Shown here: one piece after another, positions 1 through 51,624 of the stretch
Position numbering within the stretch: the first letter of the stretch is position 1
How the letters are laid out: the number at the start of each line of letters is the position of its first letter
Assembly: GCA_028874795.1 (NCBI GenBank)
Contig: JAPPHT010000067.1
Location: 1 to 51,624 of the forward strand
Origin: Chloroflexota bacterium
Lineage (GTDB): Bacteria; Chloroflexota; Dehalococcoidia; Lucifugimonadales; Australimonadaceae
Reading direction: 5' to 3'
DNA: 51,624 nt
Notes under the pieces: model-generated
Told to the model about the DNA's origin: nothing
Databases searched by the model: none
The model's input: only the letters and a program-made list of their open reading frames with translations
Translations under genes and position numbers: made by a program

Positions 1-317
1 GACGGCTGGTCGACGCACTGGCCGGTCTCGTTGAATATCCAGCCGTGGTAGGCGCAGCGGATGCCATTCTCTTCCGGGATGCCGTAGGAGAGGTTCGCCT
101 TGCGGTGTGCGCAGGAGGGTTCGATGAGGCCGACCGTGCCGCTGGCGTCGCGGTAGAGGACGAGGTCCTCACCCAGGAGGCGTATCTCTCGCGTGGGGTT
201 GTCGGCGTTGAGCTGGACGCTCCCGGCGATGGGGTGCCAGTACCGCCGCATGAGCTCACCCATCGGGGTCCCCGGCCCCACGCGGGTGATGCGGTCGTTC
301 ATCTCCTGGGTGAGCAT
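1..317 (-). CDS. Rieske 2Fe-2S ring-hydroxylating oxygenase, N-terminal part (cut by window edge)
   Basis: About 105 codons are visible from an ATG at 317; the gene runs off the left edge. The reading contains CAHRKANLSYG and, 16 residues after its His, CAYHGW. This is the C-x-H...C-x2-H Rieske cluster of phthalate-type oxygenase alpha subunits, which bring electrons to a mononuclear iron that hydroxylates aromatic or related substrates. The N-terminus resembles the complete Rieske protein at 29659-30930 (both have xGTPMGELxRRxW), so the two are paralogues. A GGGAGG ribosome site lies 6 nt before the ATG. The catalytic domain is outside the window, so the substrate cannot be judged. Confidence 0.85.
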   Translation of the reverse strand, partial: MLTQEMNDRITRVGPGTPMGELMRRYWHPIAGSVQLNADNPTREIRLLGEDLVLYRDASGTVGLIEPSCAHRKANLSYGIPEENGIRCAYHGWIFNETGQCVDQP

Positions 318-345
318 GTCAGCCTCCCTGCCGGACAAGTATGTA

Positions 346-546
346 CTAGTGCTGTTGCTGCGACTCTCGGACGTGCATAACGTATGCCAACGCGGAGAGC
401 GTGGCCGCGATGGCGAACCAGATCATGAACGCGACGACGTAGCTCCTGTCGAGTGCGCCTCCGAGCCAGACGACGCCGAGGAGATAGGGGACGATAACCA
501 GGAACAGCCAGATAGCGGCTGCGATCACGAGCGTGCGACCACTCAT
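346..546 (-). CDS. small two-helix membrane protein
   Basis: 66 aa with two hydrophobic stretches, at about residues 5-28 and 36-58, separated by a short polar loop; the tail is polar (RESQQQH). It starts at ATG 546 with GAGGT 9 nt upstream and ends 28 bp before the Rieske gene, so the two are probably co-transcribed. It has no catalytic motif. Its position suggests a membrane companion of the oxygenase, but that is inference from context; the family is not recognised. Confidence 0.6.
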   Translation of the reverse strand: MSGRTLVIAAAIWLFLVIVPYLLGVVWLGGALDRSYVVAFMIWFAIAATLSALAYVMHVRESQQQH

Positions 547-561
547 CGAGACGTTACCTCA

Positions 562-579
562 CATGCCATAGGGGGCATG
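562..579. promoter_or_regulatory. possible operator: inverted repeat ahead of the membrane protein/Rieske genes
   Basis: CATGCC-N6-GGCATG, perfect 6-bp arms, 15 bp upstream of the ATG at 546. It could be a regulator site for the minus-strand pair. The rest of the gap 547-747 shows no other clear element. Confidence 0.3.
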
Positions 580-747
580 CATACTTTAGGGAGAAGACGC
601 GCCTGGCGCAAGCCGCACGAGTCCTGTCATGCGCTGGCGTGAGGATGCGGCAAACGGGTAGGCTGCGTCCCCTTCGTTGAGGTTCTGCCAAGCCTGCTAG
701 CGTAAATGTCCTAATGGTTGACAAGAGGCGAAAGGGACATTAAGCTT

Positions 748-1032
748 ATGCCATACGAACTTCCGCTGTCCTCACGGGCGCGGGCGCAGGGATGGAAAGT
801 GAAGATACGCGACAAGGAAAGATTGGAACCGCCGCACGCGACCGTCCTCAGACGAATGGATTCGTGGCGGTGGAACCTGCGAACGCGTACCTTCATGGAC
901 GCTGACCCTCACCCTAGAGAAGTGTCCGACGAGGTATGGGAGGCCTTGAACGACCAGTATGAGCTCCTCTGCACCCAATGGGACAGTATGTACCCGGAGA
1001 ATCCCGTGAACGCGGAGCAAGACGATGACTGA
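748..1032 (+). CDS. DUF4160-like small protein, putative toxin partner
   Basis: 94 aa from ATG 748; an in-frame TTG at 718 would add 10 residues, but the ATG has an AAAGGGA-like site 11 nt upstream. The segment EPPHATVLRR followed by an acidic, Trp-containing tail recalls DUF4160, whose members carry a PPHxH-like strand and sit beside DUF2442 genes. The end overlaps the next start by 8 bp, implying translational coupling. A toxin-antitoxin-like role is inferred from this pairing and is not shown by a catalytic motif. Confidence 0.5.
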   Translation: MPYELPLSSRARAQGWKVKIRDKERLEPPHATVLRRMDSWRWNLRTRTFMDADPHPREVSDEVWEALNDQYELLCTQWDSMYPENPVNAEQDDD

Positions 1033-1801
1033 CAGGATATTCGTGCTCGGCCCGCTCTCCGCGAAACCGTACAACTTCCCGGACGCAAACTGGATCTGCA
1101 CGACCGGTCAAGCCGAGGATGCCATAGCGAAGACGGACAAGCCGGCGCGGCGCTGGATGCTGGGCGAACCTACCGCCACGCTCTTCGCATCGACGCCCGC
1201 AAGGAGCACGTCCCTTCACCTGGTGGCGCTGGAACCGGTCGCACCCCACCGCCTCCCGCTTCTGCATCACCTGTTCAAGAGCGTCATAGCGGGAGCGGAA
1301 CTACTCGAACTGAGCGAACTGCTGGACGTGGTGGACTCGAACAGGAGACGGGACCTGTTCATCGGGGGAGTCGTCGATCTGGATGACGAAGTGCTATTGC
1401 TCTATCGGGGCGACTTCACCAGCGTGCTCGTGCCGTTGGCGTGGTTCGAACCGCGACCGACCGTTGGATCGCCGGATTGGGGACGATTCCAGATCACTGA
1501 CTTCGGCCAGACCCTGCGGATGGGCGAATACGAGGCCGCAGCGGACGCCATCCTGTACGATTTCGACCCCGTCTTTCGGCGGGAAGCGAAGAAGCGGCTC
1601 TTGGAGAAAGACGATTCTTTCGGTGGAGCGCTGCGTCGCCTTCGACTGCAGCGCGAGCTGCGCAGGAGTGACTTCCCTCCCCTCACTGCGAAAGAAGTTG
1701 CGCGCATCGAACGTGGGGAGGTGCAAAAGCCGCGCATCAACACGTTGCTCACACTCGCCAACCGGCTTGGTGTGGAACCTGAACAGATTGCAGAGTACTA
1801 G
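1025..1801 (+). CDS. DUF2442-like protein with C-terminal XRE-type helix-turn-helix
   Basis: 258 aa. An N-terminal region of unknown type (1-115) is followed by a DUF2442-like stretch: VLVPLAWF, then a Trp-rich part, then GEYEAAADAILYDFDP, matching the VPLAWFPRL...W...DEDI pattern of that family. A helix-turn-helix follows (about 208-258; LTAKEVARIERGEVQKPRIN). The gene overlaps the DUF4160-like gene by 8 bp. By analogy with other fused antitoxin-regulators, it may bind its partner and its own promoter. The N-terminal third matches nothing I recognise. Confidence 0.55.
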   Translation: MTDRIFVLGPLSAKPYNFPDANWICTTGQAEDAIAKTDKPARRWMLGEPTATLFASTPARSTSLHLVALEPVAPHRLPLLHHLFKSVIAGAELLELSELLDVVDSNRRRDLFIGGVVDLDDEVLLLYRGDFTSVLVPLAWFEPRPTVGSPDWGRFQITDFGQTLRMGEYEAAADAILYDFDPVFRREAKKRLLEKDDSFGGALRRLRLQRELRRSDFPPLTAKEVARIERGEVQKPRINTLLTLANRLGVEPEQIAEY

Positions 1802-1822
1802 CCGAGGCAGCGGGCGCTCGCA

Positions 1823-4543
1823 ATGACGCTGGAACGGTACGAAGAGAAACGGGACTTCAGCGGCACGAACGAACCAATGCCGCACGCGCAGGAGCAACGA
1901 CCCGGCGCGCTGACGTTCGTCGTGCAGAAGCACGCGGCGTCACGCCTGCACTACGACTTCCGCCTGGAGTTCGGCGGTGCGCTCAAGTCGTGGGCGGTGC
2001 CGAAGGGGCCGTCCACCGACAACACCGAGAAGCGTCTTGCCGTGCTCGTCGAGGACCACCCGCTGGACTACGCCTCGTTCGAAGGCGTTATCGGGCATGG
2101 GAACTACGGCGCGGGACAGGTGATCGTCTGGGACATGGGCGTCTACTCCCCCGACGAGGGCGGGCTGAGCTGGGATGACCGGGAGGAGGCGGAACGCCGG
2201 ATGCTCGCCGGTCTCGACGCCGGCAAGCTGTCGTTCACGCTGCGCGGGCACAAGCTGCAGGGCTCGTGGACGCTCGTGCGCACCAACCGCGCCCCGAATG
2301 AGTGGCTGCTCATCAAGCACAGGGACGTCCACACCAACACCGAACGCGACGTTCTGGACGACGGCAGGTCGGTCGTATGCGGGCTGACCATCGAGCAGTT
2401 GCAGTCCGGCAGGCTGCCGGACCCGTCGCTAGCCGCAGGCGTCGTCTCGTTCGGCAAGCCCGCCCGCATGCCGCGGACGCTCAAGCCGATGCTCGCTCAC
2501 TCGGTCGACGGCGTTTTCTCATCCCCCGGCTGGCTGTTCGAACCGAAGCTGGACGGCTTCCGCGCGCTCGCGTTCCTGCAGGACGGCAACGTTCGGCTGG
2601 TCAGCCGCACGGGCAAGGACATGACGCGGAACTTCCGGGGCATCGCCGACGACCTGTCGGTGCTGCCGCATCGGGAGGTCGTCCTCGACGGTGAGATCGT
2701 CGCGCTGGGAGAGGATGGCCTGCCGGACTTCGTGCTGCTCCAGAACAACGCCGGCATGTACAAGGTGCCCGGGGCGGAGAATGCCTCCGTCAAAGCGGCC
2801 ACCATCGCCTACTACCCGTTCGACATCCTCTACCTGGATGGACGCGACCTGCGGCAGGCGCCCCTCCAGCAGCGGAAGCACGCGCTGCGGCTGGCGGTCC
2901 CCCCGAGCGAGCGCATCCGTTCGATGGAGTACGTGGAAGCGGAGGGAGAGGCGTTCTTCCGCGTGGCGGAGCAGCTGGGACTGGAGGGCATCGTTGCCAA
3001 GCGCAGGGACTCGCGCTACAACGCCGGGGAGCGTTCGCGCGACTGGCTGAAGATCAAGCAGACGCTCTCCCAGGAGTTCGTCATCGCGGGGTATACGCAG
3101 GGCGAAGGGGAGCGGGCTGAGACGCTTGGGGCAGTCGTGCTGGGCTACTACGACGGCGGAACGCTCACGTACGCCGGGCGTGCAGGGAGCGGCTTCACGC
3201 AGCAGACGCTCCGAAACACCCTGGCGGCGCTTGAGCCGTTGCGGACGGACGCATGCCCGTTCTCCGCTGTTCCCGACGACCTCGCCCCCCTGCAGGTGAC
3301 GTGGGTGCAGCCGGAGCGGGCGGCTCAGGTGAAGTTCTCCCAGTGGACGGCGGACGGCGTGCTGCGCGCGCCCGTGTTCCTCGGACTGCGGGACGACGTG
3401 CAGCCCCGCACCATCGTGCGCGAGACGCCGGAGCCGGTGGCCTCGTTCACGGAAGAGGCAACGGCGCCGGACGCGCACGCCGAGTCGCGCGGCGTGGTCG
3501 AGCAGTTGCGGCGCATCCGCAAGAACGGGCACGTCGAGGTAGGAGGGCAGCGGTTCGCCGTCACGAACATGGACAAGGTGTTCTGGCCTGAGACGGCGGC
3601 CCGCGCCGCGGTGACGAAGGGCGATATGCTCCGCTACTACGCGCAGGTCGCGCCGTACCTGCTCCCGCACCTGCGGGACAGGCCGCTCACGATGACGCGC
3701 TATCCGAACGGCATCGACGGCGGGAGCTTCTACCAGAAGCGGTGGGAGCACGACCTGCCGCCGTTCGCAGAGACAGTGCGTCTCTTCTCGTCCGCGGCGG
3801 AAGGCGACGTGGACTACCTGGTCGTCAACAACCTGGCGACGCTCGTCTGGCTGGCCCAGCTCGCGGACCTGGAACTGCACCCGTGGCTGTCGCGCACCGC
3901 CATCGAACCGGATGCGGCGCACCTCCGGGAGAGTTTCACCGGCTCGAAGGAGGAACTGCGGCAGAGCGTGCTGAACTTCCCGGACTTCATCGTGTTCGAC
4001 CTTGACCCGTACATCTACTCCGGCGCCGAGAAGGCGGGCGATGAGCCGGAGCTGAACCGGCGGGCATTCGCGAAGGGCGCGGAGGTCGCGCTGGCTTTGA
4101 AGGACCTGCTGGACCAGCTGTCGCTCTCGTCGTTCCTGAAGACGTCCGGCAAGACGGGACTGCACGTCTACGTGCCCGTCCTGCGGGAGTACGACTACAC
4201 GGTGACGCGAAAGGCGTGCGAGCTTATCGGGCGGTTCCTGCTGCGGCAGCGCCCCCGCGACCTGACGATGGAGTGGAGCGTGAGCAAGCGGGCGGGGAAG
4301 ATCTTCCTGGACCACAACATGAACGTGATGGGGAAGAACATGGCGTCGGTCTACTCGCTGCGTCCTTTGCCGGGCGCGCCGGTGTCCGTGCCCCTGCGCT
4401 GGGACGAGCTGCCCGACGTCTACCCGAGCGACTTCAACATCGACACCGTGCACCGGCGGCTGGCGGACGTGGGGGACCTTTGGGGCGACATCCTGGAGGC
4501 GAAGCACGATCTGAAGCGGCTGCTGGAAGCGGCGGGGGAGTGA
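1823..4543 (+). CDS. ligD: multifunctional DNA ligase D (non-homologous end joining)
   Basis: 906 aa with all three LigD modules in the order phosphoesterase, ligase, polymerase (the Pseudomonas-like order). The 3'-phosphoesterase spans about 30-185 (QKHAASRLHYDFRLE, with its metal-binding His). The ATP-dependent ligase spans about 220-530, with nucleotidyl-accepting Lys242 in EPKLDGFR. The primase-like polymerase spans about 570-870, with the metal-binding FDLDP (Asp726/Asp728). It repairs double-strand breaks by trimming, filling and sealing ends with Ku. No Ku gene lies in this window. The start is the ATG 21 bp after the preceding HTH gene; a read-through transcript is possible. Confidence 0.95.
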   Translation: MTLERYEEKRDFSGTNEPMPHAQEQRPGALTFVVQKHAASRLHYDFRLEFGGALKSWAVPKGPSTDNTEKRLAVLVEDHPLDYASFEGVIGHGNYGAGQVIVWDMGVYSPDEGGLSWDDREEAERRMLAGLDAGKLSFTLRGHKLQGSWTLVRTNRAPNEWLLIKHRDVHTNTERDVLDDGRSVVCGLTIEQLQSGRLPDPSLAAGVVSFGKPARMPRTLKPMLAHSVDGVFSSPGWLFEPKLDGFRALAFLQDGNVRLVSRTGKDMTRNFRGIADDLSVLPHREVVLDGEIVALGEDGLPDFVLLQNNAGMYKVPGAENASVKAATIAYYPFDILYLDGRDLRQAPLQQRKHALRLAVPPSERIRSMEYVEAEGEAFFRVAEQLGLEGIVAKRRDSRYNAGERSRDWLKIKQTLSQEFVIAGYTQGEGERAETLGAVVLGYYDGGTLTYAGRAGSGFTQQTLRNTLAALEPLRTDACPFSAVPDDLAPLQVTWVQPERAAQVKFSQWTADGVLRAPVFLGLRDDVQPRTIVRETPEPVASFTEEATAPDAHAESRGVVEQLRRIRKNGHVEVGGQRFAVTNMDKVFWPETAARAAVTKGDMLRYYAQVAPYLLPHLRDRPLTMTRYPNGIDGGSFYQKRWEHDLPPFAETVRLFSSAAEGDVDYLVVNNLATLVWLAQLADLELHPWLSRTAIEPDAAHLRESFTGSKEELRQSVLNFPDFIVFDLDPYIYSGAEKAGDEPELNRRAFAKGAEVALALKDLLDQLSLSSFLKTSGKTGLHVYVPVLREYDYTVTRKACELIGRFLLRQRPRDLTMEWSVSKRAGKIFLDHNMNVMGKNMASVYSLRPLPGAPVSVPLRWDELPDVYPSDFNIDTVHRRLADVGDLWGDILEAKHDLKRLLEAAGE

Positions 4544-4820
4544 GGGGACACCCTCGTGCTGGGCACCCACAAGAGACGCCCCTACACCAGGCGCCACGTC
4601 CACGCCCCACCGAGGGCCGCAGTACCCTCTCCCTAGCCCTCTCCCCCTGTTAGGGCGAGGGGACCAAACCGCCGCACCGGACAGCACGTCCACGCCTCAC
4701 CGAAGGCCCTCACCCGCGCGCTGAAGCGCTTGCCCTCTCCCAGGGGGCGAGGGGGATACCGGGCGTCCACAAGGGGCGTCCCTACACCCGGCACCGGCTG
4801 CTCGGCAGGACACAGCGCAA
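4544..4820. repeat. intergenic repeat block downstream of ligD
   Basis: No gene is seen in this stretch. It is a patchwork of repeat families that recur elsewhere in the window: a GGGACGCCCCTACACC-type unit (4559-4593, again 4761-4790), a CCCTCTCCCTAGCCC...GGGCGAGGGGACC unit (4622-4668, matching 11434-11475 and the lhr insert near 18536), and a CCCTCACC...GCGCTGAAGCGCTT...CTCTCCCAGGGGGCGAGGG unit (4708-4755). Each has inverted-repeat character. Confidence 0.75.
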
Positions 4821-4847
4821 GAGAGCCGGGGCAACGCCCCGGCTCTC
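4821..4847 (-). terminator. strong hairpin terminator after the small zinc-ribbon gene
   Basis: Perfect 12-bp stem GAGAGCCGGGGC / GCCCCGGCTCTC around a 3-nt loop, 26 bp beyond the stop codon of the minus-strand gene ending at 4874. Only a weak T run follows on the minus strand. Confidence 0.7.
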
Positions 4848-4873
4848 CCGCATGTCCGGTATGTGCGAGCCGG

Positions 4874-5029
4874 TTACGCAGCGGTCTTGCGCTGCTCCAT
4901 GATGAGGGCGGCGGCAGTCTTCAGGTCGAGCGGACGGCTGCACTGGAGGCAGCGGCACTCGATGCCATCGATGTCCATGCGGCACTGAACGTCGCCGCCG
5001 CAAGTGGCACATGCCCTGAGCAGGATCAT
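4874..5029 (-). CDS. 51-aa zinc-ribbon-like small protein
   Basis: Starts at ATG 5029 with a near-ideal AAAGGAGGGCGAAA ribosome site. The protein begins MILLRACATCGGDVQCRMD and has CATC plus CRCLQC, giving two Cys pairs that could bind one zinc or a metal cluster; the C-terminus is helical and basic (MEQRKTAA). It lies 47 bp downstream of the 64-aa gene and before a strong hairpin, so the two look like a two-gene transcript. Function unknown. The good ribosome site, promoter and terminator argue that it is real despite its size. Confidence 0.7.
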   Translation of the reverse strand: MILLRACATCGGDVQCRMDIDGIECRCLQCSRPLDLKTAAALIMEQRKTAA

Positions 5030-5076
5030 TTTCGCCCTCCTTTCCTATCGAATCGTCACCCTGCGGAGCGCGGGGC

Positions 5077-5271
5077 CTAGGCGGCCACTCGCTCCTCGAC
5101 CTCGAAGGCCGGGGTGAACGTTGCCGGTTCCACGGCCAGCTCTCGCGGGGAGAGATAACCGCGGATCGCGTCGGCCATCGTGGCGGGGTTGCCGGCATGG
5201 CGCTCTGCGATCTGCGCCAAGGCGGCTCCCTGTTCCACTGCGCGGTACAGTCCTGTGATCAGTCCAAGCAT
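5077..5271 (-). CDS. 64-aa hypothetical protein
   Basis: Reads MLGLITGLYRAVEQGAAL... to the end ...VEERVAA. I chose ATG 5271, preceded by GAGGTAAGACAG, over an upstream in-frame start at 5340, because the transcript predicted from the promoter at 5359-5387 has a leader that fits it. The first half is amphipathic and helical, the second half acidic. No family is recognised. It is co-directional with the 51-aa Cys-rich gene. Confidence 0.55.
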   Translation of the reverse strand: MLGLITGLYRAVEQGAALAQIAERHAGNPATMADAIRGYLSPRELAVEPATFTPAFEVEERVAA

Positions 5272-5358
5272 CTGTCTTACCTCATGTCCTTTCGTGCGTG
5301 CGCTTGCTCTTGGTTTCCGGCAGTCCTCTGGTGGCGCCACGATTCAGCCGACGGTTAC

Positions 5359-5387
5359 AGTATACGACACCGCTGTGGCGGAATCAA
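5359..5387 (-). promoter_or_regulatory. sigma70-type promoter for the two small genes
   Basis: On the minus strand, TTGATT (5387-5382), a 17-bp spacer and TATACT (5364-5359). It lies about 88 bp upstream of the 64-aa start, downstream of the hydantoinase stop, and in AT-richer sequence than its surroundings. Confidence 0.65.
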
Positions 5388-5430
5388 GCATTTCTGTTAC
5401 GATTTTGTTGCAGGGTGATTTAACGTTCTG

Positions 5431-6687
5431 TCAGGACTTGGCATCGAGCCTCAGCAACGCCCTCCCAAGCACCTGTACGCCGGCAACGATATCGTCCAGC
5501 TCGGCCCATTCCTCGGGGCAGTGACTGCGCCCGTCCAGGCACGGGATGAACACCATGCCCACGGGCGCGACGGGCGCCAGGCGGGCGGCGTCGTGCGAGG
5601 CACGGCTCGGCAGGCGCAGCGTCCGCAGCCGCAGGTCTGCGGCGGATTCCGCCACCACCTCCTGCATGTGCAGGGGTATGGGGACGGGTTCCTCCAGGTG
5701 CTGCCACTCCAGCGTTGCGCCGAGCCCGCGCCGCTCGGCCGTCTCGCGCAGCGAGCGCTCGATCTCTTCACGCGCCCACAGGAGCGCCTCGGTCTGCGTG
5801 CTGCGCACCTCGACGGTGAGGTCGACGCGGCCTGGTATGACGTTGACCATGTTCGGGCTGACGCGCAGGAATCCGACGGTGCCGACGCTCTCCTGCACGA
5901 TGTCCGGCGTGCTCACGATGCGCTCGACCGCCAGGGTGAGCTCCGCCGCCCCCGCAAGGGCGTCGCGCCGGTCGGGCATCGCGGTTGCGCCCGCGTGGTC
6001 GGCGACGCCGGTAAGCGTGACGACGGCCCGGCACGGGGCTGCGACGATGGTGACGACGCCGACCTCCATGCCCGCGCGCTCCAGCACGGGGCCCTGCTCG
6101 ATGTGCAATTCGAGGTAGCCGTAGATGTCGCCCGGCTTCCGCCGCGCCTCGTCGAGCCGGGACGTGTCTCCCCCGAGCCGCGCGAGGGCGTCCGGGAGCG
6201 TGCCGCCGTCCGGCGTCGTGGCCAGCGCAACCATGTCCGCGGTCACGTCGCCCGCCATGATGCGGCTGCCGAGCGGGCTGAGGTTGACGACGGACGGCTC
6301 CTCGCAGACGAAGTCGACGACCTCCAGCGGGCGCGAGAGCGTGACGCCGGACTCGCGGAGGCAGCGGACGACCTCCAACGCGCCGAGCACGCCGACGATG
6401 CCGTCGAAGCGCCCGCCGGACTCGACGGTATCCGTGTGGGAGCCGAGCATGAGCACGGGACCTGCGCCCTCTCCGAGGCGGCCGATGAGGTTGCCGGCGG
6501 GGTCGACGCGCGTATCGAGCCCGGCGTCGCGGAAGCGTCCGGCAAGCCACTCGCGCGCGGCCTCGTAGTACGGCGAGAACGCCCGGCGCGTGTACGGCAG
6601 GTCCGGGTCGGTGAACTCCGCGATGCGCTTCAGATCGGCGTCGAGGCGATCGCGGTTTATGTCGAGGGTCGGCAGGTTGTCGGTCAC
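5431..6687 (-). CDS. Zn-dependent N-carbamoyl amino-acid hydrolase / hydantoinase-carbamoylase (M20 family)
   Basis: 418 aa from GTG 6687, chosen because GGAGAA sits 7 nt upstream and the protein then matches the family length of about 410; the longer in-frame extension is Arg-rich and implausible. Metal-site residues are in order: GSHTDTVESGG (His84, Asp86), the CEE motif (Glu129/130), LELHIEQGP (His195) and a C-terminal SHDA/GRSHCPEEW. Such enzymes hydrolyse carbamoyl amino acids or ureido compounds in hydantoin and pyrimidine catabolism and are cytosolic dimers. The exact substrate (L-carbamoyl amino acid, beta-ureidopropionate or allantoate) cannot be told. It stands alone, flanked by repeat blocks. 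Confidence 0.88.
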   Translation of the reverse strand: MTDNLPTLDINRDRLDADLKRIAEFTDPDLPYTRRAFSPYYEAAREWLAGRFRDAGLDTRVDPAGNLIGRLGEGAGPVLMLGSHTDTVESGGRFDGIVGVLGALEVVRCLRESGVTLSRPLEVVDFVCEEPSVVNLSPLGSRIMAGDVTADMVALATTPDGGTLPDALARLGGDTSRLDEARRKPGDIYGYLELHIEQGPVLERAGMEVGVVTIVAAPCRAVVTLTGVADHAGATAMPDRRDALAGAAELTLAVERIVSTPDIVQESVGTVGFLRVSPNMVNVIPGRVDLTVEVRSTQTEALLWAREEIERSLRETAERRGLGATLEWQHLEEPVPIPLHMQEVVAESAADLRLRTLRLPSRASHDAARLAPVAPVGMVFIPCLDGRSHCPEEWAELDDIVAGVQVLGRALLRLDAKS

Positions 6688-7150
6688 GTTGGTTCTCCGT
6701 GTGCTGCGGCGGGCGGCATGGTAGTGGGCGTGGGCGCGCTGGGGCAATGGGCGGATGTCACAAACGCTCACCGTGGCAGAGGACCCCGCGCGAGGTTGCG
6801 CCGACGTAGTGCCGCGCCACGTCTCCACCGCGTGACCTGCCCGGTCAGCCTGGATTCCCGCCGTTGGCGCGCTGAAGCGCGGGAATGACGGGTGCTGGCG
6901 CACCGCGTCGGGCGCCCACGAGGGACGCCCCTACACCAGGCCATCCGAGAGATTTCTCGACTCCGCTGCGCTACGCTCGAAATGACAATCCCTCCGCACT
7001 ACCCCCCGCCGGTTCACCTCACGCGCCGCGCTGACGCGCGTCGACCTCTCCCGTGGGGCGAGGGGATCAGGCGCGCCGCACACTGCGGCCCACCGCGCCA
7101 TTCACCCCCATCCCAACCTTCCCCCCTTGACGGGGGAAGGGTTCATGCCA
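6688..7150. repeat. intergenic repeat block between carbamoylase and hydrolase genes
   Basis: The first 150 bp are GC-rich with nothing recognisable. Then come GGATTCCCGCC...GCGGGAATGACGG (6851-6892), a GGGACGCCCCTACACC unit (6909-6940), a GAGAGATTTCTCGACTCCGC...CGAAATGAC unit (6948-6985), and the pair CGCTGACGCGCG...CTCTCCC...GGGGCGAGGGG plus CCCCCATCCCAACC...GGGGGAAGGG (7027-7142). Almost every repeat family of the window appears here once. Confidence 0.75.
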
Positions 7151-7193
7151 GGGACAGCACTCACGCTGGCGTCGGTGTTACGCTTGGCCGGTC

Positions 7194-7970
7194 ATGCCGT
7201 ACCTTGAGATTCCCGGTGCAAGCCTCTGGTACGAAGACACGGGCGGCGAGGGCGCTGCCGTCGTTTTCCTTCATGCCTTCACGGGAAACACCGAGGCGTG
7301 GGAGTACCAGACGCCCGCATTCGCCGACGCCGGCTACCGATGCGTCAGGTACGACCGCAGAGGCTGGGGCCGGTCGCGGGACTTCTCAACCCCGGAACAA
7401 ACGACCTATGCCAGCGATGACTTGCACGCACTCGTGGAGCACCTGGGCCTGCTCCGCTTCCACCTTATCGGCACCGGCGGAGGCGGGTACGTCGCGCTCG
7501 ACTACGCGGTGTCGCACCCGGAGCGACTCGCGAGCCTGGTGGTCGCCTGCAGCGGGGGCCCGATCCAACGGGACCCGGAGTACACAGCGATCGGCGACAG
7601 GTACGGGCGGTTCCCCGGGTTCCAGTCTCTGCCGCCATGGTTCCTCGAGATCGGACCGACATACCGGGTGGCGCACCCGGAGGGCGTCGACCGTTGGTTA
7701 CGGATCGAGCAGGCCAGCCGCCAGGAGGGAGCGCAACGGGAGCGGATGCGCAACGACTTCACACTTGCCCTGCTTGAGACGGTCCGAATGCCAACGCTGA
7801 TGCTCGCAGCGGGCGCCGACCTCTATGCGGCACCGCCCCGGATGCAGGCCACGGCCGACCGCATCCCGGATTGCGAATTCGCGCTCATGCCGGACGCTGG
7901 ACACTCGGCGTACTGGGAGCAGCCGGAGACGTGGAACCGGCTGGTGCTGGAGTTCATCGGAGCGCATTAG
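7194..7970 (+). CDS. alpha/beta-hydrolase fold protein lacking the nucleophile Ser
   Basis: 258 aa, whole alpha/beta-hydrolase length. The oxyanion-side FLHAFTG (about 25-31) and DRRGWGRS are present, and the acid (Asp209, AGADLY) and His237 (DAGHSAYW) are in place. The nucleophile elbow normally reads G-x-S-x-G but here reads G93-T-G-G-G97, so Gly occupies the Ser position. The reading around 7462-7490 is unambiguous in the given sequence. The protein is therefore either a non-hydrolytic member (lyase, oxygenase or binding role) or inactive. A TACGCT box lies 9 nt before ATG 7194 and there is no clear ribosome site, so the leader may be very short. Confidence 0.85.
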   Translation: MPYLEIPGASLWYEDTGGEGAAVVFLHAFTGNTEAWEYQTPAFADAGYRCVRYDRRGWGRSRDFSTPEQTTYASDDLHALVEHLGLLRFHLIGTGGGGYVALDYAVSHPERLASLVVACSGGPIQRDPEYTAIGDRYGRFPGFQSLPPWFLEIGPTYRVAHPEGVDRWLRIEQASRQEGAQRERMRNDFTLALLETVRMPTLMLAAGADLYAAPPRMQATADRIPDCEFALMPDAGHSAYWEQPETWNRLVLEFIGAH

Positions 7971-7985
7971 CTGGCACAGGGCCGC

Positions 7986-8352
7986 GGCCACCTCACCCAA
8001 GGGGCGAGAGGGGAGTCAGGCCGCCCCGCGCCACACCCTGCACTTCACCCCATCCCGACCTTCCCCCGTCAAGGGGGAAGGGGCTAGGCGCCGCAGCCAC
8101 CCTCACCCACGCGCTGACGCGCGTTGCCCTCTCCCAGAGGGCGAGGGGGGAGACGGCCCCGTACCGCGCCGCGCCGTTCACCCCCATCCCAACCTTCCCC
8201 CGTCAAGGGGGAAGGGGCCAGGCGCCGGTCCACTTTCACCCACGCGCTGACGCGCGTTGCCCTCTCCCAAGGGGCGAGGGGAGTCAGGCCGCCCCGCGCC
8301 GCGCCGTTCACCCCCATCCCAACCTTCTCGCATCAAGGGGGACGGGGTCAGG
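7986..8352. repeat. tandem array of a ~130-bp composite repeat
   Basis: About 2.9 units, each made of CCTCACCCA(CGCGCTGACGCGCGTTG)CCTCTCCC..GGGCGAGGGG, then a GCCCCGCGCC linker, then CACCCCCATCCCAACC with the hairpin TTCCCCC...GGGGGAA, then AGGCGCC. The ATCCCAACC anchor recurs at about 8048, 8185 and 8315, roughly 130 bp apart. Units 2 and 3 are near-identical; the first lacks the GCGCTGACGCGC arm. Only low-complexity shadow reading frames cross it. Confidence 0.8.
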
Positions 8353-8555
8353 CGCCCCATTCCACACCCGCTGCGGGGTTCCTGCCTTCGCAGGAACGAC
8401 AGGCCACTCCACTCCCCGCCGGTTCACCCTCACCCGCCGGTGCGCGGCGACCTCTCCCCTCGAGGGAGAGGGCAGCACACACAACCCCACGCCTCTCCCA
8501 GCCGCGTGCCATGCCGGGCACGCCTGGATTCCCGCCGGTGCGGGAAAGACGGATG
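8353..8555. repeat. further dispersed repeats upstream of the AKR stop
   Basis: Contains GGGTTCCTGCCTTCGCAGGAACGAC (8377-8401), CCGGTTCACCCTCACCCGCCGG..CTCTCCCCTCGAGGGAGAGG (8421-8472) and GGATTCCCGCCGGTGCGGGAAAGACGG (8525-8551). The second resembles the first part of the insert inside lhr near 16227. No gene is seen. Confidence 0.75.
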
Positions 8556-9512
8556 CTATCCCGTCCGGCCCACGGCTGCGTCGATGCGGGCGATGAGGGC
8601 AGGATCGAGGGGCGCGGCGGACTCGGCGTCGATGCACTCGCGGAGCTCCTGGCGGTTCTTGACGCCGAGCACGACGGTGCCGATGCCGTCCATCGAGAGG
8701 CTGTAGCAGTGGGCGAGCCACGCCGCGGACCTCCCGGTCTCTGCAGCGATGGCGCGGAAGGGGGCGGCGCGGTCGTAGTCGGCGAGCTCGGAGTGGCCGT
8801 CCGGCAGCGGGCGGTCGATGGCGTCAGTGAGGGCGCCAGCCTGGACGGCGCGGATGCCCATGACGGCGGTCCCGTTGGCGTTGGCGGCGGCGATGATGTC
8901 GCGCGGGCGGGCGGCGATGCCGCCGCGCAGCAGACCGCCGGGGGAGTCGAGCAGGTTGGCGATGCACTGGATGTAGTCGGGTCGGGGGCCGTTGTCCAGC
9001 AGGTGGATGAGGGCGTCGGGCTCGCCGATGCCGGTGAGGCCCCAGTGGCGGACGCGCCCCTCGGCGATGAGGCGCTCGAACGCGGGAGCGACGGCCTCAG
9101 CGACGACGGACGCAGGGGTCAGGCGCTCGTGGCCCTCGCTGCCGAGGGTGATCGCGTTGTGGACGAACATGATGTCGACGTGGTCGAGCCGCATCCGCTC
9201 GAGGCTGCCGTTGAGGCTGGTCGAGAGGTGGTCGTAGACCCGGTCCGGCGGGGTGTCGCCGACGCGGCACTTGGTGGTGACGCGGACGCCCTCGGGCAGC
9301 GCGCCTTCGAACGCCTCGCCGATGACGTTCTCGGCCTCGCCGTTGCCGTAGGAGGGCGCGAGGTCCAGCAGGTCGATGCCGGAGTCGACGGCCTCGCGGA
9401 CGGTGGCGACGCACTCCTCGCGGGTGGTCTCGCCCCATATGCCGGCGATGCCGCCTCCGCCGAGAGTGAGCGCGCTCGCCGCGCCGAGCCTGCCGAATGG
9501 CCGTTGCCGCAT
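8556..9512 (-). CDS. aldo/keto reductase
   Basis: 318 aa from ATG 9512, which has AGGAGATATCCC directly upstream (a longer in-frame start at 9572 lacks this). The (beta/alpha)8 NADP-dependent oxidoreductase signature is present: Asp and Tyr in LLDLAPSYGNGEAENV, Lys in VTTKCR, His in MFVHNA, and a C-terminal GVKNRQEL cofactor loop. It probably reduces or oxidises a sugar or aldehyde, as in D-threo-aldose or L-fucose dehydrogenase-like members; the substrate is not predictable from sequence. It is monocistronic between repeat blocks. Confidence 0.9.
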   Translation of the reverse strand: MRQRPFGRLGAASALTLGGGGIAGIWGETTREECVATVREAVDSGIDLLDLAPSYGNGEAENVIGEAFEGALPEGVRVTTKCRVGDTPPDRVYDHLSTSLNGSLERMRLDHVDIMFVHNAITLGSEGHERLTPASVVAEAVAPAFERLIAEGRVRHWGLTGIGEPDALIHLLDNGPRPDYIQCIANLLDSPGGLLRGGIAARPRDIIAAANANGTAVMGIRAVQAGALTDAIDRPLPDGHSELADYDRAAPFRAIAAETGRSAAWLAHCYSLSMDGIGTVVLGVKNRQELRECIDAESAAPLDPALIARIDAAVGRTG

Positions 9513-9780
9513 GGGATATCTCCTGCGTGGGTGGGGTGTGGGGAGTATCTCACGAGGGTGGGGACGATGCACGGGAAGGGGGTTGAGTCTGTCATGCTGA
9601 GCACAGCCGGAGGCGGAGCCCGCGCTTCAGCGAGCAGCATCCCCTCGGGGAGGGTCTGTGCATGACGGTGCGCCTTCCCGAGAGATCCCTCGACTTCGCT
9701 CGGGATGTCGCATCCCAGCCCTTACCTCAGGACCCGAGCCAGAGCGACGAAGCAGGCGTGGTAGCATGGCCCGTGGCGCC
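9513..9780. repeat. intergenic stretch with one dispersed repeat
   Basis: Between the divergent AKR and DMT genes. A GAGAGATCCCTCGACTTCGCTCGGGATGTC hairpin unit lies at 9681-9710, in the same family as 6948, 11182, 11363 and 41159. GAGCCCGCGCTTCAGCGAGC precedes it. Nothing else is recognisable. Confidence 0.6.
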
Positions 9781-9845
9781 GCCGCGTGAGAGCGAAGCAC
9801 GGCTCCATTCGCACGTTGACGGTCGAGCCCCTCGCGGAGCTGTCT

Positions 9846-10754
9846 ATGACCTGGGTTACGGCGGTGCTGATCAGCACCACGCTGTTCGCCGTGGTGGTGG
9901 TGCTGGACAAGCGCCTCACTACCAATCTGTTCCCCAGCGCGGGCGCGTTCAACGTGGGGTTCGGGGTGATGCAGGCGTGCGTCGCTGTCGTGTACTTCGC
10001 GTTCGTCATCCCCGGCGCAGGTTTCGACGGCGGGTCGGGGATACCGTGGGCGATGGCGAGCGGGCTGTTCTGGGGCCTGGGGCTGTTCTTCTTCTTCCAC
10101 GGGCTGCGCCTGGAGGAGGTGTCCCGCGCGGTGCCGGTGCAGCAGATGGGGCCGGTGTTCGCCGCGGTTGTTGCGGTGCTCTTCCTGGACGAATCCCTGA
10201 CGGCGTTCCAATGGGTGGCGGTGGTATTCGTGATCGGGGGCGCCGTGCTGGTGTCCGCGAGGCCGGAGCAGGGGCTGTTCCGCATCGCGCGGGGCCGCGC
10301 GTTCTTCCTGCTGCTGGCCGGGAGCTTCTCGATGGGGATGGCGTTCGTCGTCAGCGAGCAGGCGACCCGAGAGATGAACGTGTGGGCGATACAGGCGGTG
10401 CGCTCGGCAACTATGTGCGTCAGCATCTTCCTGTTGTCCGCGCGGCCCGTCACCGTGCGTCAGTTCCGCAGCGCATCGCGGAACCTGTACAACCTCTGGA
10501 TGCTGGTGCTGGCGGAGGGAGTGCTGGCGCCCCTGGCGGCGCTGGCGTTCATCATCGCGCTGGACCTGGGGCCGGTGTCGTCGGTGAGCGTGGTGTCGGC
10601 GTCCCGCCCGCTGCTCACGCTCATGCTCGGAGTCGCCTTGAGCACGCGCTACTGGAACGTGCTGAACGAGCCGCTCGACAGGGAGACGTTGGGGTTCAAG
10701 ACGCTCGCGGTGGTGATGATCGTGGGGGGCGTGGGAGTGCTGAGTCTGGGCTGA
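9846..10754 (+). CDS. DMT-superfamily (EamA) transporter
   Basis: 302 aa from ATG 9846, chosen for the GGAG 6 nt upstream over a GTG at 9786 that would add 20 non-hydrophobic residues. There are ten predicted hydrophobic helices forming two EamA repeats, with the typical PVQQMGPVFAAVVAVLFLDE segment closing the first half and SVSVVSASRPLLTLMLGVAL in the second. It is an inner-membrane exporter or importer of small metabolites. It converges on thiS but nothing ties it to thiamine. Confidence 0.88.
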   Translation: MTWVTAVLISTTLFAVVVVLDKRLTTNLFPSAGAFNVGFGVMQACVAVVYFAFVIPGAGFDGGSGIPWAMASGLFWGLGLFFFFHGLRLEEVSRAVPVQQMGPVFAAVVAVLFLDESLTAFQWVAVVFVIGGAVLVSARPEQGLFRIARGRAFFLLLAGSFSMGMAFVVSEQATREMNVWAIQAVRSATMCVSIFLLSARPVTVRQFRSASRNLYNLWMLVLAEGVLAPLAALAFIIALDLGPVSSVSVVSASRPLLTLMLGVALSTRYWNVLNEPLDRETLGFKTLAVVMIVGGVGVLSLG

Positions 10755-10765
10755 GGGGAGGAAGT

Positions 10766-10797
10766 ACAAGGTTCCTGCCTCCGCAGGAACGACGAAG
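10766..10797. repeat. TTCCTGCCTCCGCAGGAACGAC-type palindromic unit
   Basis: GTTCCTGC/GCAGGAAC arms around CTCC, in the gap between the convergent DMT and thiS genes. It is the same family as 8377-8401 and (inverted) 29569-29582. It could double as a bidirectional terminator hairpin. Confidence 0.65.
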
Positions 10798-10802
10798 CGG
10801 GG

Positions 10803-11006
10803 CTAGCCGCCGCCGACGGGGCGGACGATCTCGACGCGGTCGCCGTGCTCCAGCGTTACATCGGCGAATGTGCCGCGCTCGAGCACGTCACCGTTGCGGG
10901 CGACGGCGACGTAGCGCCCGGCGAGGCCGAGCGTGTCGAGGTACTGCGCGATGGTGATGGGCGCGTCAAGCTCGTGCGTCGCGCCGTTGATGGTGAGCGT
11001 GATCAT
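10803..11006 (-). CDS. thiS: sulfur carrier protein ThiS
   Basis: 67 aa, ubiquitin-like beta-grasp, ending in the required Gly-Gly (RPVGGG). Its C-terminus is adenylated and thiocarboxylated, then donates sulfur to ThiG for the thiamine thiazole ring. An AGAAGG site precedes ATG 11006. It lies downstream of thiG and thiE on the same strand but is separated from thiE by a 535-bp repeat block. The ThiF/MoeB-type adenylyltransferase and the thiazole oxidase are not in the window. Confidence 0.9.
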   Translation of the reverse strand: MITLTINGATHELDAPITIAQYLDTLGLAGRYVAVARNGDVLERGTFADVTLEHGDRVEIVRPVGGG

Positions 11007-11071
11007 GGTGGGCAGCCTTCTCCACTAGCGTAACGCCTGGGGGAGCGTTATGCCATCAAGCCTCGTGGGCA

Positions 11072-11435
11072 ACCCTCACCCCCAGCCCCTCTCCCAGCGG
11101 GAGAGGGGAGTCAGGCCCCCCACAGCCCAGCCCTTGGTGAGAGGCTGCTGCGCGCTACGGCGCGGGAACGACCGAGTCCCCGAGAGATGTTTCGACTCCG
11201 CTGCGCTCCGCTCAACATGACAAGGCACACCTCCCACGCTCCGCCCCCGCAGTACCCTCACCCCCAGCCCCTCTCCCAGCGGGAGAGGGGAGTCAGGCAG
11301 CCCACAGCCCGGCCCCTGGTGAGAGGATGCTGCGCGCTACGGCGCGGGAACGACCGAGTCCCCGAGAGATGTTTCGACTCCGCTGCGCTCCGCTCAACAT
11401 GACAAGGCACACCTCCCACGCACCGCCCCGCAGTA
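11072..11435. repeat. tandem duplication of a 182-bp composite repeat
   Basis: Copies at 11072-11253 and 11254-11435, nearly identical. Each runs ACCCTCACCCCCAGCCCC, a CTCTCCCAGCGGGAGAGGGG hairpin, CACAGCCC..., a GCTGCGCGCTACGGCGCGGGAACGAC unit, then GAGAGATGTTTCGACTCCGC...CAACATGAC. The few differences (for example AGGCCCCCC versus AGGCAGCCC) show recent duplication. It sits between thiE and thiS. Confidence 0.85.
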
Positions 11436-11541
11436 CCCTCTCCCTAACCCTCTCCCCTTGTAGGGCGAGGGGACCGAACATCCGGGCCCGTTCATCGCAC
11501 TTCCGCCCACTTACGCAAAGCTCCCCTCGAGAGAGAGGGGA
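11436..11541. repeat. third repeat unit after the 182-bp pair
   Basis: CCCTCTCCCTAACCCTCTCCCC...GTAGGGCGAGGGGACCG (11436-11475) followed by CTCCCCTCGAGAGAGAGGGGATC (11521-11542). The first matches 4622-4668 and the lhr insert at about 18536-18575. With the pair before it, the whole 11007-11541 gap is repeat-derived apart from about 65 bp next to thiS. Confidence 0.7.
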
Positions 11542-12198
11542 TCAAACAAAGGGCACGGAGGCGGTGCTGACGGCGGCGGCGAGCCGGGATGCGGCGCCGG
11601 CGGGGTCGGTGGAGCCAAGGATGGCGCTGATGACGGCGACGCCGGACGCGCCGGCCTGCATGACCGCGCCCGCGTTGTTCGCGGTGATGCCGCCGATGCC
11701 GACGACGGGGACGCCGGGCTGCGCGCACCACCCGATGAGGCCGACGCCTGCTGGAGCCTGGCCGGGGTGCGTCGGAGAGTCGTAGACCGTGCCGACGACG
11801 AGGAGGTTGGCGCCCTGGGCGGCCGCTTCCCGCGCGGCCTCGACGCCGTGCACGGAGCGTCCGACGAGAAGCGGGCGGGCCGCGCGAGCGCGGGCGGAAG
11901 CGATGCTGCGGGAGTTCTCCGTGAGCTGGACGCCGTCCGCTCCGGATGCCTCGGCGATGCTCACGCTGTCGTTGATGAAGAGCAGGGCCTTGCCGCTCGT
12001 GACCTCGCGCAGACGTTGGGCGAGCGCCAGTTGCACAGCGTCCGGCAGGTCCTTCTCACGCATCTGCACGAGGTTCACGCCGTTGTCGACCGCCTGAGCG
12101 ACGGCGTCGATGAGAGCGTCCGGCCCTCCTGCAAGGTTCCTGTCCGTAACGAGTGCGACGATGGGGTGGGGGAGGGCGGAGGGGGAAGCGTTGTTCAA
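11542..12198 (-). CDS. thiE: thiamine-phosphate synthase ThiE
   Basis: 218 aa TIM barrel that joins the HMP-pyrophosphate and thiazole-phosphate halves of thiamine. It shows the substrate loop VQMREKDL (about 44-51), FINDS (Mg/pyrophosphate Asp), GVQL, GRSVH, VGTVYDSPTHPG and a phosphate-binding GIGGI. The start is TTG 12198 with GAAGGA upstream, 12 bp after the thiG stop, so the two are translationally close. The C-terminus ends at the repeat block. Confidence 0.92.
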   Translation of the reverse strand: MNNASPSALPHPIVALVTDRNLAGGPDALIDAVAQAVDNGVNLVQMREKDLPDAVQLALAQRLREVTSGKALLFINDSVSIAEASGADGVQLTENSRSIASARARAARPLLVGRSVHGVEAAREAAAQGANLLVVGTVYDSPTHPGQAPAGVGLIGWCAQPGVPVVGIGGITANNAGAVMQAGASGVAVISAILGSTDPAGAASRLAAAVSTASVPFV

Positions 12199-12210
12199 GG
12201 AAGTCCTTCT

Positions 12211-12996
12211 CTAGGTTGATCGGATGACGCCTTCCAGCGGGCTGCTGGCCTGTGCGTAGCGTTGAGACTCGATGCGGCCCGCGAACCAGGCCTTGCGTCC
12301 TGCCTCGACGCCGAGCTTGAACGCCTCGCCCATGAGCGGGGGGTCCTTCGCCCGGGCGATGGCCGTATTCACGAGGACTGCGTCCGCCCCCATCTCCATC
12401 GCCTGCGACGCCTGGGAGGGGACGGCGAGTCCGGCGTCGACAACGACGGGGATGCCCGCCTGCTCGATGATGATGGTGATCTCCTCGGCGGTGTGGATGC
12501 CCTGGCCGGAGCCGATGGCCGAGCCGAGCGGCATGACGGTCGCGCAGCCCGCCTCCTCCAGCCACTTCGCGAGCACGGGGTCCGCGTGGATGTAGGGGAG
12601 CACGGTGAAGCCGTCGGCGAGGAGCGCCTTCGCCGCCTCGAGCGTGCCGATGGGGTCCGGCAGGAGGTACTTGGGGTCAGGGATGATCTCCAGCTTCACC
12701 CAGTTGGGAAGCCCGAGCGAGCGGGCGAGGCGGGCGATCATGAGCGCTTCCTCGACGGTCGCGCACCCGGCGGTGTTGGGAAGGATGGTGTAACGGTCCG
12801 GGTCGAGGACGTCGAGGACGGTGGGCTCAGTGGGGTTGTCGAGGTTGAGCCTGCGGATGGCGACGGTGACGACCTCCGCGCCGGAGGCCGCGATGGAGGC
12901 GACGAGTTCGTCGTTGCTCCGGTGGCGTCCGGTGCCTGCGAAGAGGCGGGAGGAGAAGGAGAAGTCGCCTATGTGGAGGCGGTCGTCTGTCGTCAT
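12211..12996 (-). CDS. thiG: thiazole synthase ThiG
   Basis: 261 aa from ATG 12996; the in-frame extension to 13176 would run into the upstream dcd gene and is rejected. It forms the thiazole phosphate from DXP, dehydroglycine and ThiS thiocarboxylate. The Schiff-base Lys is seen in NWVKLEIIPDPKYLLPDP, and the phosphate-binding VDAGLAVPSQA and GADAVLVNTAIA are present. There is no ribosome site: TATCAT lies exactly 6 nt before the ATG, so the mRNA is probably leaderless. No room for a TPP riboswitch exists between the box and the start codon. Confidence 0.93.
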   Translation of the reverse strand: MTTDDRLHIGDFSFSSRLFAGTGRHRSNDELVASIAASGAEVVTVAIRRLNLDNPTEPTVLDVLDPDRYTILPNTAGCATVEEALMIARLARSLGLPNWVKLEIIPDPKYLLPDPIGTLEAAKALLADGFTVLPYIHADPVLAKWLEEAGCATVMPLGSAIGSGQGIHTAEEITIIIEQAGIPVVVDAGLAVPSQASQAMEMGADAVLVNTAIARAKDPPLMGEAFKLGVEAGRKAWFAGRIESQRYAQASSPLEGVIRST

Positions 12997-13002
12997 GGGG
13001 AT

Positions 13003-13008
13003 ATGATA
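13003..13008 (-). promoter_or_regulatory. -10 box TATCAT for leaderless thiG
   Basis: TATCAT, then 6 nt, then the ATG at 12996. No convincing -35 lies at 16-18 bp. The upstream dcd gene ends 15 bp before it, so thiG can also be reached by read-through. Confidence 0.5.
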
Positions 13009-13022
13009 CCCCGACTCGCGGA

Positions 13023-13583
13023 CTATTGCGGAGGCAGTTGCCCCTGGAACTGTCCTCCGTACGTGGCGGCACCTACGACTTCTTCGAGTATCAACTGGCA
13101 GATGGCTACCCCTGGTCGAAGTACTAGTGGCGCAGGGCCGATGTTCACGAACTCCAACTGGAGGTTGCCTGCCCAACCTGCGTGCACGGATGGGGCGGTC
13201 AAGTGCACCATGAGGCCTACCCTAGCTGCTTTGCTTCTGCCCTCCACTCGTGCTGCAAGGGTGGAAGGTAACTGGATATGCTCCTTTGTCCACCCCAAAG
13301 TGAGCGTCCATGGGGCGAGTAGTAGCGACGCACCGTCGGCAACCTGCTCAATCTTCCCGTAATCCTCGACCAGGCTATCGAAGTCGTAGCCTACCGCGTC
13401 AAAGGTCGTACGCACTCCAGTCGTCTGTTGTTGACGGGCGACCTTAGCATCGAATGTGACAAATGTGTTGCCCAAGCGAAGGTCTATCGATGAAGCACCT
13501 ATCTGCTCTTCACTGAGTGTTGGCTCTACTGTGAGCCGCCCTTCTGCAATCGCCTGTTCTATAGCAGGCTTGGTCAGGAGCAC
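13023..13583 (-). CDS. dcd: dCTP deaminase / dUTPase-fold protein
   Basis: 186 aa from GTG 13583. It matches the trimeric dCTP deaminase fold: GASSIDLRLGN near residue 30, then ARVEGRSKAARVGLMVH, TAPSVHAGWAGNLQLEFVN, and a Gln-rich C-terminus. The reaction makes dUTP (or dUMP) for dTTP synthesis. A bifunctional dCTP deaminase/dUTPase is possible and cannot be separated here. It starts 3 bp after the stop of the 98-aa gene, forming one transcript with it. Base composition is visibly less GC-rich than thiG or cofE on either side. Confidence 0.85.
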   Translation of the reverse strand: MLLTKPAIEQAIAEGRLTVEPTLSEEQIGASSIDLRLGNTFVTFDAKVARQQQTTGVRTTFDAVGYDFDSLVEDYGKIEQVADGASLLLAPWTLTLGWTKEHIQLPSTLAARVEGRSKAARVGLMVHLTAPSVHAGWAGNLQLEFVNIGPAPLVLRPGVAICQLILEEVVGAATYGGQFQGQLPPQ

Positions 13584-13585
13584 AG

Positions 13586-13882
13586 CTAGTCACTCAGGAG
13601 ATGCGTCAGAGAAGATGTGGGGACGAATTCATTGTGAATGAAGTCACCGTTGAGTTCCCCAGGGAACTCGACAAGGAAACCACGGGGCGATTCCCCCCAT
13701 ACCTTTATCGCACAGGTTCCTTTCTCCTCGTCCACCGTGGAGTAAGGCGCCTCAAGTACGATTTCTTTAGGGCCGAAGGTCATGTAGACGATTCTGTATC
13801 CGGGAGGTACTTCAGGACGACGCCATTGGCAGGGATAGTGCACGTGCTTAGGGAAGTCGTAGTACCTCATCTGTGAATCCAT
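13586..13882 (-). CDS. 98-aa hypothetical protein co-transcribed with dcd
   Basis: Starts at ATG 13882 with AAGGAG 8 nt upstream. It is soluble, rich in Tyr/Phe/Pro (MRYYDFPKHVHYPCQW, then VPPGYRIVYMTFGPKEIVL), and predicted mainly beta. It ends 2 bp before the dcd GTG start, so the coupling is tight. No family is recognised; the partner suggests a nucleotide-related or selfish two-gene cassette, which is inference. Confidence 0.65.
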   Translation of the reverse strand: MDSQMRYYDFPKHVHYPCQWRRPEVPPGYRIVYMTFGPKEIVLEAPYSTVDEEKGTCAIKVWGESPRGFLVEFPGELNGDFIHNEFVPTSSLTHLLSD

Positions 13883-13909
13883 GCACCATCTCCTTGGTGT
13901 GATGAGCGG

Positions 13910-13939
13910 AAGATATGCAAGTGAGGACCAAATAGTCAA
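13910..13939 (-). promoter_or_regulatory. promoter for the 98-aa gene and dcd
   Basis: Minus strand TTGACT (13939-13934), 18-bp spacer, TATCTT (13915-13910), about 28 bp upstream of ATG 13882 and just after the cofE stop. It makes this pair an independent unit. Confidence 0.6.
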
Positions 13940-13959
13940 CGCCGTGAGGTCACGTCTCG

Positions 13960-14721
13960 TCAGCGGAAGAGGTCCTTGCCGCGCTCCCGGATCATGGGGC
14001 GTATGCCGGAGTCGCCCGGCTGGTACGGGTAGCCGCGCACGATGGCAGCGGGGACGCGATGCAGCTTGTGCATGACAAGCTCCGAAGCAGCGGCGATCTC
14101 GTCGGCGACCGCGATGACGGTCGAGCGCAGCTCCCGCCCGTCGCTGTCCACGTCGCCGCGGTAGTCGAGCAACGGCTCGATGCCGGCGCAGCCGATGGCG
14201 ACGTTGATCGCGCCCTCGCGCCACGGACGTCCGAAGGTGTCCGACACGATGACGGCGGCGTCCGCGCCGGTGGCAGCGCGGAGCGCATCGCGGATGCGGC
14301 GCGCCGAGGCGTCAGGGTCGACCGGGAGCAGCACGACGTGATCGCTGCCCCTGCCGACGTTGGACGCGTCGACGCCGGAGTTGGCGCAGACGAAGCCATG
14401 GCGGGTCTCGGTGATGAGCACGCCACCCTCCATGCGGACGACGCGGACAGCCTCGCGCAGGATGACCTCGACGGCGCGCGCGTCCTTCTCCCACGTCAGC
14501 GCGAAGTCGCGGGCCCGGTCCGACGGTTCGACGCCGCGCAGGTCGACGACGCGTCCCTCGGCCTTCGAGACGATCTTCTGCGTCACGACGACCACGTCGC
14601 CGTCGGCGAGCGGCGTCTGTTGGGCGGTGCAGGCGGCCGCGATGAGGCGTCCGAGGTCGTCACCGTCCGCGACCTCGGGCAGCCCGGCAACAGGGATCAG
14701 GGTTACGTTCGGGGGCGTCAC
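13960..14721 (-). CDS. cofE: coenzyme F420-0:L-glutamate ligase
   Basis: 253 aa. The family pattern is clear: GDVVVVTQKIVSKAEGR near residue 42, VLITETRHGFVCANSGVDASN, DTFGRPWREGAINVAIGCAG, then DEIAAASELVMHK. It adds gamma-linked glutamates to F420-0, so this organism likely makes the deazaflavin F420. No other cof/fbi gene is in the window. The GTG start at 14721 has no ribosome site; TAGCAT lies exactly 6 nt before it (leaderless layout). The length is typical of stand-alone CofE, without the FbiB C-terminal nitroreductase domain. Confidence 0.93.
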   Translation of the reverse strand: MTPPNVTLIPVAGLPEVADGDDLGRLIAAACTAQQTPLADGDVVVVTQKIVSKAEGRVVDLRGVEPSDRARDFALTWEKDARAVEVILREAVRVVRMEGGVLITETRHGFVCANSGVDASNVGRGSDHVVLLPVDPDASARRIRDALRAATGADAAVIVSDTFGRPWREGAINVAIGCAGIEPLLDYRGDVDSDGRELRSTVIAVADEIAAASELVMHKLHRVPAAIVRGYPYQPGDSGIRPMIRERGKDLFR

Positions 14722-14727
14722 GGAGCG

Positions 14728-14733
14728 ATGCTA
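14728..14733 (-). promoter_or_regulatory. -10 box TAGCAT for leaderless cofE
   Basis: TAGCAT-N6-GTG on the minus strand. It shares geometry with the boxes of thiG, the TlpA-like gene and vapB. Confidence 0.45.
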
Positions 14734-14765
14734 GCAGAGCGCGGGCCGCGTCAGGAGGCGTGGGG

Positions 14766-15173
14766 TCAGGCGGAGACTGGCTGCGGCGCCTCGACGTCGA
14801 CGTAGGCGATCTGCGCGGTGGGCTCTGGGGGGCGCTTGCAGTGCCACGCGAGGTACTCGGCCATCGTTTCGCGGATGAGCGCCTCGACGCGCTTTCGGGT
14901 GTCCGCCGCGGCGACGACCGGGTAGAGATCGGGTGGGCAGGCGCGGTAGCCGTTGGGGGTCTTCTCGATGACGACGGCGTAGCCCTTCACGTCTATGGCG
15001 GAGGAGATGGGTTCGGGGAGGGGTTCGCCATCCTCGAAGTGCAGCTCAAGCGCTTCACGCATGAGGGTGGCAGTCTCCTCCGCCGTATCGGCGGCGGCGA
15101 TGCAGCCGGGAACGTCGGGCGAATACGCGCCGTAGTTCCTGGGGCTCTTTTCTATAACAATCATGTAGCGCAA
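14766..15173 (-). CDS. hicB: HicB-family antitoxin with two HicB repeats
   Basis: 135 aa. Residues 1-50 (MRYMIVIEKSPRNYGAYSPD, VPGCIAAADTAEE) are a classical partial RNase-H-like HicB fold. About residues 64-112 repeat the pattern (GYAVVIEKTPNGYRACPPD). The C-terminus (Pro-rich) has no recognisable DNA-binding domain. The TTG start at 15173 gives the family's M-x-Y N-terminus; ATG 15164 is the alternative. It lies 3 bp after the hicA stop. It should neutralise HicA and repress the operon. Confidence 0.85.
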   Translation of the reverse strand: MRYMIVIEKSPRNYGAYSPDVPGCIAAADTAEETATLMREALELHFEDGEPLPEPISSAIDVKGYAVVIEKTPNGYRACPPDLYPVVAAADTRKRVEALIRETMAEYLAWHCKRPPEPTAQIAYVDVEAPQPVSA

Positions 15174-15176
15174 CGG

Positions 15177-15371
15177 TTATTCCTCGAGGCCAGCCTGCTT
15201 GAGGATGCTCTTCCAGATGTCGGGCCTAACGTCCTTCCCGGGATGCCCCGATATCGTTACCGCCCCTGGCTTGGTCGGATGGTGGAACTTGCGATGGCTT
15301 CCACGAGTGCGGACATGCACCCAACCGTCTTGCTCCACGAGCCAGATCGCTTCTCGTACTTTATGAATCAT
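15177..15371 (-). CDS. hicA: HicA-type mRNA interferase toxin
   Basis: 64 aa from ATG 15371: a small dsRBD-like protein with the catalytic His in TRGSHRKFHHPTKPG and the family C-terminus SILKQAGLEE. It is a ribosome-independent RNase that cuts mRNAs when HicB is lost. The gene order hicA-hicB is canonical. An AAGGCG-like site precedes the ATG. Longer in-frame starts give Arg-rich junk and are rejected. Confidence 0.88.
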   Translation of the reverse strand: MIHKVREAIWLVEQDGWVHVRTRGSHRKFHHPTKPGAVTISGHPGKDVRPDIWKSILKQAGLEE

Positions 15372-15388
15372 ACGCCTTGCCCGCAAGC

Positions 15389-15418
15389 ATCGTAGGAAAC
15401 GCAGTTGCGACCGGACAA
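15389..15418 (-). promoter_or_regulatory. probable hicAB promoter
   Basis: Minus strand TTGTCC (15418-15413), 18-bp spacer, TACGAT (15394-15389), 17 bp upstream of the hicA ATG. Confidence 0.45.
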
Positions 15419-15484
15419 CGGGCGCGTGTCGCAAGCGCCGAGAGGCTTGTGACATCTGCCCGTAGACGCGCACGGCGGGGCTGA

Positions 15485-15490
15485 TAGCAT
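15485..15490 (+). promoter_or_regulatory. -10 box TAGCAT for leaderless lhr
   Basis: TAGCAT-N7-ATG(15498). It overlaps the alternative ATG at 15489, which would then lie upstream of the transcript start. Confidence 0.45.
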
Positions 15491-15497
15491 GCGGAGC

Positions 15498-18400
15498 ATG
15501 AGTCTCGATACGTTCCATCCCATCGTGCGGACGTGGTTCGAGCGGCGGTTCGGCGCCCCGACGGACGCGCAGGCGCTCGGCTGGCCGGCCATAGCGTCCG
15601 GTCGGCATACGCTCATCGCAGCGCCGACGGGTTCCGGCAAGACGCTTGCGGCGTTCCTCACGAGCCTCGACATGCTCGTGAAGCAGGCGTTGGGGGAGGC
15701 AGAGGGGCGAGATTCCCGCTTTCGCGGGAATGACGGAACAGGGCGCGGGAATGACGCGGATGAGAGCGGGGACCAAGCGGGGTTGGCGGACGAGACGCAG
15801 GTGGTGTACGTGTCGCCGCTGAAGGCGCTGGCGAACGACATCCAGCGGAACCTGCTCGCGCCGCTGGAGGAGATACGAGCGCTCGCTGAAGAGATGGGGC
15901 AGCCGCTGCCGGAGATACGCGTCGCCGTGCGGACGGGCGACACGCCGCAGAAGGAGCGGACGCTCCACGCGCGCAGGCCGCCGCACGTGTTCATCACGAC
16001 GCCGGAGTCACTGTACATCCTGCTTACGTCGGAGCGCGGGCGGCATGCGCTCAAGACGACGCGCACGCTGATCCTCGACGAACTGCACGCGGTCGCGCCC
16101 AGCAAGCGTGGGTCGCACCTTGCGCTGTCGGTGGAGCGTCTGTGCCACCTCGCTGAGGGATCGGTCACGCGCATCGGACTGTCGGCGACGCAGAAACCCA
16201 TCGAGGAGATGGCGCGCTTGCTGACGGGTTCACCCTCACCCGCCGCCGGGGTGGCGACCCTTCGGCAGGCTCAGGGCAGGCTCTCTCCCCTCAAGGGAGA
16301 GGTGGGGGGCGAGGTTCCCGCCTTCGCGGGAATGACGGAAAGAGCAGGAATGACGGAAAGAGCAGGAACGACGGCGGACTGCGTGATCGTGGACACGGGG
16401 CACCGGCGCGCGATGGACGTCGCTATCGAGATGCCGCGCGACTTCGAGCTGGGGCCGATCGCGACGCACGAGCAGTGGGCGCAGACGCTTGACCAGGTGG
16501 TGGAGCTCGCGGAGCAGCACCGGACGACGCTCGTGTTCGTGAACACGCGCCGCCTCGTGGAGCGCGTCGCGCATCTGCTTTCGGACCGGCTCGGCGAGGA
16601 GAATGTGGCGGCGCACCACGGGAGCCTCTCGCGGGAGACGCGGTACGACACGGAGCAGCGGCTGAAGGAAGGGCGGGTGCGAGTGTGCGTCGCGAGCGCG
16701 TCGCTGGAGCTGGGGATCGACATCGGCGACATCGACCTCGTCTGCCAGATCGGCTCTCCGCGCAACATCGGCGTCGCGCTGCAGCGGGTCGGGCGCTCCG
16801 GGCACTTCCTCGGCGGCACACCGAAGGGGCGCTTCTTCCCGCTGACGCGCGACGAGCTCGTGGAGACGGTCGCGCTGCTGCGCTGCATCCGCGACGGGGC
16901 GCTGGACGCGCTCCACATCCCGCCGTGGCCGCTGGACGTGCTCGCGCAGCAGGTGGTGGCGTCGTGCGTGATGGAGGAGTGGGACGAGGATGCGCTCTAC
17001 GCACTGCTGACGCGGGCGTACCCGTACCAGGATCTCTCTCGCGAGCGTTTCGACGACGTGGTGCGGATGCTGTCGGAGGGCGTCGCGGGCCGCTGGGGCC
17101 GTACCACGGCCTATCTGCACCGCGACGGCGTCAACCGCAAGGTGAAGGCGCGGCGCGGGGCGCGCATCACGGCGGTCGCGAACGGCGGCGCGATACCGGA
17201 CACGGCGGACTACCGGGTCATCGCGGAGCCGGACGGCACGATGGTGGGGACGGTGAACGAGGACTTCGCCATCGAGAGCATGGCGGGCGATATCTTCCTG
17301 CTTGGCAACACGCCGTGGAAGATACGCCGCATCGAGCAGGGGACCGTGCGCGTGGAGGAGGCGCAGGGACAGCCACCGACGATACCGTTCTGGCTGGGCG
17401 AGGCGCCCGGGCGCACCGTCGAGCTGTCGCACGAGGTGTCGGCGCTTCGGCGCGACGTGGACGAGCGGCTGCACGCGCGGGAGACTGCGCTGGCGCTGGT
17501 GATGGAGAGCGGGGCGTCGTCCGAGGTTGCGGAGCAGGTGGTGGCGTACGTGGAGGAGGGGAAGCGTGTGCTCGGCATCGTGCCGACGGCGGAGAAGATC
17601 GTGGCGGAGCGCTTCTTCGACGAGGCGGGTGGCATGCAGTTGGTGGTCCATTCACCGCTGGGGAGCCGCATCAACCGCGCGTGGGGGCTGGCGCTGCGCA
17701 AGCGCTTCTGCGCCGGGTTCGACTTCGAGCTGCAGGCGGCGGCGACGGACGAGGGCATCAACATCTCGCTCGGGCCGCAGCACTCATTCCCGGTCGAGGA
17801 GGTGTTCAGCTACCTCAAACCGGCGACGGCGGAGGACGTGCTGACCCAGGCCGTGCTGCAGTCGCCCATCTTTCCGCTGCGCTGGCGGTGGACGGCGTCG
17901 CGGTCGCTCGCGCTGCTGCGCCAGGTGGGCGGCAAGCGCGTGCCGACCCCCATCCAGCGGATGCGCTCGGACGACCTGCTCGCAGCGGTGTTCCCCGCGG
18001 CAGCGGCCTGCCAGGACAACATGCCGGTGGGCGGCAGGGTCGAACCGCCGGACCACCCGCTCGTCTTCGAGACGTTACGCGACTGCCTCACCGAGGCCCT
18101 GGACGCTGAGGGGATGGTGGGCGTGCTGGAGGCCATCGAGCGCGGCGAGATCGAGGTGTTCGGGAAGGACACCCTCCAGCCATCGGCGTTCTCTCACCAG
18201 TTGCTGAACGCGATGCCGTACGCGTTCCTGGACGACGCGCCTCTGGAGGAGCGCCGCGCCCGCGCCGTCACGCTCCGCCGCGCTCTGCCGGAGGACGCGC
18301 GGGACCTCGGCGCGCTGAGTCCCGACGCCATCGCGGAGGAGGAGGCGTACGCCTGGCCCGCGATACGCGACGCCGACGAACTGCACGACGCGCTGCTGTC

Positions 18401-19940
18401 GCTCGTGGTGCTGACGGAGGACGACGTCGCGGAGCACCCGGACGATGCGGAGTCGTGGCGCGAGTGGTACGCGTCGTTGGCCGAGGCGGGACGCGTGCGG
18501 ACACTGGAGGCGCCCCGCAGCCCCGACCCCACAGTACCCTCATCCTCGCCCTCTCCCCTCGTAGGGAGAGGGGACCAGGCGGTTGTCTCTCTGTGGCTCG
18601 CCGTCGAGCGCGAAGCGGTCGTGAACGCGGCGTACGAGGATGGCGACGTCGAGGCGGTGGCGGAGGTCGTGCGCGGACGCGCAGAGTCGTCGGGGCCGTT
18701 CACGGTGAGCGGGCTGGCGCAACGGCTGGCGCTGAGTGATGGCGCGGTGTCGCAGGCCGCGATCAGGCTGGAGTCCGAGGGGGTGCTGCTGCGCGGGCGG
18801 TTCCGTCCCGGCGCGACGGATGAGGAGTTCTGCGACCGCCGGATACTGGCGCGCATCCACCGGAGCACCATCGGGCGGCTGCGGCGGGAGATCGAGCCCG
18901 TCCCGGTCGCGAGCTTCATCCGCTTCCTGCTGGAGTGGCAGCACGCCACCCCTGGGACGCGGCTCGCGGGCGACGCGGGACTGATCGAGATCGTCGAGCA
19001 GTTGCAGGGGTTCGAGGCGGCTGCGGCGGCGTGGGAGAGCGGGCTGCTGATGAACCGGCTGACCGACTTCCACGCATCGACGCTCGACGCGCTGACGCTC
19101 GGCGGTGAGTTGGCGTGGGGACGGTTCGCCCGGCGCACCGGTCCTCCCCCGTCCGCTGCGCTGTCGCGGAACGGGCCGGTGACACTCGCGGTGCGGGAGG
19201 ACGTGGCGTGGTTGCTCGACCCGCCGGACCCGGACACCGCGTTCACCGGCGCGGCGGCGGACGTGCTGGCGTACCTGGAGTCGAGCGGAGCGTCGTTCAT
19301 GCCTGACATCGTGCGCGGATCGAGGAGGCTGCCATCGGAGGTTGAGGAAGCGCTCTGGCTGCTGGTCGCGGCGGGACGCGTGACGGCGGACGGGTTCGGC
19401 GCGCTGCGCGGGCTCGTGTCTGGCATCGCCAAGCGCGTGCAGCGGAAGTCGCGCTGGTCAGGCGCGTCGCGAGTCCGGGCGCAGGCCGCGGCGGGCCGTG
19501 CGGGGAGCCGGTGGTCGCTGCTGCAGTCGTCCGTTGCCGAACCGGACGAGGACATGGTCGAGGCCCGGGCGGCGCAGCTGTTGCGGCGCTACGGCGTGAT
19601 GCTGCGCGAACTGCTGGCGCGCGAGCCGATGGCCCCGCCGTGGGGAGCGCTCGTACGGACGTACCGGCGGGCGGAGGCGCGGGGCGAAGTGCGCGGCGGA
19701 CGGTTCGTCGCCGGGCTGGTGGGCGAGCAGTTCGCGTTGCCGGAGGCGGTCGACGCGCTGCGCGCCGTGCACCGCCGCGCGCCGTCCGGCGAGGTCGTGC
19801 GGGTGTCGGGGTCGGACCCGCTGAACCTCGTTGGTGTGCTCACGCCGGGCCAGCGGGTGCCGGCGGTGGTGGGCAACAGCGTGCTCTATCGCGACGGCGC
19901 GCCGGTGTCCGGGGAGGAGTTGGGAGCGGCAGCGGGGTAG
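15498..19940 (+). CDS. lhr: Lhr-family large ATP-dependent helicase with three repeat-derived inserts
   Basis: 1480 aa superfamily-2 helicase. Motif I APTGSGKT is at 42-49, motif II DELH at 194-197, motif III LSATQ at about 225, motif VI QRVGRSGH at about 429, followed by the long Lhr-specific winged-helix and C-terminal regions. Lhr proteins unwind DNA/RNA hybrids and take part in DNA repair. Three stretches do not look like Lhr and translate intergenic repeats: about 70-95 (DSRFRGNDG), 245-293 (SPSPAAGV, RLSPLKGEVGG, VPAFAGMTE) and 1008-1031 (SSSPSPLVGRGDQ). The frame survives all three. I prefer ATG 15498 because TAGCAT lies 7 nt upstream (leaderless); ATG 15489 is in frame. Confidence 0.93.
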   Translation: MSLDTFHPIVRTWFERRFGAPTDAQALGWPAIASGRHTLIAAPTGSGKTLAAFLTSLDMLVKQALGEAEGRDSRFRGNDGTGRGNDADESGDQAGLADETQVVYVSPLKALANDIQRNLLAPLEEIRALAEEMGQPLPEIRVAVRTGDTPQKERTLHARRPPHVFITTPESLYILLTSERGRHALKTTRTLILDELHAVAPSKRGSHLALSVERLCHLAEGSVTRIGLSATQKPIEEMARLLTGSPSPAAGVATLRQAQGRLSPLKGEVGGEVPAFAGMTERAGMTERAGTTADCVIVDTGHRRAMDVAIEMPRDFELGPIATHEQWAQTLDQVVELAEQHRTTLVFVNTRRLVERVAHLLSDRLGEENVAAHHGSLSRETRYDTEQRLKEGRVRVCVASASLELGIDIGDIDLVCQIGSPRNIGVALQRVGRSGHFLGGTPKGRFFPLTRDELVETVALLRCIRDGALDALHIPPWPLDVLAQQVVASCVMEEWDEDALYALLTRAYPYQDLSRERFDDVVRMLSEGVAGRWGRTTAYLHRDGVNRKVKARRGARITAVANGGAIPDTADYRVIAEPDGTMVGTVNEDFAIESMAGDIFLLGNTPWKIRRIEQGTVRVEEAQGQPPTIPFWLGEAPGRTVELSHEVSALRRDVDERLHARETALALVMESGASSEVAEQVVAYVEEGKRVLGIVPTAEKIVAERFFDEAGGMQLVVHSPLGSRINRAWGLALRKRFCAGFDFELQAAATDEGINISLGPQHSFPVEEVFSYLKPATAEDVLTQAVLQSPIFPLRWRWTASRSLALLRQVGGKRVPTPIQRMRSDDLLAAVFPAAAACQDNMPVGGRVEPPDHPLVFETLRDCLTEALDAEGMVGVLEAIERGEIEVFGKDTLQPSAFSHQLLNAMPYAFLDDAPLEERRARAVTLRRALPEDARDLGALSPDAIAEEEAYAWPAIRDADELHDALLSLVVLTEDDVAEHPDDAESWREWYASLAEAGRVRTLEAPRSPDPTVPSSSPSPLVGRGDQAVVSLWLAVEREAVVNAAYEDGDVEAVAEVVRGRAESSGPFTVSGLAQRLALSDGAVSQAAIRLESEGVLLRGRFRPGATDEEFCDRRILARIHRSTIGRLRREIEPVPVASFIRFLLEWQHATPGTRLAGDAGLIEIVEQLQGFEAAAAAWESGLLMNRLTDFHASTLDALTLGGELAWGRFARRTGPPPSAALSRNGPVTLAVREDVAWLLDPPDPDTAFTGAAADVLAYLESSGASFMPDIVRGSRRLPSEVEEALWLLVAAGRVTADGFGALRGLVSGIAKRVQRKSRWSGASRVRAQAAAGRAGSRWSLLQSSVAEPDEDMVEARAAQLLRRYGVMLRELLAREPMAPPWGALVRTYRRAEARGEVRGGRFVAGLVGEQFALPEAVDALRAVHRRAPSGEVVRVSGSDPLNLVGVLTPGQRVPAVVGNSVLYRDGAPVSGEELGAAAG
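15712..15762. repeat. palindromic element inside lhr (insert 1)
   Basis: ATTCCCGC-TTTC-GCGGGAAT (15712-15731), followed by TGACGG and a second half-copy GCGCGGGAATGACG (15742-15755). It is the same family as 6851-6892 and 16315-16332. It is read as DSRFRGNDG... and lies between helicase motifs I and Ia. Confidence 0.85.
16227..16373. repeat. composite repeat inside lhr (insert 2)
   Basis: Several families are joined: GGTTCACCCTCACCCGCCG (as at 8423), TTCGGCAGGCTCAGGGCAGG, CTCTCCCCTCAAGGGAGAGG, and TTCCCGC-CTTC-GCGGGAA-TGACGG (16315-16338) followed by two degenerate GGAATGACGG/GGAACGACGG copies. It adds about 49 residues between motif III and the second RecA domain. Confidence 0.85.
18520..18582. 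repeat. palindromic element inside lhr (insert 3)
   Basis: CCCACAGTACCCTCATCCTC, then CCTCTCCC...GGGAGAGGGGACC. It closely resembles the intergenic units at 4619-4668 and 11430-11475, including the CAGTACCCTC lead-in. It is translated in frame in the C-terminal part of the helicase. Confidence 0.85.
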
Positions 19941-19943
19941 GGG

Positions 19944-20378
19944 TCAGCGCAGCGGGTCTACGACGGTGAGGAAGGGGAAGCGGTAGAAACCTGTATCGCG
20001 GGTGCATATCCGGCTGATGCCGTGCTCCCTCATCAATACCGCCGTGTGCATGTCGTGTACGAAGTTGCCTCGGATGTCCGGGAGTTCCCGGGTGGTCTGC
20101 GCGAGAACTGCCTGGTGGCGTTCAGTCGGGCGTAGAACCGAAATAGCAGGGGATTCGAGCAACATCTGTAAGAAGAGTTGTGCCTCATCGATACGCCACG
20201 GAACCGGCAGGACGCGCGGGTGTGTACTGACCCGCATGAACTCATAGCAGACGCTCCATGTCAGATACGTCGGTGAAGGGCCGGTTCTGGCCTCGTTCAG
20301 CATCCGACGACATGTTTCATGAGCGTCGGCTCCCGGATCAATCGCGTAGAGGAGGATGTTCGTGTCGAAGACGAGCAC
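19944..20378 (-). CDS. vapC: PIN-domain ribonuclease toxin (VapC family)
   Basis: 144 aa. PIN acidic residues: Asp5 (VFDTNILLYAID), Glu46 (CYEFMRVS), Asp109 (FVHDMHTA) and Asp128 (TRDTGF), a full metal-binding set. VapC toxins cleave tRNA or rRNA. The gene's start is 1 bp from the end of the antitoxin gene, so it is co-translated. It converges on lhr with a 3-bp gap. Confidence 0.9.
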   Translation of the reverse strand: MLVFDTNILLYAIDPGADAHETCRRMLNEARTGPSPTYLTWSVCYEFMRVSTHPRVLPVPWRIDEAQLFLQMLLESPAISVLRPTERHQAVLAQTTRELPDIRGNFVHDMHTAVLMREHGISRICTRDTGFYRFPFLTVVDPLR

Positions 20379-20621
20379 TTACTCCTCTTCCTCCATAACC
20401 CGGTAGAGTTCGTCACGGTTGGCCACATCCACCAGGAACGACCCGCCCTTCAGGATCGGCAACGGGGGCAAGGTGTACTCCTTCTCTTCTTCAACGAGAG
20501 GGTCGTCCAGGATACGGCGGAGGCCGGCTTCCACCAGGGCCGAGATGGTCGTCGAACGGCGAGCGGCTTCTTCGCGAAGCCGCTGCATCACCGTATCGTC
20601 TATGTTGAGCGTGGTCTTCAT
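20379..20621 (-). CDS. vapB: ribbon-helix-helix antitoxin (VapB-like)
   Basis: 80 aa. The N-terminus MKTTLNIDDTVMQRLREEAA followed by STTISALVEAGLRRIL is a ribbon-helix-helix DNA-binding domain; the acidic C-terminus (ending MEEEE) should wrap the PIN toxin. I start at ATG 20621, not the in-frame 20657, because the promoter -10 box lies at 20634-20629, which makes the ATG the likely first codon of a leaderless mRNA. A 17-bp palindrome overlaps that promoter. Confidence 0.85.
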   Translation of the reverse strand: MKTTLNIDDTVMQRLREEAARRSTTISALVEAGLRRILDDPLVEEEKEYTLPPLPILKGGSFLVDVANRDELYRVMEEEE

Positions 20622-20628
20622 ATGGAAA

Positions 20629-20657
20629 ACCATACAGGCTGTATGGCTTTCCGTCAA
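20629..20657 (-). promoter_or_regulatory. vapBC promoter with overlapping palindromic operator
   Basis: Minus strand TTGACG (20657-20652), 17-bp spacer, TATGGT (20634-20629), then 7 nt to ATG 20621. The perfect palindrome CCATACAG-G-CTGTATGG (20630-20646) covers the -10 box and the spacer. It is an obvious site for VapB/VapBC autorepression. Confidence 0.75.
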
Positions 20658-20669
20658 CGCCCGCTGTGC

Positions 20670-21806
20670 CTAGTCCTTGTCGTCCAACTCCGGGTCGTCC
20701 CAGACGTAGTCCGGGTCCTCGAAGAGCCCGGCCGGCATGAGCGACGGAAGGCCGTTCTCCGCGAGGGCTGCCTCGAACTGCTCGCGCACCCAGGGGTCCT
20801 CCTCGATGAACGGCACCTCCTTGTTCAGCCCGCCGTCGTAGCCCATGAGCGCCTTGGGCGGGAAAACGCGCAGCTGGCGGTTCTGCGTGCCGCCGGGGTT
20901 GAGGTGCTGGTGGAACCAGTTGTTCGGCGGGACGAAGACGCTCGCGTCCGTCCACGGGCAGACGATCTTCTCGCCTCCCTCCGGGTACATGACAGCGAAG
21001 CCGCTGCCGGGCGAGACGCCTACGATGGTGACGCCGGGGCCGTGGCGGTGCGCGGCCCGGTAGCGCTGGGGCGGCAGCACCATCATGCCCGTGCGGATGG
21101 CGGAGTTGGGGAAGTTGATGCCGGCGCTGAATGCCCTCCGGTTCCGCCCTCCGTAGGCGCGAAGCTTGTCCCAGACGTTGAGGTCCGGGAAGAAGTTGGC
21201 GTGCCACTGCTGGGTCTCATGCTTCACCCCGCCGCGGTCCACCGTCTCCCGCACGGCGAAGGCTTCCGCGGAGAACGGGTTACCCTCGCTGCCGTACAGC
21301 TCGGTAGGGTCGACGAACGCGTTGTTGAAGAAAAACTCCTGGCGCGGCTGGATGCTCATCATCAGCGGCAGGTAGCTGACGTGGAGCGTCAGCGCCGGCT
21401 GGTCGCCGCGCGCGTTGCTCAACTGGTAGTAGTAGTTGGTCGGGATGCGGAAGAGGCTGCGCTTCTGCCACTCGAAGTTGATCTGCGGGTGGCCTTCCGC
21501 CCAGACGGTGGCGATCCCCTGCCCCTCGACGACGTACACGATCTCCTCGGCCGCCATGCGGAAGGGAGGGATGGTCTCGCCCGGCGGGATCTGCAGGACG
21601 TGCGCCTCCGTGACGCCCTGGTGGCCGACCAGGTTGAGCACGGCGCCGGGGCACCCGCGCAGGCTCCACCAGCCCAACTCCAGCTTCCGCAGGTCCTCGA
21701 CGAAGTAGCCGGTGAAGACCGGAACGTCCTGCGATACGAGCCAGCGGTCATAGGGAGACTGCCACCAGCTGTTGGTCGATCTCCTGTCAGTCGGCGCCGT
21801 GGTCAT
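20670..21806 (-). CDS. bicupin protein, gentisate-dioxygenase-like
   Basis: 378 aa from ATG 21806 with an ideal AAGGAGGACCGCG. There are two cupin barrels: the first around 75-135 (PPGETIPPFRMAAEEIVYVVEGQG), the second around 245-310 (YRAAHRHGPGVTIVGVSPGSG ... NNWFHQHLNPGG). His-x-His is intact only in the second barrel, while the first has FRMAAEE, so probably one metal site remains. Its layout resembles gentisate 1,2-dioxygenase-like proteins. It is the last gene behind the ABC permease and may process or sense the imported compound, which is inference. Confidence 0.75.
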   Translation of the reverse strand: MTTAPTDRRSTNSWWQSPYDRWLVSQDVPVFTGYFVEDLRKLELGWWSLRGCPGAVLNLVGHQGVTEAHVLQIPPGETIPPFRMAAEEIVYVVEGQGIATVWAEGHPQINFEWQKRSLFRIPTNYYYQLSNARGDQPALTLHVSYLPLMMSIQPRQEFFFNNAFVDPTELYGSEGNPFSAEAFAVRETVDRGGVKHETQQWHANFFPDLNVWDKLRAYGGRNRRAFSAGINFPNSAIRTGMMVLPPQRYRAAHRHGPGVTIVGVSPGSGFAVMYPEGGEKIVCPWTDASVFVPPNNWFHQHLNPGGTQNRQLRVFPPKALMGYDGGLNKEVPFIEEDPWVREQFEAALAENGLPSLMPAGLFEDPDYVWDDPELDDKD

Positions 21807-21854
21807 CGCGGTCCTCCTTCTGTGTTGTTCTGTGCTGCTGCGCGCGGGCGCGGT

Positions 21855-23666
21855 TCAGCGCATGCTGGCCGCCGCCTGGCCGCCGGTGGCCTGCCGCGGC
21901 CGCTGGGGTTCCCCGTCCTTCGACTGCACGTCCTGCCGGACGCCGATGCGCAGCCCGAACTGGCGGGCGACGAGCGCGAGGCCGAGGGTGAGGAACATGA
22001 TGATCAGCGTGATGATACCCGCTTCCTCGACGCGGTTGATGCCCGCCGACGCGCGCTCGAGCGCGAGCAGCGAGAGCGTGAGCGTATCCCGCGAGGCGAG
22101 CAGGACGATGCTGGCCGTGGTGGAGGCCGCGGAGATGAAGTTGAGCGCCCCGATCAGCACCATCGTCGGCATCAGGACGGGTATCACGATGCGGAAGTAG
22201 GTGCGGAACCACCCCGCGCCAGCGACGCGGCCGGCCTCCTCCATGTCCGCGCCTATCTGCACCATGATGCCCTTGAATACGTTGGTGCCCGTGGTGTTGC
22301 CGGAGATGATGACAACGAGGATGAGCGCCCAGATGGAGCCGTACAACCAGGAGAGGCCGGGCGTTCCCAGGAAGAGCATCAGCAGTCCCAACGACGAGAT
22401 GATGCCGGGGAACGCCGCCGATATCCAGATGATGGAGTCCAGGATGGAGCGCCCCCGCCACCGCGTGCGGACGATGAGATAGGCGATGACGGAGAAGAGC
22501 AGCGGGCTGCCGACGCCCGCCGTGACCGCAAGGATGAGGGTCGTGCGCGTCGCCTTGAAGAAGAGCGGGTCCGTGAGCACGTTGTACCAGTGATCGAACG
22601 TCCACGCGGGGACAGCGTTGAAGAAGCCTACCCGCGTCATGAAGCTGCCCATCACGATGATGACGAAAGGCAGAGCAGTGAGGAGGATGATGACGATCGA
22701 GATGGTCAGGAAGATGGGCCACTTCCACGCGCCAAGGTCGATGAGGCCGGGGCGGAACCGTCCGGTGATGGTGGTGTAGTGGCGCCGCCCGGTGATCCAG
22801 CGTTGCAGCGGGAATATGAAGCCGATGAGCACGAGGGTGATGGTGGCGAGGACGATCGCTTCGGCGTAGTCCGGTGGGATCTCGGACGTGGTCTGCCGGA
22901 AGATCAGCGTGGAGAAGACGTAGAAGCCGACGCGCGCGCCCAGCAGCTGCTCGGTCTCGAACCCGCTGAACACGCGCAGGATCTGCAGGGCGAAGACGAG
23001 GATGATGGGCGAGATCATGACCGGCAGCGTCACGCGGATGAGGGCGCTGACCTTGGACGCTCCGGAGACGCGCGCGGCTTCCTCCAGGGCGACGTCCATG
23101 TTGCGGAAAGCCGGGGTGAGCAGGATGACCTTGTAGGCGATGCCGTTGCCCATGAGGTTCGCCCAGACGATACCGGCGAGGCCGAAGATGTTGAACGGGC
23201 CTTCCTCGATGAACGGCAGCCTTTCAACGAACGTGTTGAGCAGCCCCACGTCCGGGTCCATCAGCATCATCCAGCCGATGGTGGTGGCGAGGCCGGGGAA
23301 CATGAACGCGACCCAGAACATGTACTCCATGCCGTACGTGAACGGGATGCGGGTCCGGGCGAGGATGAGGGCGATGGCGATGGCGATGGGGAAGCTGAAG
23401 ATGGCCCCGAGGAACCAGACGAGGAACGAGTTGCGGATCGACTCGAAGACGAGCGGCTCGTCCCACGCCTCGATCCAGTTGGAGATTCCCCATTCGCGGG
23501 GCGAGGCCAGTATCTCGGGAGAGACGTCGAAGCTCAGGACGAGCAGCAGGACCATCGGGTAGATGAGGTAGCTGCCCAGCGCCACGATCACGACGAACAT
23601 CACGATCGTGCCGGCTTCCGGCCCGCGCCAGCGGGCGGGCAATACCCGAGAGATCCCTGTCGTCAT
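21855..23666 (-). CDS. ABC transporter permease, two fused permease domains (ferric/thiamine-type)
   Basis: 603 aa with about 12 membrane helices. It carries two MetI-type permease units in one chain, each with its EAA loop: EEAARVSGASKVSALIRV in the first half and EEAGRVAGAGWFRTYFRI in the second. This fused form is typical of FbpB/ThiP-class importers. GAGGAGGAG precedes ATG 23666. The binding protein is encoded just upstream; no ATP-binding subunit is found anywhere near, so one must be supplied from elsewhere. The substrate is unknown. Confidence 0.92.
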   Translation of the reverse strand: MTTGISRVLPARWRGPEAGTIVMFVVIVALGSYLIYPMVLLLVLSFDVSPEILASPREWGISNWIEAWDEPLVFESIRNSFLVWFLGAIFSFPIAIAIALILARTRIPFTYGMEYMFWVAFMFPGLATTIGWMMLMDPDVGLLNTFVERLPFIEEGPFNIFGLAGIVWANLMGNGIAYKVILLTPAFRNMDVALEEAARVSGASKVSALIRVTLPVMISPIILVFALQILRVFSGFETEQLLGARVGFYVFSTLIFRQTTSEIPPDYAEAIVLATITLVLIGFIFPLQRWITGRRHYTTITGRFRPGLIDLGAWKWPIFLTISIVIILLTALPFVIIVMGSFMTRVGFFNAVPAWTFDHWYNVLTDPLFFKATRTTLILAVTAGVGSPLLFSVIAYLIVRTRWRGRSILDSIIWISAAFPGIISSLGLLMLFLGTPGLSWLYGSIWALILVVIISGNTTGTNVFKGIMVQIGADMEEAGRVAGAGWFRTYFRIVIPVLMPTMVLIGALNFISAASTTASIVLLASRDTLTLSLLALERASAGINRVEEAGIITLIIMFLTLGLALVARQFGLRIGVRQDVQSKDGEPQRPRQATGGQAAASMR

Positions 23667-23746
23667 CTCCTCCTCATCGCGCGCCGCCGTTCAGTCGCCC
23701 AGGACCGTCTTCAGCGGGCTGCGCCCATCCCGCCGCATGGGGTGGG

Positions 23747-23774
23747 GGAGGCCTCGGAACACTCCGTGGCCTCC
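23747..23774 (-). promoter_or_regulatory. intercistronic hairpin between binding-protein and permease genes
   Basis: GGAGGCC-A-CGGA-GTGT-TCCG-A-GGCCTCC on the minus strand: 11 pairs with one A/A mismatch and no T run. It is likely an mRNA-stabilising or partial-termination structure, which would give more binding protein than permease. Confidence 0.5.
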
Positions 23775-23789
23775 CTCCGTTTGCCGCGC

Positions 23790-25103
23790 CTAGCCGACGG
23801 CCAGGCCGCGCTCCGCGTAGATCTCCTGGAGCCTGGCGAGCGAGTCGTCGGTCGCCGTGGCGAACTCCTCGGAGCCCTGGTCGATCACGTTAATCTTCCC
23901 CTCACGCACCAACTGCGGGACCATCTGCACCTGTTGCCACTCGCGGTCAGGCACCCTGCCCTGCGGCACGTCCGAGCGGAGGCTCGGGGACGGCGACGGG
24001 TCGAGCGTGATCGTCTGGTAGATCTCCTGGCCCTCCTGCGAGTAATACCAGTTGTAGAAGAGCTGCTGGCACTTGGGGTGAGGCGGCTGGTCTATGGCGC
24101 TCAGCGTGCCTCGCACCTCGGTGGCGAGGCCCTCCTCCATGACGATGTGGTCCGTTATGGAGGCAACGGGCAGACCGAGCTCGATGAGCATGTGCGGCTC
24201 GCTGCCGCCGCCCCAGACGATGTGCCACTTGCCGCGCGCCAGCCCGTCCGCAAGTTCACGGTCGTTGTCGGAACCGACCGCGTCCATCTGCGAGTCGAAG
24301 TAGAGGCGGTCGAAGAACTCCGGGCCTAGGATGATCCAGAGCCTCGTCCGCGTCGTCGCCGCGCCGGAGCCTGCCTGTCCAACCGTGGCCATCTTGCCCG
24401 CCCACTTCGGGTCGAGCAGGTCCTCGTAGGAGGTGATGGCTGCGGCTTCCTCCGGACTCACGAGGTCCGTGTTGTAGAAGACGTCGATCAGGTTGGAGGA
24501 ACGCAGCGTGTCGGCGAGCGAGTACTTGTTATCGCGGTCGGTCCAGTAGACCTTGTCGTACAGGTACCAGTGTTCCGGAGTGCGGTTCAGGATGGTGGGA
24601 TCGATGATGAGAGGCTCAATGGGAGCGAGCGCCTCTGCCTGGCGCAACCGCTCCAGCGAGCTGGTGCCCACCTGGCTGATGTCCACCGTGTACCTGCCGC
24701 GGGAGCGCTCCGCGACGATGCGGTCAGCGTTCCTGCTGCCGCTGCCGGTGCTGGCGACAACGTTGATCTCGTAAGTGTCCTGGAACCACTGGAGCATGGG
24801 ACGCCCGACCGCGGAGTCGCTGCCGCCCATGGCGACGACCAGTTCGCCCTCCGCCTGGCAGTCGGCGACCAACTGCTGCCACTGCGCCTCGAAGGAAGCG
24901 TCTGGGGTGGCTGTCGGTGGCGGGGCCGGGGGCGGGGTAACGCCCGGCGGCACCGGTGTCGGCGTTGCGGTGGGCTCCGGTGGCGGTGGCGCCGTCGTCG
25001 GCGTGGGGGTCGGGTCAGTCCCGCATCCCGCCAGCATGGCCACTGCGGCCAGGGCCATCGCTACGATGGCCAGGAATCGTCTGTTGTTCGTTCGCCTGCG
25101 CAT
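23790..25103 (-). CDS. extracellular solute-binding lipoprotein of an ABC importer
   Basis: 437 aa. Signal peptide with lipobox LAGC (Cys27), then a Thr/Pro-rich tether to about residue 75, then a type-2 periplasmic binding fold (GELVVAMGGSDSAVGRPMLQ, ...DILL-type lobes with DPKWAGKMATV and SDNDRELADGLARGKW). It resembles the ferric/polyamine/thiamine group (SBP_bac_6/8). The start is ATG 25103 because GGGGAGG lies 9 nt upstream; the ATG at 25112 abuts that site. It is followed by a hairpin and the fused permease. The substrate is not predictable. Confidence 0.9.
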   Translation of the reverse strand: MRRRTNNRRFLAIVAMALAAVAMLAGCGTDPTPTPTTAPPPPEPTATPTPVPPGVTPPPAPPPTATPDASFEAQWQQLVADCQAEGELVVAMGGSDSAVGRPMLQWFQDTYEINVVASTGSGSRNADRIVAERSRGRYTVDISQVGTSSLERLRQAEALAPIEPLIIDPTILNRTPEHWYLYDKVYWTDRDNKYSLADTLRSSNLIDVFYNTDLVSPEEAAAITSYEDLLDPKWAGKMATVGQAGSGAATTRTRLWIILGPEFFDRLYFDSQMDAVGSDNDRELADGLARGKWHIVWGGGSEPHMLIELGLPVASITDHIVMEEGLATEVRGTLSAIDQPPHPKCQQLFYNWYYSQEGQEIYQTITLDPSPSPSLRSDVPQGRVPDREWQQVQMVPQLVREGKINVIDQGSEEFATATDDSLARLQEIYAERGLAVG

Positions 25104-25157
25104 GTTGCTCATCCTCCCCGTTCACGAATCGGAACTGATCGCGCGAGTTCTGCGCGG

Positions 25158-25781
25158 CTATTCGGGCGACAGGTAGCCTGCCGGGCCGTTGGGGTCTCCC
25201 AGCGGCAGCAGGTCCTGCGCCGCGTCGCACCAGGGCTGTGCCCGGTCGCCGCCGCACACCACCAGCGGCGTGGTTGCCAGCAGTTCGCCGGTCGCGTCGT
25301 CCCACAGGCTGACGGTGACCGGGTCGAACCGTCCGTAGAAGATGAAGTCCTCGCCTTCCCGCGGGTCGAACCCTGCGTCGAGCCCCCATGCGAATGCGCC
25401 GGCGGCATTGGCCGCGGGCAACTCCTCGTACTCTCGCCACAGGTCTCGCGCACCGTAGAGCACGGCGGTGACCCGGCTCTCCAGGCCGTCGAGACCCCAG
25501 GCGATGCTGATGCGGATGGGCTGGTCCGGCTCCAGGCCTGAGCCGAGGAACCAGACGCCGTGGTCGCGCTGGCGCTCGTCCGGTATCCGCACGATGGGCG
25601 GGAAGACGCGGAAGGAGACTGCTTCGCCCGTCGCAGCGGCCTGTCCCTGCACAGAGGCCGTGGCGTCCCTGGACGGTGCGAACGGATTGAACGCCAGCCA
25701 GAGCGCAGCGGCTACTGCAAGGACCAGTCCCATGACCAAAAAGGTTCTAACGCGGAAAATAGCGACAGGCTTCGTGCCCAT
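25158..25781 (-). CDS. membrane-anchored or secreted hypothetical protein
   Basis: 207 aa from ATG 25781 with a strong GGGAGGAGAACC. The N-terminal signal-anchor FLVMGLVLAVAAALWLAF spans about 13-30. The rest is an extracytoplasmic beta-rich domain (SFRVFPPIVRIPDE, GVWFLGSGLEPDQPIRISI, ...LYGARDLWREYEEL). Two Cys near the end (VVCGGDRAQPWCDA) could form a disulfide. It is the first gene of the unit with the ABC binding protein (54 bp upstream of it), so it may be an accessory to that importer. Family not recognised. Confidence 0.65.
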   Translation of the reverse strand: MGTKPVAIFRVRTFLVMGLVLAVAAALWLAFNPFAPSRDATASVQGQAAATGEAVSFRVFPPIVRIPDERQRDHGVWFLGSGLEPDQPIRISIAWGLDGLESRVTAVLYGARDLWREYEELPAANAAGAFAWGLDAGFDPREGEDFIFYGRFDPVTVSLWDDATGELLATTPLVVCGGDRAQPWCDAAQDLLPLGDPNGPAGYLSPE

Positions 25782-25860
25782 GGTTCTCCTCCCACTTCCT
25801 TGTTCCGCAACGAATGCGGAAAGATGCCGTGTCACCTGCGTACAGATACACGGCGCGCGG

Positions 25861-25889
25861 ACGCTAACACCCTCAGTCCGGCAAGTCAA
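25861..25889 (-). promoter_or_regulatory. promoter of the anchored protein / ABC importer unit
   Basis: Minus strand TTGACT (25889-25884), 17-bp spacer, TAGCGT (25866-25861), giving a leader of about 75 nt before ATG 25781. Confidence 0.55.
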
Positions 25890-25972
25890 CGCACCCCTCC
25901 GATTTCAACGGACGCTGCTCAGCTCCCTTGTCAGGGGACGTGCGACGGATGTGGGCGCAACCCTACTCATGG

Positions 25973-25978
25973 CATACT
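25973..25978 (+). promoter_or_regulatory. -10 box CATACT for leaderless MFS gene
   Basis: CATACT-N7-ATG(25986). No clear -35. It shares the spacing seen at vapB and lhr. Confidence 0.35.
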
Positions 25979-25985
25979 GGGCGGG

Positions 25986-27215
25986 ATGGCGACTCATACC
26001 GAATCCACAGGCCGCATGACGCCGGAAGAGCGCCGCATCGTCGCCTCGACGGGCGTCGCGCACGGGCTCAACCACGCCGTCGACCTGGTCTATGGCACGG
26101 TGCTCGCGGTGATCCTGATCGAGTTCGCCACCACTGAGGTTGTGCTTGGCGCGCTGGCGACGGCATCCTGGCTGGCCTACGCATTCGCGGCGGTGCCTGC
26201 GGGGGAGATGGCAGACCGTTTCGGGTCCCGGCGCACCGTGGCGCTCTCGATGGGCGGGGCAGGAATCGCGGCCCTGCTCGCAGCGGTGTCTCCCAACGTC
26301 TGGGTGCTCGGAGTTGCGCTCGTGCTCATGGGCGTGCTCGGAGGGTTGTACCACCCGGCCGGGCTGTCGCTCATCACTCGCGGCGTGAGAAGCCGCGCAC
26401 GGGCGCTGGGCATCCACGGCGCGGGCGGTAACCTGGGGACCGCGCTGGCACCCGCGCTGACGGCTGCCGTCGCGGGGGCGTGGAACTGGCGTGCGGCCTT
26501 CCTCGTGTTCGCGGTGCTGTCCGTCGCCGTCTCGATCACCGCGTTCCGGTCGCCGCCGGACGGTGAAGGAGCGGTGAGCGAACGCTCGCGCCCGCGCCTG
26601 CGCGCGCAGAATCTGCTGGCGCCGCTCGCGCTGATGTTCGTCATCAACGCGTGCTTCGGATTCGTATTCAGGGGACTCACGTTGTTCCTGCCGCTCCACC
26701 TTGGCGAGAACCTGGGGTTCGACGTGTTCGGGTTCGAACCGGTGGTCATCGGCGGCGCCGCGGCGACGGTCGCGCTCCTGTTCGGCGTCGCCGGGCAGTA
26801 CGCGGGCGGCGAGATCGGCGAGCGTTTCCGGCGCGAGCGGCTGCTGGTGCCTGCGGCTGCGCTCACGGTGCCTCCGCTGGTGGTGATGGGCCTCTGGGAC
26901 GGGTGGGCGCTGCTCATCGGGGCGTCGGCATTCGTGTTCTTCAACTTCCTGGCGCAACCTACCGCGGTCGCGATGATCTCGGACTACGCCGCTGAACGGT
27001 TGCAGGGGCGCGTGTACGGACTCACGTCGCTGACGGGGTTCGGGGTCGGAGCGTTCGCCGGGCTCGGCGGTGGGCTACTGGCCGACGGGCCGGGCGTCCA
27101 GTGGGTGTTCGTGATGCTGGCCGGCGCTGCGTTGCTCACGGTCGTGTGCGCGCTGGCGATCAACGTCTACCTGCTCGCCCGCGGTGACGCCCCGGAGGGG
27201 CTGTCGTCCGTTTGA
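25986..27215 (+). CDS. major facilitator superfamily transporter
   Basis: 409 aa from ATG 25986, 12 predicted helices. The MFS motif A-like loop GEMADRFGSRRTVALS follows helix 2, and the second half repeats the layout (GEIGERFRRERLLVP). It is probably a proton-driven efflux pump or uptake system. There is no ribosome site: CATACT lies 7 nt before the ATG, a leaderless layout. It is divergent from the ABC unit. Longer in-frame starts cross the divergent promoter and are rejected. Confidence 0.92.
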   Translation: MATHTESTGRMTPEERRIVASTGVAHGLNHAVDLVYGTVLAVILIEFATTEVVLGALATASWLAYAFAAVPAGEMADRFGSRRTVALSMGGAGIAALLAAVSPNVWVLGVALVLMGVLGGLYHPAGLSLITRGVRSRARALGIHGAGGNLGTALAPALTAAVAGAWNWRAAFLVFAVLSVAVSITAFRSPPDGEGAVSERSRPRLRAQNLLAPLALMFVINACFGFVFRGLTLFLPLHLGENLGFDVFGFEPVVIGGAAATVALLFGVAGQYAGGEIGERFRRERLLVPAAALTVPPLVVMGLWDGWALLIGASAFVFFNFLAQPTAVAMISDYAAERLQGRVYGLTSLTGFGVGAFAGLGGGLLADGPGVQWVFVMLAGAALLTVVCALAINVYLLARGDAPEGLSSV

Positions 27216-27264
27216 CCGTGTACGGCGAGAGGCGTACCGTTGCGGCAATCGGTGGAGGTGGGCC

Positions 27265-28335
27265 ATGACGAACAGCGCGAGTGAGAGCCGCATCGAGGAG
27301 ATGGACCTCCTGCTGCAGGAGGTGCGCAGCCGCAACGCCATGCCGCTGTGGGAGTTGAACGCGCAGCGCGGCCGACCGACCGTGCAGCCGTTCCTCTGGC
27401 GCTATCTGGACTACCGCGACCTGCTCTTCCGCGCCGCCGACATCGTGCCGATGGAGCTTGCGGAGCGGCGCGTCTTCGTGTTCACCAACCCCGGTATCGA
27501 CAAGCAGGCGGCCACGTCGTCGCTGTACGCGAACCTGCAGATCATCAAGCCGGGCGAGGTCGCGCCGTCCCACCGCCACTCGCCGTCCGCTCTGCGGCTG
27601 GTCATCGAAGGGCAGGGGGCCTACACCGCCGTCAACGGCGAGAAGAGCTACATGGACCCCGGCGACTTCGTCACGACGCCGAGTTGGACGTGGCACGACC
27701 ACGGCAACGAGGGCGACGCCCCCATGGTGTGGCTGGACGGGCTGGACGTGCCCTTCGTGCAGTCGCTCGACGCCAACTTCTACGAGCAGTACCCGGACGA
27801 CAGGCAGCCACTGACCAAGCCGACCGATCTCTCGCTGCGCATGTTCGACTCCGGGAGCCTGACGCCAACGTGGGAGCGGCGCGACTCGCCCAACTCCCCC
27901 ATCGTCAACTACAAGTTCGAGCGCACCTACGCCGCGCTGAAGGCGATCGCCGAGGATACCGACGGCAGCCCCTACGACGGCATCACCGTCGAGTACACGA
28001 ATCCCCTGAACGGCGGCCCGGCCATGCCGACCATCGCGTGCTTCGCCACGCTGTTGCGCGCTGGTCAGCGCACGCAAGCGCACCGCCACACCGGAGGCAC
28101 CATCTACCACGTCATCCAGGGGAGCGGGAGCAGCGTCATCGCCGGGAAGCGGTTCGACTGGGGTCCGAAGGACACGTTCGTCGTGCCGTCGTGGTACTTG
28201 CACGAGCACGCCGCGGAAGAGGAAGCCGTCCTCTTCTCCTACAACGACAGTCCGGTGCTGCAGGCGCTCAACCTCTACCGCGAGGAGGCGATGGACGCCC
28301 CGCACCAGGAGGTCACGGAGGTCTTCTCGGCCTAG
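27265..28335 (+). CDS. gentisate 1,2-dioxygenase-like bicupin
   Basis: 356 aa, the usual gentisate dioxygenase length. First cupin: SHRHSPSALRLVIEG (His103, His105) and WTWHDHG (His144, His146). Second cupin: AHRHTGGTIYHVI (His273, His275) and WYLHEHA. The ring-cleaving Fe(II) enzyme opens gentisate to maleylpyruvate; salicylate or hydroxynaphthoate specificity is an alternative. GGAGGTGGGCC precedes the ATG. Its stop shares the CTAG tetranucleotide with the convergent MetE-like gene. Confidence 0.85.
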   Translation: MTNSASESRIEEMDLLLQEVRSRNAMPLWELNAQRGRPTVQPFLWRYLDYRDLLFRAADIVPMELAERRVFVFTNPGIDKQAATSSLYANLQIIKPGEVAPSHRHSPSALRLVIEGQGAYTAVNGEKSYMDPGDFVTTPSWTWHDHGNEGDAPMVWLDGLDVPFVQSLDANFYEQYPDDRQPLTKPTDLSLRMFDSGSLTPTWERRDSPNSPIVNYKFERTYAALKAIAEDTDGSPYDGITVEYTNPLNGGPAMPTIACFATLLRAGQRTQAHRHTGGTIYHVIQGSGSSVIAGKRFDWGPKDTFVVPSWYLHEHAAEEEAVLFSYNDSPVLQALNLYREEAMDAPHQEVTEVFSA

Positions 28336-29504
28336 CCCCACACCCGTGACGCGGTCTCCAGGATCACGTCCAGCTTGCGCCACTGCACGTCTTCAGGCAC
28401 TGTCTCGCCGCCTCCGCCGCTGGCGAACCCGCACTGCGGGCTGAGCGCAAGCTGGTCGCCGTCGATGTAGCGCGACGCCTCGTCGATGCGCCGTTTCAGG
28501 TCGTCCATCGTCTCGATGTCCGTGCTCTTCGTGGTCACGAGGCCGAGCACCACGATCTTGTCCTTCGGTACGAAGCGCAGCGGCTCGAAGCTGCCCGCGC
28601 GCTCGCTGTCGTACTCCAGCATCAGCCGCCTGTGGTTGAGCTGGGTGAAGAGCTGCTCCGCGATGGCGTCGTAGTGCCCCTCGCGGTGCCACTGCGCGAC
28701 CATCCTGCCGGTGAGCGGGTCGATGGCGCGTGAGTTGCCCCGGCAGAGGTGGATGCCGCACGTCGCCTCGACGCCCTCGATGACGCGGTTGTCCGCCGCG
28801 ATGGAGCGCGTGAGGTTCTCATCCGGGTCCTCGCCGCGCGAGCGCATCGCCGCCAGCGACGGTTCGTCCACGTAGGCGGTGTAGCCCGGGGCGTCGATGT
28901 GGACGTAGGGGCAGCCCGCGTCGACCAGTTGGCGCACCATCTCGTGCTGGATCTCCGCGACATGCTTCCTGAAGTCGCCCAGGTCCTCGTAGACGCCCTC
29001 CGACGCCTGCCAGTCGAAGCGCTGCGCGACGCGGTCCGGCCCGATGAGCGTGACCTTGGCGGTGGTGTGCGCCGCGGCCGCGGCGAAGCGGTACTCCTCC
29101 AGCGGGACGTTCCGGGTGAGCGTCAGCCGCTCCACCGCAGGGCTGCGCGTCACCACGGGCGTCCCCGCGACCTGTGGGCCGGACTCGACGCGCTGCTGCT
29201 GGTCGGAGCGGTTGCCCTGCTGCCAGCGCCGGTACTCCTCGCGGCTCTCTGGCGTCTCGTAGCCCGAGACGGACGCGCCGAAGCTGTCCTGGAAGTTGCT
29301 GCGGCGGAACTCCCCGTCGGTCACGATGGGAAAGCCGATGCGCTGCTGTTCCGCGATGACCTCCCGTATCAGCTCGTCCTCCAGGGCGGTCAATTCGTCG
29401 GCCGTGGCCTCGCCGTCGTCGACGCGGGCCCGCAGGTCGAGCAGCGCCTGCGGCCTGCGCAGGCTGCCGATGTGGTCCACGCGCAGCAGGTCCAGTGCGC
29501 CCAT
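28332..29504 (-). CDS. cobalamin-independent methionine synthase (MetE C-terminal-type) family protein
   Basis: 390 aa, equal to the catalytic barrel of MetE without the N-terminal half, as in archaeal-type core MetE and in many non-methionine relatives. It has the barrel start VDHIGSLRRP, the fourth-strand GEFRRSNF, zinc ligands in GIHLCRGN (His, Cys) and SPQCGFAS (Cys), and an acidic LMLEYDSERAG. It transfers methyl groups to a thiol. The genomic setting beside dioxygenase genes suggests a catabolic demethylase or C1 role as an alternative to methionine synthesis. It overlaps the gentisate gene by 4 bp at the stops. Confidence 0.85.
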   Translation of the reverse strand: MGALDLLRVDHIGSLRRPQALLDLRARVDDGEATADELTALEDELIREVIAEQQRIGFPIVTDGEFRRSNFQDSFGASVSGYETPESREEYRRWQQGNRSDQQQRVESGPQVAGTPVVTRSPAVERLTLTRNVPLEEYRFAAAAAHTTAKVTLIGPDRVAQRFDWQASEGVYEDLGDFRKHVAEIQHEMVRQLVDAGCPYVHIDAPGYTAYVDEPSLAAMRSRGEDPDENLTRSIAADNRVIEGVEATCGIHLCRGNSRAIDPLTGRMVAQWHREGHYDAIAEQLFTQLNHRRLMLEYDSERAGSFEPLRFVPKDKIVVLGLVTTKSTDIETMDDLKRRIDEASRYIDGDQLALSPQCGFASGGGGETVPEDVQWRKLDVILETASRVWG

Positions 29505-29558
29505 CGTGCGCCTCCTCGAGTGTGGGGTTGGGGTGAGCGTATCACGCGTGGCAGACTC

Positions 29559-29590
29559 CGTCGTTCCTGCGGAGGCAGGAAACCTCCCGC
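29559..29590. repeat. GTTCCTGC...GCAGGAAAC palindromic unit upstream of the Rieske gene
   Basis: GTCGTTCCTGCGGAGGCAGGAAACC, an inverted copy of the 10766-10797 unit, in the divergent gap between the MetE-like and Rieske genes. A TAGAAT box (29615-29620) downstream is the probable -10 for the Rieske gene. Confidence 0.6.
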
Positions 29591-29658
29591 CCTGCGCTCG
29601 CTTCCCCTGCGCGGTAGAATGCCCCCAGCGTCACACGACATCCCCAGGGAGGGCTGCG

Positions 29659-30930
29659 ATGCTCAGCGCGGAGGAGAACGAACTGATCACGAAGGTGGGG
29701 CGCGGTACGCCCATGGGCGAACTCGCGCGCCGCTTCTGGACCCCCATCCTGCTTGCCGAGGAGCTGCCCGCGCCGGACTGCGCCCCTGTCCGTGTGCGCA
29801 TACTCGGCGAGGACCTCGTGGCGTTCAAGGACAGCAGGGGCCGCATCGGCGTGCTGGAGCCGTGGTGCGCGCACCGCGGCGCGGACCTCTTCTACGGACG
29901 GAACGAGGAGGAGGGCCTCCGCTGCGTCTACCATGGCTGGAAGTACGATATCGAGGGCACGTGCGTCGACGTCCCGAACGCGCCCGAAGGCGCGACCTTC
30001 AAGGACAAGATACGTGCCCGCGCGTACCCGGCGGTTGAGCGGGGCGGCGTGATATGGGCCTACTTCGGCCCCCGCGAGAACGGCGTTCCCGAGTTCCCGG
30101 AGATGGAGTGGACGCGCGTTCCGAACGAGCAGCGGTACGCCTCCAAGATGTTCCTGGAGTGCAACTACCTGCAGTCGATGGAGGCCGACATAGACTCCAG
30201 CCACCTCGGTTTCCTGCACAGCTACGTGCAGGGCGGCACCGTGATCGACGGTCGCGCAAGCGGCATCGCGGAGCTCACAGCGACGGACAAGGCGCCCGTC
30301 TGGACGGTGAGCGACACCGAGTACGGCGTGATGCTGACCGCCCGGCGTGACGCCGGCGACAACTACTACTGGCGCATCAACCAGTGGATGATGCCGTTCT
30401 ACACCATGATCGCCGCGCGCCCCGGCGACAGCGTCCTCTGCCAGGTGAAGGTGCCGGTCGACGACGAGCACGCGGTCGCGTTCCGCGTTCGCTGGCATGC
30501 CGAGCGTCCCCTGACGGCGGAGGAGCTCTCCGTCTACCGGGACAAGGGCATCCTCTTCCCGGAGATGGTCCCCGGCACCTACCGCACGAAGGAGAACAAG
30601 TTCAACGACTACCTGCAGGACCGGGCGGCGCAGCGGCACTACTCGTTCACCGGCATCAAGTCGATTCCGGCGCAGGACTTCGCCGTGACGGAGGTGCAGC
30701 ATGGCGGGCCGGTCTCAGACCGCACGCGCGAGCACCTGGTGAGCAGCGACACCGCCATCATCCAGGTGCGGCGCCGCCTCATGCGCTCCGTGCGCCAGTT
30801 GATGGAAGGACAGGAGCCGCCGGAGGCCCGCAACGGCGGAGCGTTCCGCGTCCGCTCGCTGGACATCGTGCTCCCGAAGGCCGTCGCCATCGAGGACGCC
30901 AGCCAGGAGTACATGGTCTCGAAGGTGTAG
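29659..30930 (+). CDS. Rieske-type ring-hydroxylating oxygenase, large subunit
   Basis: 423 aa from ATG 29659 (AGGGAGGGC upstream). N-terminal Rieske domain: Cys70-x-His72 (WCAHRG) and Cys89-x2-His92 (CVYHGW). Catalytic domain: the mononuclear iron facial triad D179-x2-H182-x4-H187 (DIDSSHLGFLH), with bridging acid Asp177 nearby. It belongs to the phthalate/vanillate-demethylase-like group, which attacks aromatic or methoxy-aromatic substrates with an external reductase; no reductase gene is adjacent. It is a paralogue of the left-edge Rieske fragment. A cytochrome c lipoprotein follows 17 bp later. Confidence 0.92.
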   Translation: MLSAEENELITKVGRGTPMGELARRFWTPILLAEELPAPDCAPVRVRILGEDLVAFKDSRGRIGVLEPWCAHRGADLFYGRNEEEGLRCVYHGWKYDIEGTCVDVPNAPEGATFKDKIRARAYPAVERGGVIWAYFGPRENGVPEFPEMEWTRVPNEQRYASKMFLECNYLQSMEADIDSSHLGFLHSYVQGGTVIDGRASGIAELTATDKAPVWTVSDTEYGVMLTARRDAGDNYYWRINQWMMPFYTMIAARPGDSVLCQVKVPVDDEHAVAFRVRWHAERPLTAEELSVYRDKGILFPEMVPGTYRTKENKFNDYLQDRAAQRHYSFTGIKSIPAQDFAVTEVQHGGPVSDRTREHLVSSDTAIIQVRRRLMRSVRQLMEGQEPPEARNGGAFRVRSLDIVLPKAVAIEDASQEYMVSKV

Positions 30931-30947
30931 GGGGCGCCCGAACGCTT

Positions 30948-31493
30948 GTGGGCGCCAGAGTGAGCAAGTTGTTGCTCCGCATCCACCCCTTCCGCTTGGT
31001 CGTTCCGCGCGCTCGCGGCCATGCGCCCCCGCTCCTCGTCTTCCTGCTGCTCGCTCTCGTCCTGCTGACGTCATGCACCTCGGAATCCCCCTATGATGCT
31101 GCCGTCGTGTCGAGGGGGGAGGAACTGTTCGCGGCGAACTGCGCCACCTGCCACGGGGTCGGGGGCGAGGGCCAGCCCGACTGGCACGTCACGAAGGCCG
31201 ACGGTACGCTGCCCGCGCCGCCGCTCAACGGCGACGGCCACACCTGGCACCATGGCGACGGTCTCCTCTACCGCGTCGTCAGCAAGGGTGGGCAGGAATT
31301 CGAAGACCCACGCTTCGGCAGCTTCAAGAGCGCAATGCCCGCCTTCGGGGACCGGCTCAGCCACGACGAGATCGTCGCGGTGCTCACCTACGTCAAGAGC
31401 CTCTGGGGGGACAAGACGAGCCGCGGCATCTCCATCGTGGAGTCGCAGGCGTTCGCCAGCGAGCAGGACCCGTTCCCTCCAAACGGCGGGTAG
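30948..31493 (+). CDS. class I cytochrome c, lipoprotein-anchored
   Basis: About 181 aa from GTG 30948; GTG 30960 is an alternative. A hydrophobic signal with lipobox LTSC (Cys43) is followed by a mono-haem domain: heme site CATCH (Cys65, Cys68, His69) and axial Met in SAMPAFGDRLSHDEI. The C-terminal helix LTYVKSLWGD is typical of c-type cytochromes. It is exported and membrane-tethered and carries electrons on the outer face. It lies close behind the Rieske gene, so they may be co-transcribed, but a Rieske enzyme is cytosolic and a direct partnership is doubtful. Confidence 0.85.
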   Translation: MGARVSKLLLRIHPFRLVVPRARGHAPPLLVFLLLALVLLTSCTSESPYDAAVVSRGEELFAANCATCHGVGGEGQPDWHVTKADGTLPAPPLNGDGHTWHHGDGLLYRVVSKGGQEFEDPRFGSFKSAMPAFGDRLSHDEIVAVLTYVKSLWGDKTSRGISIVESQAFASEQDPFPPNGG

Positions 31494-31575
31494 TATCGGC
31501 GGTTTCCCCCGCCTCGCTTGTGTAGAATGAGGAACAGGCGCCGGACACCCGGCGCAATCCCCGCCAGGAGCACCC

Positions 31576-33015
31576 ATGGCCACGACGCGAAAGAAGCCTG
31601 CGACCAGGAAACCCTCGAAGAACGGACGACCGGCAACGCTCGGTGCGCTGCGCAAGAGCGGTTACGCCGTCACGTCCGTCCGGGATGAGCTGCGCAACAA
31701 CCTCATGGAACGCTTGCGCAACGGCGAGCCGGTCTTCCCCGGCATCGTGGGCTACGAGGAAACGGTCATCCCGCAGGTGGAGAACGCCATCCTCGCGGGA
31801 CAGGACATCATCCTGCTCGGCGAGCGCGGACAGGCGAAGTCCCGCATGATCCGCGCCCTCGTGGAACTGCTCGACGACGAGGTCCCCATCGTCCGTGGCA
31901 GCGAGGTGAACGACGACCCCCTCGCCCCCATCTCCCGCTACGCCATCGAGCTCATCGAGGAGCAGGGCGACGACACCCCCATCGACTGGATCGGGCGCGA
32001 CCGCCGCTACGGCGAGAAGCTGGCGACACCCGACATCTCGATCGCCGACCTCGTGGGCGACGTCGACCCCATCCGCATCGCGGAAGGCCGCTACCTCTCG
32101 GACGAGCTCGCCATCCACTACGGGCTGATCCCGCGCACCAACCGCGGCATCTTCTGCATCAACGAGTTGCCGGACCTCGCGGAGCGCATCCAGGTGGGCC
32201 TCTTCAACCTCATGGAGGAGCGCGACGTCCAGATCAAGGGCTACCTCGTGCGGCTGTCGCTGGACGTGCTCGTCGTGGCGAGCGCCAACCCGGAGGACTA
32301 CACGAACCGCGGCCGCATCATCACGCCGCTGAAGGACCGCTACGGCGCGCAGATACGCACCCACTACCCCAGGGAGATCGCACAGGAGATTTCCATCATG
32401 GATGTGGAGCGCAACGAATTCCCGGGTGCGGCGGAGCCCATCGTCGTGCCGGAGTACATCAAGGAGCTCATCGCGGAGTTCACGGCGCTCGCGCGGCGCC
32501 ACCCGGAGATCAACCAGCGCTCCGGCGTGAGCGTGCGCGTCTCCATAGCCAACTACGAGACGGTGTCGGCCAACGCGCTGCGCCGGGCCATCTCGCAGGG
32601 CGAGGAGCAGGCCGTTCCGCGCATAACGGACTTCGCGTTCATCATCTCCTCCACGCTCGGCAAGGTGGAGTTGGAGACGATGGAGGAGGGGCGCGAGGCC
32701 AAGATAGTCGACGAACTCATCAAGCGCGCTCTCCTCAACGTGTTCGACCGCCACTTCGAGCCGCACGAGCTTGACGAGCTCGTGATGGCGTTCGAGGCCG
32801 GGCAGACGTTCGACACGGGCGCAGACCTGCCGTCCAGCATCTACCTGGAGGAGATGGGTCAGCTGGAGGGGTTCGCGGGGGCGCTGAGCAAGCTCGGTGC
32901 GGGCAGCAGCGGACCGGAAGCGGCATCCGCTGCCGAGTTCGTGCTGGAAGGGCTGCACTTGAACCGGCGCCTGAACCGCGACCAACTTGGGGGAGGCTAC
33001 CGCTACCGCGTGTAG
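31576..33015 (+). CDS. MoxR/magnesium-chelatase-type AAA+ ATPase
   Basis: 479 aa. Walker A is the variant GERGQAKS (82-89); Walker B reads GIFCINEL; sensor ASANPEDY is present, then a long C-terminal domain. This is the ChlI-like AAA+ group that normally works with a von Willebrand A protein to remodel or load metal into targets. The usual VWA partner gene is not next to it: thioredoxin reductase follows at 30 bp. TAGAAT (31523-31528) is a plausible -10, and AGGAGCACCC precedes the ATG. Confidence 0.85.
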   Translation: MATTRKKPATRKPSKNGRPATLGALRKSGYAVTSVRDELRNNLMERLRNGEPVFPGIVGYEETVIPQVENAILAGQDIILLGERGQAKSRMIRALVELLDDEVPIVRGSEVNDDPLAPISRYAIELIEEQGDDTPIDWIGRDRRYGEKLATPDISIADLVGDVDPIRIAEGRYLSDELAIHYGLIPRTNRGIFCINELPDLAERIQVGLFNLMEERDVQIKGYLVRLSLDVLVVASANPEDYTNRGRIITPLKDRYGAQIRTHYPREIAQEISIMDVERNEFPGAAEPIVVPEYIKELIAEFTALARRHPEINQRSGVSVRVSIANYETVSANALRRAISQGEEQAVPRITDFAFIISSTLGKVELETMEEGREAKIVDELIKRALLNVFDRHFEPHELDELVMAFEAGQTFDTGADLPSSIYLEEMGQLEGFAGALSKLGAGSSGPEAASAAEFVLEGLHLNRRLNRDQLGGGYRYRV

Positions 33016-33044
33016 GCCTGGGCAGAAGGGAGGATACCCAGGAT

Positions 33045-33968
33045 ATGTCCAACGAGCCGCAATACGACGTCATCATCATTGGCGGCGGCGCCGCCGGCCT
33101 CGCCGCGTCCATCTATGCGGTGCGCGCGATGCTCAAGACGCTCATCATCGAGAAGAAGGCGGTGGGTGGCCAGATCCTGCTCACCGGCGAGATCGAGAAT
33201 TACCCCGGCTTCCCGGAGCCGATAGACGGCCCCGAACTCGCGATGCTCTACGAGAAGCAGGCCGGGCGCTTCGGCGTCGAATTCGAGTACGACACGGTCG
33301 TCAGCCTCGACGTGGCGGGCGACGTGAAACGCGTCGTCTGCGAGGACAGCGAGTACACGGGCAAGGCGGTCATCATCGCGACCGGCGGCGAACACAACCA
33401 GCTCGGTGTTCCGGGCGAGGTCGAGTACTGGGGCAAGGGCGTCTCCTACTGCGCGACGTGCGACGGCAACTTCTTCCGCGGCATGGACGTGACGGTCGTG
33501 GGCGGCGGCGACGCCGCCATAGACGAAGGGCTCTACCTGACGCGCATGACGAACAAGGTGACGGTGGTGCACCGCAGGGACGAGCTGCGCGCGAGCAAGA
33601 TCCTGCAGCAGCGGGCGTTCGACAACCCGAAGATGGAGTTCGTCTGGGACACCGTCGTCGACGAGATCAGGGGCAACGGCGACGTGCACAGCACGGTGCT
33701 GCGGAACCTCAAGACCGGCGAGGTCACGGAGCACACCACGCAGGGCGTCTTCATCTTCATCGGCTTCCACCCGGTCAACGACTTCATGCAGGGTGTGCTG
33801 GAGCTCGACGCCGCAGGCCACGTGCTGACCAACCTCCAGATGGAGACGAACGTCCCGGGCGTGTTCGCCGCCGGCGACGTGCGCCAGTTCTCAGACCGCC
33901 AGCTCGCCAATGCAGTCGGCGACGGCGTCGCTGCGGCCCTGGCGGCCTACCGCTACATCGAGGGCTAG
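33045..33968 (+). CDS. trxB: thioredoxin reductase
   Basis: 307 aa, the low-molecular-weight bacterial type. FAD-binding GGGAAGLAA (about 13-21), redox pair Cys136-x2-Cys139 (CATCDG), NADPH-binding GGGDAA, and the C-terminal FAD loop GVFAAGDVRQ. It reduces thioredoxin or a glutaredoxin-like partner with NADPH. It probably follows the AAA+ gene in one transcript. The next gene begins 63 bp later with its own TAGGAGG site. Confidence 0.95.
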   Translation: MSNEPQYDVIIIGGGAAGLAASIYAVRAMLKTLIIEKKAVGGQILLTGEIENYPGFPEPIDGPELAMLYEKQAGRFGVEFEYDTVVSLDVAGDVKRVVCEDSEYTGKAVIIATGGEHNQLGVPGEVEYWGKGVSYCATCDGNFFRGMDVTVVGGGDAAIDEGLYLTRMTNKVTVVHRRDELRASKILQQRAFDNPKMEFVWDTVVDEIRGNGDVHSTVLRNLKTGEVTEHTTQGVFIFIGFHPVNDFMQGVLELDAAGHVLTNLQMETNVPGVFAAGDVRQFSDRQLANAVGDGVAAALAAYRYIEG

Positions 33969-34031
33969 CCGTCTAGCCCAGCCGCTTCCCCTGCTATCCT
34001 TGCCTCCCACACGCTCGTAGGAGGCACACGC

Positions 34032-35057
34032 ATGACCATCGGCTGGGGCATCGTCAGCACGGGGAGGCACCCGGACACCAAGATGGCGCCCGCCATCAGC
34101 GAGGCGGAGGACGCAACGCTCGCGGCCGTGATGAGCCGGGACATCGGGCGGGCTGAGGCGTTCACGCAGAAGCACGGCGCGGCCACGGCCTACGACGACC
34201 TCGATGCGCTGCTGCGCGACCCTGCCGTGGACGTGGTCTACATCGCGTCGCCGAACGCGCTGCATGCGGAGCAGACCGTCCGTGCCGCGCAGGCGGGCAA
34301 ACACGTGCTGGTCGAGAAGCCGATGGCGCTCTCCGTGGACGATGCCCAGCGGATGATCGACGCGTGCGATGCGGCCGGCGTGCGGCTCGGCGTCGGCTTC
34401 CACCTGCGTGCCCACGAGGGGCACCAGCGCCTGCGGGCGCTTGTCACTGAGGGTGCGGTCGGCAGGGTTGCCTTCGCCCAGGCGAGCTGGTGCCGGGGTA
34501 TCCGGGGCCAGGAGGCGCCACCGGCCCGCACTGGCCTGCAGGCGTGGTGGGACGATCCGTCGCTCATCGGCGCGGGCGCCTTCATGGCAACGGGTGTCCA
34601 CTGCGCCGACCTGCTCCGCTACGTCCTGGACGATGACGTGGCTGAGGTCTCCGCCGTGAGCGACGCGACGCCGGAGAAGCCCTTGGAGGAGTTGGTGACG
34701 CTGGCGCTGCGCTTCAGAAGCGGCGCCATCGCGACCCTGCTCACCGGGCGCCGCACGCCCGACTACGAGAACAACGACGTCATGGTCTACGGCACGCTCG
34801 GACGCGCGGGTCTGCGCTCCAGCATCGAGATGACGCAGGGAGGCGCGCTTGCAGTGCGCACTGATGCCCTGACCGAGGACGAGACCTACCTGGAGCACCC
34901 CTTTGCGCTCTACACGAAGCAGGTCCGGGCGTTCGACGCCGCGGTCGAGGGCAACGGGGAACCGCTCGCCACCGGCCTCGACGGCCTGCGCGTCGTCGAG
35001 ATCACGCTTGCGATGGTGGAGTCGGCGCGCACGGGATCGCGAGTGTCGCTGGGCTAG
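34032..35057 (+). CDS. Gfo/Idh/MocA-family oxidoreductase
   Basis: 341 aa. N-terminal Rossmann fold beginning GWGIVSTG, VYIASPNALHAEQ, and the catalytic Lys motif VEKPMAL (about 94-101), followed by the mixed alpha/beta substrate domain. This family uses NAD(P) to oxidise or reduce sugars, inositols and related polyols. The first strand has Ser-Thr where many members have Ala-x-Gly, but the fold is clear. TAGGAGG is 8 nt before the ATG. The substrate cannot be inferred. Confidence 0.9.
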   Translation: MTIGWGIVSTGRHPDTKMAPAISEAEDATLAAVMSRDIGRAEAFTQKHGAATAYDDLDALLRDPAVDVVYIASPNALHAEQTVRAAQAGKHVLVEKPMALSVDDAQRMIDACDAAGVRLGVGFHLRAHEGHQRLRALVTEGAVGRVAFAQASWCRGIRGQEAPPARTGLQAWWDDPSLIGAGAFMATGVHCADLLRYVLDDDVAEVSAVSDATPEKPLEELVTLALRFRSGAIATLLTGRRTPDYENNDVMVYGTLGRAGLRSSIEMTQGGALAVRTDALTEDETYLEHPFALYTKQVRAFDAAVEGNGEPLATGLDGLRVVEITLAMVESARTGSRVSLG

Positions 35058-35074
35058 GGGGATAGTCCGGGTTC

Positions 35075-36907
35075 ATGCCGATACAGGACAGGGACTACTA
35101 CCGCGAGCGTCGGCGTAACTCCCCGGGTGGGTCCGGCGGACACGGTTGCTGCTGGCTCGTTCTTCTGCTGCTCATCGCGGCTATCGGCGGCGGGTACTAC
35201 TGGTATACGCAATACGGGCTGCCAGTCGAGCTCGAGTTTCTGTCCATCCCAACGCCCACACCCCGGGCCGTGCAGCAAGGCGCGCTAACTCCAACTCCTG
35301 ACACCTCGTCTGTCCCGCCTACGTCGACACCGTTCCCCTGCGCCGACCCGACGCCCAGGCCTGATGCCCCAAACGAAATGCCAACGCCGGTGCTGCTGTC
35401 GACACCTGTTCCCGCCGTGACGCCAACGCCTGACTGGCCGCCCGCGCCGCTTACCGACGCCTGGCGCGAATGGGCGAGCGGCTGGAGCAGACAGCAGGTG
35501 GACGCCGCCCTTGCCGAAAGCCTGGCAGTCTTCGACGCAGGGCTGGACGATTTGGAAGACATGCCACAGATCGAAGCGTGCCGCCGCGCTGCTGAGTTCG
35601 AGATGCGCCTCGAGGTAGCCGAGTTCCTCGTGGATGCGCAAGGGCTCGAACGCGAGGCCGTCCCCGGACAAGGTGCCGCCGCTCTCTCCTGGACGATCTG
35701 GCTGCGCCACCAACGGAGTCTGTTCGTCGAGGCAGTGCAGAACCATGCGCCGGTTGCAGAGTGCCGGAGCATCCTTGCAACGCCAACGCCAACGCCAACG
35801 CCAACGGCTACGGCTACTCCTGCGCCGCTTCTACCGACGCCCACACTCGGTCCGCCAACGCCTACGCCGCTGCCGCCCTGTCCCACGGCAACGCCGACCC
35901 CGACTCCCACCGGAACGCCGATAGCGACTGCTACCCCGCCCCCCACCTCTACACCCCGCCCCACGGCGACGCCTACGCCCGTGTCTGAGCAGCAACTTAC
36001 TGCGGGCGAGGTGCAGGAGTTGCGCGTGTATGCGCTCGAACTCATCAACAACGACCGGGCCGCTCATGGCCTGCCGCCCGTTGTCCTTGGCCTGAACGAA
36101 GCCGCCCAACTGCACGCCGAGGACATGCTCAACCACGACTATTTCGGGCACTGGTGGGCGGATGGACGGAAGCCCTACATGGTCTATTCGGAGACCGGGG
36201 GAAGGAGTTACGTCTCCGAGAACGCCGCATCTGACGGCTGGACCGATGAGCGGTGGGAGTCATCCAACTGCGACAGTTTCCTCGTCAACTGCCAGGTCAC
36301 AGGCCCTCGTGATGCCATCAGGGGGGCCCAATGGGACATGACGTACGACGATGCTCACGCGAACTGGGGGCATCGTGACAACATCCTGCGCGCGAGCCAT
36401 CGGGCCGTGAACATCGGCATCGCTTTCAACGGCAGGCGCGTGACGTTCGTCCAGCATTTCGAGGGCGGCGCCGCGGAAGCTCATGCCTTACCCACGCTCT
36501 CGCGTGACGGTACGCTTTCCCTGTCCGTGGCCAAGCGCGAGGCCGGAGTCAGAGTGGGACCGGTGGTCTCCATCTACTATGACCCGCTTCCAACGCCCAA
36601 GACTCCCGCACAGATCGACAGGCTTCATTCCTATTGTGTTGGCGGAGGATTCACGACGTCGTGCGGCGACCCCGTTGCGCGCATACTCGAACCTCCCGGG
36701 CCCGGTTACTTCTACTCGAATCTCGATGCCAATGAGGTGGTCGCCGATAGCTGGAACGAAACAGGTGACACGTTCAGTTTGACTGCCTCCCTGAGCGACC
36801 TTGCCACCAGACCAGGCGTGTATACCGTGAGTGTGTGGCGTGATAGCGCAGGGAGCATATTGGTGGAGCATCTTGTCGCGTTGTCCGTAACTCAACCAGC
36901 GCGGTGA
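35075..36907 (+). CDS. membrane-anchored CAP/SCP-domain protein with Thr-Pro linkers
   Basis: 610 aa. A short basic cytosolic N-terminus is followed by a membrane helix at about 25-46. Next come a first Thr/Pro linker (60-125), a helical domain (about 127-230, DAWREWASGWSRQQVDAAL), and a second Thr/Pro linker (232-305). The CAP/SCP domain lies at about 310-475, with its His-rich pocket (LHAEDMLNHDYFGHW, WGHRDNILRASH). A beta-rich C-terminal domain follows. CAP domains bind sterols or lipids or act in cell-envelope biology. It starts 17 bp after the oxidoreductase gene. Confidence 0.82.
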   Translation: MPIQDRDYYRERRRNSPGGSGGHGCCWLVLLLLIAAIGGGYYWYTQYGLPVELEFLSIPTPTPRAVQQGALTPTPDTSSVPPTSTPFPCADPTPRPDAPNEMPTPVLLSTPVPAVTPTPDWPPAPLTDAWREWASGWSRQQVDAALAESLAVFDAGLDDLEDMPQIEACRRAAEFEMRLEVAEFLVDAQGLEREAVPGQGAAALSWTIWLRHQRSLFVEAVQNHAPVAECRSILATPTPTPTPTATATPAPLLPTPTLGPPTPTPLPPCPTATPTPTPTGTPIATATPPPTSTPRPTATPTPVSEQQLTAGEVQELRVYALELINNDRAAHGLPPVVLGLNEAAQLHAEDMLNHDYFGHWWADGRKPYMVYSETGGRSYVSENAASDGWTDERWESSNCDSFLVNCQVTGPRDAIRGAQWDMTYDDAHANWGHRDNILRASHRAVNIGIAFNGRRVTFVQHFEGGAAEAHALPTLSRDGTLSLSVAKREAGVRVGPVVSIYYDPLPTPKTPAQIDRLHSYCVGGGFTTSCGDPVARILEPPGPGYFYSNLDANEVVADSWNETGDTFSLTASLSDLATRPGVYTVSVWRDSAGSILVEHLVALSVTQPAR

Positions 36908-37019
36908 AGCACCGCGAGGATGCACCCTAAGCTCCTCCGCCGGGGTGGTGGGGGCATGGTAGGCTTATGTACCGCAGATCCTGTGGGACGCGCCCTGAAC
37001 ACCGGAGAAGCGACAGAGT

Positions 37020-39578
37020 ATGACACTGAGCGGGATGCCATCGATCACCTGTTCCCGCTGCGGCAGGGAGTTTCCCCCTCCGCTCTGGGCGGCGCACGCC
37101 CACAGCGAGGAGCGCGCGCGCTGCGTCGAACCGGAGTGCGAGGAGTTCGCGTCCGGCTATGCCATCAGGGGGATGAACCCGCTCTGCGGCGCCCACCTCG
37201 TTGAACGCCATCGTCGCGACCACGAGGTTCGATTTGTGGACGGCGGCGTCTGCAGCATCTGCAATGGTGAGGGACAGCTATCGTCTGAGCGCGCGGGTGG
37301 GGGAACGGAGCGCTGCTCCCTGTGCGAGGGGTCCGGCTATCTGGACGAGGAGACGCTGGCCGGCGAGCGCCAGCGGATGGAAGAGGAGCAGATCGCCGAA
37401 TACCGCCGCCGGTCAGAGATGCGCCGCGAGATAGAGCGTGTCGCACGCCGCCAGCCGGAAGTGGAAGCGCTGAACCGCCGGCGCCGGGAAGAGATCGAGC
37501 GCGCGAGGGCGTTTGAGGAGGCCCGTCTCCAGGCATTGGGATCCCGAAGGGGTGGCGGCGCACGAGGTGGCGGCGGCCCAATCGACTTCGGCCCCGCTCG
37601 CGGTGGCCGTGGCGGCTTCTTTCGCAGGCACTGCCGCATCATAGCGGCGCTTCTGATCCTGGGGGCGCTTGCCGTCGCGGCCGGAGGAGCAGCCGTGACC
37701 TTCCTGGGGACCGATGAAGAGCCCCCAGCGCCGACGCCAACCCCGGAGGCTGCTCCTTCCGCTACTCCCACGCCTATGCCCACGGTCACGCCGACTGCCG
37801 CGCAACCCACGGCAACGCCTACCGTGGCGCCGACTCCAACGCCCACCGCCGTACCCACTGCGACGCCACCTCCTCCTGCGACGCCGGACGCCGCCCCCAC
37901 GGCAACCCCCGTCCCGGAGGACACTCCCACGCCGACCCCGGTGCCCATCGATCCCGAGGCGCTTGCTGCGCTCGTGCGCCCGAGCGTCGTCAAGGTGAAC
38001 ACGGACGCGGCCGCCGGTTCCGGTGTCATCGTGGAGGTTGATGCGCTCGGCAGGGCGGTGGTCCTGACCAACGATCATGTCGTTGGGAGTGATCCCGGCA
38101 TCGTCCGTGTGACCGCCGACAACGGCAGGTCGTACGACGCCACGGTACTCGGCTCCGACAGCGCGAGGGACCTCGCGGCGCTGAGCGTCTGTTGTTCCGA
38201 GTCGTTCCGCGCGGTGGTGCTGAGCGAAAGGACGCCGGCGGTGGGCGCCGCTGTGTTTGCGCTGGGCTACCCGCTGGACAGCGACGCGGCGGTGCTGACG
38301 AGCGGCTCCGTCTCCGGCGTGAACTACGACGAGTTCCTGCGGCGGTGGGAACTGCAGACCGACGCGCCGTTGAACGTCGGCAACAGCGGTGGAGCGCTCA
38401 TCGGAACGGACGGGACGGTTGTGGGCATCACCGCGTTCGCGGTGCGGGAGCTGGGTACGGGAGCGGCGGTCGAGGGGACCGGATTCGCGGTCAGCTCGGA
38501 GACGGTGCTGTCGGTGTTGTCCGCGCTCAAGGCAGGCGCCCGCGTAGAGGTCCCCGGCGACGGGTCGAGGCCCGAGAATGGCCTGGTCGGCTCCTTCGGG
38601 CCGGCCAACGGTGACCTGCCGCATGACAGCGACGAGTTCATCGTGGAGTTCGGAGCGGGGGTCTCGGTCGGTGACTTCGTCGCCACCGCGACCTTCAACA
38701 ATCCGTACCCTGCGGTGTTGAGCGGCTGGGACTACGGGTTCCTGTTCCGGGACGCGGGGCAGTTCAACTTCCACGCGGTCGTCGTGGAGAACCGCAACGA
38801 CGGCGTGCCGATGTGGTTCCACTACCTGCGCGACGGAGCAGGCGACGGACTGCTGCTCGGGAGCGGCAGGGCGTCCGGTCTGTGGCCGGACTCGGGAGGC
38901 CTGAACACCCTGCGCCTCATCGCCATCGGCCCCCAGGGCTGGCTCTTCATCAACGGCCGCGCGGTCGGGACGCTGGACCTGAGCGTCGGTCCGACCGGGG
39001 GAGACGTCTCGGTGGTCACGGGCTACCACATCGAGAACAAGGTCGCCGGGCAAACGACGCGCTTCCTGGGGTTCGAGGTCTCCCAGCCGGAATCGCTGGG
39101 TACGGACTCCGGCTCGCTGGAGCAGGCAGAGGACGGGGCCATCAAGTTGGCCCGCATCGGCTCGGAGGCAGGCGACTTCATGGCTGTCGCAACGTTCACG
39201 AACCCGGGGGCCAACGTCGGTTCGTGGGACTACGGGTTCGTCTTCAGAGAGTCCGGGCCGAACGTTTTCAGTGCCGTTTACGTCGACAGCGATGAGCAAT
39301 GGAACCACCTGCTGGGGACGGGCGGGAGACAGCCCGCGTTCACGAGGTCAGGGGACCTGCGGCTGAATACGGAGGCCGGAGAGCGGAATGCCCTGGTGCT
39401 GCTGGCGATCGGCGACGTGGGCCTGTTCTACGTGAACGGTGTCCTCGTGCAGGAGTTGGAACTGAGCGAGGGTGAGGCGGACGGCGCCGTCGCTGTTGCA
39501 TCCGGGTTCTCCGAAGAGACCCGGACGCCGGGACAGACGGTCGGTTACGCAGGGTTCGCCGTGTGGGCGCTGGACTGA
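37020..39578 (+). CDS. membrane-spanning trypsin-like serine protease with cytosolic zinc-ribbon and two lectin-like repeats
   Basis: 852 aa. The cytosolic part has Cys pairs C11/C14, C36/C41, and a DnaJ-like zinc ribbon C78/C81-C99/C102 (CSICNGEG, CSLCEGSG), then a charged coiled coil (110-175). A membrane helix (206-229) and a Thr/Pro linker (235-312) follow. The HtrA-like protease domain has the complete triad His353 (TNDHVVG), Asp384 (ARDLAAL) and Ser456 (VGNSGGAL). No PDZ is seen; instead two tandem beta-sandwich repeats (about 530-690 and 705-852), each with a WDYGF(L/V)FR motif and an (L/Y)(F/V)NG(R/V) strand. A zinc-ribbon sensor inside and a protease outside is unusual. Confidence 0.8.
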   Translation: MTLSGMPSITCSRCGREFPPPLWAAHAHSEERARCVEPECEEFASGYAIRGMNPLCGAHLVERHRRDHEVRFVDGGVCSICNGEGQLSSERAGGGTERCSLCEGSGYLDEETLAGERQRMEEEQIAEYRRRSEMRREIERVARRQPEVEALNRRRREEIERARAFEEARLQALGSRRGGGARGGGGPIDFGPARGGRGGFFRRHCRIIAALLILGALAVAAGGAAVTFLGTDEEPPAPTPTPEAAPSATPTPMPTVTPTAAQPTATPTVAPTPTPTAVPTATPPPPATPDAAPTATPVPEDTPTPTPVPIDPEALAALVRPSVVKVNTDAAAGSGVIVEVDALGRAVVLTNDHVVGSDPGIVRVTADNGRSYDATVLGSDSARDLAALSVCCSESFRAVVLSERTPAVGAAVFALGYPLDSDAAVLTSGSVSGVNYDEFLRRWELQTDAPLNVGNSGGALIGTDGTVVGITAFAVRELGTGAAVEGTGFAVSSETVLSVLSALKAGARVEVPGDGSRPENGLVGSFGPANGDLPHDSDEFIVEFGAGVSVGDFVATATFNNPYPAVLSGWDYGFLFRDAGQFNFHAVVVENRNDGVPMWFHYLRDGAGDGLLLGSGRASGLWPDSGGLNTLRLIAIGPQGWLFINGRAVGTLDLSVGPTGGDVSVVTGYHIENKVAGQTTRFLGFEVSQPESLGTDSGSLEQAEDGAIKLARIGSEAGDFMAVATFTNPGANVGSWDYGFVFRESGPNVFSAVYVDSDEQWNHLLGTGGRQPAFTRSGDLRLNTEAGERNALVLLAIGDVGLFYVNGVLVQELELSEGEADGAVAVASGFSEETRTPGQTVGYAGFAVWALD

Positions 39579-39597
39579 CCAGGGCTGAGGCAAAGAG

Positions 39598-39626
39598 AAG
39601 CGCCCCGGCTGAACGCTGGGGCGCTT
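39598..39626. terminator. bidirectional hairpin terminator
   Basis: AAGCGCCCC / GGGGCGCTT, 9-bp stem with an 11-nt loop, between the convergent protease gene and the Fe-S carrier gene. Confidence 0.7.
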
Positions 39627-39655
39627 TCGCATGTGGCCTGTTCCTGCGGAGGAGG

Positions 39656-40069
39656 CTAGTGGCCGCCGCAGCCGCAACCTCCGGCACCGCATCCGCACCC
39701 GCCGCTGCCACAGCCGCAGCCCTGGCTGGTGGCGATGTTCGGGTTCTCGATGACGAACCCGCTGCGCATCAGCCCTTCCGAGTAGTCTATGGAAGCGCCG
39801 TGCAGGAGCGGGGCGCTGTCCTCGTCCGCGATCACGCGGATGCCGGACTCGTAGAGTACGAGATCGTCCTCGGCGAGCGTGTCTTCCAGAGAAAGCATGT
39901 ACTGCGCGCCGTGCCCATTCGGGACAACGATGACGCGCAACGCAGCGTCGGGTTGCCCTTCCTCGGCCAGTACCTCCGCCAGCTTCTCCGCCGCGAGGTC
40001 GGTCACAATGATGGTGGGCTCGCCGGTCTCGGGGCCTGCTGCGCCAGTGTTGGGGATCGTGTTCGTCAT
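39656..40069 (-). CDS. A-type iron-sulfur carrier-like protein (HesB/IscA fold) with Gly-Cys tail
   Basis: 137 aa from ATG 40069 (GAGGAG upstream). The HesB/IscA fold is recognisable (IIVTDLAAEKLAEVLAEEG, LRVIVVP, ...YSEGLMRSGFVIENPN). The usual first ligand Cys (GCSGFQY) is missing: the site reads NGHGAQY. The C-terminus instead has a run of Gly-Cys-Gly-Cys units with six Cys, beyond the normal single CGC. It may bind a cluster or metal in a different way, or be a NfuA/HesB-like carrier of another metal. A TATACT box (40143-40138) is a plausible -10. Confidence 0.75.
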   Translation of the reverse strand: MTNTIPNTGAAGPETGEPTIIVTDLAAEKLAEVLAEEGQPDAALRVIVVPNGHGAQYMLSLEDTLAEDDLVLYESGIRVIADEDSAPLLHGASIDYSEGLMRSGFVIENPNIATSQGCGCGSGGCGCGAGGCGCGGH

Positions 40070-40214
40070 ACGTCTGCTCCTCGTTGGGGGACTTCTTCTG
40101 TGCAAGGCTAGCAGCGCCCCGCTCGCGGGTCAAGGCGAGTATAGCGCGTCCATCCCGCAGCACCGATCGTAGCACGAGTGGTCCCGATCGGCATCATCTG
40201 GCTCCATCTACTGG

Positions 40215-40388
40215 TCACTCCCGGCCAAGACGGGACGCCAGCCAGACGTACCAGCTGAGCGCCCATGCCGCGGTCAGCGCGAGTGCCTCCCAGGGGAAGC
40301 CCGCGTAGCTCGCAGCCAGCAATGGTCCGAGCGGCATGACGCCGAGCGTTGCGAATACGATGCCCAGTTCCGACAGTGATTTCCTCAT
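40215..40388 (-). CDS. 57-aa two-helix membrane protein
   Basis: From ATG 40388: two hydrophobic segments (LGIVFATLGVMPLGPLLAAS and ALALTAAWALSWYVWLA) joined by a short loop, ending RLGRE. It begins 6 bp after the stop of the zinc-ribbon gene upstream, so it is translationally linked. The ribosome site is weak. No family is recognised. Confidence 0.55.
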   Translation of the reverse strand: MRKSLSELGIVFATLGVMPLGPLLAASYAGFPWEALALTAAWALSWYVWLASRLGRE

Positions 40389-40394
40389 GGGACC

Positions 40395-40607
40395 CTACTT
40401 CCGCAACGAGAAGGATGCTGGTCGTCCGGGGACCGGAGGACGCGAGGCGCCAACGGCCCTGGCGCGCCCCCGCTCGCACCACGTGTGCCTGCAGAACGGA
40501 CACATGAAGATGGGGTGCCCCTCCTCCGGCAGACTGTTCAACTCACGCATCCCGCGCGCCGCGCATCGCGGGCAACGCACCTGCTCATGCACAACCGGTT
40601 CCTCCAT
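40395..40607 (-). CDS. 70-aa zinc-ribbon protein
   Basis: From ATG 40607, with AAGGAGAGCGACG upstream. Two Cys pairs, CPRC (about 12-15) and CPFC (about 36-39), form a zinc ribbon of the kind seen in small transcription- or RNA-related proteins. The tail is basic. It forms a two-gene unit with the 57-aa membrane protein. No function can be assigned. Confidence 0.65.
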   Translation of the reverse strand: MEEPVVHEQVRCPRCAARGMRELNSLPEEGHPIFMCPFCRHTWCERGRARAVGASRPPVPGRPASFSLRK

Positions 40608-40764
40608 CGTCGCTCTCCTTCCGCCTGACGCTGTAGCGTCGGCATGGCGTCTGATGTATGACATGATGGGGGCGGGATGGTCATTTGCGCAACAAGGCAG
40701 TGTCACAAAACAGGAAAAGAGGCGGCACGGAACGGGCGTTCCCCCATGGGCAGTTCCGGTCTTG

Positions 40765-40770
40765 TACAAT
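40765..40770 (+). promoter_or_regulatory. -10 box TACAAT for leaderless XRE regulator
   Basis: TACAAT-N6-ATG(40777), with no ribosome site between. Confidence 0.45.
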
Positions 40771-40776
40771 CCCAAC

Positions 40777-41148
40777 ATGACGACGATACAGCCGGGCGAC
40801 ACGCTCGCCGCATACATCAGGCGATGGCTCACAGAGCGAGAAGTCTCGCAGCTGGCGCTCGCACGGCGCGCAGGCGTGCCCCACGCGTCGCTCAGCGTGC
40901 TGTTCAACCACGGGACGGTACCGATGCCCTCGACGCTGCGGAAGATCGCTGAGGCGATGGGCGTACCGCTGGGGCGTCTGCTCGTGCTCGCGGGGCACCT
41001 GAACGAGGAAGAATACGAGACGCCGATCAAGGAGTCGGACCTGGCCCGGCTCTACGAGGTGGGCGACCTCGACGCCGACGAGTGGGAGCAGGTGCGGGAC
41101 TTCGCGCGCTACGTGCGGAGCAAGCGCAAGCCTCGTCCACTGACGTAA
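40777..41148 (+). CDS. XRE-family helix-turn-helix regulator
   Basis: 123 aa from ATG 40777. The Cro/CI-type HTH spans about 12-66 (SQLALARRAGVPHASLSVLF, then a recognition-helix region, LRKIAEAMGVPLGRLL). The acidic/basic C-terminal helix probably dimerises. An ImmA/IrrE-like gene follows 136 bp later, the usual partner of such regulators. The in-frame upstream extension starting at 40336 overlaps opposite-strand genes and is rejected. Confidence 0.85.
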   Translation: MTTIQPGDTLAAYIRRWLTEREVSQLALARRAGVPHASLSVLFNHGTVPMPSTLRKIAEAMGVPLGRLLVLAGHLNEEEYETPIKESDLARLYEVGDLDADEWEQVRDFARYVRSKRKPRPLT

Positions 41149-41157
41149 GGGCGCGCC

Positions 41158-41200
41158 CCGAGAGATTCTTCGACTCCGCCGTGCTCCGCCTGGGGTGACA
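41158..41200. repeat. GAGAGATTCTTCGACTCCGC-type dispersed repeat
   Basis: CGAGAGATTCTTCGACTCCGCC...GGGGTGACACG, a diverged member of the 6948/11182/11363 family, between the XRE and ImmA-like genes. Confidence 0.65.
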
Positions 41201-41284
41201 CGCGAATGCTGACACGCGCCTCTCGCACGGTCGCATGCCAGGTTGCGAGAATGGGCCGCATCCCCCTGTGCAGGAGGAGTCTCG

Positions 41285-41713
41285 ATGCGCGCATTCCGGC
41301 TCGGGCGCGACCTCGCTGAACGCTACGCCCTCCCACCCGGAGGCGACCTGGACCCGCTGCTGCGAGACCTCGGACTCGAGGTCGTGCCGTGGCGCTTCCG
41401 CGGCCGCTTGCGCGAGGTCATCTTCGAGGGTGCCATAGGCATCGAAGAGTCGCTGCCGGAGAACTGGCGGCGTTGGCTGACGGCGCACGCTATCGGCCAC
41501 CACGCGCTGCACACGGGCACGAGCCTCTACCTGGCGTCGTGGCAGTGGGTGAACAGGGTGAAGGCGGAGCGGCAGGCGGAGGAATTCGCCGCCGGGCTGC
41601 TGCTCCCGCCTTCCGCGATGGCGAACGTGGGGGAGGTCCGGCTCACTGCGCGGTGCGGTGTCCCGCGCGAGAAGGCGCGCTGGGCGCTGGAGAAGTTCGG
41701 ACAGGGGGCATAG
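41285..41713 (+). CDS. ImmA/IrrE-like metallopeptidase-fold protein with HAIGH in place of HExxH
   Basis: 142 aa from ATG 41285 (AGGAGGAGTCTCG). The ImmA/IrrE (DUF955) fold is clear: the zinc helix LTAHAIGHHALHTG holds His68 and His72, and the third-ligand helix reads ERQAEEFAAGLLLP. The catalytic Glu of HExxH is Ala69. Active relatives cleave the partner XRE repressor to trigger a response. This one should bind metal but not hydrolyse by the usual mechanism. The same-strand XRE gene lies just upstream. Confidence 0.8.
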   Translation: MRAFRLGRDLAERYALPPGGDLDPLLRDLGLEVVPWRFRGRLREVIFEGAIGIEESLPENWRRWLTAHAIGHHALHTGTSLYLASWQWVNRVKAERQAEEFAAGLLLPPSAMANVGEVRLTARCGVPREKARWALEKFGQGA

Positions 41714-41746
41714 CCGCGCGGTACGGTCATCGGCTGGCCACTACTG

Positions 41747-41929
41747 CTACGGTCGCCTGCGCCGAACGCGCTCGTACCACCACCCGTAGGCCATAACCCA
41801 CAGTGGCACTCCGACCACGAACGTCAGCAGTCCCTCCCACATCCCGATCTGGGACCAGAGGACGGCTGTCGAGACGATGACGAGAAGCCAGAAGCCGAAG
41901 AACGCGTGCCACAGGCCATGACGGAACAT
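41747..41929 (-). CDS. 60-aa two-helix membrane protein
   Basis: From ATG 41929 with GGAGGGACC upstream. The sequence MFRHGLWHAFFGFWLLVIVS and EGLLTFVVGVPLWVMAYGWW gives two membrane helices, ending in a basic tail RVRRRRP. It lies 76 bp downstream of the amidohydrolase gene on the same strand. Not recognised. Confidence 0.6.
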   Translation of the reverse strand: MFRHGLWHAFFGFWLLVIVSTAVLWSQIGMWEGLLTFVVGVPLWVMAYGWWYERVRRRRP

Positions 41930-42005
41930 GGGACCGGTCCCTCCTGCGCCCGTTCGATGGCGACTCTCACCAGCCGAGGTCCTGCCAGTGCAGGAAGAAT
42001 GGAGA

Positions 42006-43061
42006 TTAGGAACGGTAGTAGAAGCGGTTGGCGGCTTCATAGAGGACGCCGCGCCGCTGCGCGTCGGTGAGGTCCTCCCGGGAGCGCATGTATTGCAGCG
42101 AGCCAGGGTAGTCCGAGTCCCAGTGCGGGTAGTCCGACGCGTACATCACCACGTCGTCGCCGACGAGGTCCAGCACCTGACCGAGCATGCGCTCGTTCGG
42201 CTCGCAGCCGACGAAGACGTTTCCTCCCTTGTGGACGAACGTGCTCGGCGCGCGGGTCAGCAGCGGGGCCTCAGCCGCGCCGCGGGACTCGTACTCCTCG
42301 TCCATCCGGTCGAGCCACCACGGGAGCCAGGTCGCCCCCGCCTCCAGGAAACCGAAGTTGACCTCCGGGAAGCGCTCGAAGACGCCCTCGAACATCATGC
42401 TCGTGAACTGCCTGATGATGCCGTACGGGTGCGCGACGGAGTGCGCCTGGATGAACGTGGGGAATATCTCCGCACCGGGCGCGAACGGCGAGCCGGACGC
42501 GTGCACGGCGACGGGGATGCGCGTCTCCTGCGCGGCCTCGTAGACGACGTTGTACCGGGCGTCGCCGAGGAGATGGGTGCCGTCCGCCGGGAACATGACG
42601 CCGGCGTGGCCGAGTCCCGCGGCGCGGCGCAGCTCCGCGGCAGCGGCGGCGGGGTCGAGCGTCGGGAGCAGGGCGACGCCGAGGATGCGTCCGTCGCAGT
42701 GGGGGTAGAACGTCTCCGCGAGCCAGTCGTTATACGCGCGGCAGAGCGTGGCCTGGTAGGCGGGGTCCCTCACGTAGCCCGCATAGAGCCCGAGCGTGGG
42801 GTAGACTGCCGACCACTCCAGCGGCCCGCGGTCCAGCGCGGCGAGCCAGTCTTCCGCGCAGTGGGCCCGTCCGCCGACGCGCCTCCCGCCGAGGCTCCGG
42901 GGCATACCGTCCAGCGGCGTCAGGGGTTCGATGGGCATCACGTCCGGCGAGGCGTTGCTGCCGACCCGGAAGCTGCGGTACGGCTCGTCCAGCAATTCCG
43001 CGATCCGTTTCGCGTTCTCCAGAACGTGGCAGTCGCCGTCGGCGGCCGGCATGTCGTTCAT
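42006..43061 (-). CDS. amidohydrolase-2 family metal-dependent hydrolase/decarboxylase
   Basis: 351 aa TIM barrel. It starts MNDMPAADGDCHVLE, where the usual D-x-H-x-H metal site reads D-C-H-V-L. Later motifs are PVAVHASGSPFAPGA, FLEAGATWLPWWLDRMD and the closing ASDYPHWDSDYPGS (catalytic Asp). Relatives include ACMS and gamma-resorcylate decarboxylases and other ring-fission hydrolases, which fits the catabolic setting. GGAGG is 7 nt before ATG 43061. The substrate is unknown. Confidence 0.85.
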   Translation of the reverse strand: MNDMPAADGDCHVLENAKRIAELLDEPYRSFRVGSNASPDVMPIEPLTPLDGMPRSLGGRRVGGRAHCAEDWLAALDRGPLEWSAVYPTLGLYAGYVRDPAYQATLCRAYNDWLAETFYPHCDGRILGVALLPTLDPAAAAAELRRAAGLGHAGVMFPADGTHLLGDARYNVVYEAAQETRIPVAVHASGSPFAPGAEIFPTFIQAHSVAHPYGIIRQFTSMMFEGVFERFPEVNFGFLEAGATWLPWWLDRMDEEYESRGAAEAPLLTRAPSTFVHKGGNVFVGCEPNERMLGQVLDLVGDDVVMYASDYPHWDSDYPGSLQYMRSREDLTDAQRRGVLYEAANRFYYRS

Positions 43062-43105
43062 CGCTACGCCTCCTGCGACCGCGCCGCGGCCAGCTCCTCC
43101 AGCGG

Positions 43106-43738
43106 TCAGGCGAACTCGCTGCCCAGTTGGTCACCCGCGCTCGTCTGCTCGGTCGACGCAACCGGGGCGCCGCTCACGAGTTCGTCGACGAGCTCGTTCA
43201 GTTTCGCTTCGTCCAGTATGCCGCTCCACTTCCGCAACACGGTGCCGTCCGCGGCGATGAAGAACGTGGTCGGCATGCTGAAGACCTCGAAGTCACGCAC
43301 AACCGTCTCGTCGAACGTCGTGCCGGCCGGGTAAGTGGCGCCGAGCTCGGCGAGGAGCGCCTGCCCCTCCTCCCGCGTGCCGAGCAACTGCTGCGGGCCG
43401 ATGTCGACGCCAAGGATCGTGACCTCATCGCTGCGCTCGTGGTGGACGCTCTCGAACTCCGGTATCTCGGCGCGGCAGGGCGGGCAGAGCGCGGCCCAGA
43501 AGTTGAGCACCACCGGCTTGCCCTGTCCCACGATAGCGGACAGTGAGGCCGTGTCGCCGCCGAGCGTGTCCTGTCCCTGGTAGGCGCTGATCTCGATGTC
43601 CGGCACGCCGAGCGCAACGGGGCCCGACGACCCCTCCGGCGCGGACGGCTCGTCACCGCCGCCGCACGCGGCGAGCGCGAAGGCTGCCACCGTCGCGGCC
43701 ACGGCCAGCAGCGCGCGTTTCACCAGTGACTGGTCCAT
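43106..43738 (-). CDS. TlpA/ResA-like thioredoxin-fold lipoprotein
   Basis: 210 aa from ATG 43738. Lipobox ALAAC (Cys25), then a redoxin/AhpC-TSA-type domain with active site WAALCPPC (Cys85/Cys88), EIPEFESVHHER and the cis-Pro loop FSMPTTFFIAADG. It is a periplasm-side thiol-disulfide reductant, as used in cytochrome c maturation. TATCCT lies 6 nt before the ATG with no ribosome site (leaderless layout). The amidohydrolase gene starts 44 bp downstream. Confidence 0.9.
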   Translation of the reverse strand: MDQSLVKRALLAVAATVAAFALAACGGGDEPSAPEGSSGPVALGVPDIEISAYQGQDTLGGDTASLSAIVGQGKPVVLNFWAALCPPCRAEIPEFESVHHERSDEVTILGVDIGPQQLLGTREEGQALLAELGATYPAGTTFDETVVRDFEVFSMPTTFFIAADGTVLRKWSGILDEAKLNELVDELVSGAPVASTEQTSAGDQLGSEFA

Positions 43739-43744
43739 ACATAA

Positions 43745-43750
43745 AGGATA
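43745..43750 (-). promoter_or_regulatory. -10 box TATCCT for leaderless TlpA-like gene
   Basis: TATCCT-N6-ATG(43738) on the minus strand. No clear -35. Confidence 0.45.
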
Positions 43751-43867
43751 ACGGATTTGGGGGCGGGGGAGTTTCACGGAGGGCGGCGGTTCGCAAAAGG
43801 GGGGCGTTGCTCCGTCCGAAGGTGAGGGAAGTGTAGCACCGTGCCGTCAGGGGGATTTGGAGGAGGG

Positions 43868-45067
43868 CTAGAAGGAGAGGTCCAATTCGACAACGCTGCC
43901 GGGGGCGTGCTCGAACACAGCCGTTGTCGAGAAGCGTCTGCAGTCCAACCAGAACTCAACCGTTGCCCCGACATAGTAGTTGGAAGGGACGGAGACACTG
44001 AGCACGTATCGGCCGGCCTCCGATATCCGTTCCCCGATCCAGTCGTCCAGCTGTCCTTCCTTGCTCACCCTGGCGTAGACGGTCGAGTCCGTCGGCGCAG
44101 GTGCGCCGTCCACCGTTATCGCGCCGTGGAAGATCAACGGTATGGGGGTCACCACACTTTCGCGGGCCCCGTGGTGGCGGTGATGCCACGACTCGACGTG
44201 GATGCGCCCTGAGCGCAGGAGCGGGAGGGCGATGTCTGCGATCTGCGGAGCGTCGGCGGCGTAGACCTCGCCGGCGTTGCCGATCTCCCGGAACCGCAGC
44301 AGGTCTCGTGGCATGCGTATGCCCTGGACCTCACCACTGCCATTCAGCAGGACGGCTCCATCGGCCGCGGAGTCATCGGGCACGTCGATGCGGAAGTAGG
44401 GGTATCCGGTCCCCGATGCAACATGACCGATCACCTGTGTGCCCCTCTCGTCCAGGTGTTCGTAGGGCTTGTGCTGAAGCAGCGTCAGCCGCTCACCGAA
44501 CGCTGCGCCATCCCCGGCGACCGCGAGGTAGTCGTAGCTGCGCGCCGGCTCGACGAGCGGTTTGAGCAGAGCGGTCCCGGTGTCGTCGTCCCGACCGGTG
44601 ACGCACGCCTGGGCCTGCGTGCCGTCCCAGAGTTCCATGTTCACCACAGGCGCGCCTCTCAGGGCATGGGAGTGAGTCAGTATCTCCCCGCTTTCGCTGA
44701 TGATGACGCCGGTCCAGGTGCCCGGGCCTCCCCAGAAGGGCCAACCCCAGGCGAGCTCGCTGGACAACCTCACAACAGCTTTGTGCGGCAGGTCAGTGGG
44801 CCTCGGAGCAGGCGTCGGCGGGGGTGTCGGCGAGGGTTCTGGGGTAGCCGTTGGGGTCGGGCTGGGCGTCGGCGTGGCCGTTGGCGTGGGTGTGGGCGTC
44901 GGCGTGGCCGTAGGCGTGGGTGTGGCCGTAGGCGAGGGGGTAGGCGTAGGTATCGGCGTTGCGGTCGGCGTCGGCGTGGGCCTGGGAGTCGGCGCGGGGG
45001 TCGGCGTCGCCTGTGCGCAGGCGGCGAGAGCCAGGAGCGTCAGCACGAGGACGGCGGTCGTTCGCAC
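43868..45067 (-). CDS. lipoprotein with Thr-Pro tract and degenerate trypsin-like domain
   Basis: 399 aa from GTG 45067 (CGGAG upstream). Signal with lipobox ALAAC (Cys17), then about 75 residues of Thr-Pro repeats (20-95). A chymotrypsin-like fold follows: the His strand is kept ([10 protein letters not shown]), but the Asp strand reads [10 protein letters not shown] where D-L-A-L-L-K is expected, and the Ser loop reads AADGAVLLN where G-N-S-G-G-P-L-L-N is expected. Two triad positions are lost, so it is a pseudo-protease. The C-terminal ~100 residues form a separate beta domain. A cell-surface binding or scaffold role is likely. Confidence 0.75.
44806..45006. repeat. low-complexity hexamer tract encoding the Thr-Pro linker
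   Basis: On the plus strand, many imperfect copies of GGCGTCGGCGTGG / GGCGTGGGTGTG. It is read on the minus strand as alternating Thr and Pro codons. Such tracts are prone to length change by slippage. Confidence 0.8.
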
Positions 45068-45112
45068 GGGGCGTTGCTCCGACTAGCGATTGGCGCGAGT
45101 GTAGCATCACGC

Positions 45113-45144
45113 GAAGAAGCCCCTGCGAGCGCAGAGGCTTCTTC
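45113..45144. repeat. hairpin copy 1 flanking the 45211 gene
   Basis: GAAGAAGCCCCTGCG / CGCAGAGGCTTCTTC, 15-bp arms with one mismatch, in the divergent gap. The core is the same as in the hairpin at 45751-45780. It has no T run and lies upstream of both neighbouring genes. Confidence 0.7.
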
Positions 45145-45210
45145 GGTGAACATCGGGGACAGGATGCACAGGATGGGTATGGGTCGGGTGTTGGTATAGT
45201 CTGCAGCCCG

Positions 45211-45726
45211 ATGGGAGCAACTATGGCTGAGGAGGTCTCTGTGGTGACGGAAGACAGGCTGGAACCGGTCGATGCACAGCCATTCGAACTCGAGGATGAA
45301 TTCTACAGTCGGCTTCCCAGGGAAGCCGTACGCGCGGCCGCCAGGCACGTTGTTCGTGTCGCTCAAGAGAGTGGCGCTAAGGTTGTGTGGGGTGGCCAGG
45401 GACTTTCGATACAGGTAGACGTGCCGAAAGAGATATGGGACCTGCCGGTAACGGTTGCATGGTTCTTTCCGGAGCCGGGCAGGGTCTACTGGGCAGGGCT
45501 CCGGGACTACTCATTCGGCGCTGCATACCCCGACTATCACAACGAACGGCTGAACGACATCATGCGCAGGTGGGCTGACTACTTCCCTTTCGGCGGGGGG
45601 ATCGCGTTCGACGGTGAGAACGGCGGGGGGCGGACGCTCACTCATAACGAGGTCGTGGAGCATCAGGACGCCCTCGCCAGCGGCCTGGCGACCGTCGTTG
45701 CCGGGTTGCGGAGATTACGAGAGTGA
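45211..45726 (+). CDS. hypothetical protein flanked by twin hairpins
   Basis: 171 aa from ATG 45211 (ATG 45223 also in frame); TATAGT at 45195-45200 is the likely -10, leaving a leader of only a few nt. The N-terminus is acidic (MAEEVSVVTEDRLEPVDA). A central part has alternating strands (KVVWGGQGLSIQVDVPKEIW, TVAWFFPEPGRVYWAGLRDY), and the C-terminus is helical. No family is recognised. Base composition is less GC-rich than the neighbours, and near-identical hairpins lie on both sides. Confidence 0.6.
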   Translation: MGATMAEEVSVVTEDRLEPVDAQPFELEDEFYSRLPREAVRAAARHVVRVAQESGAKVVWGGQGLSIQVDVPKEIWDLPVTVAWFFPEPGRVYWAGLRDYSFGAAYPDYHNERLNDIMRRWADYFPFGGGIAFDGENGGGRTLTHNEVVEHQDALASGLATVVAGLRRLRE

Positions 45727-45750
45727 GCAGCACTTTCTCCGCGTTAGAGA

Positions 45751-45780
45751 AAGAAGCCCCTGCGTTCGCAGGGGCTTCTT
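45751..45780. terminator. bidirectional terminator (hairpin copy 2) after groEL
   Basis: AAGAAGCCCCTGCG / CGCAGGGGCTTCTT, perfect 14-bp arms. It serves the convergent 45211 gene and groEL. The minus-strand side is followed by TTCTC. Confidence 0.8.
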
Positions 45781-45804
45781 CGCATTGAGCCGTGTGGCGT
45801 TGGA

Positions 45805-47475
<1,671 letters not shown>

Positions 47476-47769
47476 CTAGCCGACCTTGGCCAGGACGTCC
47501 GTCTCCTTCATGATCAGGTACTCCTCGCCGTCGTCCTCGAACTCGGTGCCGGCGAACTTGGAGTAGATGACGGTGTCACCCACCGCGACGGACATCTCGA
47601 CGCGGTTGCCCTCGTCGGTCAGCCGTCCGGGGCCCACTGCGATGACGCTCCCCTCCTGGGGCCGCTCCTTCGCGCTGTCCGGGATGTAGATACCACTCTT
47701 GGTCTGGGTCTCCTGCTCCACCGCCTTCACGACGATGCGGTCGCCCAAGGGCTGCAGACTTCGCGCCAC
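47476..47769 (-). CDS. groES: co-chaperonin GroES (Hsp10)
   Basis: 97 aa from GTG 47769, with GGAGGTAAATC upstream. Family marks: LQPLGDRIVVKAVEQE, the mobile loop TKSGIYIPDSAKERPQEG, VIAVGPGR, GDTVIYSKFAGTE and a C-terminal LIMKETDVLA. It caps GroEL. It is the first gene of the operon, behind a clear promoter and CIRCE operator. Confidence 0.97.
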   Translation of the reverse strand: MARSLQPLGDRIVVKAVEQETQTKSGIYIPDSAKERPQEGSVIAVGPGRLTDEGNRVEMSVAVGDTVIYSKFAGTEFEDDGEEYLIMKETDVLAKVG

Positions 47770-47829
47770 GATTTACCTCCTTCTCGGCATTCGGCGGGTG
47801 CATCTGCTAGCACTCGCCTTAATCGTCTG

Positions 47830-47856
47830 TTAGCAGTCGGATAGCCTGACTGCTAA
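47830..47856. promoter_or_regulatory. CIRCE operator (HrcA site)
   Basis: TTAGCAGTC-N9-GACTGCTAA, a perfect 9-bp inverted repeat with the CIRCE spacing. It differs from the consensus TTAGCACTC/GAGTGCTAA by one matched pair. It lies just downstream of the predicted transcript start. A lone GAGTGCTAG half-site follows nearer groES. Confidence 0.88.
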
Positions 47857-47866
47857 TCCGCCGCGC

Positions 47867-47896
47867 ATCGTACGGGGAACCGGCGCAGACTGTCAA
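47867..47896 (-). promoter_or_regulatory. groESL promoter
   Basis: Minus strand TTGACA (47896-47891), 18-bp spacer, TACGAT (47872-47867). Transcription should begin near 47860, giving a leader of about 90 nt that contains the CIRCE element. Confidence 0.8.
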
Positions 47897-47938
47897 GTCT
47901 CGCGTGGCAAGAGCAAACACACGCCGCAAGCGGGACGG

Positions 47939-47980
47939 CCTGCTCCCTCTCCTGAGGGAGAGGGTTGGGGTGAGGGCCCT
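47939..47980. repeat. CCCTCTCC...GGGAGAGGG repeat upstream of groESL
   Basis: TGCTCCCTCTCCTGAGGGAGAGGGTTGGGGTGAGGGCC, an inverted copy of the common unit. The remainder of the gap up to 48140 holds only a TATACT box (48090-48095), a plausible -10 for the HigA-like gene. Confidence 0.65.
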
Positions 47981-48140
47981 GCGGCGGCGGTGTGTGGCGG
48001 GGCGCAGAGGCATTCGCGTCATCAAAGCTGAACGGTTACTGGCAAGGAGGCGTAGAAGGAGGTTCGCGTGTGGCGTTCTGACTTGGGCTTATACTGAAAG
48101 AGTGGTTCGGGACTTCGAGTTACGGACGAGTTGGACGGAC

Positions 48141-48524
48141 ATGATGAGCGGACGCCACCCCTTCACGGACTTGACCGCAGGCTTCTCCCCGGAACAGCGC
48201 GAGCGCATCGAAAGAGAGAAGGTCCAGATGCGTGCGAACGGCATGCGTCCGGTTCATCCAGGTGAGATTCTGCGCGATGAGCTCGACGAACTGGAGATGT
48301 CGCCCCACGCGCTGGCCAAGGCGCTCGTGGTGCCGCCCAACCGGATAACCGCTATCTTGAAGGGCCAGCGGGGAATCACGGCCGACACTGCTCTGCGTCT
48401 CTCCCGCTACTTCGGCACCACGCCGCAGTTCTGGATGAACCTGCAGCAGACGTTCGAGCTGCGCACTGCGGAGGAGACTACCGGCGCGGAGGTGGCCGCC
48501 GCCGTGCAGCCTCGCTTGTCATGA
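48141..48524 (+). CDS. HigA-like XRE antitoxin, no toxin gene adjacent
   Basis: 127 aa from ATG 48141; ATG 48144 is an alternative. The HigA pattern: MRPVHPGEILRDELDELEMS, then the HTH SPHALAKALVVPPNRITAIL, KGQRGITADTALRLSRYFG and TPQFWMNLQQTFELR. Such proteins repress their operon and neutralise the RelE-like toxin HigB, usually encoded just upstream. The 150 bp before it contain no open frame resembling HigB, so this is an orphan or a remnant. Two acyl-CoA genes follow. Confidence 0.85.
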   Translation: MMSGRHPFTDLTAGFSPEQRERIEREKVQMRANGMRPVHPGEILRDELDELEMSPHALAKALVVPPNRITAILKGQRGITADTALRLSRYFGTTPQFWMNLQQTFELRTAEETTGAEVAAAVQPRLS

Positions 48525-48539
48525 GCCTGTCGGATCGCG

Positions 48540-49217
48540 ATGACCATTGACAACCACGACGGAATCGCACGACTCACGCTCGACGCGGATGCCGCTGCCC
48601 TGACCGGAGCGCTCATCGCGCTGGACGCCGATGCCGACGCTCGCGTCCTCCTGCTGAGCGGCGACTGGAGCGCCATCGGCGGGTCGCTCCGCGAGAGCGC
48701 GGACGACGGTCCCGTCGCTGCCCTGGCAGCCCTCCGCATCCCCGTCGTCGCGTGGGTCCACGGTGACTGCCATGACGAGGCGTTCGAGCTCGCGCTGGCG
48801 GCCGACATCCGCCTCGCGGACGAGTCCGCGGCGTTCCGCATGGCCCATGCGCGCGACGGGCGGCTCCCGTCGCACGGCGGCACGCAGCGCCTCCCGCGCG
48901 CCGTGGGCCGGGGTCAGGCCCTCCGCCTCCTGCTGACTGGCGAAACCCTGGACGCGGACGAAGCGCTCCGCGTCGGGCTCGTGCACGACATAGCCGACCT
49001 GGAGGACGCGGAAGCGCTTGCAGCCGGCATCGCGGACGCCGGGCCCGTCGCGGCCCGGTACGTCAAGGAGGCGATCGCCGCGTCCACCGACCTCCCGTTG
49101 CGCGAAGGGATGCGCCTGGAAGCGGACCTGAGCATCCTGCTGCACTCGACCGCCGATCGCGAGGAGGGGCTGCGCGCCTTCGCGGAGAAGCGCAAACCCC
49201 GGTTCGAAGGCCGATGA
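48540..49217 (+). CDS. divergent enoyl-CoA hydratase/isomerase family protein
   Basis: 225 aa, shorter than the usual ~260. The crotonase fold is visible (ARVLLLSGDWSAIGGSL, VVAWVHGDCHDEAFELALAADIRLAD, HGGTQRLPRAVGRGQALRLLLTG). The first oxyanion loop reads SAIGGSL where AGADL is usual, and the second catalytic Glu position (PE in FxxPE) reads MAHARDG. One Glu (FELALAAD) remains. It may be an isomerase-like or inactive partner of the next enzyme. It starts 15 bp after the HigA-like gene and ends 16 bp before a normal paralogue. Confidence 0.8.
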   Translation: MTIDNHDGIARLTLDADAAALTGALIALDADADARVLLLSGDWSAIGGSLRESADDGPVAALAALRIPVVAWVHGDCHDEAFELALAADIRLADESAAFRMAHARDGRLPSHGGTQRLPRAVGRGQALRLLLTGETLDADEALRVGLVHDIADLEDAEALAAGIADAGPVAARYVKEAIAASTDLPLREGMRLEADLSILLHSTADREEGLRAFAEKRKPRFEGR

Positions 49218-49233
49218 AGGGGTTCGAGGGGCG

Positions 49234-49950
49234 ATGAGCGCCTTCGAGACGGTCCGCTACGAGAAGCGCGACGGCGTAGCAGTCGTCACGCTGTGCCGTC
49301 CCGAGGTGGTCAACGCCTTCAACGTCCGGATGCGCGACGAGCTCTCCGAGGCTCTGAGCGCCGTTCACGACGACGATGAGGTGCGCGGCCTGCTCATCGT
49401 CGGAGACGGCGAGCGCGGCTTCTGCGCGGGCGCGGACCTCACCGAGTTCGGCTCCGCGCCGTCGCAGGCCGTCGCGCGATACGTGCGGTGGGCGCGCGAC
49501 CTCTGGAGCGCCCTGTCCGAGCTGCCGAAGCCGACGATGGCCGCCGTGCACGGCTACTGCTTCGGCTCCGGCCTCGAGATCGCCGCGCTCTGCGACCTCC
49601 GCATCGCCTCGCAGGACGCCGTCTTCGCGCTGCCGGAAGCGTCGCTCGGCCTCATCCCCGCGGCGGGCGGCACACAGTCGCTCCCGCGTATCGTCGGGCT
49701 CCCGCGCGCGATGGAGCTTGCGCTCACCGGCAGGCGGATGACCTCTGGCGAGGCCGTGCGCGCCGGGTTCGTAGACTGGCTCGTGCCTCGCGAGCAGCTC
49801 CATATCGTGGCGGAGTCCCGCCTGCGCGACGTCGCGTCCGCGCCCGCCGAGGCGCTTGCCCTCGCGAAGCGCGCCGCCAATGAGGGCTCGGATATGACGC
49901 TGGCCGACGGCCTGCGGCTTGAACGGCGGCTCGCCGCTCGGCTACGCTAG
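49234..49950 (+). CDS. enoyl-CoA hydratase/isomerase
   Basis: 238 aa. Complete crotonase marks: oxyanion loop GFCAGADLTEF (about 66-76), AVHGYCFGSGLEIAALCDLRI, and FALPEASLGLIPAAGGTQSLPR with the catalytic Glu. It hydrates or isomerises an enoyl-CoA in fatty or aromatic acid breakdown. GAGGGGCG precedes the ATG. It lies in a tight run with the divergent paralogue upstream and an acyl-CoA ligase 12 bp downstream, so one pathway is likely. Confidence 0.92.
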   Translation: MSAFETVRYEKRDGVAVVTLCRPEVVNAFNVRMRDELSEALSAVHDDDEVRGLLIVGDGERGFCAGADLTEFGSAPSQAVARYVRWARDLWSALSELPKPTMAAVHGYCFGSGLEIAALCDLRIASQDAVFALPEASLGLIPAAGGTQSLPRIVGLPRAMELALTGRRMTSGEAVRAGFVDWLVPREQLHIVAESRLRDVASAPAEALALAKRAANEGSDMTLADGLRLERRLAARLR

Positions 49951-49962
49951 TCCGCTGCGGGC

Positions 49963-51540
49963 GTGTCGGCCTGCCGGAGAGTTGCCCTGCATACCCACGA
50001 CATCCTCACCATCGCCGCCGCCATCGTGCCGGAGCGCGTCGCGCTCGTCCACGACGGCGTCACGCTCACCTACGCCGGGCTCGCCGAGCGCGCGAACCGG
50101 CTCGCCAACGCGCTCGCCACGCACGGAGTCGAGGCGGGCGACCGCGTCGCCGTGATGGACGTGAACACGCCCGTCCACTTCGAGGCGTACTTCGCCGCCG
50201 CCCGGCTGGATGCGGTCTACGTGCCACTCAACTTCCGCGGCCACGGCGAGGAGATCGGCTACCCGCTTCGCCACGCGTCGCCGAAGGCCGTGGTCGCGGG
50301 CGAGCGGTACGCGCCGCTCATCGCCGGGCTGAGCAGCGACGCCTCCTCGGTGGGTGTTCTCGCCGTGGACGGCGAGCCGCGGCCGGATGGCTGGCGCTCG
50401 TACGAGGCGCTGCTCGCGGAGGCCGACGCCGACGAGATGCGCTTCCCGGAGGGGTCGCCGGAAGAGACCGCGGTGCTGCTCTACACGGCGGGAACGACCG
50501 GCCAGCCGAAGGCGGTGATGCTCTCCCACGACAGCTTCACGTCGTTCATGCTCGCCAACATGGAGCCGCCGGACCCGGACGTGGAGGAGCGGACGCTGCT
50601 CACCCTGCCGCTCTACCACATCGCCGGGCTGCAGGCGGCGCTCGCGGGCGTGTTCGGCGGGCGCACCGTGGTCCTCCAGCGCCAGTTCGAGCCGCGCGAG
50701 TGGTTGGCCCTCGTGCAGGAGCACCGCATCGCGCGCGCGCTCATCGTCCCCACGATGCTCAAGCAGCTGATGGACCACCCGGAGTTCGCGGCGCACGACC
50801 TCTCCAGCCTGCGCGTGCTCACCTACGGCGGAGCGTCGATGCCCCCACCGGTGATCGAGCGCGCCGTCGTTGCCATGCCGGGCGTGCAGTTCATCAACGC
50901 GTTCGGGCAGACGGAGACGGGCTCGACCATCGCGATGGTGCCGCCGGAGGACCACGTGCTGGAGGGGCCGCCGGGCGTCGTCGAGAAGCGCCGACGTCAC
51001 CTGCGGAGCATCGGGAGGCCGCTGCCGGACGTAGAGGTGCGCATCGTCGACGAGGACGGCCACGAGCTCGCGACGGGCAAGCAGGGCGAGATCGCGGCGC
51101 GCGGCCCGCGCCTGATGCGCGGCTACTGGGGGCAGCCGGAGGCGACGGCCCAGACCGTACACGGCGGGTGGCTCTTCACCGGCGACCTTGGCTACATGGA
51201 CGAGGACGGCTACATCTACCTCACTGGACGCGCGAAGGACTTCATCAAGCGCGGCGGCGAGATGGTTGCGCCGGAGGAGGTCGAGCACCTGCTGCACGCC
51301 TGCCCCGGGGTGGAGGAGTGCGCCGTGATCGGCGTGCCGGACGAGACCTGGGGCGAGCGGGTCATGGCGGTCGTCGTCCCGACGCCGGGCGCCGAACCTT
51401 CCGAGGACGCGCTGCTCGACGCCTGCCACACCCTCGCGCGCTTCAAGCGCCCCGAGCACGTCGTCTTCGTCTCGGAGCTCCCCCGCAACGCCCTCGGCAA
51501 AGTCCTCAAGAACGAGCTTCGCGCGCGCTTCGGGGCGTAG
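49963..51540 (+). CDS. acyl-CoA synthetase / AMP-dependent ligase
   Basis: 525 aa from GTG 49963; the ribosome site is poor, so the true start could be slightly downstream. Adenylate-forming motifs: LLYTAGTTGQPKAVMLSH (P-loop-like), NAFGQTETG, GWLFTGDLGYMDEDGYIYLTGR, and the catalytic Lys near the end (NALGKVLKNELR). It activates a carboxylic acid to acyl-CoA, feeding the two hydratase-family enzymes just upstream. The acid is unknown. Confidence 0.92.
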   Translation: MSACRRVALHTHDILTIAAAIVPERVALVHDGVTLTYAGLAERANRLANALATHGVEAGDRVAVMDVNTPVHFEAYFAAARLDAVYVPLNFRGHGEEIGYPLRHASPKAVVAGERYAPLIAGLSSDASSVGVLAVDGEPRPDGWRSYEALLAEADADEMRFPEGSPEETAVLLYTAGTTGQPKAVMLSHDSFTSFMLANMEPPDPDVEERTLLTLPLYHIAGLQAALAGVFGGRTVVLQRQFEPREWLALVQEHRIARALIVPTMLKQLMDHPEFAAHDLSSLRVLTYGGASMPPPVIERAVVAMPGVQFINAFGQTETGSTIAMVPPEDHVLEGPPGVVEKRRRHLRSIGRPLPDVEVRIVDEDGHELATGKQGEIAARGPRLMRGYWGQPEATAQTVHGGWLFTGDLGYMDEDGYIYLTGRAKDFIKRGGEMVAPEEVEHLLHACPGVEECAVIGVPDETWGERVMAVVVPTPGAEPSEDALLDACHTLARFKRPEHVVFVSELPRNALGKVLKNELRARFGA

Positions 51541-51541
51541 A

Positions 51542-51592
51542 TCTCGTTCCTGCGCTCACTCGTCATTCTCGCGAAAGCGGGAAGGTGAATTC
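51542..51592. repeat. dispersed repeat at the right edge
   Basis: TCTCGTTCCTGCGC...GTCATTCTCGCGAAAGCGGGAA, a diverged inverted copy of the CCCGC-TTTCGCGGGAATGAC family. The final ~30 bases show nothing. Confidence 0.55.
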
Positions 51593-51624
51593 ACATTCGA
51601 AGTGCAACACCTGCTCTCGTAGCA

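Follow-up and report, generated by a model that had tools for sequence, protein, structure and literature searches.

Three loops of the Lhr helicase have probably captured dispersed intergenic repeats repeatedly in a SAR202-type Chloroflexota genus

Dispersed repeats within the lhr reading frame

Three permissive surface loops of the large helicase-related protein, Lhr, of a SAR202-type Chloroflexota bacterium have very probably captured short dispersed intergenic repeats, and have done so repeatedly. The stretch of DNA analyzed here (the window; 51,624 nucleotides) is contig 12 of a 3.33-Mb MAG (90 contigs, 97% complete) whose nearest relatives are SAR202/Dehalococcoidia MAGs. Its Lhr is full length, with Pfam matches to DEAD, Helicase_C, WH_Lhr, DEAD_assoc, and WH3/WH4_Lhr, and a model of residues 1 to 1200 has as its best structural match the solved Lhr of M. 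smegmatis (5v9x; E = 2.8e-60). The preliminary description of this DNA had proposed that three intergenic repeats lie in frame within an lhr gene that stays open, and both the reading of the open reading frame, which is uninterrupted across all three repeat-derived segments, and genome-wide repeat counts bear this out. The features of the gene are listed by window position.

15489..19940, + strand: lhr, large helicase-related protein, 1483 codons (Pfam and fold match)
15701..15766, + strand: site 1 insert, in the loop of about residues 70 to 98, motif I to motif Ia
15712..15735, - strand: CGTC-1 REP in site 1, CGTC / ATTCCCGC / GAAA / GCGGGAAT, tail CTC
15745..15756, - strand: degenerate half-copy GCGGGAATGACG of the site 1 CGTC-1 REP
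16231..16379, + strand: site 2 composite insert, in the loop of about residues 248 to 296, motif III to the second RecA domain
16259..16280, + strand: dispersed element CCTTCGGCAGGCTCAGGGCAGG in site 2 (37 strand-matches at up to 3 mismatches)
16282..16302, no strand assigned: CTCTCCC/GGGAGAG palindrome in site 2, letters TCTCTCCCCTCAAGGGAGAGG, reading LSPLKGEV
16314..16336, - strand: second CGTC-1 REP, in site 2, letters GTTCCCGCCTTCGCGGGAATGAC, + reading VPAFAGMT
18515..18580, + strand: site 3 insert, in the beta-hairpin loop of about residues 1010 to 1031
18550..18571, no strand assigned: site 3 palindrome CCTCTCCC...GGGAGAGG, reading SPSPLVGRGD; repeat families D6 and D15

The + strand letters of the site 1 REP are ATTCCCGCTTTCGCGGGAATGACG, read as DSRFRGND. 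This peptide and VPAFAGMT of site 2 come from one element in one orientation, translated in two different frames; the element is open in five of six frames. Site 2 had been described as a composite, which it is, although its makeup proved richer, with three repeat families plus degenerate half-copies: a patchwork of the CTCTCCC palindrome, the CTTCGGCAGGCTCAGG element, and the CGTC REP, followed by the half-copies AGGAATGACGG and AGGAACGACGG. The CTCTCCC palindrome of site 3 has the letters CCTCTCCCCTCGTAGGGAGAGG. All of these repeats are dispersed in the genome far above chance. Allowing up to 3 mismatches, the ATTCCCGC element has 229 strand-matches genome-wide and its backward control 0, the CTCTCCC palindrome occurs at 137 sites against 12 in the control, and the CCTTCGGCAGGCTCAGGGCAGG matches compare with 0 in the control. 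For the CCCTCACCC pattern the backward control tells nothing, since this pattern looks like the element when reversed.

An Rfam search of the window returned no match. The flanks of lhr (14766 to 15500 and 19944 to 20657) hold HicAB- and VapBC-like toxin-antitoxin pairs, as judged from translations read by eye. Elsewhere in the window are a 176-bp direct duplication (97%; 11072 to 11429) within a repeat-dense region at about 6900 to 11500, and two stretches of short CCNACGCC-type repeats (35777 to 37867) that are probably Thr/Pro-rich linkers. Another contig of the genome carries a Cas9-like gene, an open reading frame with RuvC_III, HNH_4, and Cas9_a Pfam matches (L076:4409-7000, + strand).

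Identity of the main element

The ATTCCCGC element is a CGTC-1 REP, with the tag, stem, loop, and tail of the published definition and no Y1-type transposase in the window's genome. We took a census of 150 oriented copies from 473 kb of sequence sampled around copies, a choice biased to repeat-rich places. The consensus is CGTC-ATTCCCGC-NNNN-GCGGGAAT-CCA, with an 8-bp stem starting AT and a 4-nt loop; the search was made with the 20-nt core, which partly presets the lengths of stem and loop and has no bearing on tag or tail. The unpaired CGTC tag is present in 140 of the 150 copies and TGTC in 5 more; the tail is CCA in 102 and CTC in 28. The CTC-tail subset, to which both lhr copies belong, has an extended border, GGGNTGCGAG. 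A GTAG REP mobilized by a RAYT is not what we found, as the tag is CGTC and a profile search of the window's genome returned no Y1_Tnp (the RAYT family). The CTCTCCC element appears to be a palindrome without a tag, neither CGTC nor GTAG being seen in copies read by eye, and is not a relative of the Rickettsia palindromic elements (RPEs) by any test made.

The CGTC-1 class (Di Nocera et al. 2013, PMC3733652) includes Neisseria dRS3 and R. conorii RPE-6. The likeness to Rickettsia drawn in the preliminary description is thus supported, and for the ATTCCCGC element it comes close to membership. In function, too, the lhr repeats behave as RPEs do, being in-frame insertions in the gene of a functional protein that are absent in relatives.

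Presence, absence, and replacement among sister species

We aligned the lhr DNA of the window with that of five other MAGs of the genus, which are about 89 to 92% identical to it (outgroup G001, 79%); all genus genomes used are draft MAGs except G001. Across these sister species, repeats in the lhr loops are present, absent, or replaced by others. Site 1 is empty in L039, L041, and L040, holds the same REP as the window in L058, and has a CTCTCCC-type repeat in its place in L049. Site 2 is empty in L040 and nearly so in L041; L039 and L058 have the REP there but none of the other elements, and L049 has a composite unlike that of the window. At site 3 the loops of L039 and L057 are empty, L041 has CTCTCCC plus a REP, L040 a GCAGGGGGC tract, and L049 other mixtures. 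When the window is compared with L039, L041, or L040, the three sites are the only places with internal lhr indels, and every net indel is divisible by three (for sites 1, 2, and 3, respectively, 66, 69, and 66 nt in L039; 66, 123, and 81 nt in L041; 78, 138, and 24 nt in L040). The five sisters branch in no clear order, which prevents a tally of gains and losses.

False joins caused by repeats within lhr during assembly of the metagenome bin would be one explanation, and the 90-contig MAG and a relative with artefactual poly-G duplications in lhr (G003) might be taken to favor it. We regard it as very improbable. Inserts are shared with other, independent MAGs and differ from theirs by point differences (site 1 with G002, the site 2 REP with G004/L039 and G002, and site 3 with G005/L041), which makes misassembly unlikely, and the frame is kept throughout. 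The lhr gene of G003 (L049, MPMJ01000038.1) has its frame disrupted at several places by poly-G-rich partial duplications; we rejected insertional inactivation for these breaks, which are best read as assembly errors. Such errors are suspected in the E2 gene of this assembly as well.

Lhr loops in other lineages

A wider comparison covered Lhr from Chloroflexota, Gammaproteobacteria, and Melainabacteria. In the window, the loops at sites 1, 2, and 3 span 55, 76, and 64 aa, against about 28 to 37, 30 to 40, and 39 to 51 aa in most other Lhr of the three phyla (at site 1, mostly 28 to 29 aa). The insert segments are absent from several sisters and from most other Lhr, and a search across the three phyla for the same residues in Lhr of unrelated lineages did not find them. 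The short loops elsewhere suggest that the direction of change was gain rather than loss. That the segments belong to the conserved structure of Lhr and resemble repeats by chance is scarcely credible: they are missing from nearly all other Lhr, exact copies lie elsewhere in the genome, and we found no point in its support.

From sequence comparison, at least three groups appear to have acquired repeats at site 2 independently. In L011 and L043 this loop is 72 aa long with CTCTCCC-type sequence, which L042, of the same genus, does not have; in L017 it is 67 aa long with a ATTCCGGC TTTC GCCGGAAT palindrome, which is missing from L018. The latter palindrome occurs at 15 sites in the genome of L017 (G021), one of them within lhr. 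L015 also has a long site 2 loop, without a recognized repeat.

Predicted fold and selection on the inserts

In an AlphaFold model of Lhr (30 sequences, mean pLDDT 76, pTM 0.75), residues 71 to 96, 251 to 295, and 1017 to 1029 lack secondary structure and score below 50 in pLDDT. The site 1 loop connects a helix (51 to 67) with a strand (105 to 108), the site 2 loop a helix (238 to 246) with a strand (299 to 302), and the site 3 loop two strands (1003 to 1009 and 1032 to 1038). The three inserts are among the stretches modeled with the lowest confidence (a further long low stretch, 910 to 937, is not an insert), and they are predicted to be disordered loops.

The backbone of lhr has a dN/dS of 0.04 to 0.11. 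For the inserts, dN/dS is 0.51 at site 1, 0.51 and 2.27 at site 2, and 1.39 at site 3, over 26 to 29 shared codons each, which suggests that the insert peptides drift near neutrally. Together with the use of one element in two frames of one protein, this argues against selection for the insert peptide. From the open frame and low backbone dN/dS, the inserts are probably translated. The proposal that the repeats sit in tolerated loops is thus supported by absence in relatives, predicted disorder, and drift, and their creation of new protein segments is supported at the level of sequence.

Domestication of the inserts, with an altered Lhr function such as the rate of DNA repair, seems improbable. 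Lhr is a repair-type nucleic-acid helicase, the inserts have kept the frame across about 10% divergence in DNA, and many REPs lie in repair genes, including copies inside uvrA, uvrB, recB, and other genes, for which an altered function has been speculated upon (Di Nocera et al. 2013, PMC3733652). Against this, the peptides vary in sequence, frame, and repeat family among sisters and show near-neutral dN/dS, and E2 acyltransferase, TyrRS, and IleRS carry REPs too, so repair is not special.

Repeats in other proteins

E2 acyltransferase and TyrRS show the pattern of lhr in the sister species. The E2 acyltransferase (P0004; domains at 15 to 87, 237 to 270, and 449 to 674) has one REP in each interdomain linker, VVPAQAGT at 114 and VIPAPAGI at 376, and the number of REPs in these linkers varies among sisters. 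TyrRS (P0005) carries SSVIPAKAGISS near residue 393, in a loop that is short in G003, G004, and G005 and holds a different repeat, STSPSTGEVARSAGEGG, in G002. IleRS has a REP close to its C terminus. Well-supported genes contain at least 6 of the 150 sampled REP copies, a lower bound given an imperfect gene search.

In most members of the genus, E2 linkers (L083:9035-11074, - strand; L123 to L133) carry lineage-specific REP and CTCTCCC peptides such as VIPAQAGIQ and PLSLEGRGRAESAGEGE; E2 is the most decorated protein that we saw. Gene finding by codon score ranked lhr site 1 wrongly and called long open reading frames on the antisense strand, L115 (2028 aa) and L091, which were discarded as having no Pfam match. 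The repeats of L080 and L094 were rejected as intragenic, being upstream of the likely start codon.

Junctions, copy number, and route of entry

The preliminary description inferred that the repeats are mobile and looked to clean junctions and a small target duplication; neither was seen, and transposition machinery is unsupported. In the lhr and TyrRS alignments junctions are messy, with loop bases replaced as well as added, so that single insertion events cannot be reconstructed, and nowhere do an empty and a filled site differ by the repeat alone. Flanking direct repeats, the target-site duplications expected of a MITE, showed no clear excess at any offset, in a test weakened by the loosely defined borders of the unit. 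Y1_Tnp is absent from 15 of 16 genomes of the family, with one partial match.

Copy number differs widely within the genus, from 81 to 1501 strand-matches of the CGTC REP. The highest count is in G001 (OY282355.1, L148 to L167), a closed 2.5-Mb chromosome without a Y1_Tnp match; symmetric copies are counted twice in this figure, and a 400-kb sample holds 161 distinct sites. Many G001 copies are symmetric, with the tag at both ends, and stand in tandem-like arrays about 38 nt apart. In the order, CGTC-1 copies are patchy, being present in 43 of 147 genomes; G029, G148, and G126 have 721, 189, and 160 strand-matches, and their close relatives few or none. This variation shows turnover, not its route.

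As to route, one serious candidate, to which we give slightly less than an even chance, is that transposition played no part: recombination, template switching, or gap repair between GC-rich loop sequence and repeat copies elsewhere would have brought the repeats in, and slippage and gene conversion among repeats would account for later changes. Messy junctions with replaced loop bases, the mosaic of families and half-copies, and the lack of a target duplication or Y1 transposase all speak for such entry, which is compatible with the rest of our preferred explanation. The ends of the CGTC REP, however, are sharp and conserved over many dispersed copies, as expected for a unit copied whole, and the differences in copy number among species of one genus also count against it. 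More tentatively, we consider it possible that unrelated short repeats are continually inserted and swapped by a RAYT-independent process in this clade and that certain protein loops serve as recurrent landing sites, so that core enzymes would gain, lose, and exchange disordered segments on a within-genus time scale.

Capture by permissive loops, the explanation that we prefer, would proceed as follows. Repeats, mainly the CGTC-1 REP but also the apparently untagged CTCTCCC palindrome and the CTTCGGCAGGCTCAGG element, would arrive by a RAYT-independent route. Copies in frame and between secondary-structure elements would survive selection, and most other intragenic copies would be lost, as the small number of intragenic copies found suggests. 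Those retained would be translated as disordered, near-neutral spacers, which may accumulate mutations, lengthen as other repeats nest within them, and disappear again.

Relation to known systems and implications

Literature searches on SAR202 repeats returned nothing on the point. The elements described here share with published CGTC-1 REPs the CGTC tag, 8-bp AT-starting stem, 4-nt loop, and CCA-type tail, a high copy number, a mostly intergenic location, no associated transposase, and some copies in frame within DNA repair genes (PMC3733652). They differ in their host, as the phyla reported there to have CGTC repeats are Proteobacteria, Chlorobi, Bacteroidetes, Spirochaetes, and Thermotogae and do not include Chloroflexi, and in that about a fifth of sampled copies have the CTCG tail and GGGNTGCGAG border of the lhr type. 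As with RPE-1 and other Rickettsia palindromic elements, copies lie in frame in unrelated functional proteins, at fold-compatible sites, and give new peptides, but RPE-1-type elements are described as longer (about 150 bp), whereas here short units of several families form composites in one loop. In the sister species Xanthomonas campestris and X. oryzae, different REPs likewise occupy about the same permissive site of the repair gene recB (PMC3733652); unlike that case, lhr involves three loops of one gene, several unrelated families, and five sister species as well as other genera. Enterobacterial RU/ERIC-type MITEs are likewise small dispersed elements that serve as in-frame protein parts (Delihas 2007, PMC2759123), but they are MITE-like units of 103 to 168 bp, and no long terminal repeats or target duplications were seen here.

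Intragenic REPs are already known, and what lhr adds is a well-resolved example from a new group. The sister genomes take the observation beyond one genome, to non-coding repeats that become protein segments in the same loops repeatedly and from several repeat families. The CGTC REP class is extended to Chloroflexota, and genomes such as G001, with many hundreds of copies and no detectable Y1 transposase, offer material for asking what moves CGTC REPs.

Follow-up and report, generated by a model that had tools for sequence, protein, structure and literature searches.

The window analysed here, a stretch of 51,624 nucleotides from a Chloroflexota bacterium, encodes an HtrA-type protease in which two β-sandwich repeats take the place of the PDZ domain and to which a cytosolic, predicted three-zinc module is joined across the membrane. 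The gene (37020–39578, + strand; ATG start, TGA stop) specifies 852 amino acids in the order cytosolic module, helix, transmembrane segment, stalk, S1C protease, twin sandwich, and this architecture is not a product of chance. We give roughly even weight to the reading that the protein is a modular, bitopic HtrA/S1C surface protease, which the twin domains aim and which a cytosolic partner- or peptide-binding module holds or regulates.

The cytosolic module occupies residues 8–110 (37041–37349), as delimited by the invariant columns of 12 aligned rows. It contains a B-box-like part (residues 35–68; 37122–37223) and a DnaJ/anti-TRAP/UvrA-type zinc hairpin (residues 78–107; 37251–37340). Next comes a charged, coiled-coil-like helical segment with a Gly-rich linker (residues 111–203; 37350–37628), of which the charged helix runs from residue 111 to about 170; an AlphaFold model of the module places a helix at residues 110–134. 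The membrane helix (residues 207–228; 37638–37703) was located by hydropathy, the peak being a 19-mer that starts at residue 207 (mean 2.43). FFRRHCR lies before it and TDEEPP after it, and by the positive-inside rule this change from positive to negative charge would put the N-terminus inside and the C-terminus outside the cell. The Thr-Pro-Ala stalk (residues 231–313; 37710–37958), recognised by its composition, is 62% Pro+Thr over the 82 residues 231–312. The membrane helix and Thr-Pro stalk of the original prediction are therefore both present. Judging by codon substitutions, the gene is under purifying selection: against the orthologue in genome G002, all parts are constrained (pN/pS 0.28–0.45), and the module (0.30) is as constrained as the protease (0.28). 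Values are higher against G003 and G005, with a maximum of 1.03 in the membrane helix (23 codons) and 0.59–0.62 in repeat 2.

The protease domain (residues 319–512; 37974–38555) was assigned from Pfam, NCBIfam, PDB and the sequence itself. A Pfam search of the whole protein matched Trypsin_2 at residues 333–470 (E = 2.9e-24), and beyond this and the related Trypsin model no family rose above the cut-off. PDB sequence matches centred on residues 332–510, with DegS ranking first. The expected catalytic triad is complete, with H353, D384 and S456 lying in TNDHV, RDLAAL and GNSGG, respectively, and the domain has the trypsin-like character and His/Asp/Ser triad of S1C catalytic domains. Among NCBIfam HtrA/Deg models, however, no full-length match exceeded the cut-off; the best, degP_htrA_DO, reached 108.5 vs. 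416.2 bits and covered the catalytic part only. Pfam detected no PDZ domain in the window protein at E ≤ 1, and the model of the C-terminus was entirely sandwich. As a positive control, the same type of search was run on the genome's ordinary HtrA (G000:C84, L140) and recovered Trypsin_2 plus PDZ_2 (1.5e-14). A PDZ domain concealed in the C-terminus was rejected on these three results, in agreement with the earlier proposal that the repeats replace it. Because the C-terminal PDZ domain is absent, we class the protein as an S1C variant rather than a classic HtrA, and since the genome holds a separate PDZ-containing HtrA, housekeeping need not rest on the stalked protease.

In the protease-domain alignment, GNSGG is kept in 30 of 31 rows, window included (one gene counted twice). 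The G002 orthologue (L052:2364–4925, − strand), which is the closest to the window protein (77% over protease and repeats), reads GNAGG instead, its catalytic Ser codon having changed from AGC to GCC by two base changes. Catalysis has thus presumably been lost in G002 while the rest was kept, leaving an apparent pseudoprotease. The extracytoplasmic part contains no cysteines other than the vicinal pair C391–C392 (38190–38195), 7 residues past the catalytic D384, and 16 of the 31 rows carry such a pair (one gene appears twice among those lacking it). Motifs could be read in 19 of 30 HtrA-type loci; the pair occurs in 6 of these 19, which look like the stalked kind, and is missing from the other 13, including the PDZ-containing HtrA of the same genome. 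Such a pair next to the catalytic Asp marks a stalked HtrA subfamily. The window also encodes a second Trypsin_2 protein (43868–45067, − strand; E = 4.9e-9), with a short signal-like start, a Thr-Pro stalk and two tandem relatives on contig C90; a clear GNSGG was not seen in its translation, and it may be inactive.

The C-terminus consists of two repeats of ~160 residues, C1 (residues 523–682; 38586–39065) and C2 (residues 689–852; 39084–39575), which are 39% identical to each other and were defined by repeat comparison, modelling, fold matches and the repeat alignment. AlphaFold predicted two β-sandwiches (8 aligned rows; pLDDT 78.9, pTM 0.80). Repeat 2 resembled the CBM66 structure 4azz (VIA Z 17.6, 2.4 Å over 145 residues) and repeat 1 the sponge galectin 4agg (VIA Z 13.9), the VIA match rows falling mainly on repeat 2. 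Other solved folds among the matches were the thrombospondin C-terminal domain, GH32 sandwiches, galectins, and galactocerebrosidase, in what we take to be its lectin-like domain; Foldseek returned galectins and pairs of laminin LG domains. The predicted model therefore has the ConA-like/laminin-G/galectin/CBM66 β-sandwich fold, as the original prediction had suggested in proposing a laminin-G/concanavalin-type fold. At the level of sequence families, the window row matched neither PF06439 nor PF13385, and of the 14 rows searched PF06439 matched 2 (best 0.021) and PF13385 one (0.098). Weak sandwich-profile matches across the phylum (E above about 1e-12) were taken to reflect the general fold and left uncounted.

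From 89 extracted repeats, 63 were retained after removing duplicates from overlapping loci, with a mean identity of 33%. All 63 have Arg577/743, Trp570/736 and Trp599/761 occur in 59 each and Asn629/790 in 60, and N645/806 is likewise conserved, within the range of 59–61 of 63. That the same polar and aromatic set recurs in both repeats suggests two like sites. The sugar binding in the original prediction is a putative function read from the fold, and sandwich folds of this type often bind no sugar. The repeat was found in 20 of 59 relatives, mostly behind a similar protease that has no inside module, so an HtrA with sandwiches in place of PDZ is common in the order. It also lies beside a Ser/Thr protein kinase domain in G674 (L099:1135–3507, − strand) and after a zinc ribbon in G771, placed as a receptor-type ectodomain would be.

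Turning to the cytosolic side, C11, C14, H26, H28, C35, C40, C56, H59, C78, C81 and C99 are invariant in an alignment of the window module with 11 relatives, and C102 is present in all 12 rows except one that ends early. These residues would suffice for three zinc sites (C11, C14, H26, H28; C35, C40, C56, H59; and C78, C81, C99, C102). Each predicted site falls in a different part of the module: the first in a short CxxC...HxH finger, the second in the B-box-like part and the third in the DnaJ/UvrA-type hairpin. The original description of this end as a ‘zinc ribbon’ was too simple for 12 Cys/His residues and three predicted sites, and a plain zinc ribbon was rejected, as the 12 module rows gave only weak, sub-threshold matches to zinc-ribbon families. 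The DnaJ-type Cys pairs also noted there are real for the last pairs (residues 78–102), a predicted zinc hairpin, but not for the rest of the Cys/His set. DnaJ_CXXCXGXG was matched by 9 of the 12 rows (best 1.3e-6), with the window row below the cut-off (14.8 vs. 32.7 bits), and PDB sequence matches of the hairpin were to the Q antiterminator, UvrA and DnaJ hairpins. The window protein has two of the four CxxCxGxG motifs of the DnaJ cysteine-rich domain, and no J domain by Pfam.

For the middle part, B-boxes headed the fold matches (6imq, PML B1, Z 5.1; 6o5k, TRIM28, Z 4.6; Foldseek E = 0.19). However, of the 26 families that the 12 module rows hit at E ≤ 1, the 25 listed do not include zf-B_box (PF00643), and a zf-B_box search of the genome gave one match, elsewhere, without picking the window protein. 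Given the Foldseek value and the lack of a Pfam match, we call this part B-box-like rather than a B-box. The AlphaFold model of the module was weak (7 aligned rows; pLDDT 69.9, with the hairpin below 50). The idea that the module passes on an internal redox or zinc signal fared less well: its Cys/His set looks structural, with three full predicted sites, and the sole spare Cys inside the cell is C205, next to the membrane helix. An outside vicinal disulfide switch at C391–C392 would be a better redox lead.

Among the genomes searched, the full form of the protein was found in one genus only: it lies on a single ORF in G000 (the window's own genome), G001, G002, G003 and G005, whereas in G004 its parts are divided between contig ends. 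The protease with its twin sandwich, in contrast, is common through the order (SAR202, Chloroflexota). The module is present in all six genus members among the 16 family genomes searched. Across 250 order genomes, 11 had any module match, two of them weak; strong matches (E of 1e-40 or better) lay at 13 places in 9 genomes. Six of these were on the protease with twin sandwich, four on CAP proteins (assigned by Pfam for two, by tblastn for G021 and by eye for G441), one on an HExxH protein (assigned by motif), and two were truncated or frame-broken. Within the genus, the module is also carried by a CAP protein of the same genome (contig C69) and the HExxH protein of G001; outside it, by CAP-type proteins of G007, G021 and G441, with a weaker match in G038. 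The module is thus a re-used part on several surface proteins. In a tree, the modules on the protease proteins of G000, G002, G003, G004 and G005 formed one clade (support 99/99). Both module proteins of G001 additionally contain a J domain (PF00226; E = 6.5e-12 and 5.9e-12) with HPD intact. The two proteins (L057:6168–9242, − strand; L058:4788–8099, − strand) span the membrane once and face the surface, and in each the J domain belongs to the cytosolic part and is nested between two CxxCxGxG motifs. Two further module copies of the window genome (G000:C13:1269–2852 and G000:C52; L063, L065) share 87% DNA identity; the first is cut short or has lost its frame and the second shows the other defect, and they represent either decaying duplicates or a strain mixture in the assembly.

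Among 350 phylum genomes, the 29 module matches besides the own genome covered the hairpin only (model positions 66–117). Most of these, in ORFs of about 1000 residues, were taken for UvrA on the basis of length and PDB matches, and a few lay in shorter ORFs. A search of 294 class genomes added two matches, hairpin-only or nearly so, and occurrence of the module outside the order was rejected on these grounds. A module scan of genome contigs gave 6 loci, all from Chloroflexi/Dehalococcoidia/SAR202. The Thr-Pro stalk inflated the matches to the full protein and to its CAP neighbour, which occurred in most genomes, and these matches were excluded as relatives. A literature search, by title or abstract start, found no description of the present architecture. 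One genus member, MPMJ bin16, is tabulated as a SAR202 bin in a study of the sponge Aplysina aerophoba (PMC5649159). The window bacterium is probably a marine organism with a sponge setting.

The gene order around the protease is itself conserved. It is headed by a Gfo/Idh/MocA oxidoreductase (34032–35057, + strand), identified by Pfam and locus comparison, followed by a membrane-anchored CAP-domain protein (35075–36907, + strand) with an MPIQDRDYYR head, a transmembrane segment, a stalk and a DAWREWA helical domain. In G003 and G005, the order is oxidoreductase, MPIQDRDYYR protein, protease with twin repeats, and full module form; the window locus is without the middle copy. In G002, the oxidoreductase is followed by a fused gene and then the full form. 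In the fused gene, the MPIQDRDYYR head (61% identity to the window head over 223 residues) runs directly into a protease with twin repeats, which is 62% identical to the G003 middle gene; at this position the window, G003 and G005 carry the CAP tail. Thus, heads and effectors swap at this locus. Convergent with the protease gene lies an IscA/HesB-type Fe-S protein (39656–40105, − strand) with a Gly-Cys repeat tail, CGCGSGGCGCG. Farther upstream, a 1336-residue ORF (20319–24329, + strand) had no Pfam match at E ≤ 0.001 and may be a shadow ORF.

In the mechanism that we favor, the twin galectin/CBM66/laminin-G-type sandwiches would act outside as ligand binders in place of PDZ, bringing the protease to its ligand or substrate at the end of a flexible Thr-Pro stalk; candidate ligands are glycans or glycoproteins of the surface or of a host. 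Inside, the three-zinc module and charged helix would bind a cytosolic protein or an unfolded peptide, and this binding, given zinc in the predicted sites, would position, oligomerise or regulate the surface protein and so might control proteolysis from within. In G001, the J domain of the same region would recruit DnaK. A stronger version of this coupling, to which we assign a small probability, is chaperone-coupled surface display: the cytosolic zinc/J-type module would hook DnaK or another partner onto single-span effectors, so that the folding state inside sets their amount or activity outside, and the protease would add a thiol switch at C391–C392.

The main competitor, which we consider possible but clearly the less probable reading, is a variant envelope quality-control HtrA of the DegS/HtrA kind, whose twin domains sense misfolded or cell-wall material and whose cytosolic part is an anchor and assembly aid without signalling. 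Its protease domain is nearest DegS/DegP in PDB and NCBIfam, and the module-less protease with twin sandwich is widespread in the order, which makes its core function older than the module. However, the genome has a separate PDZ-containing HtrA, the conserved module recurs on proteins other than proteases, and the catalytic Ser has been lost in G002. This last change, with the repeats still under constraint, instead fits a protein whose principal role is that of an adhesin or receptor, with sponge matrix or cell-wall glycans as its targets; its protease would be secondary and on its way to becoming a pseudoprotease, and its module would couple binding to the interior. Repeats that accompany a kinase domain in one genome and a zinc ribbon in another, and the sponge-derived genus member, point the same way. 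We nevertheless regard this as unlikely, as GNSGG persists in 30 of the 31 protease rows (window included; one gene counted twice) and the protease with twin repeats also occurs in genomes outside the genus.

Less probable still is that the module serves only as a co-translational or secretion handle, tethering DnaK or a nascent chain to the membrane during export of stalked proteins and having no later role. The J domain and DnaJ-type hairpin in both G001 module proteins would suit such a handle, as would a module common to unrelated exported domains (CAP, HExxH and protease). The J domain, however, is absent from the window protein and, by Pfam and translations, from other genus members, and many similar stalked proteins have no module at all.

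The aimed and internally held surface protease that we prefer would be a variant of a kind already known by analogy. With HtrA/Deg proteins (MEROPS S1C; DegS and the B. subtilis-type membrane HtrA), it shares the S1C domain, the H/D/S triad and GNSGG and, with the membrane forms, a single membrane helix and probably a protease on the outside. Unlike them, it lacks PDZ and has twin ConA-like domains, a long Thr-Pro stalk, a predicted three-zinc cytosolic module and a vicinal CC next to the catalytic Asp. Links to membrane peptidases are reported for prokaryotic B-box/AN1/LIM treble-clef domains (a 2011 study by Burroughs, Iyer and Aravind is said to describe them). Like these, the window module gives a membrane-anchored peptidase a treble-clef-like part, predicted to bind zinc, inside the cell, but it is not zf-B_box by Pfam and has a CxxC...HxH finger and a DnaJ-type hairpin besides, and its peptidase is S1C rather than rhomboid-type. 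It shares a hairpin of paired CxxCxGxG motifs with DnaJ/Hsp40 and anti-TRAP, and the G001 proteins have the J domain as well; unlike DnaJ, the window module has two such motifs rather than four and no J domain and is membrane-tethered. Finally, the modelled repeats are like CBM66, galectins, laminin-G and the thrombospondin C-terminal domain in their β-sandwich (Z 13.7–17.6 among the matches listed), but differ from these in sequence (3–14% identity among the matches listed, no sequence-family match).

On this reading, the surface effectors of a bacterial lineage that has a sponge-derived member are assembled from interchangeable parts, with one zinc module inside and several enzymes outside. 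Close relatives carry the same inside module on other surface proteins, which suggests a swappable part for inside-to-outside coupling. Should chaperones or nascent chains turn out to be bound by the module, this would offer a route for cytosolic control of surface proteolysis. The family of proteases with twin lectin-like folds across SAR202 is a second, unnamed, PDZ-less type of HtrA, whose targets may be glycosylated material in sponges and in sea water.
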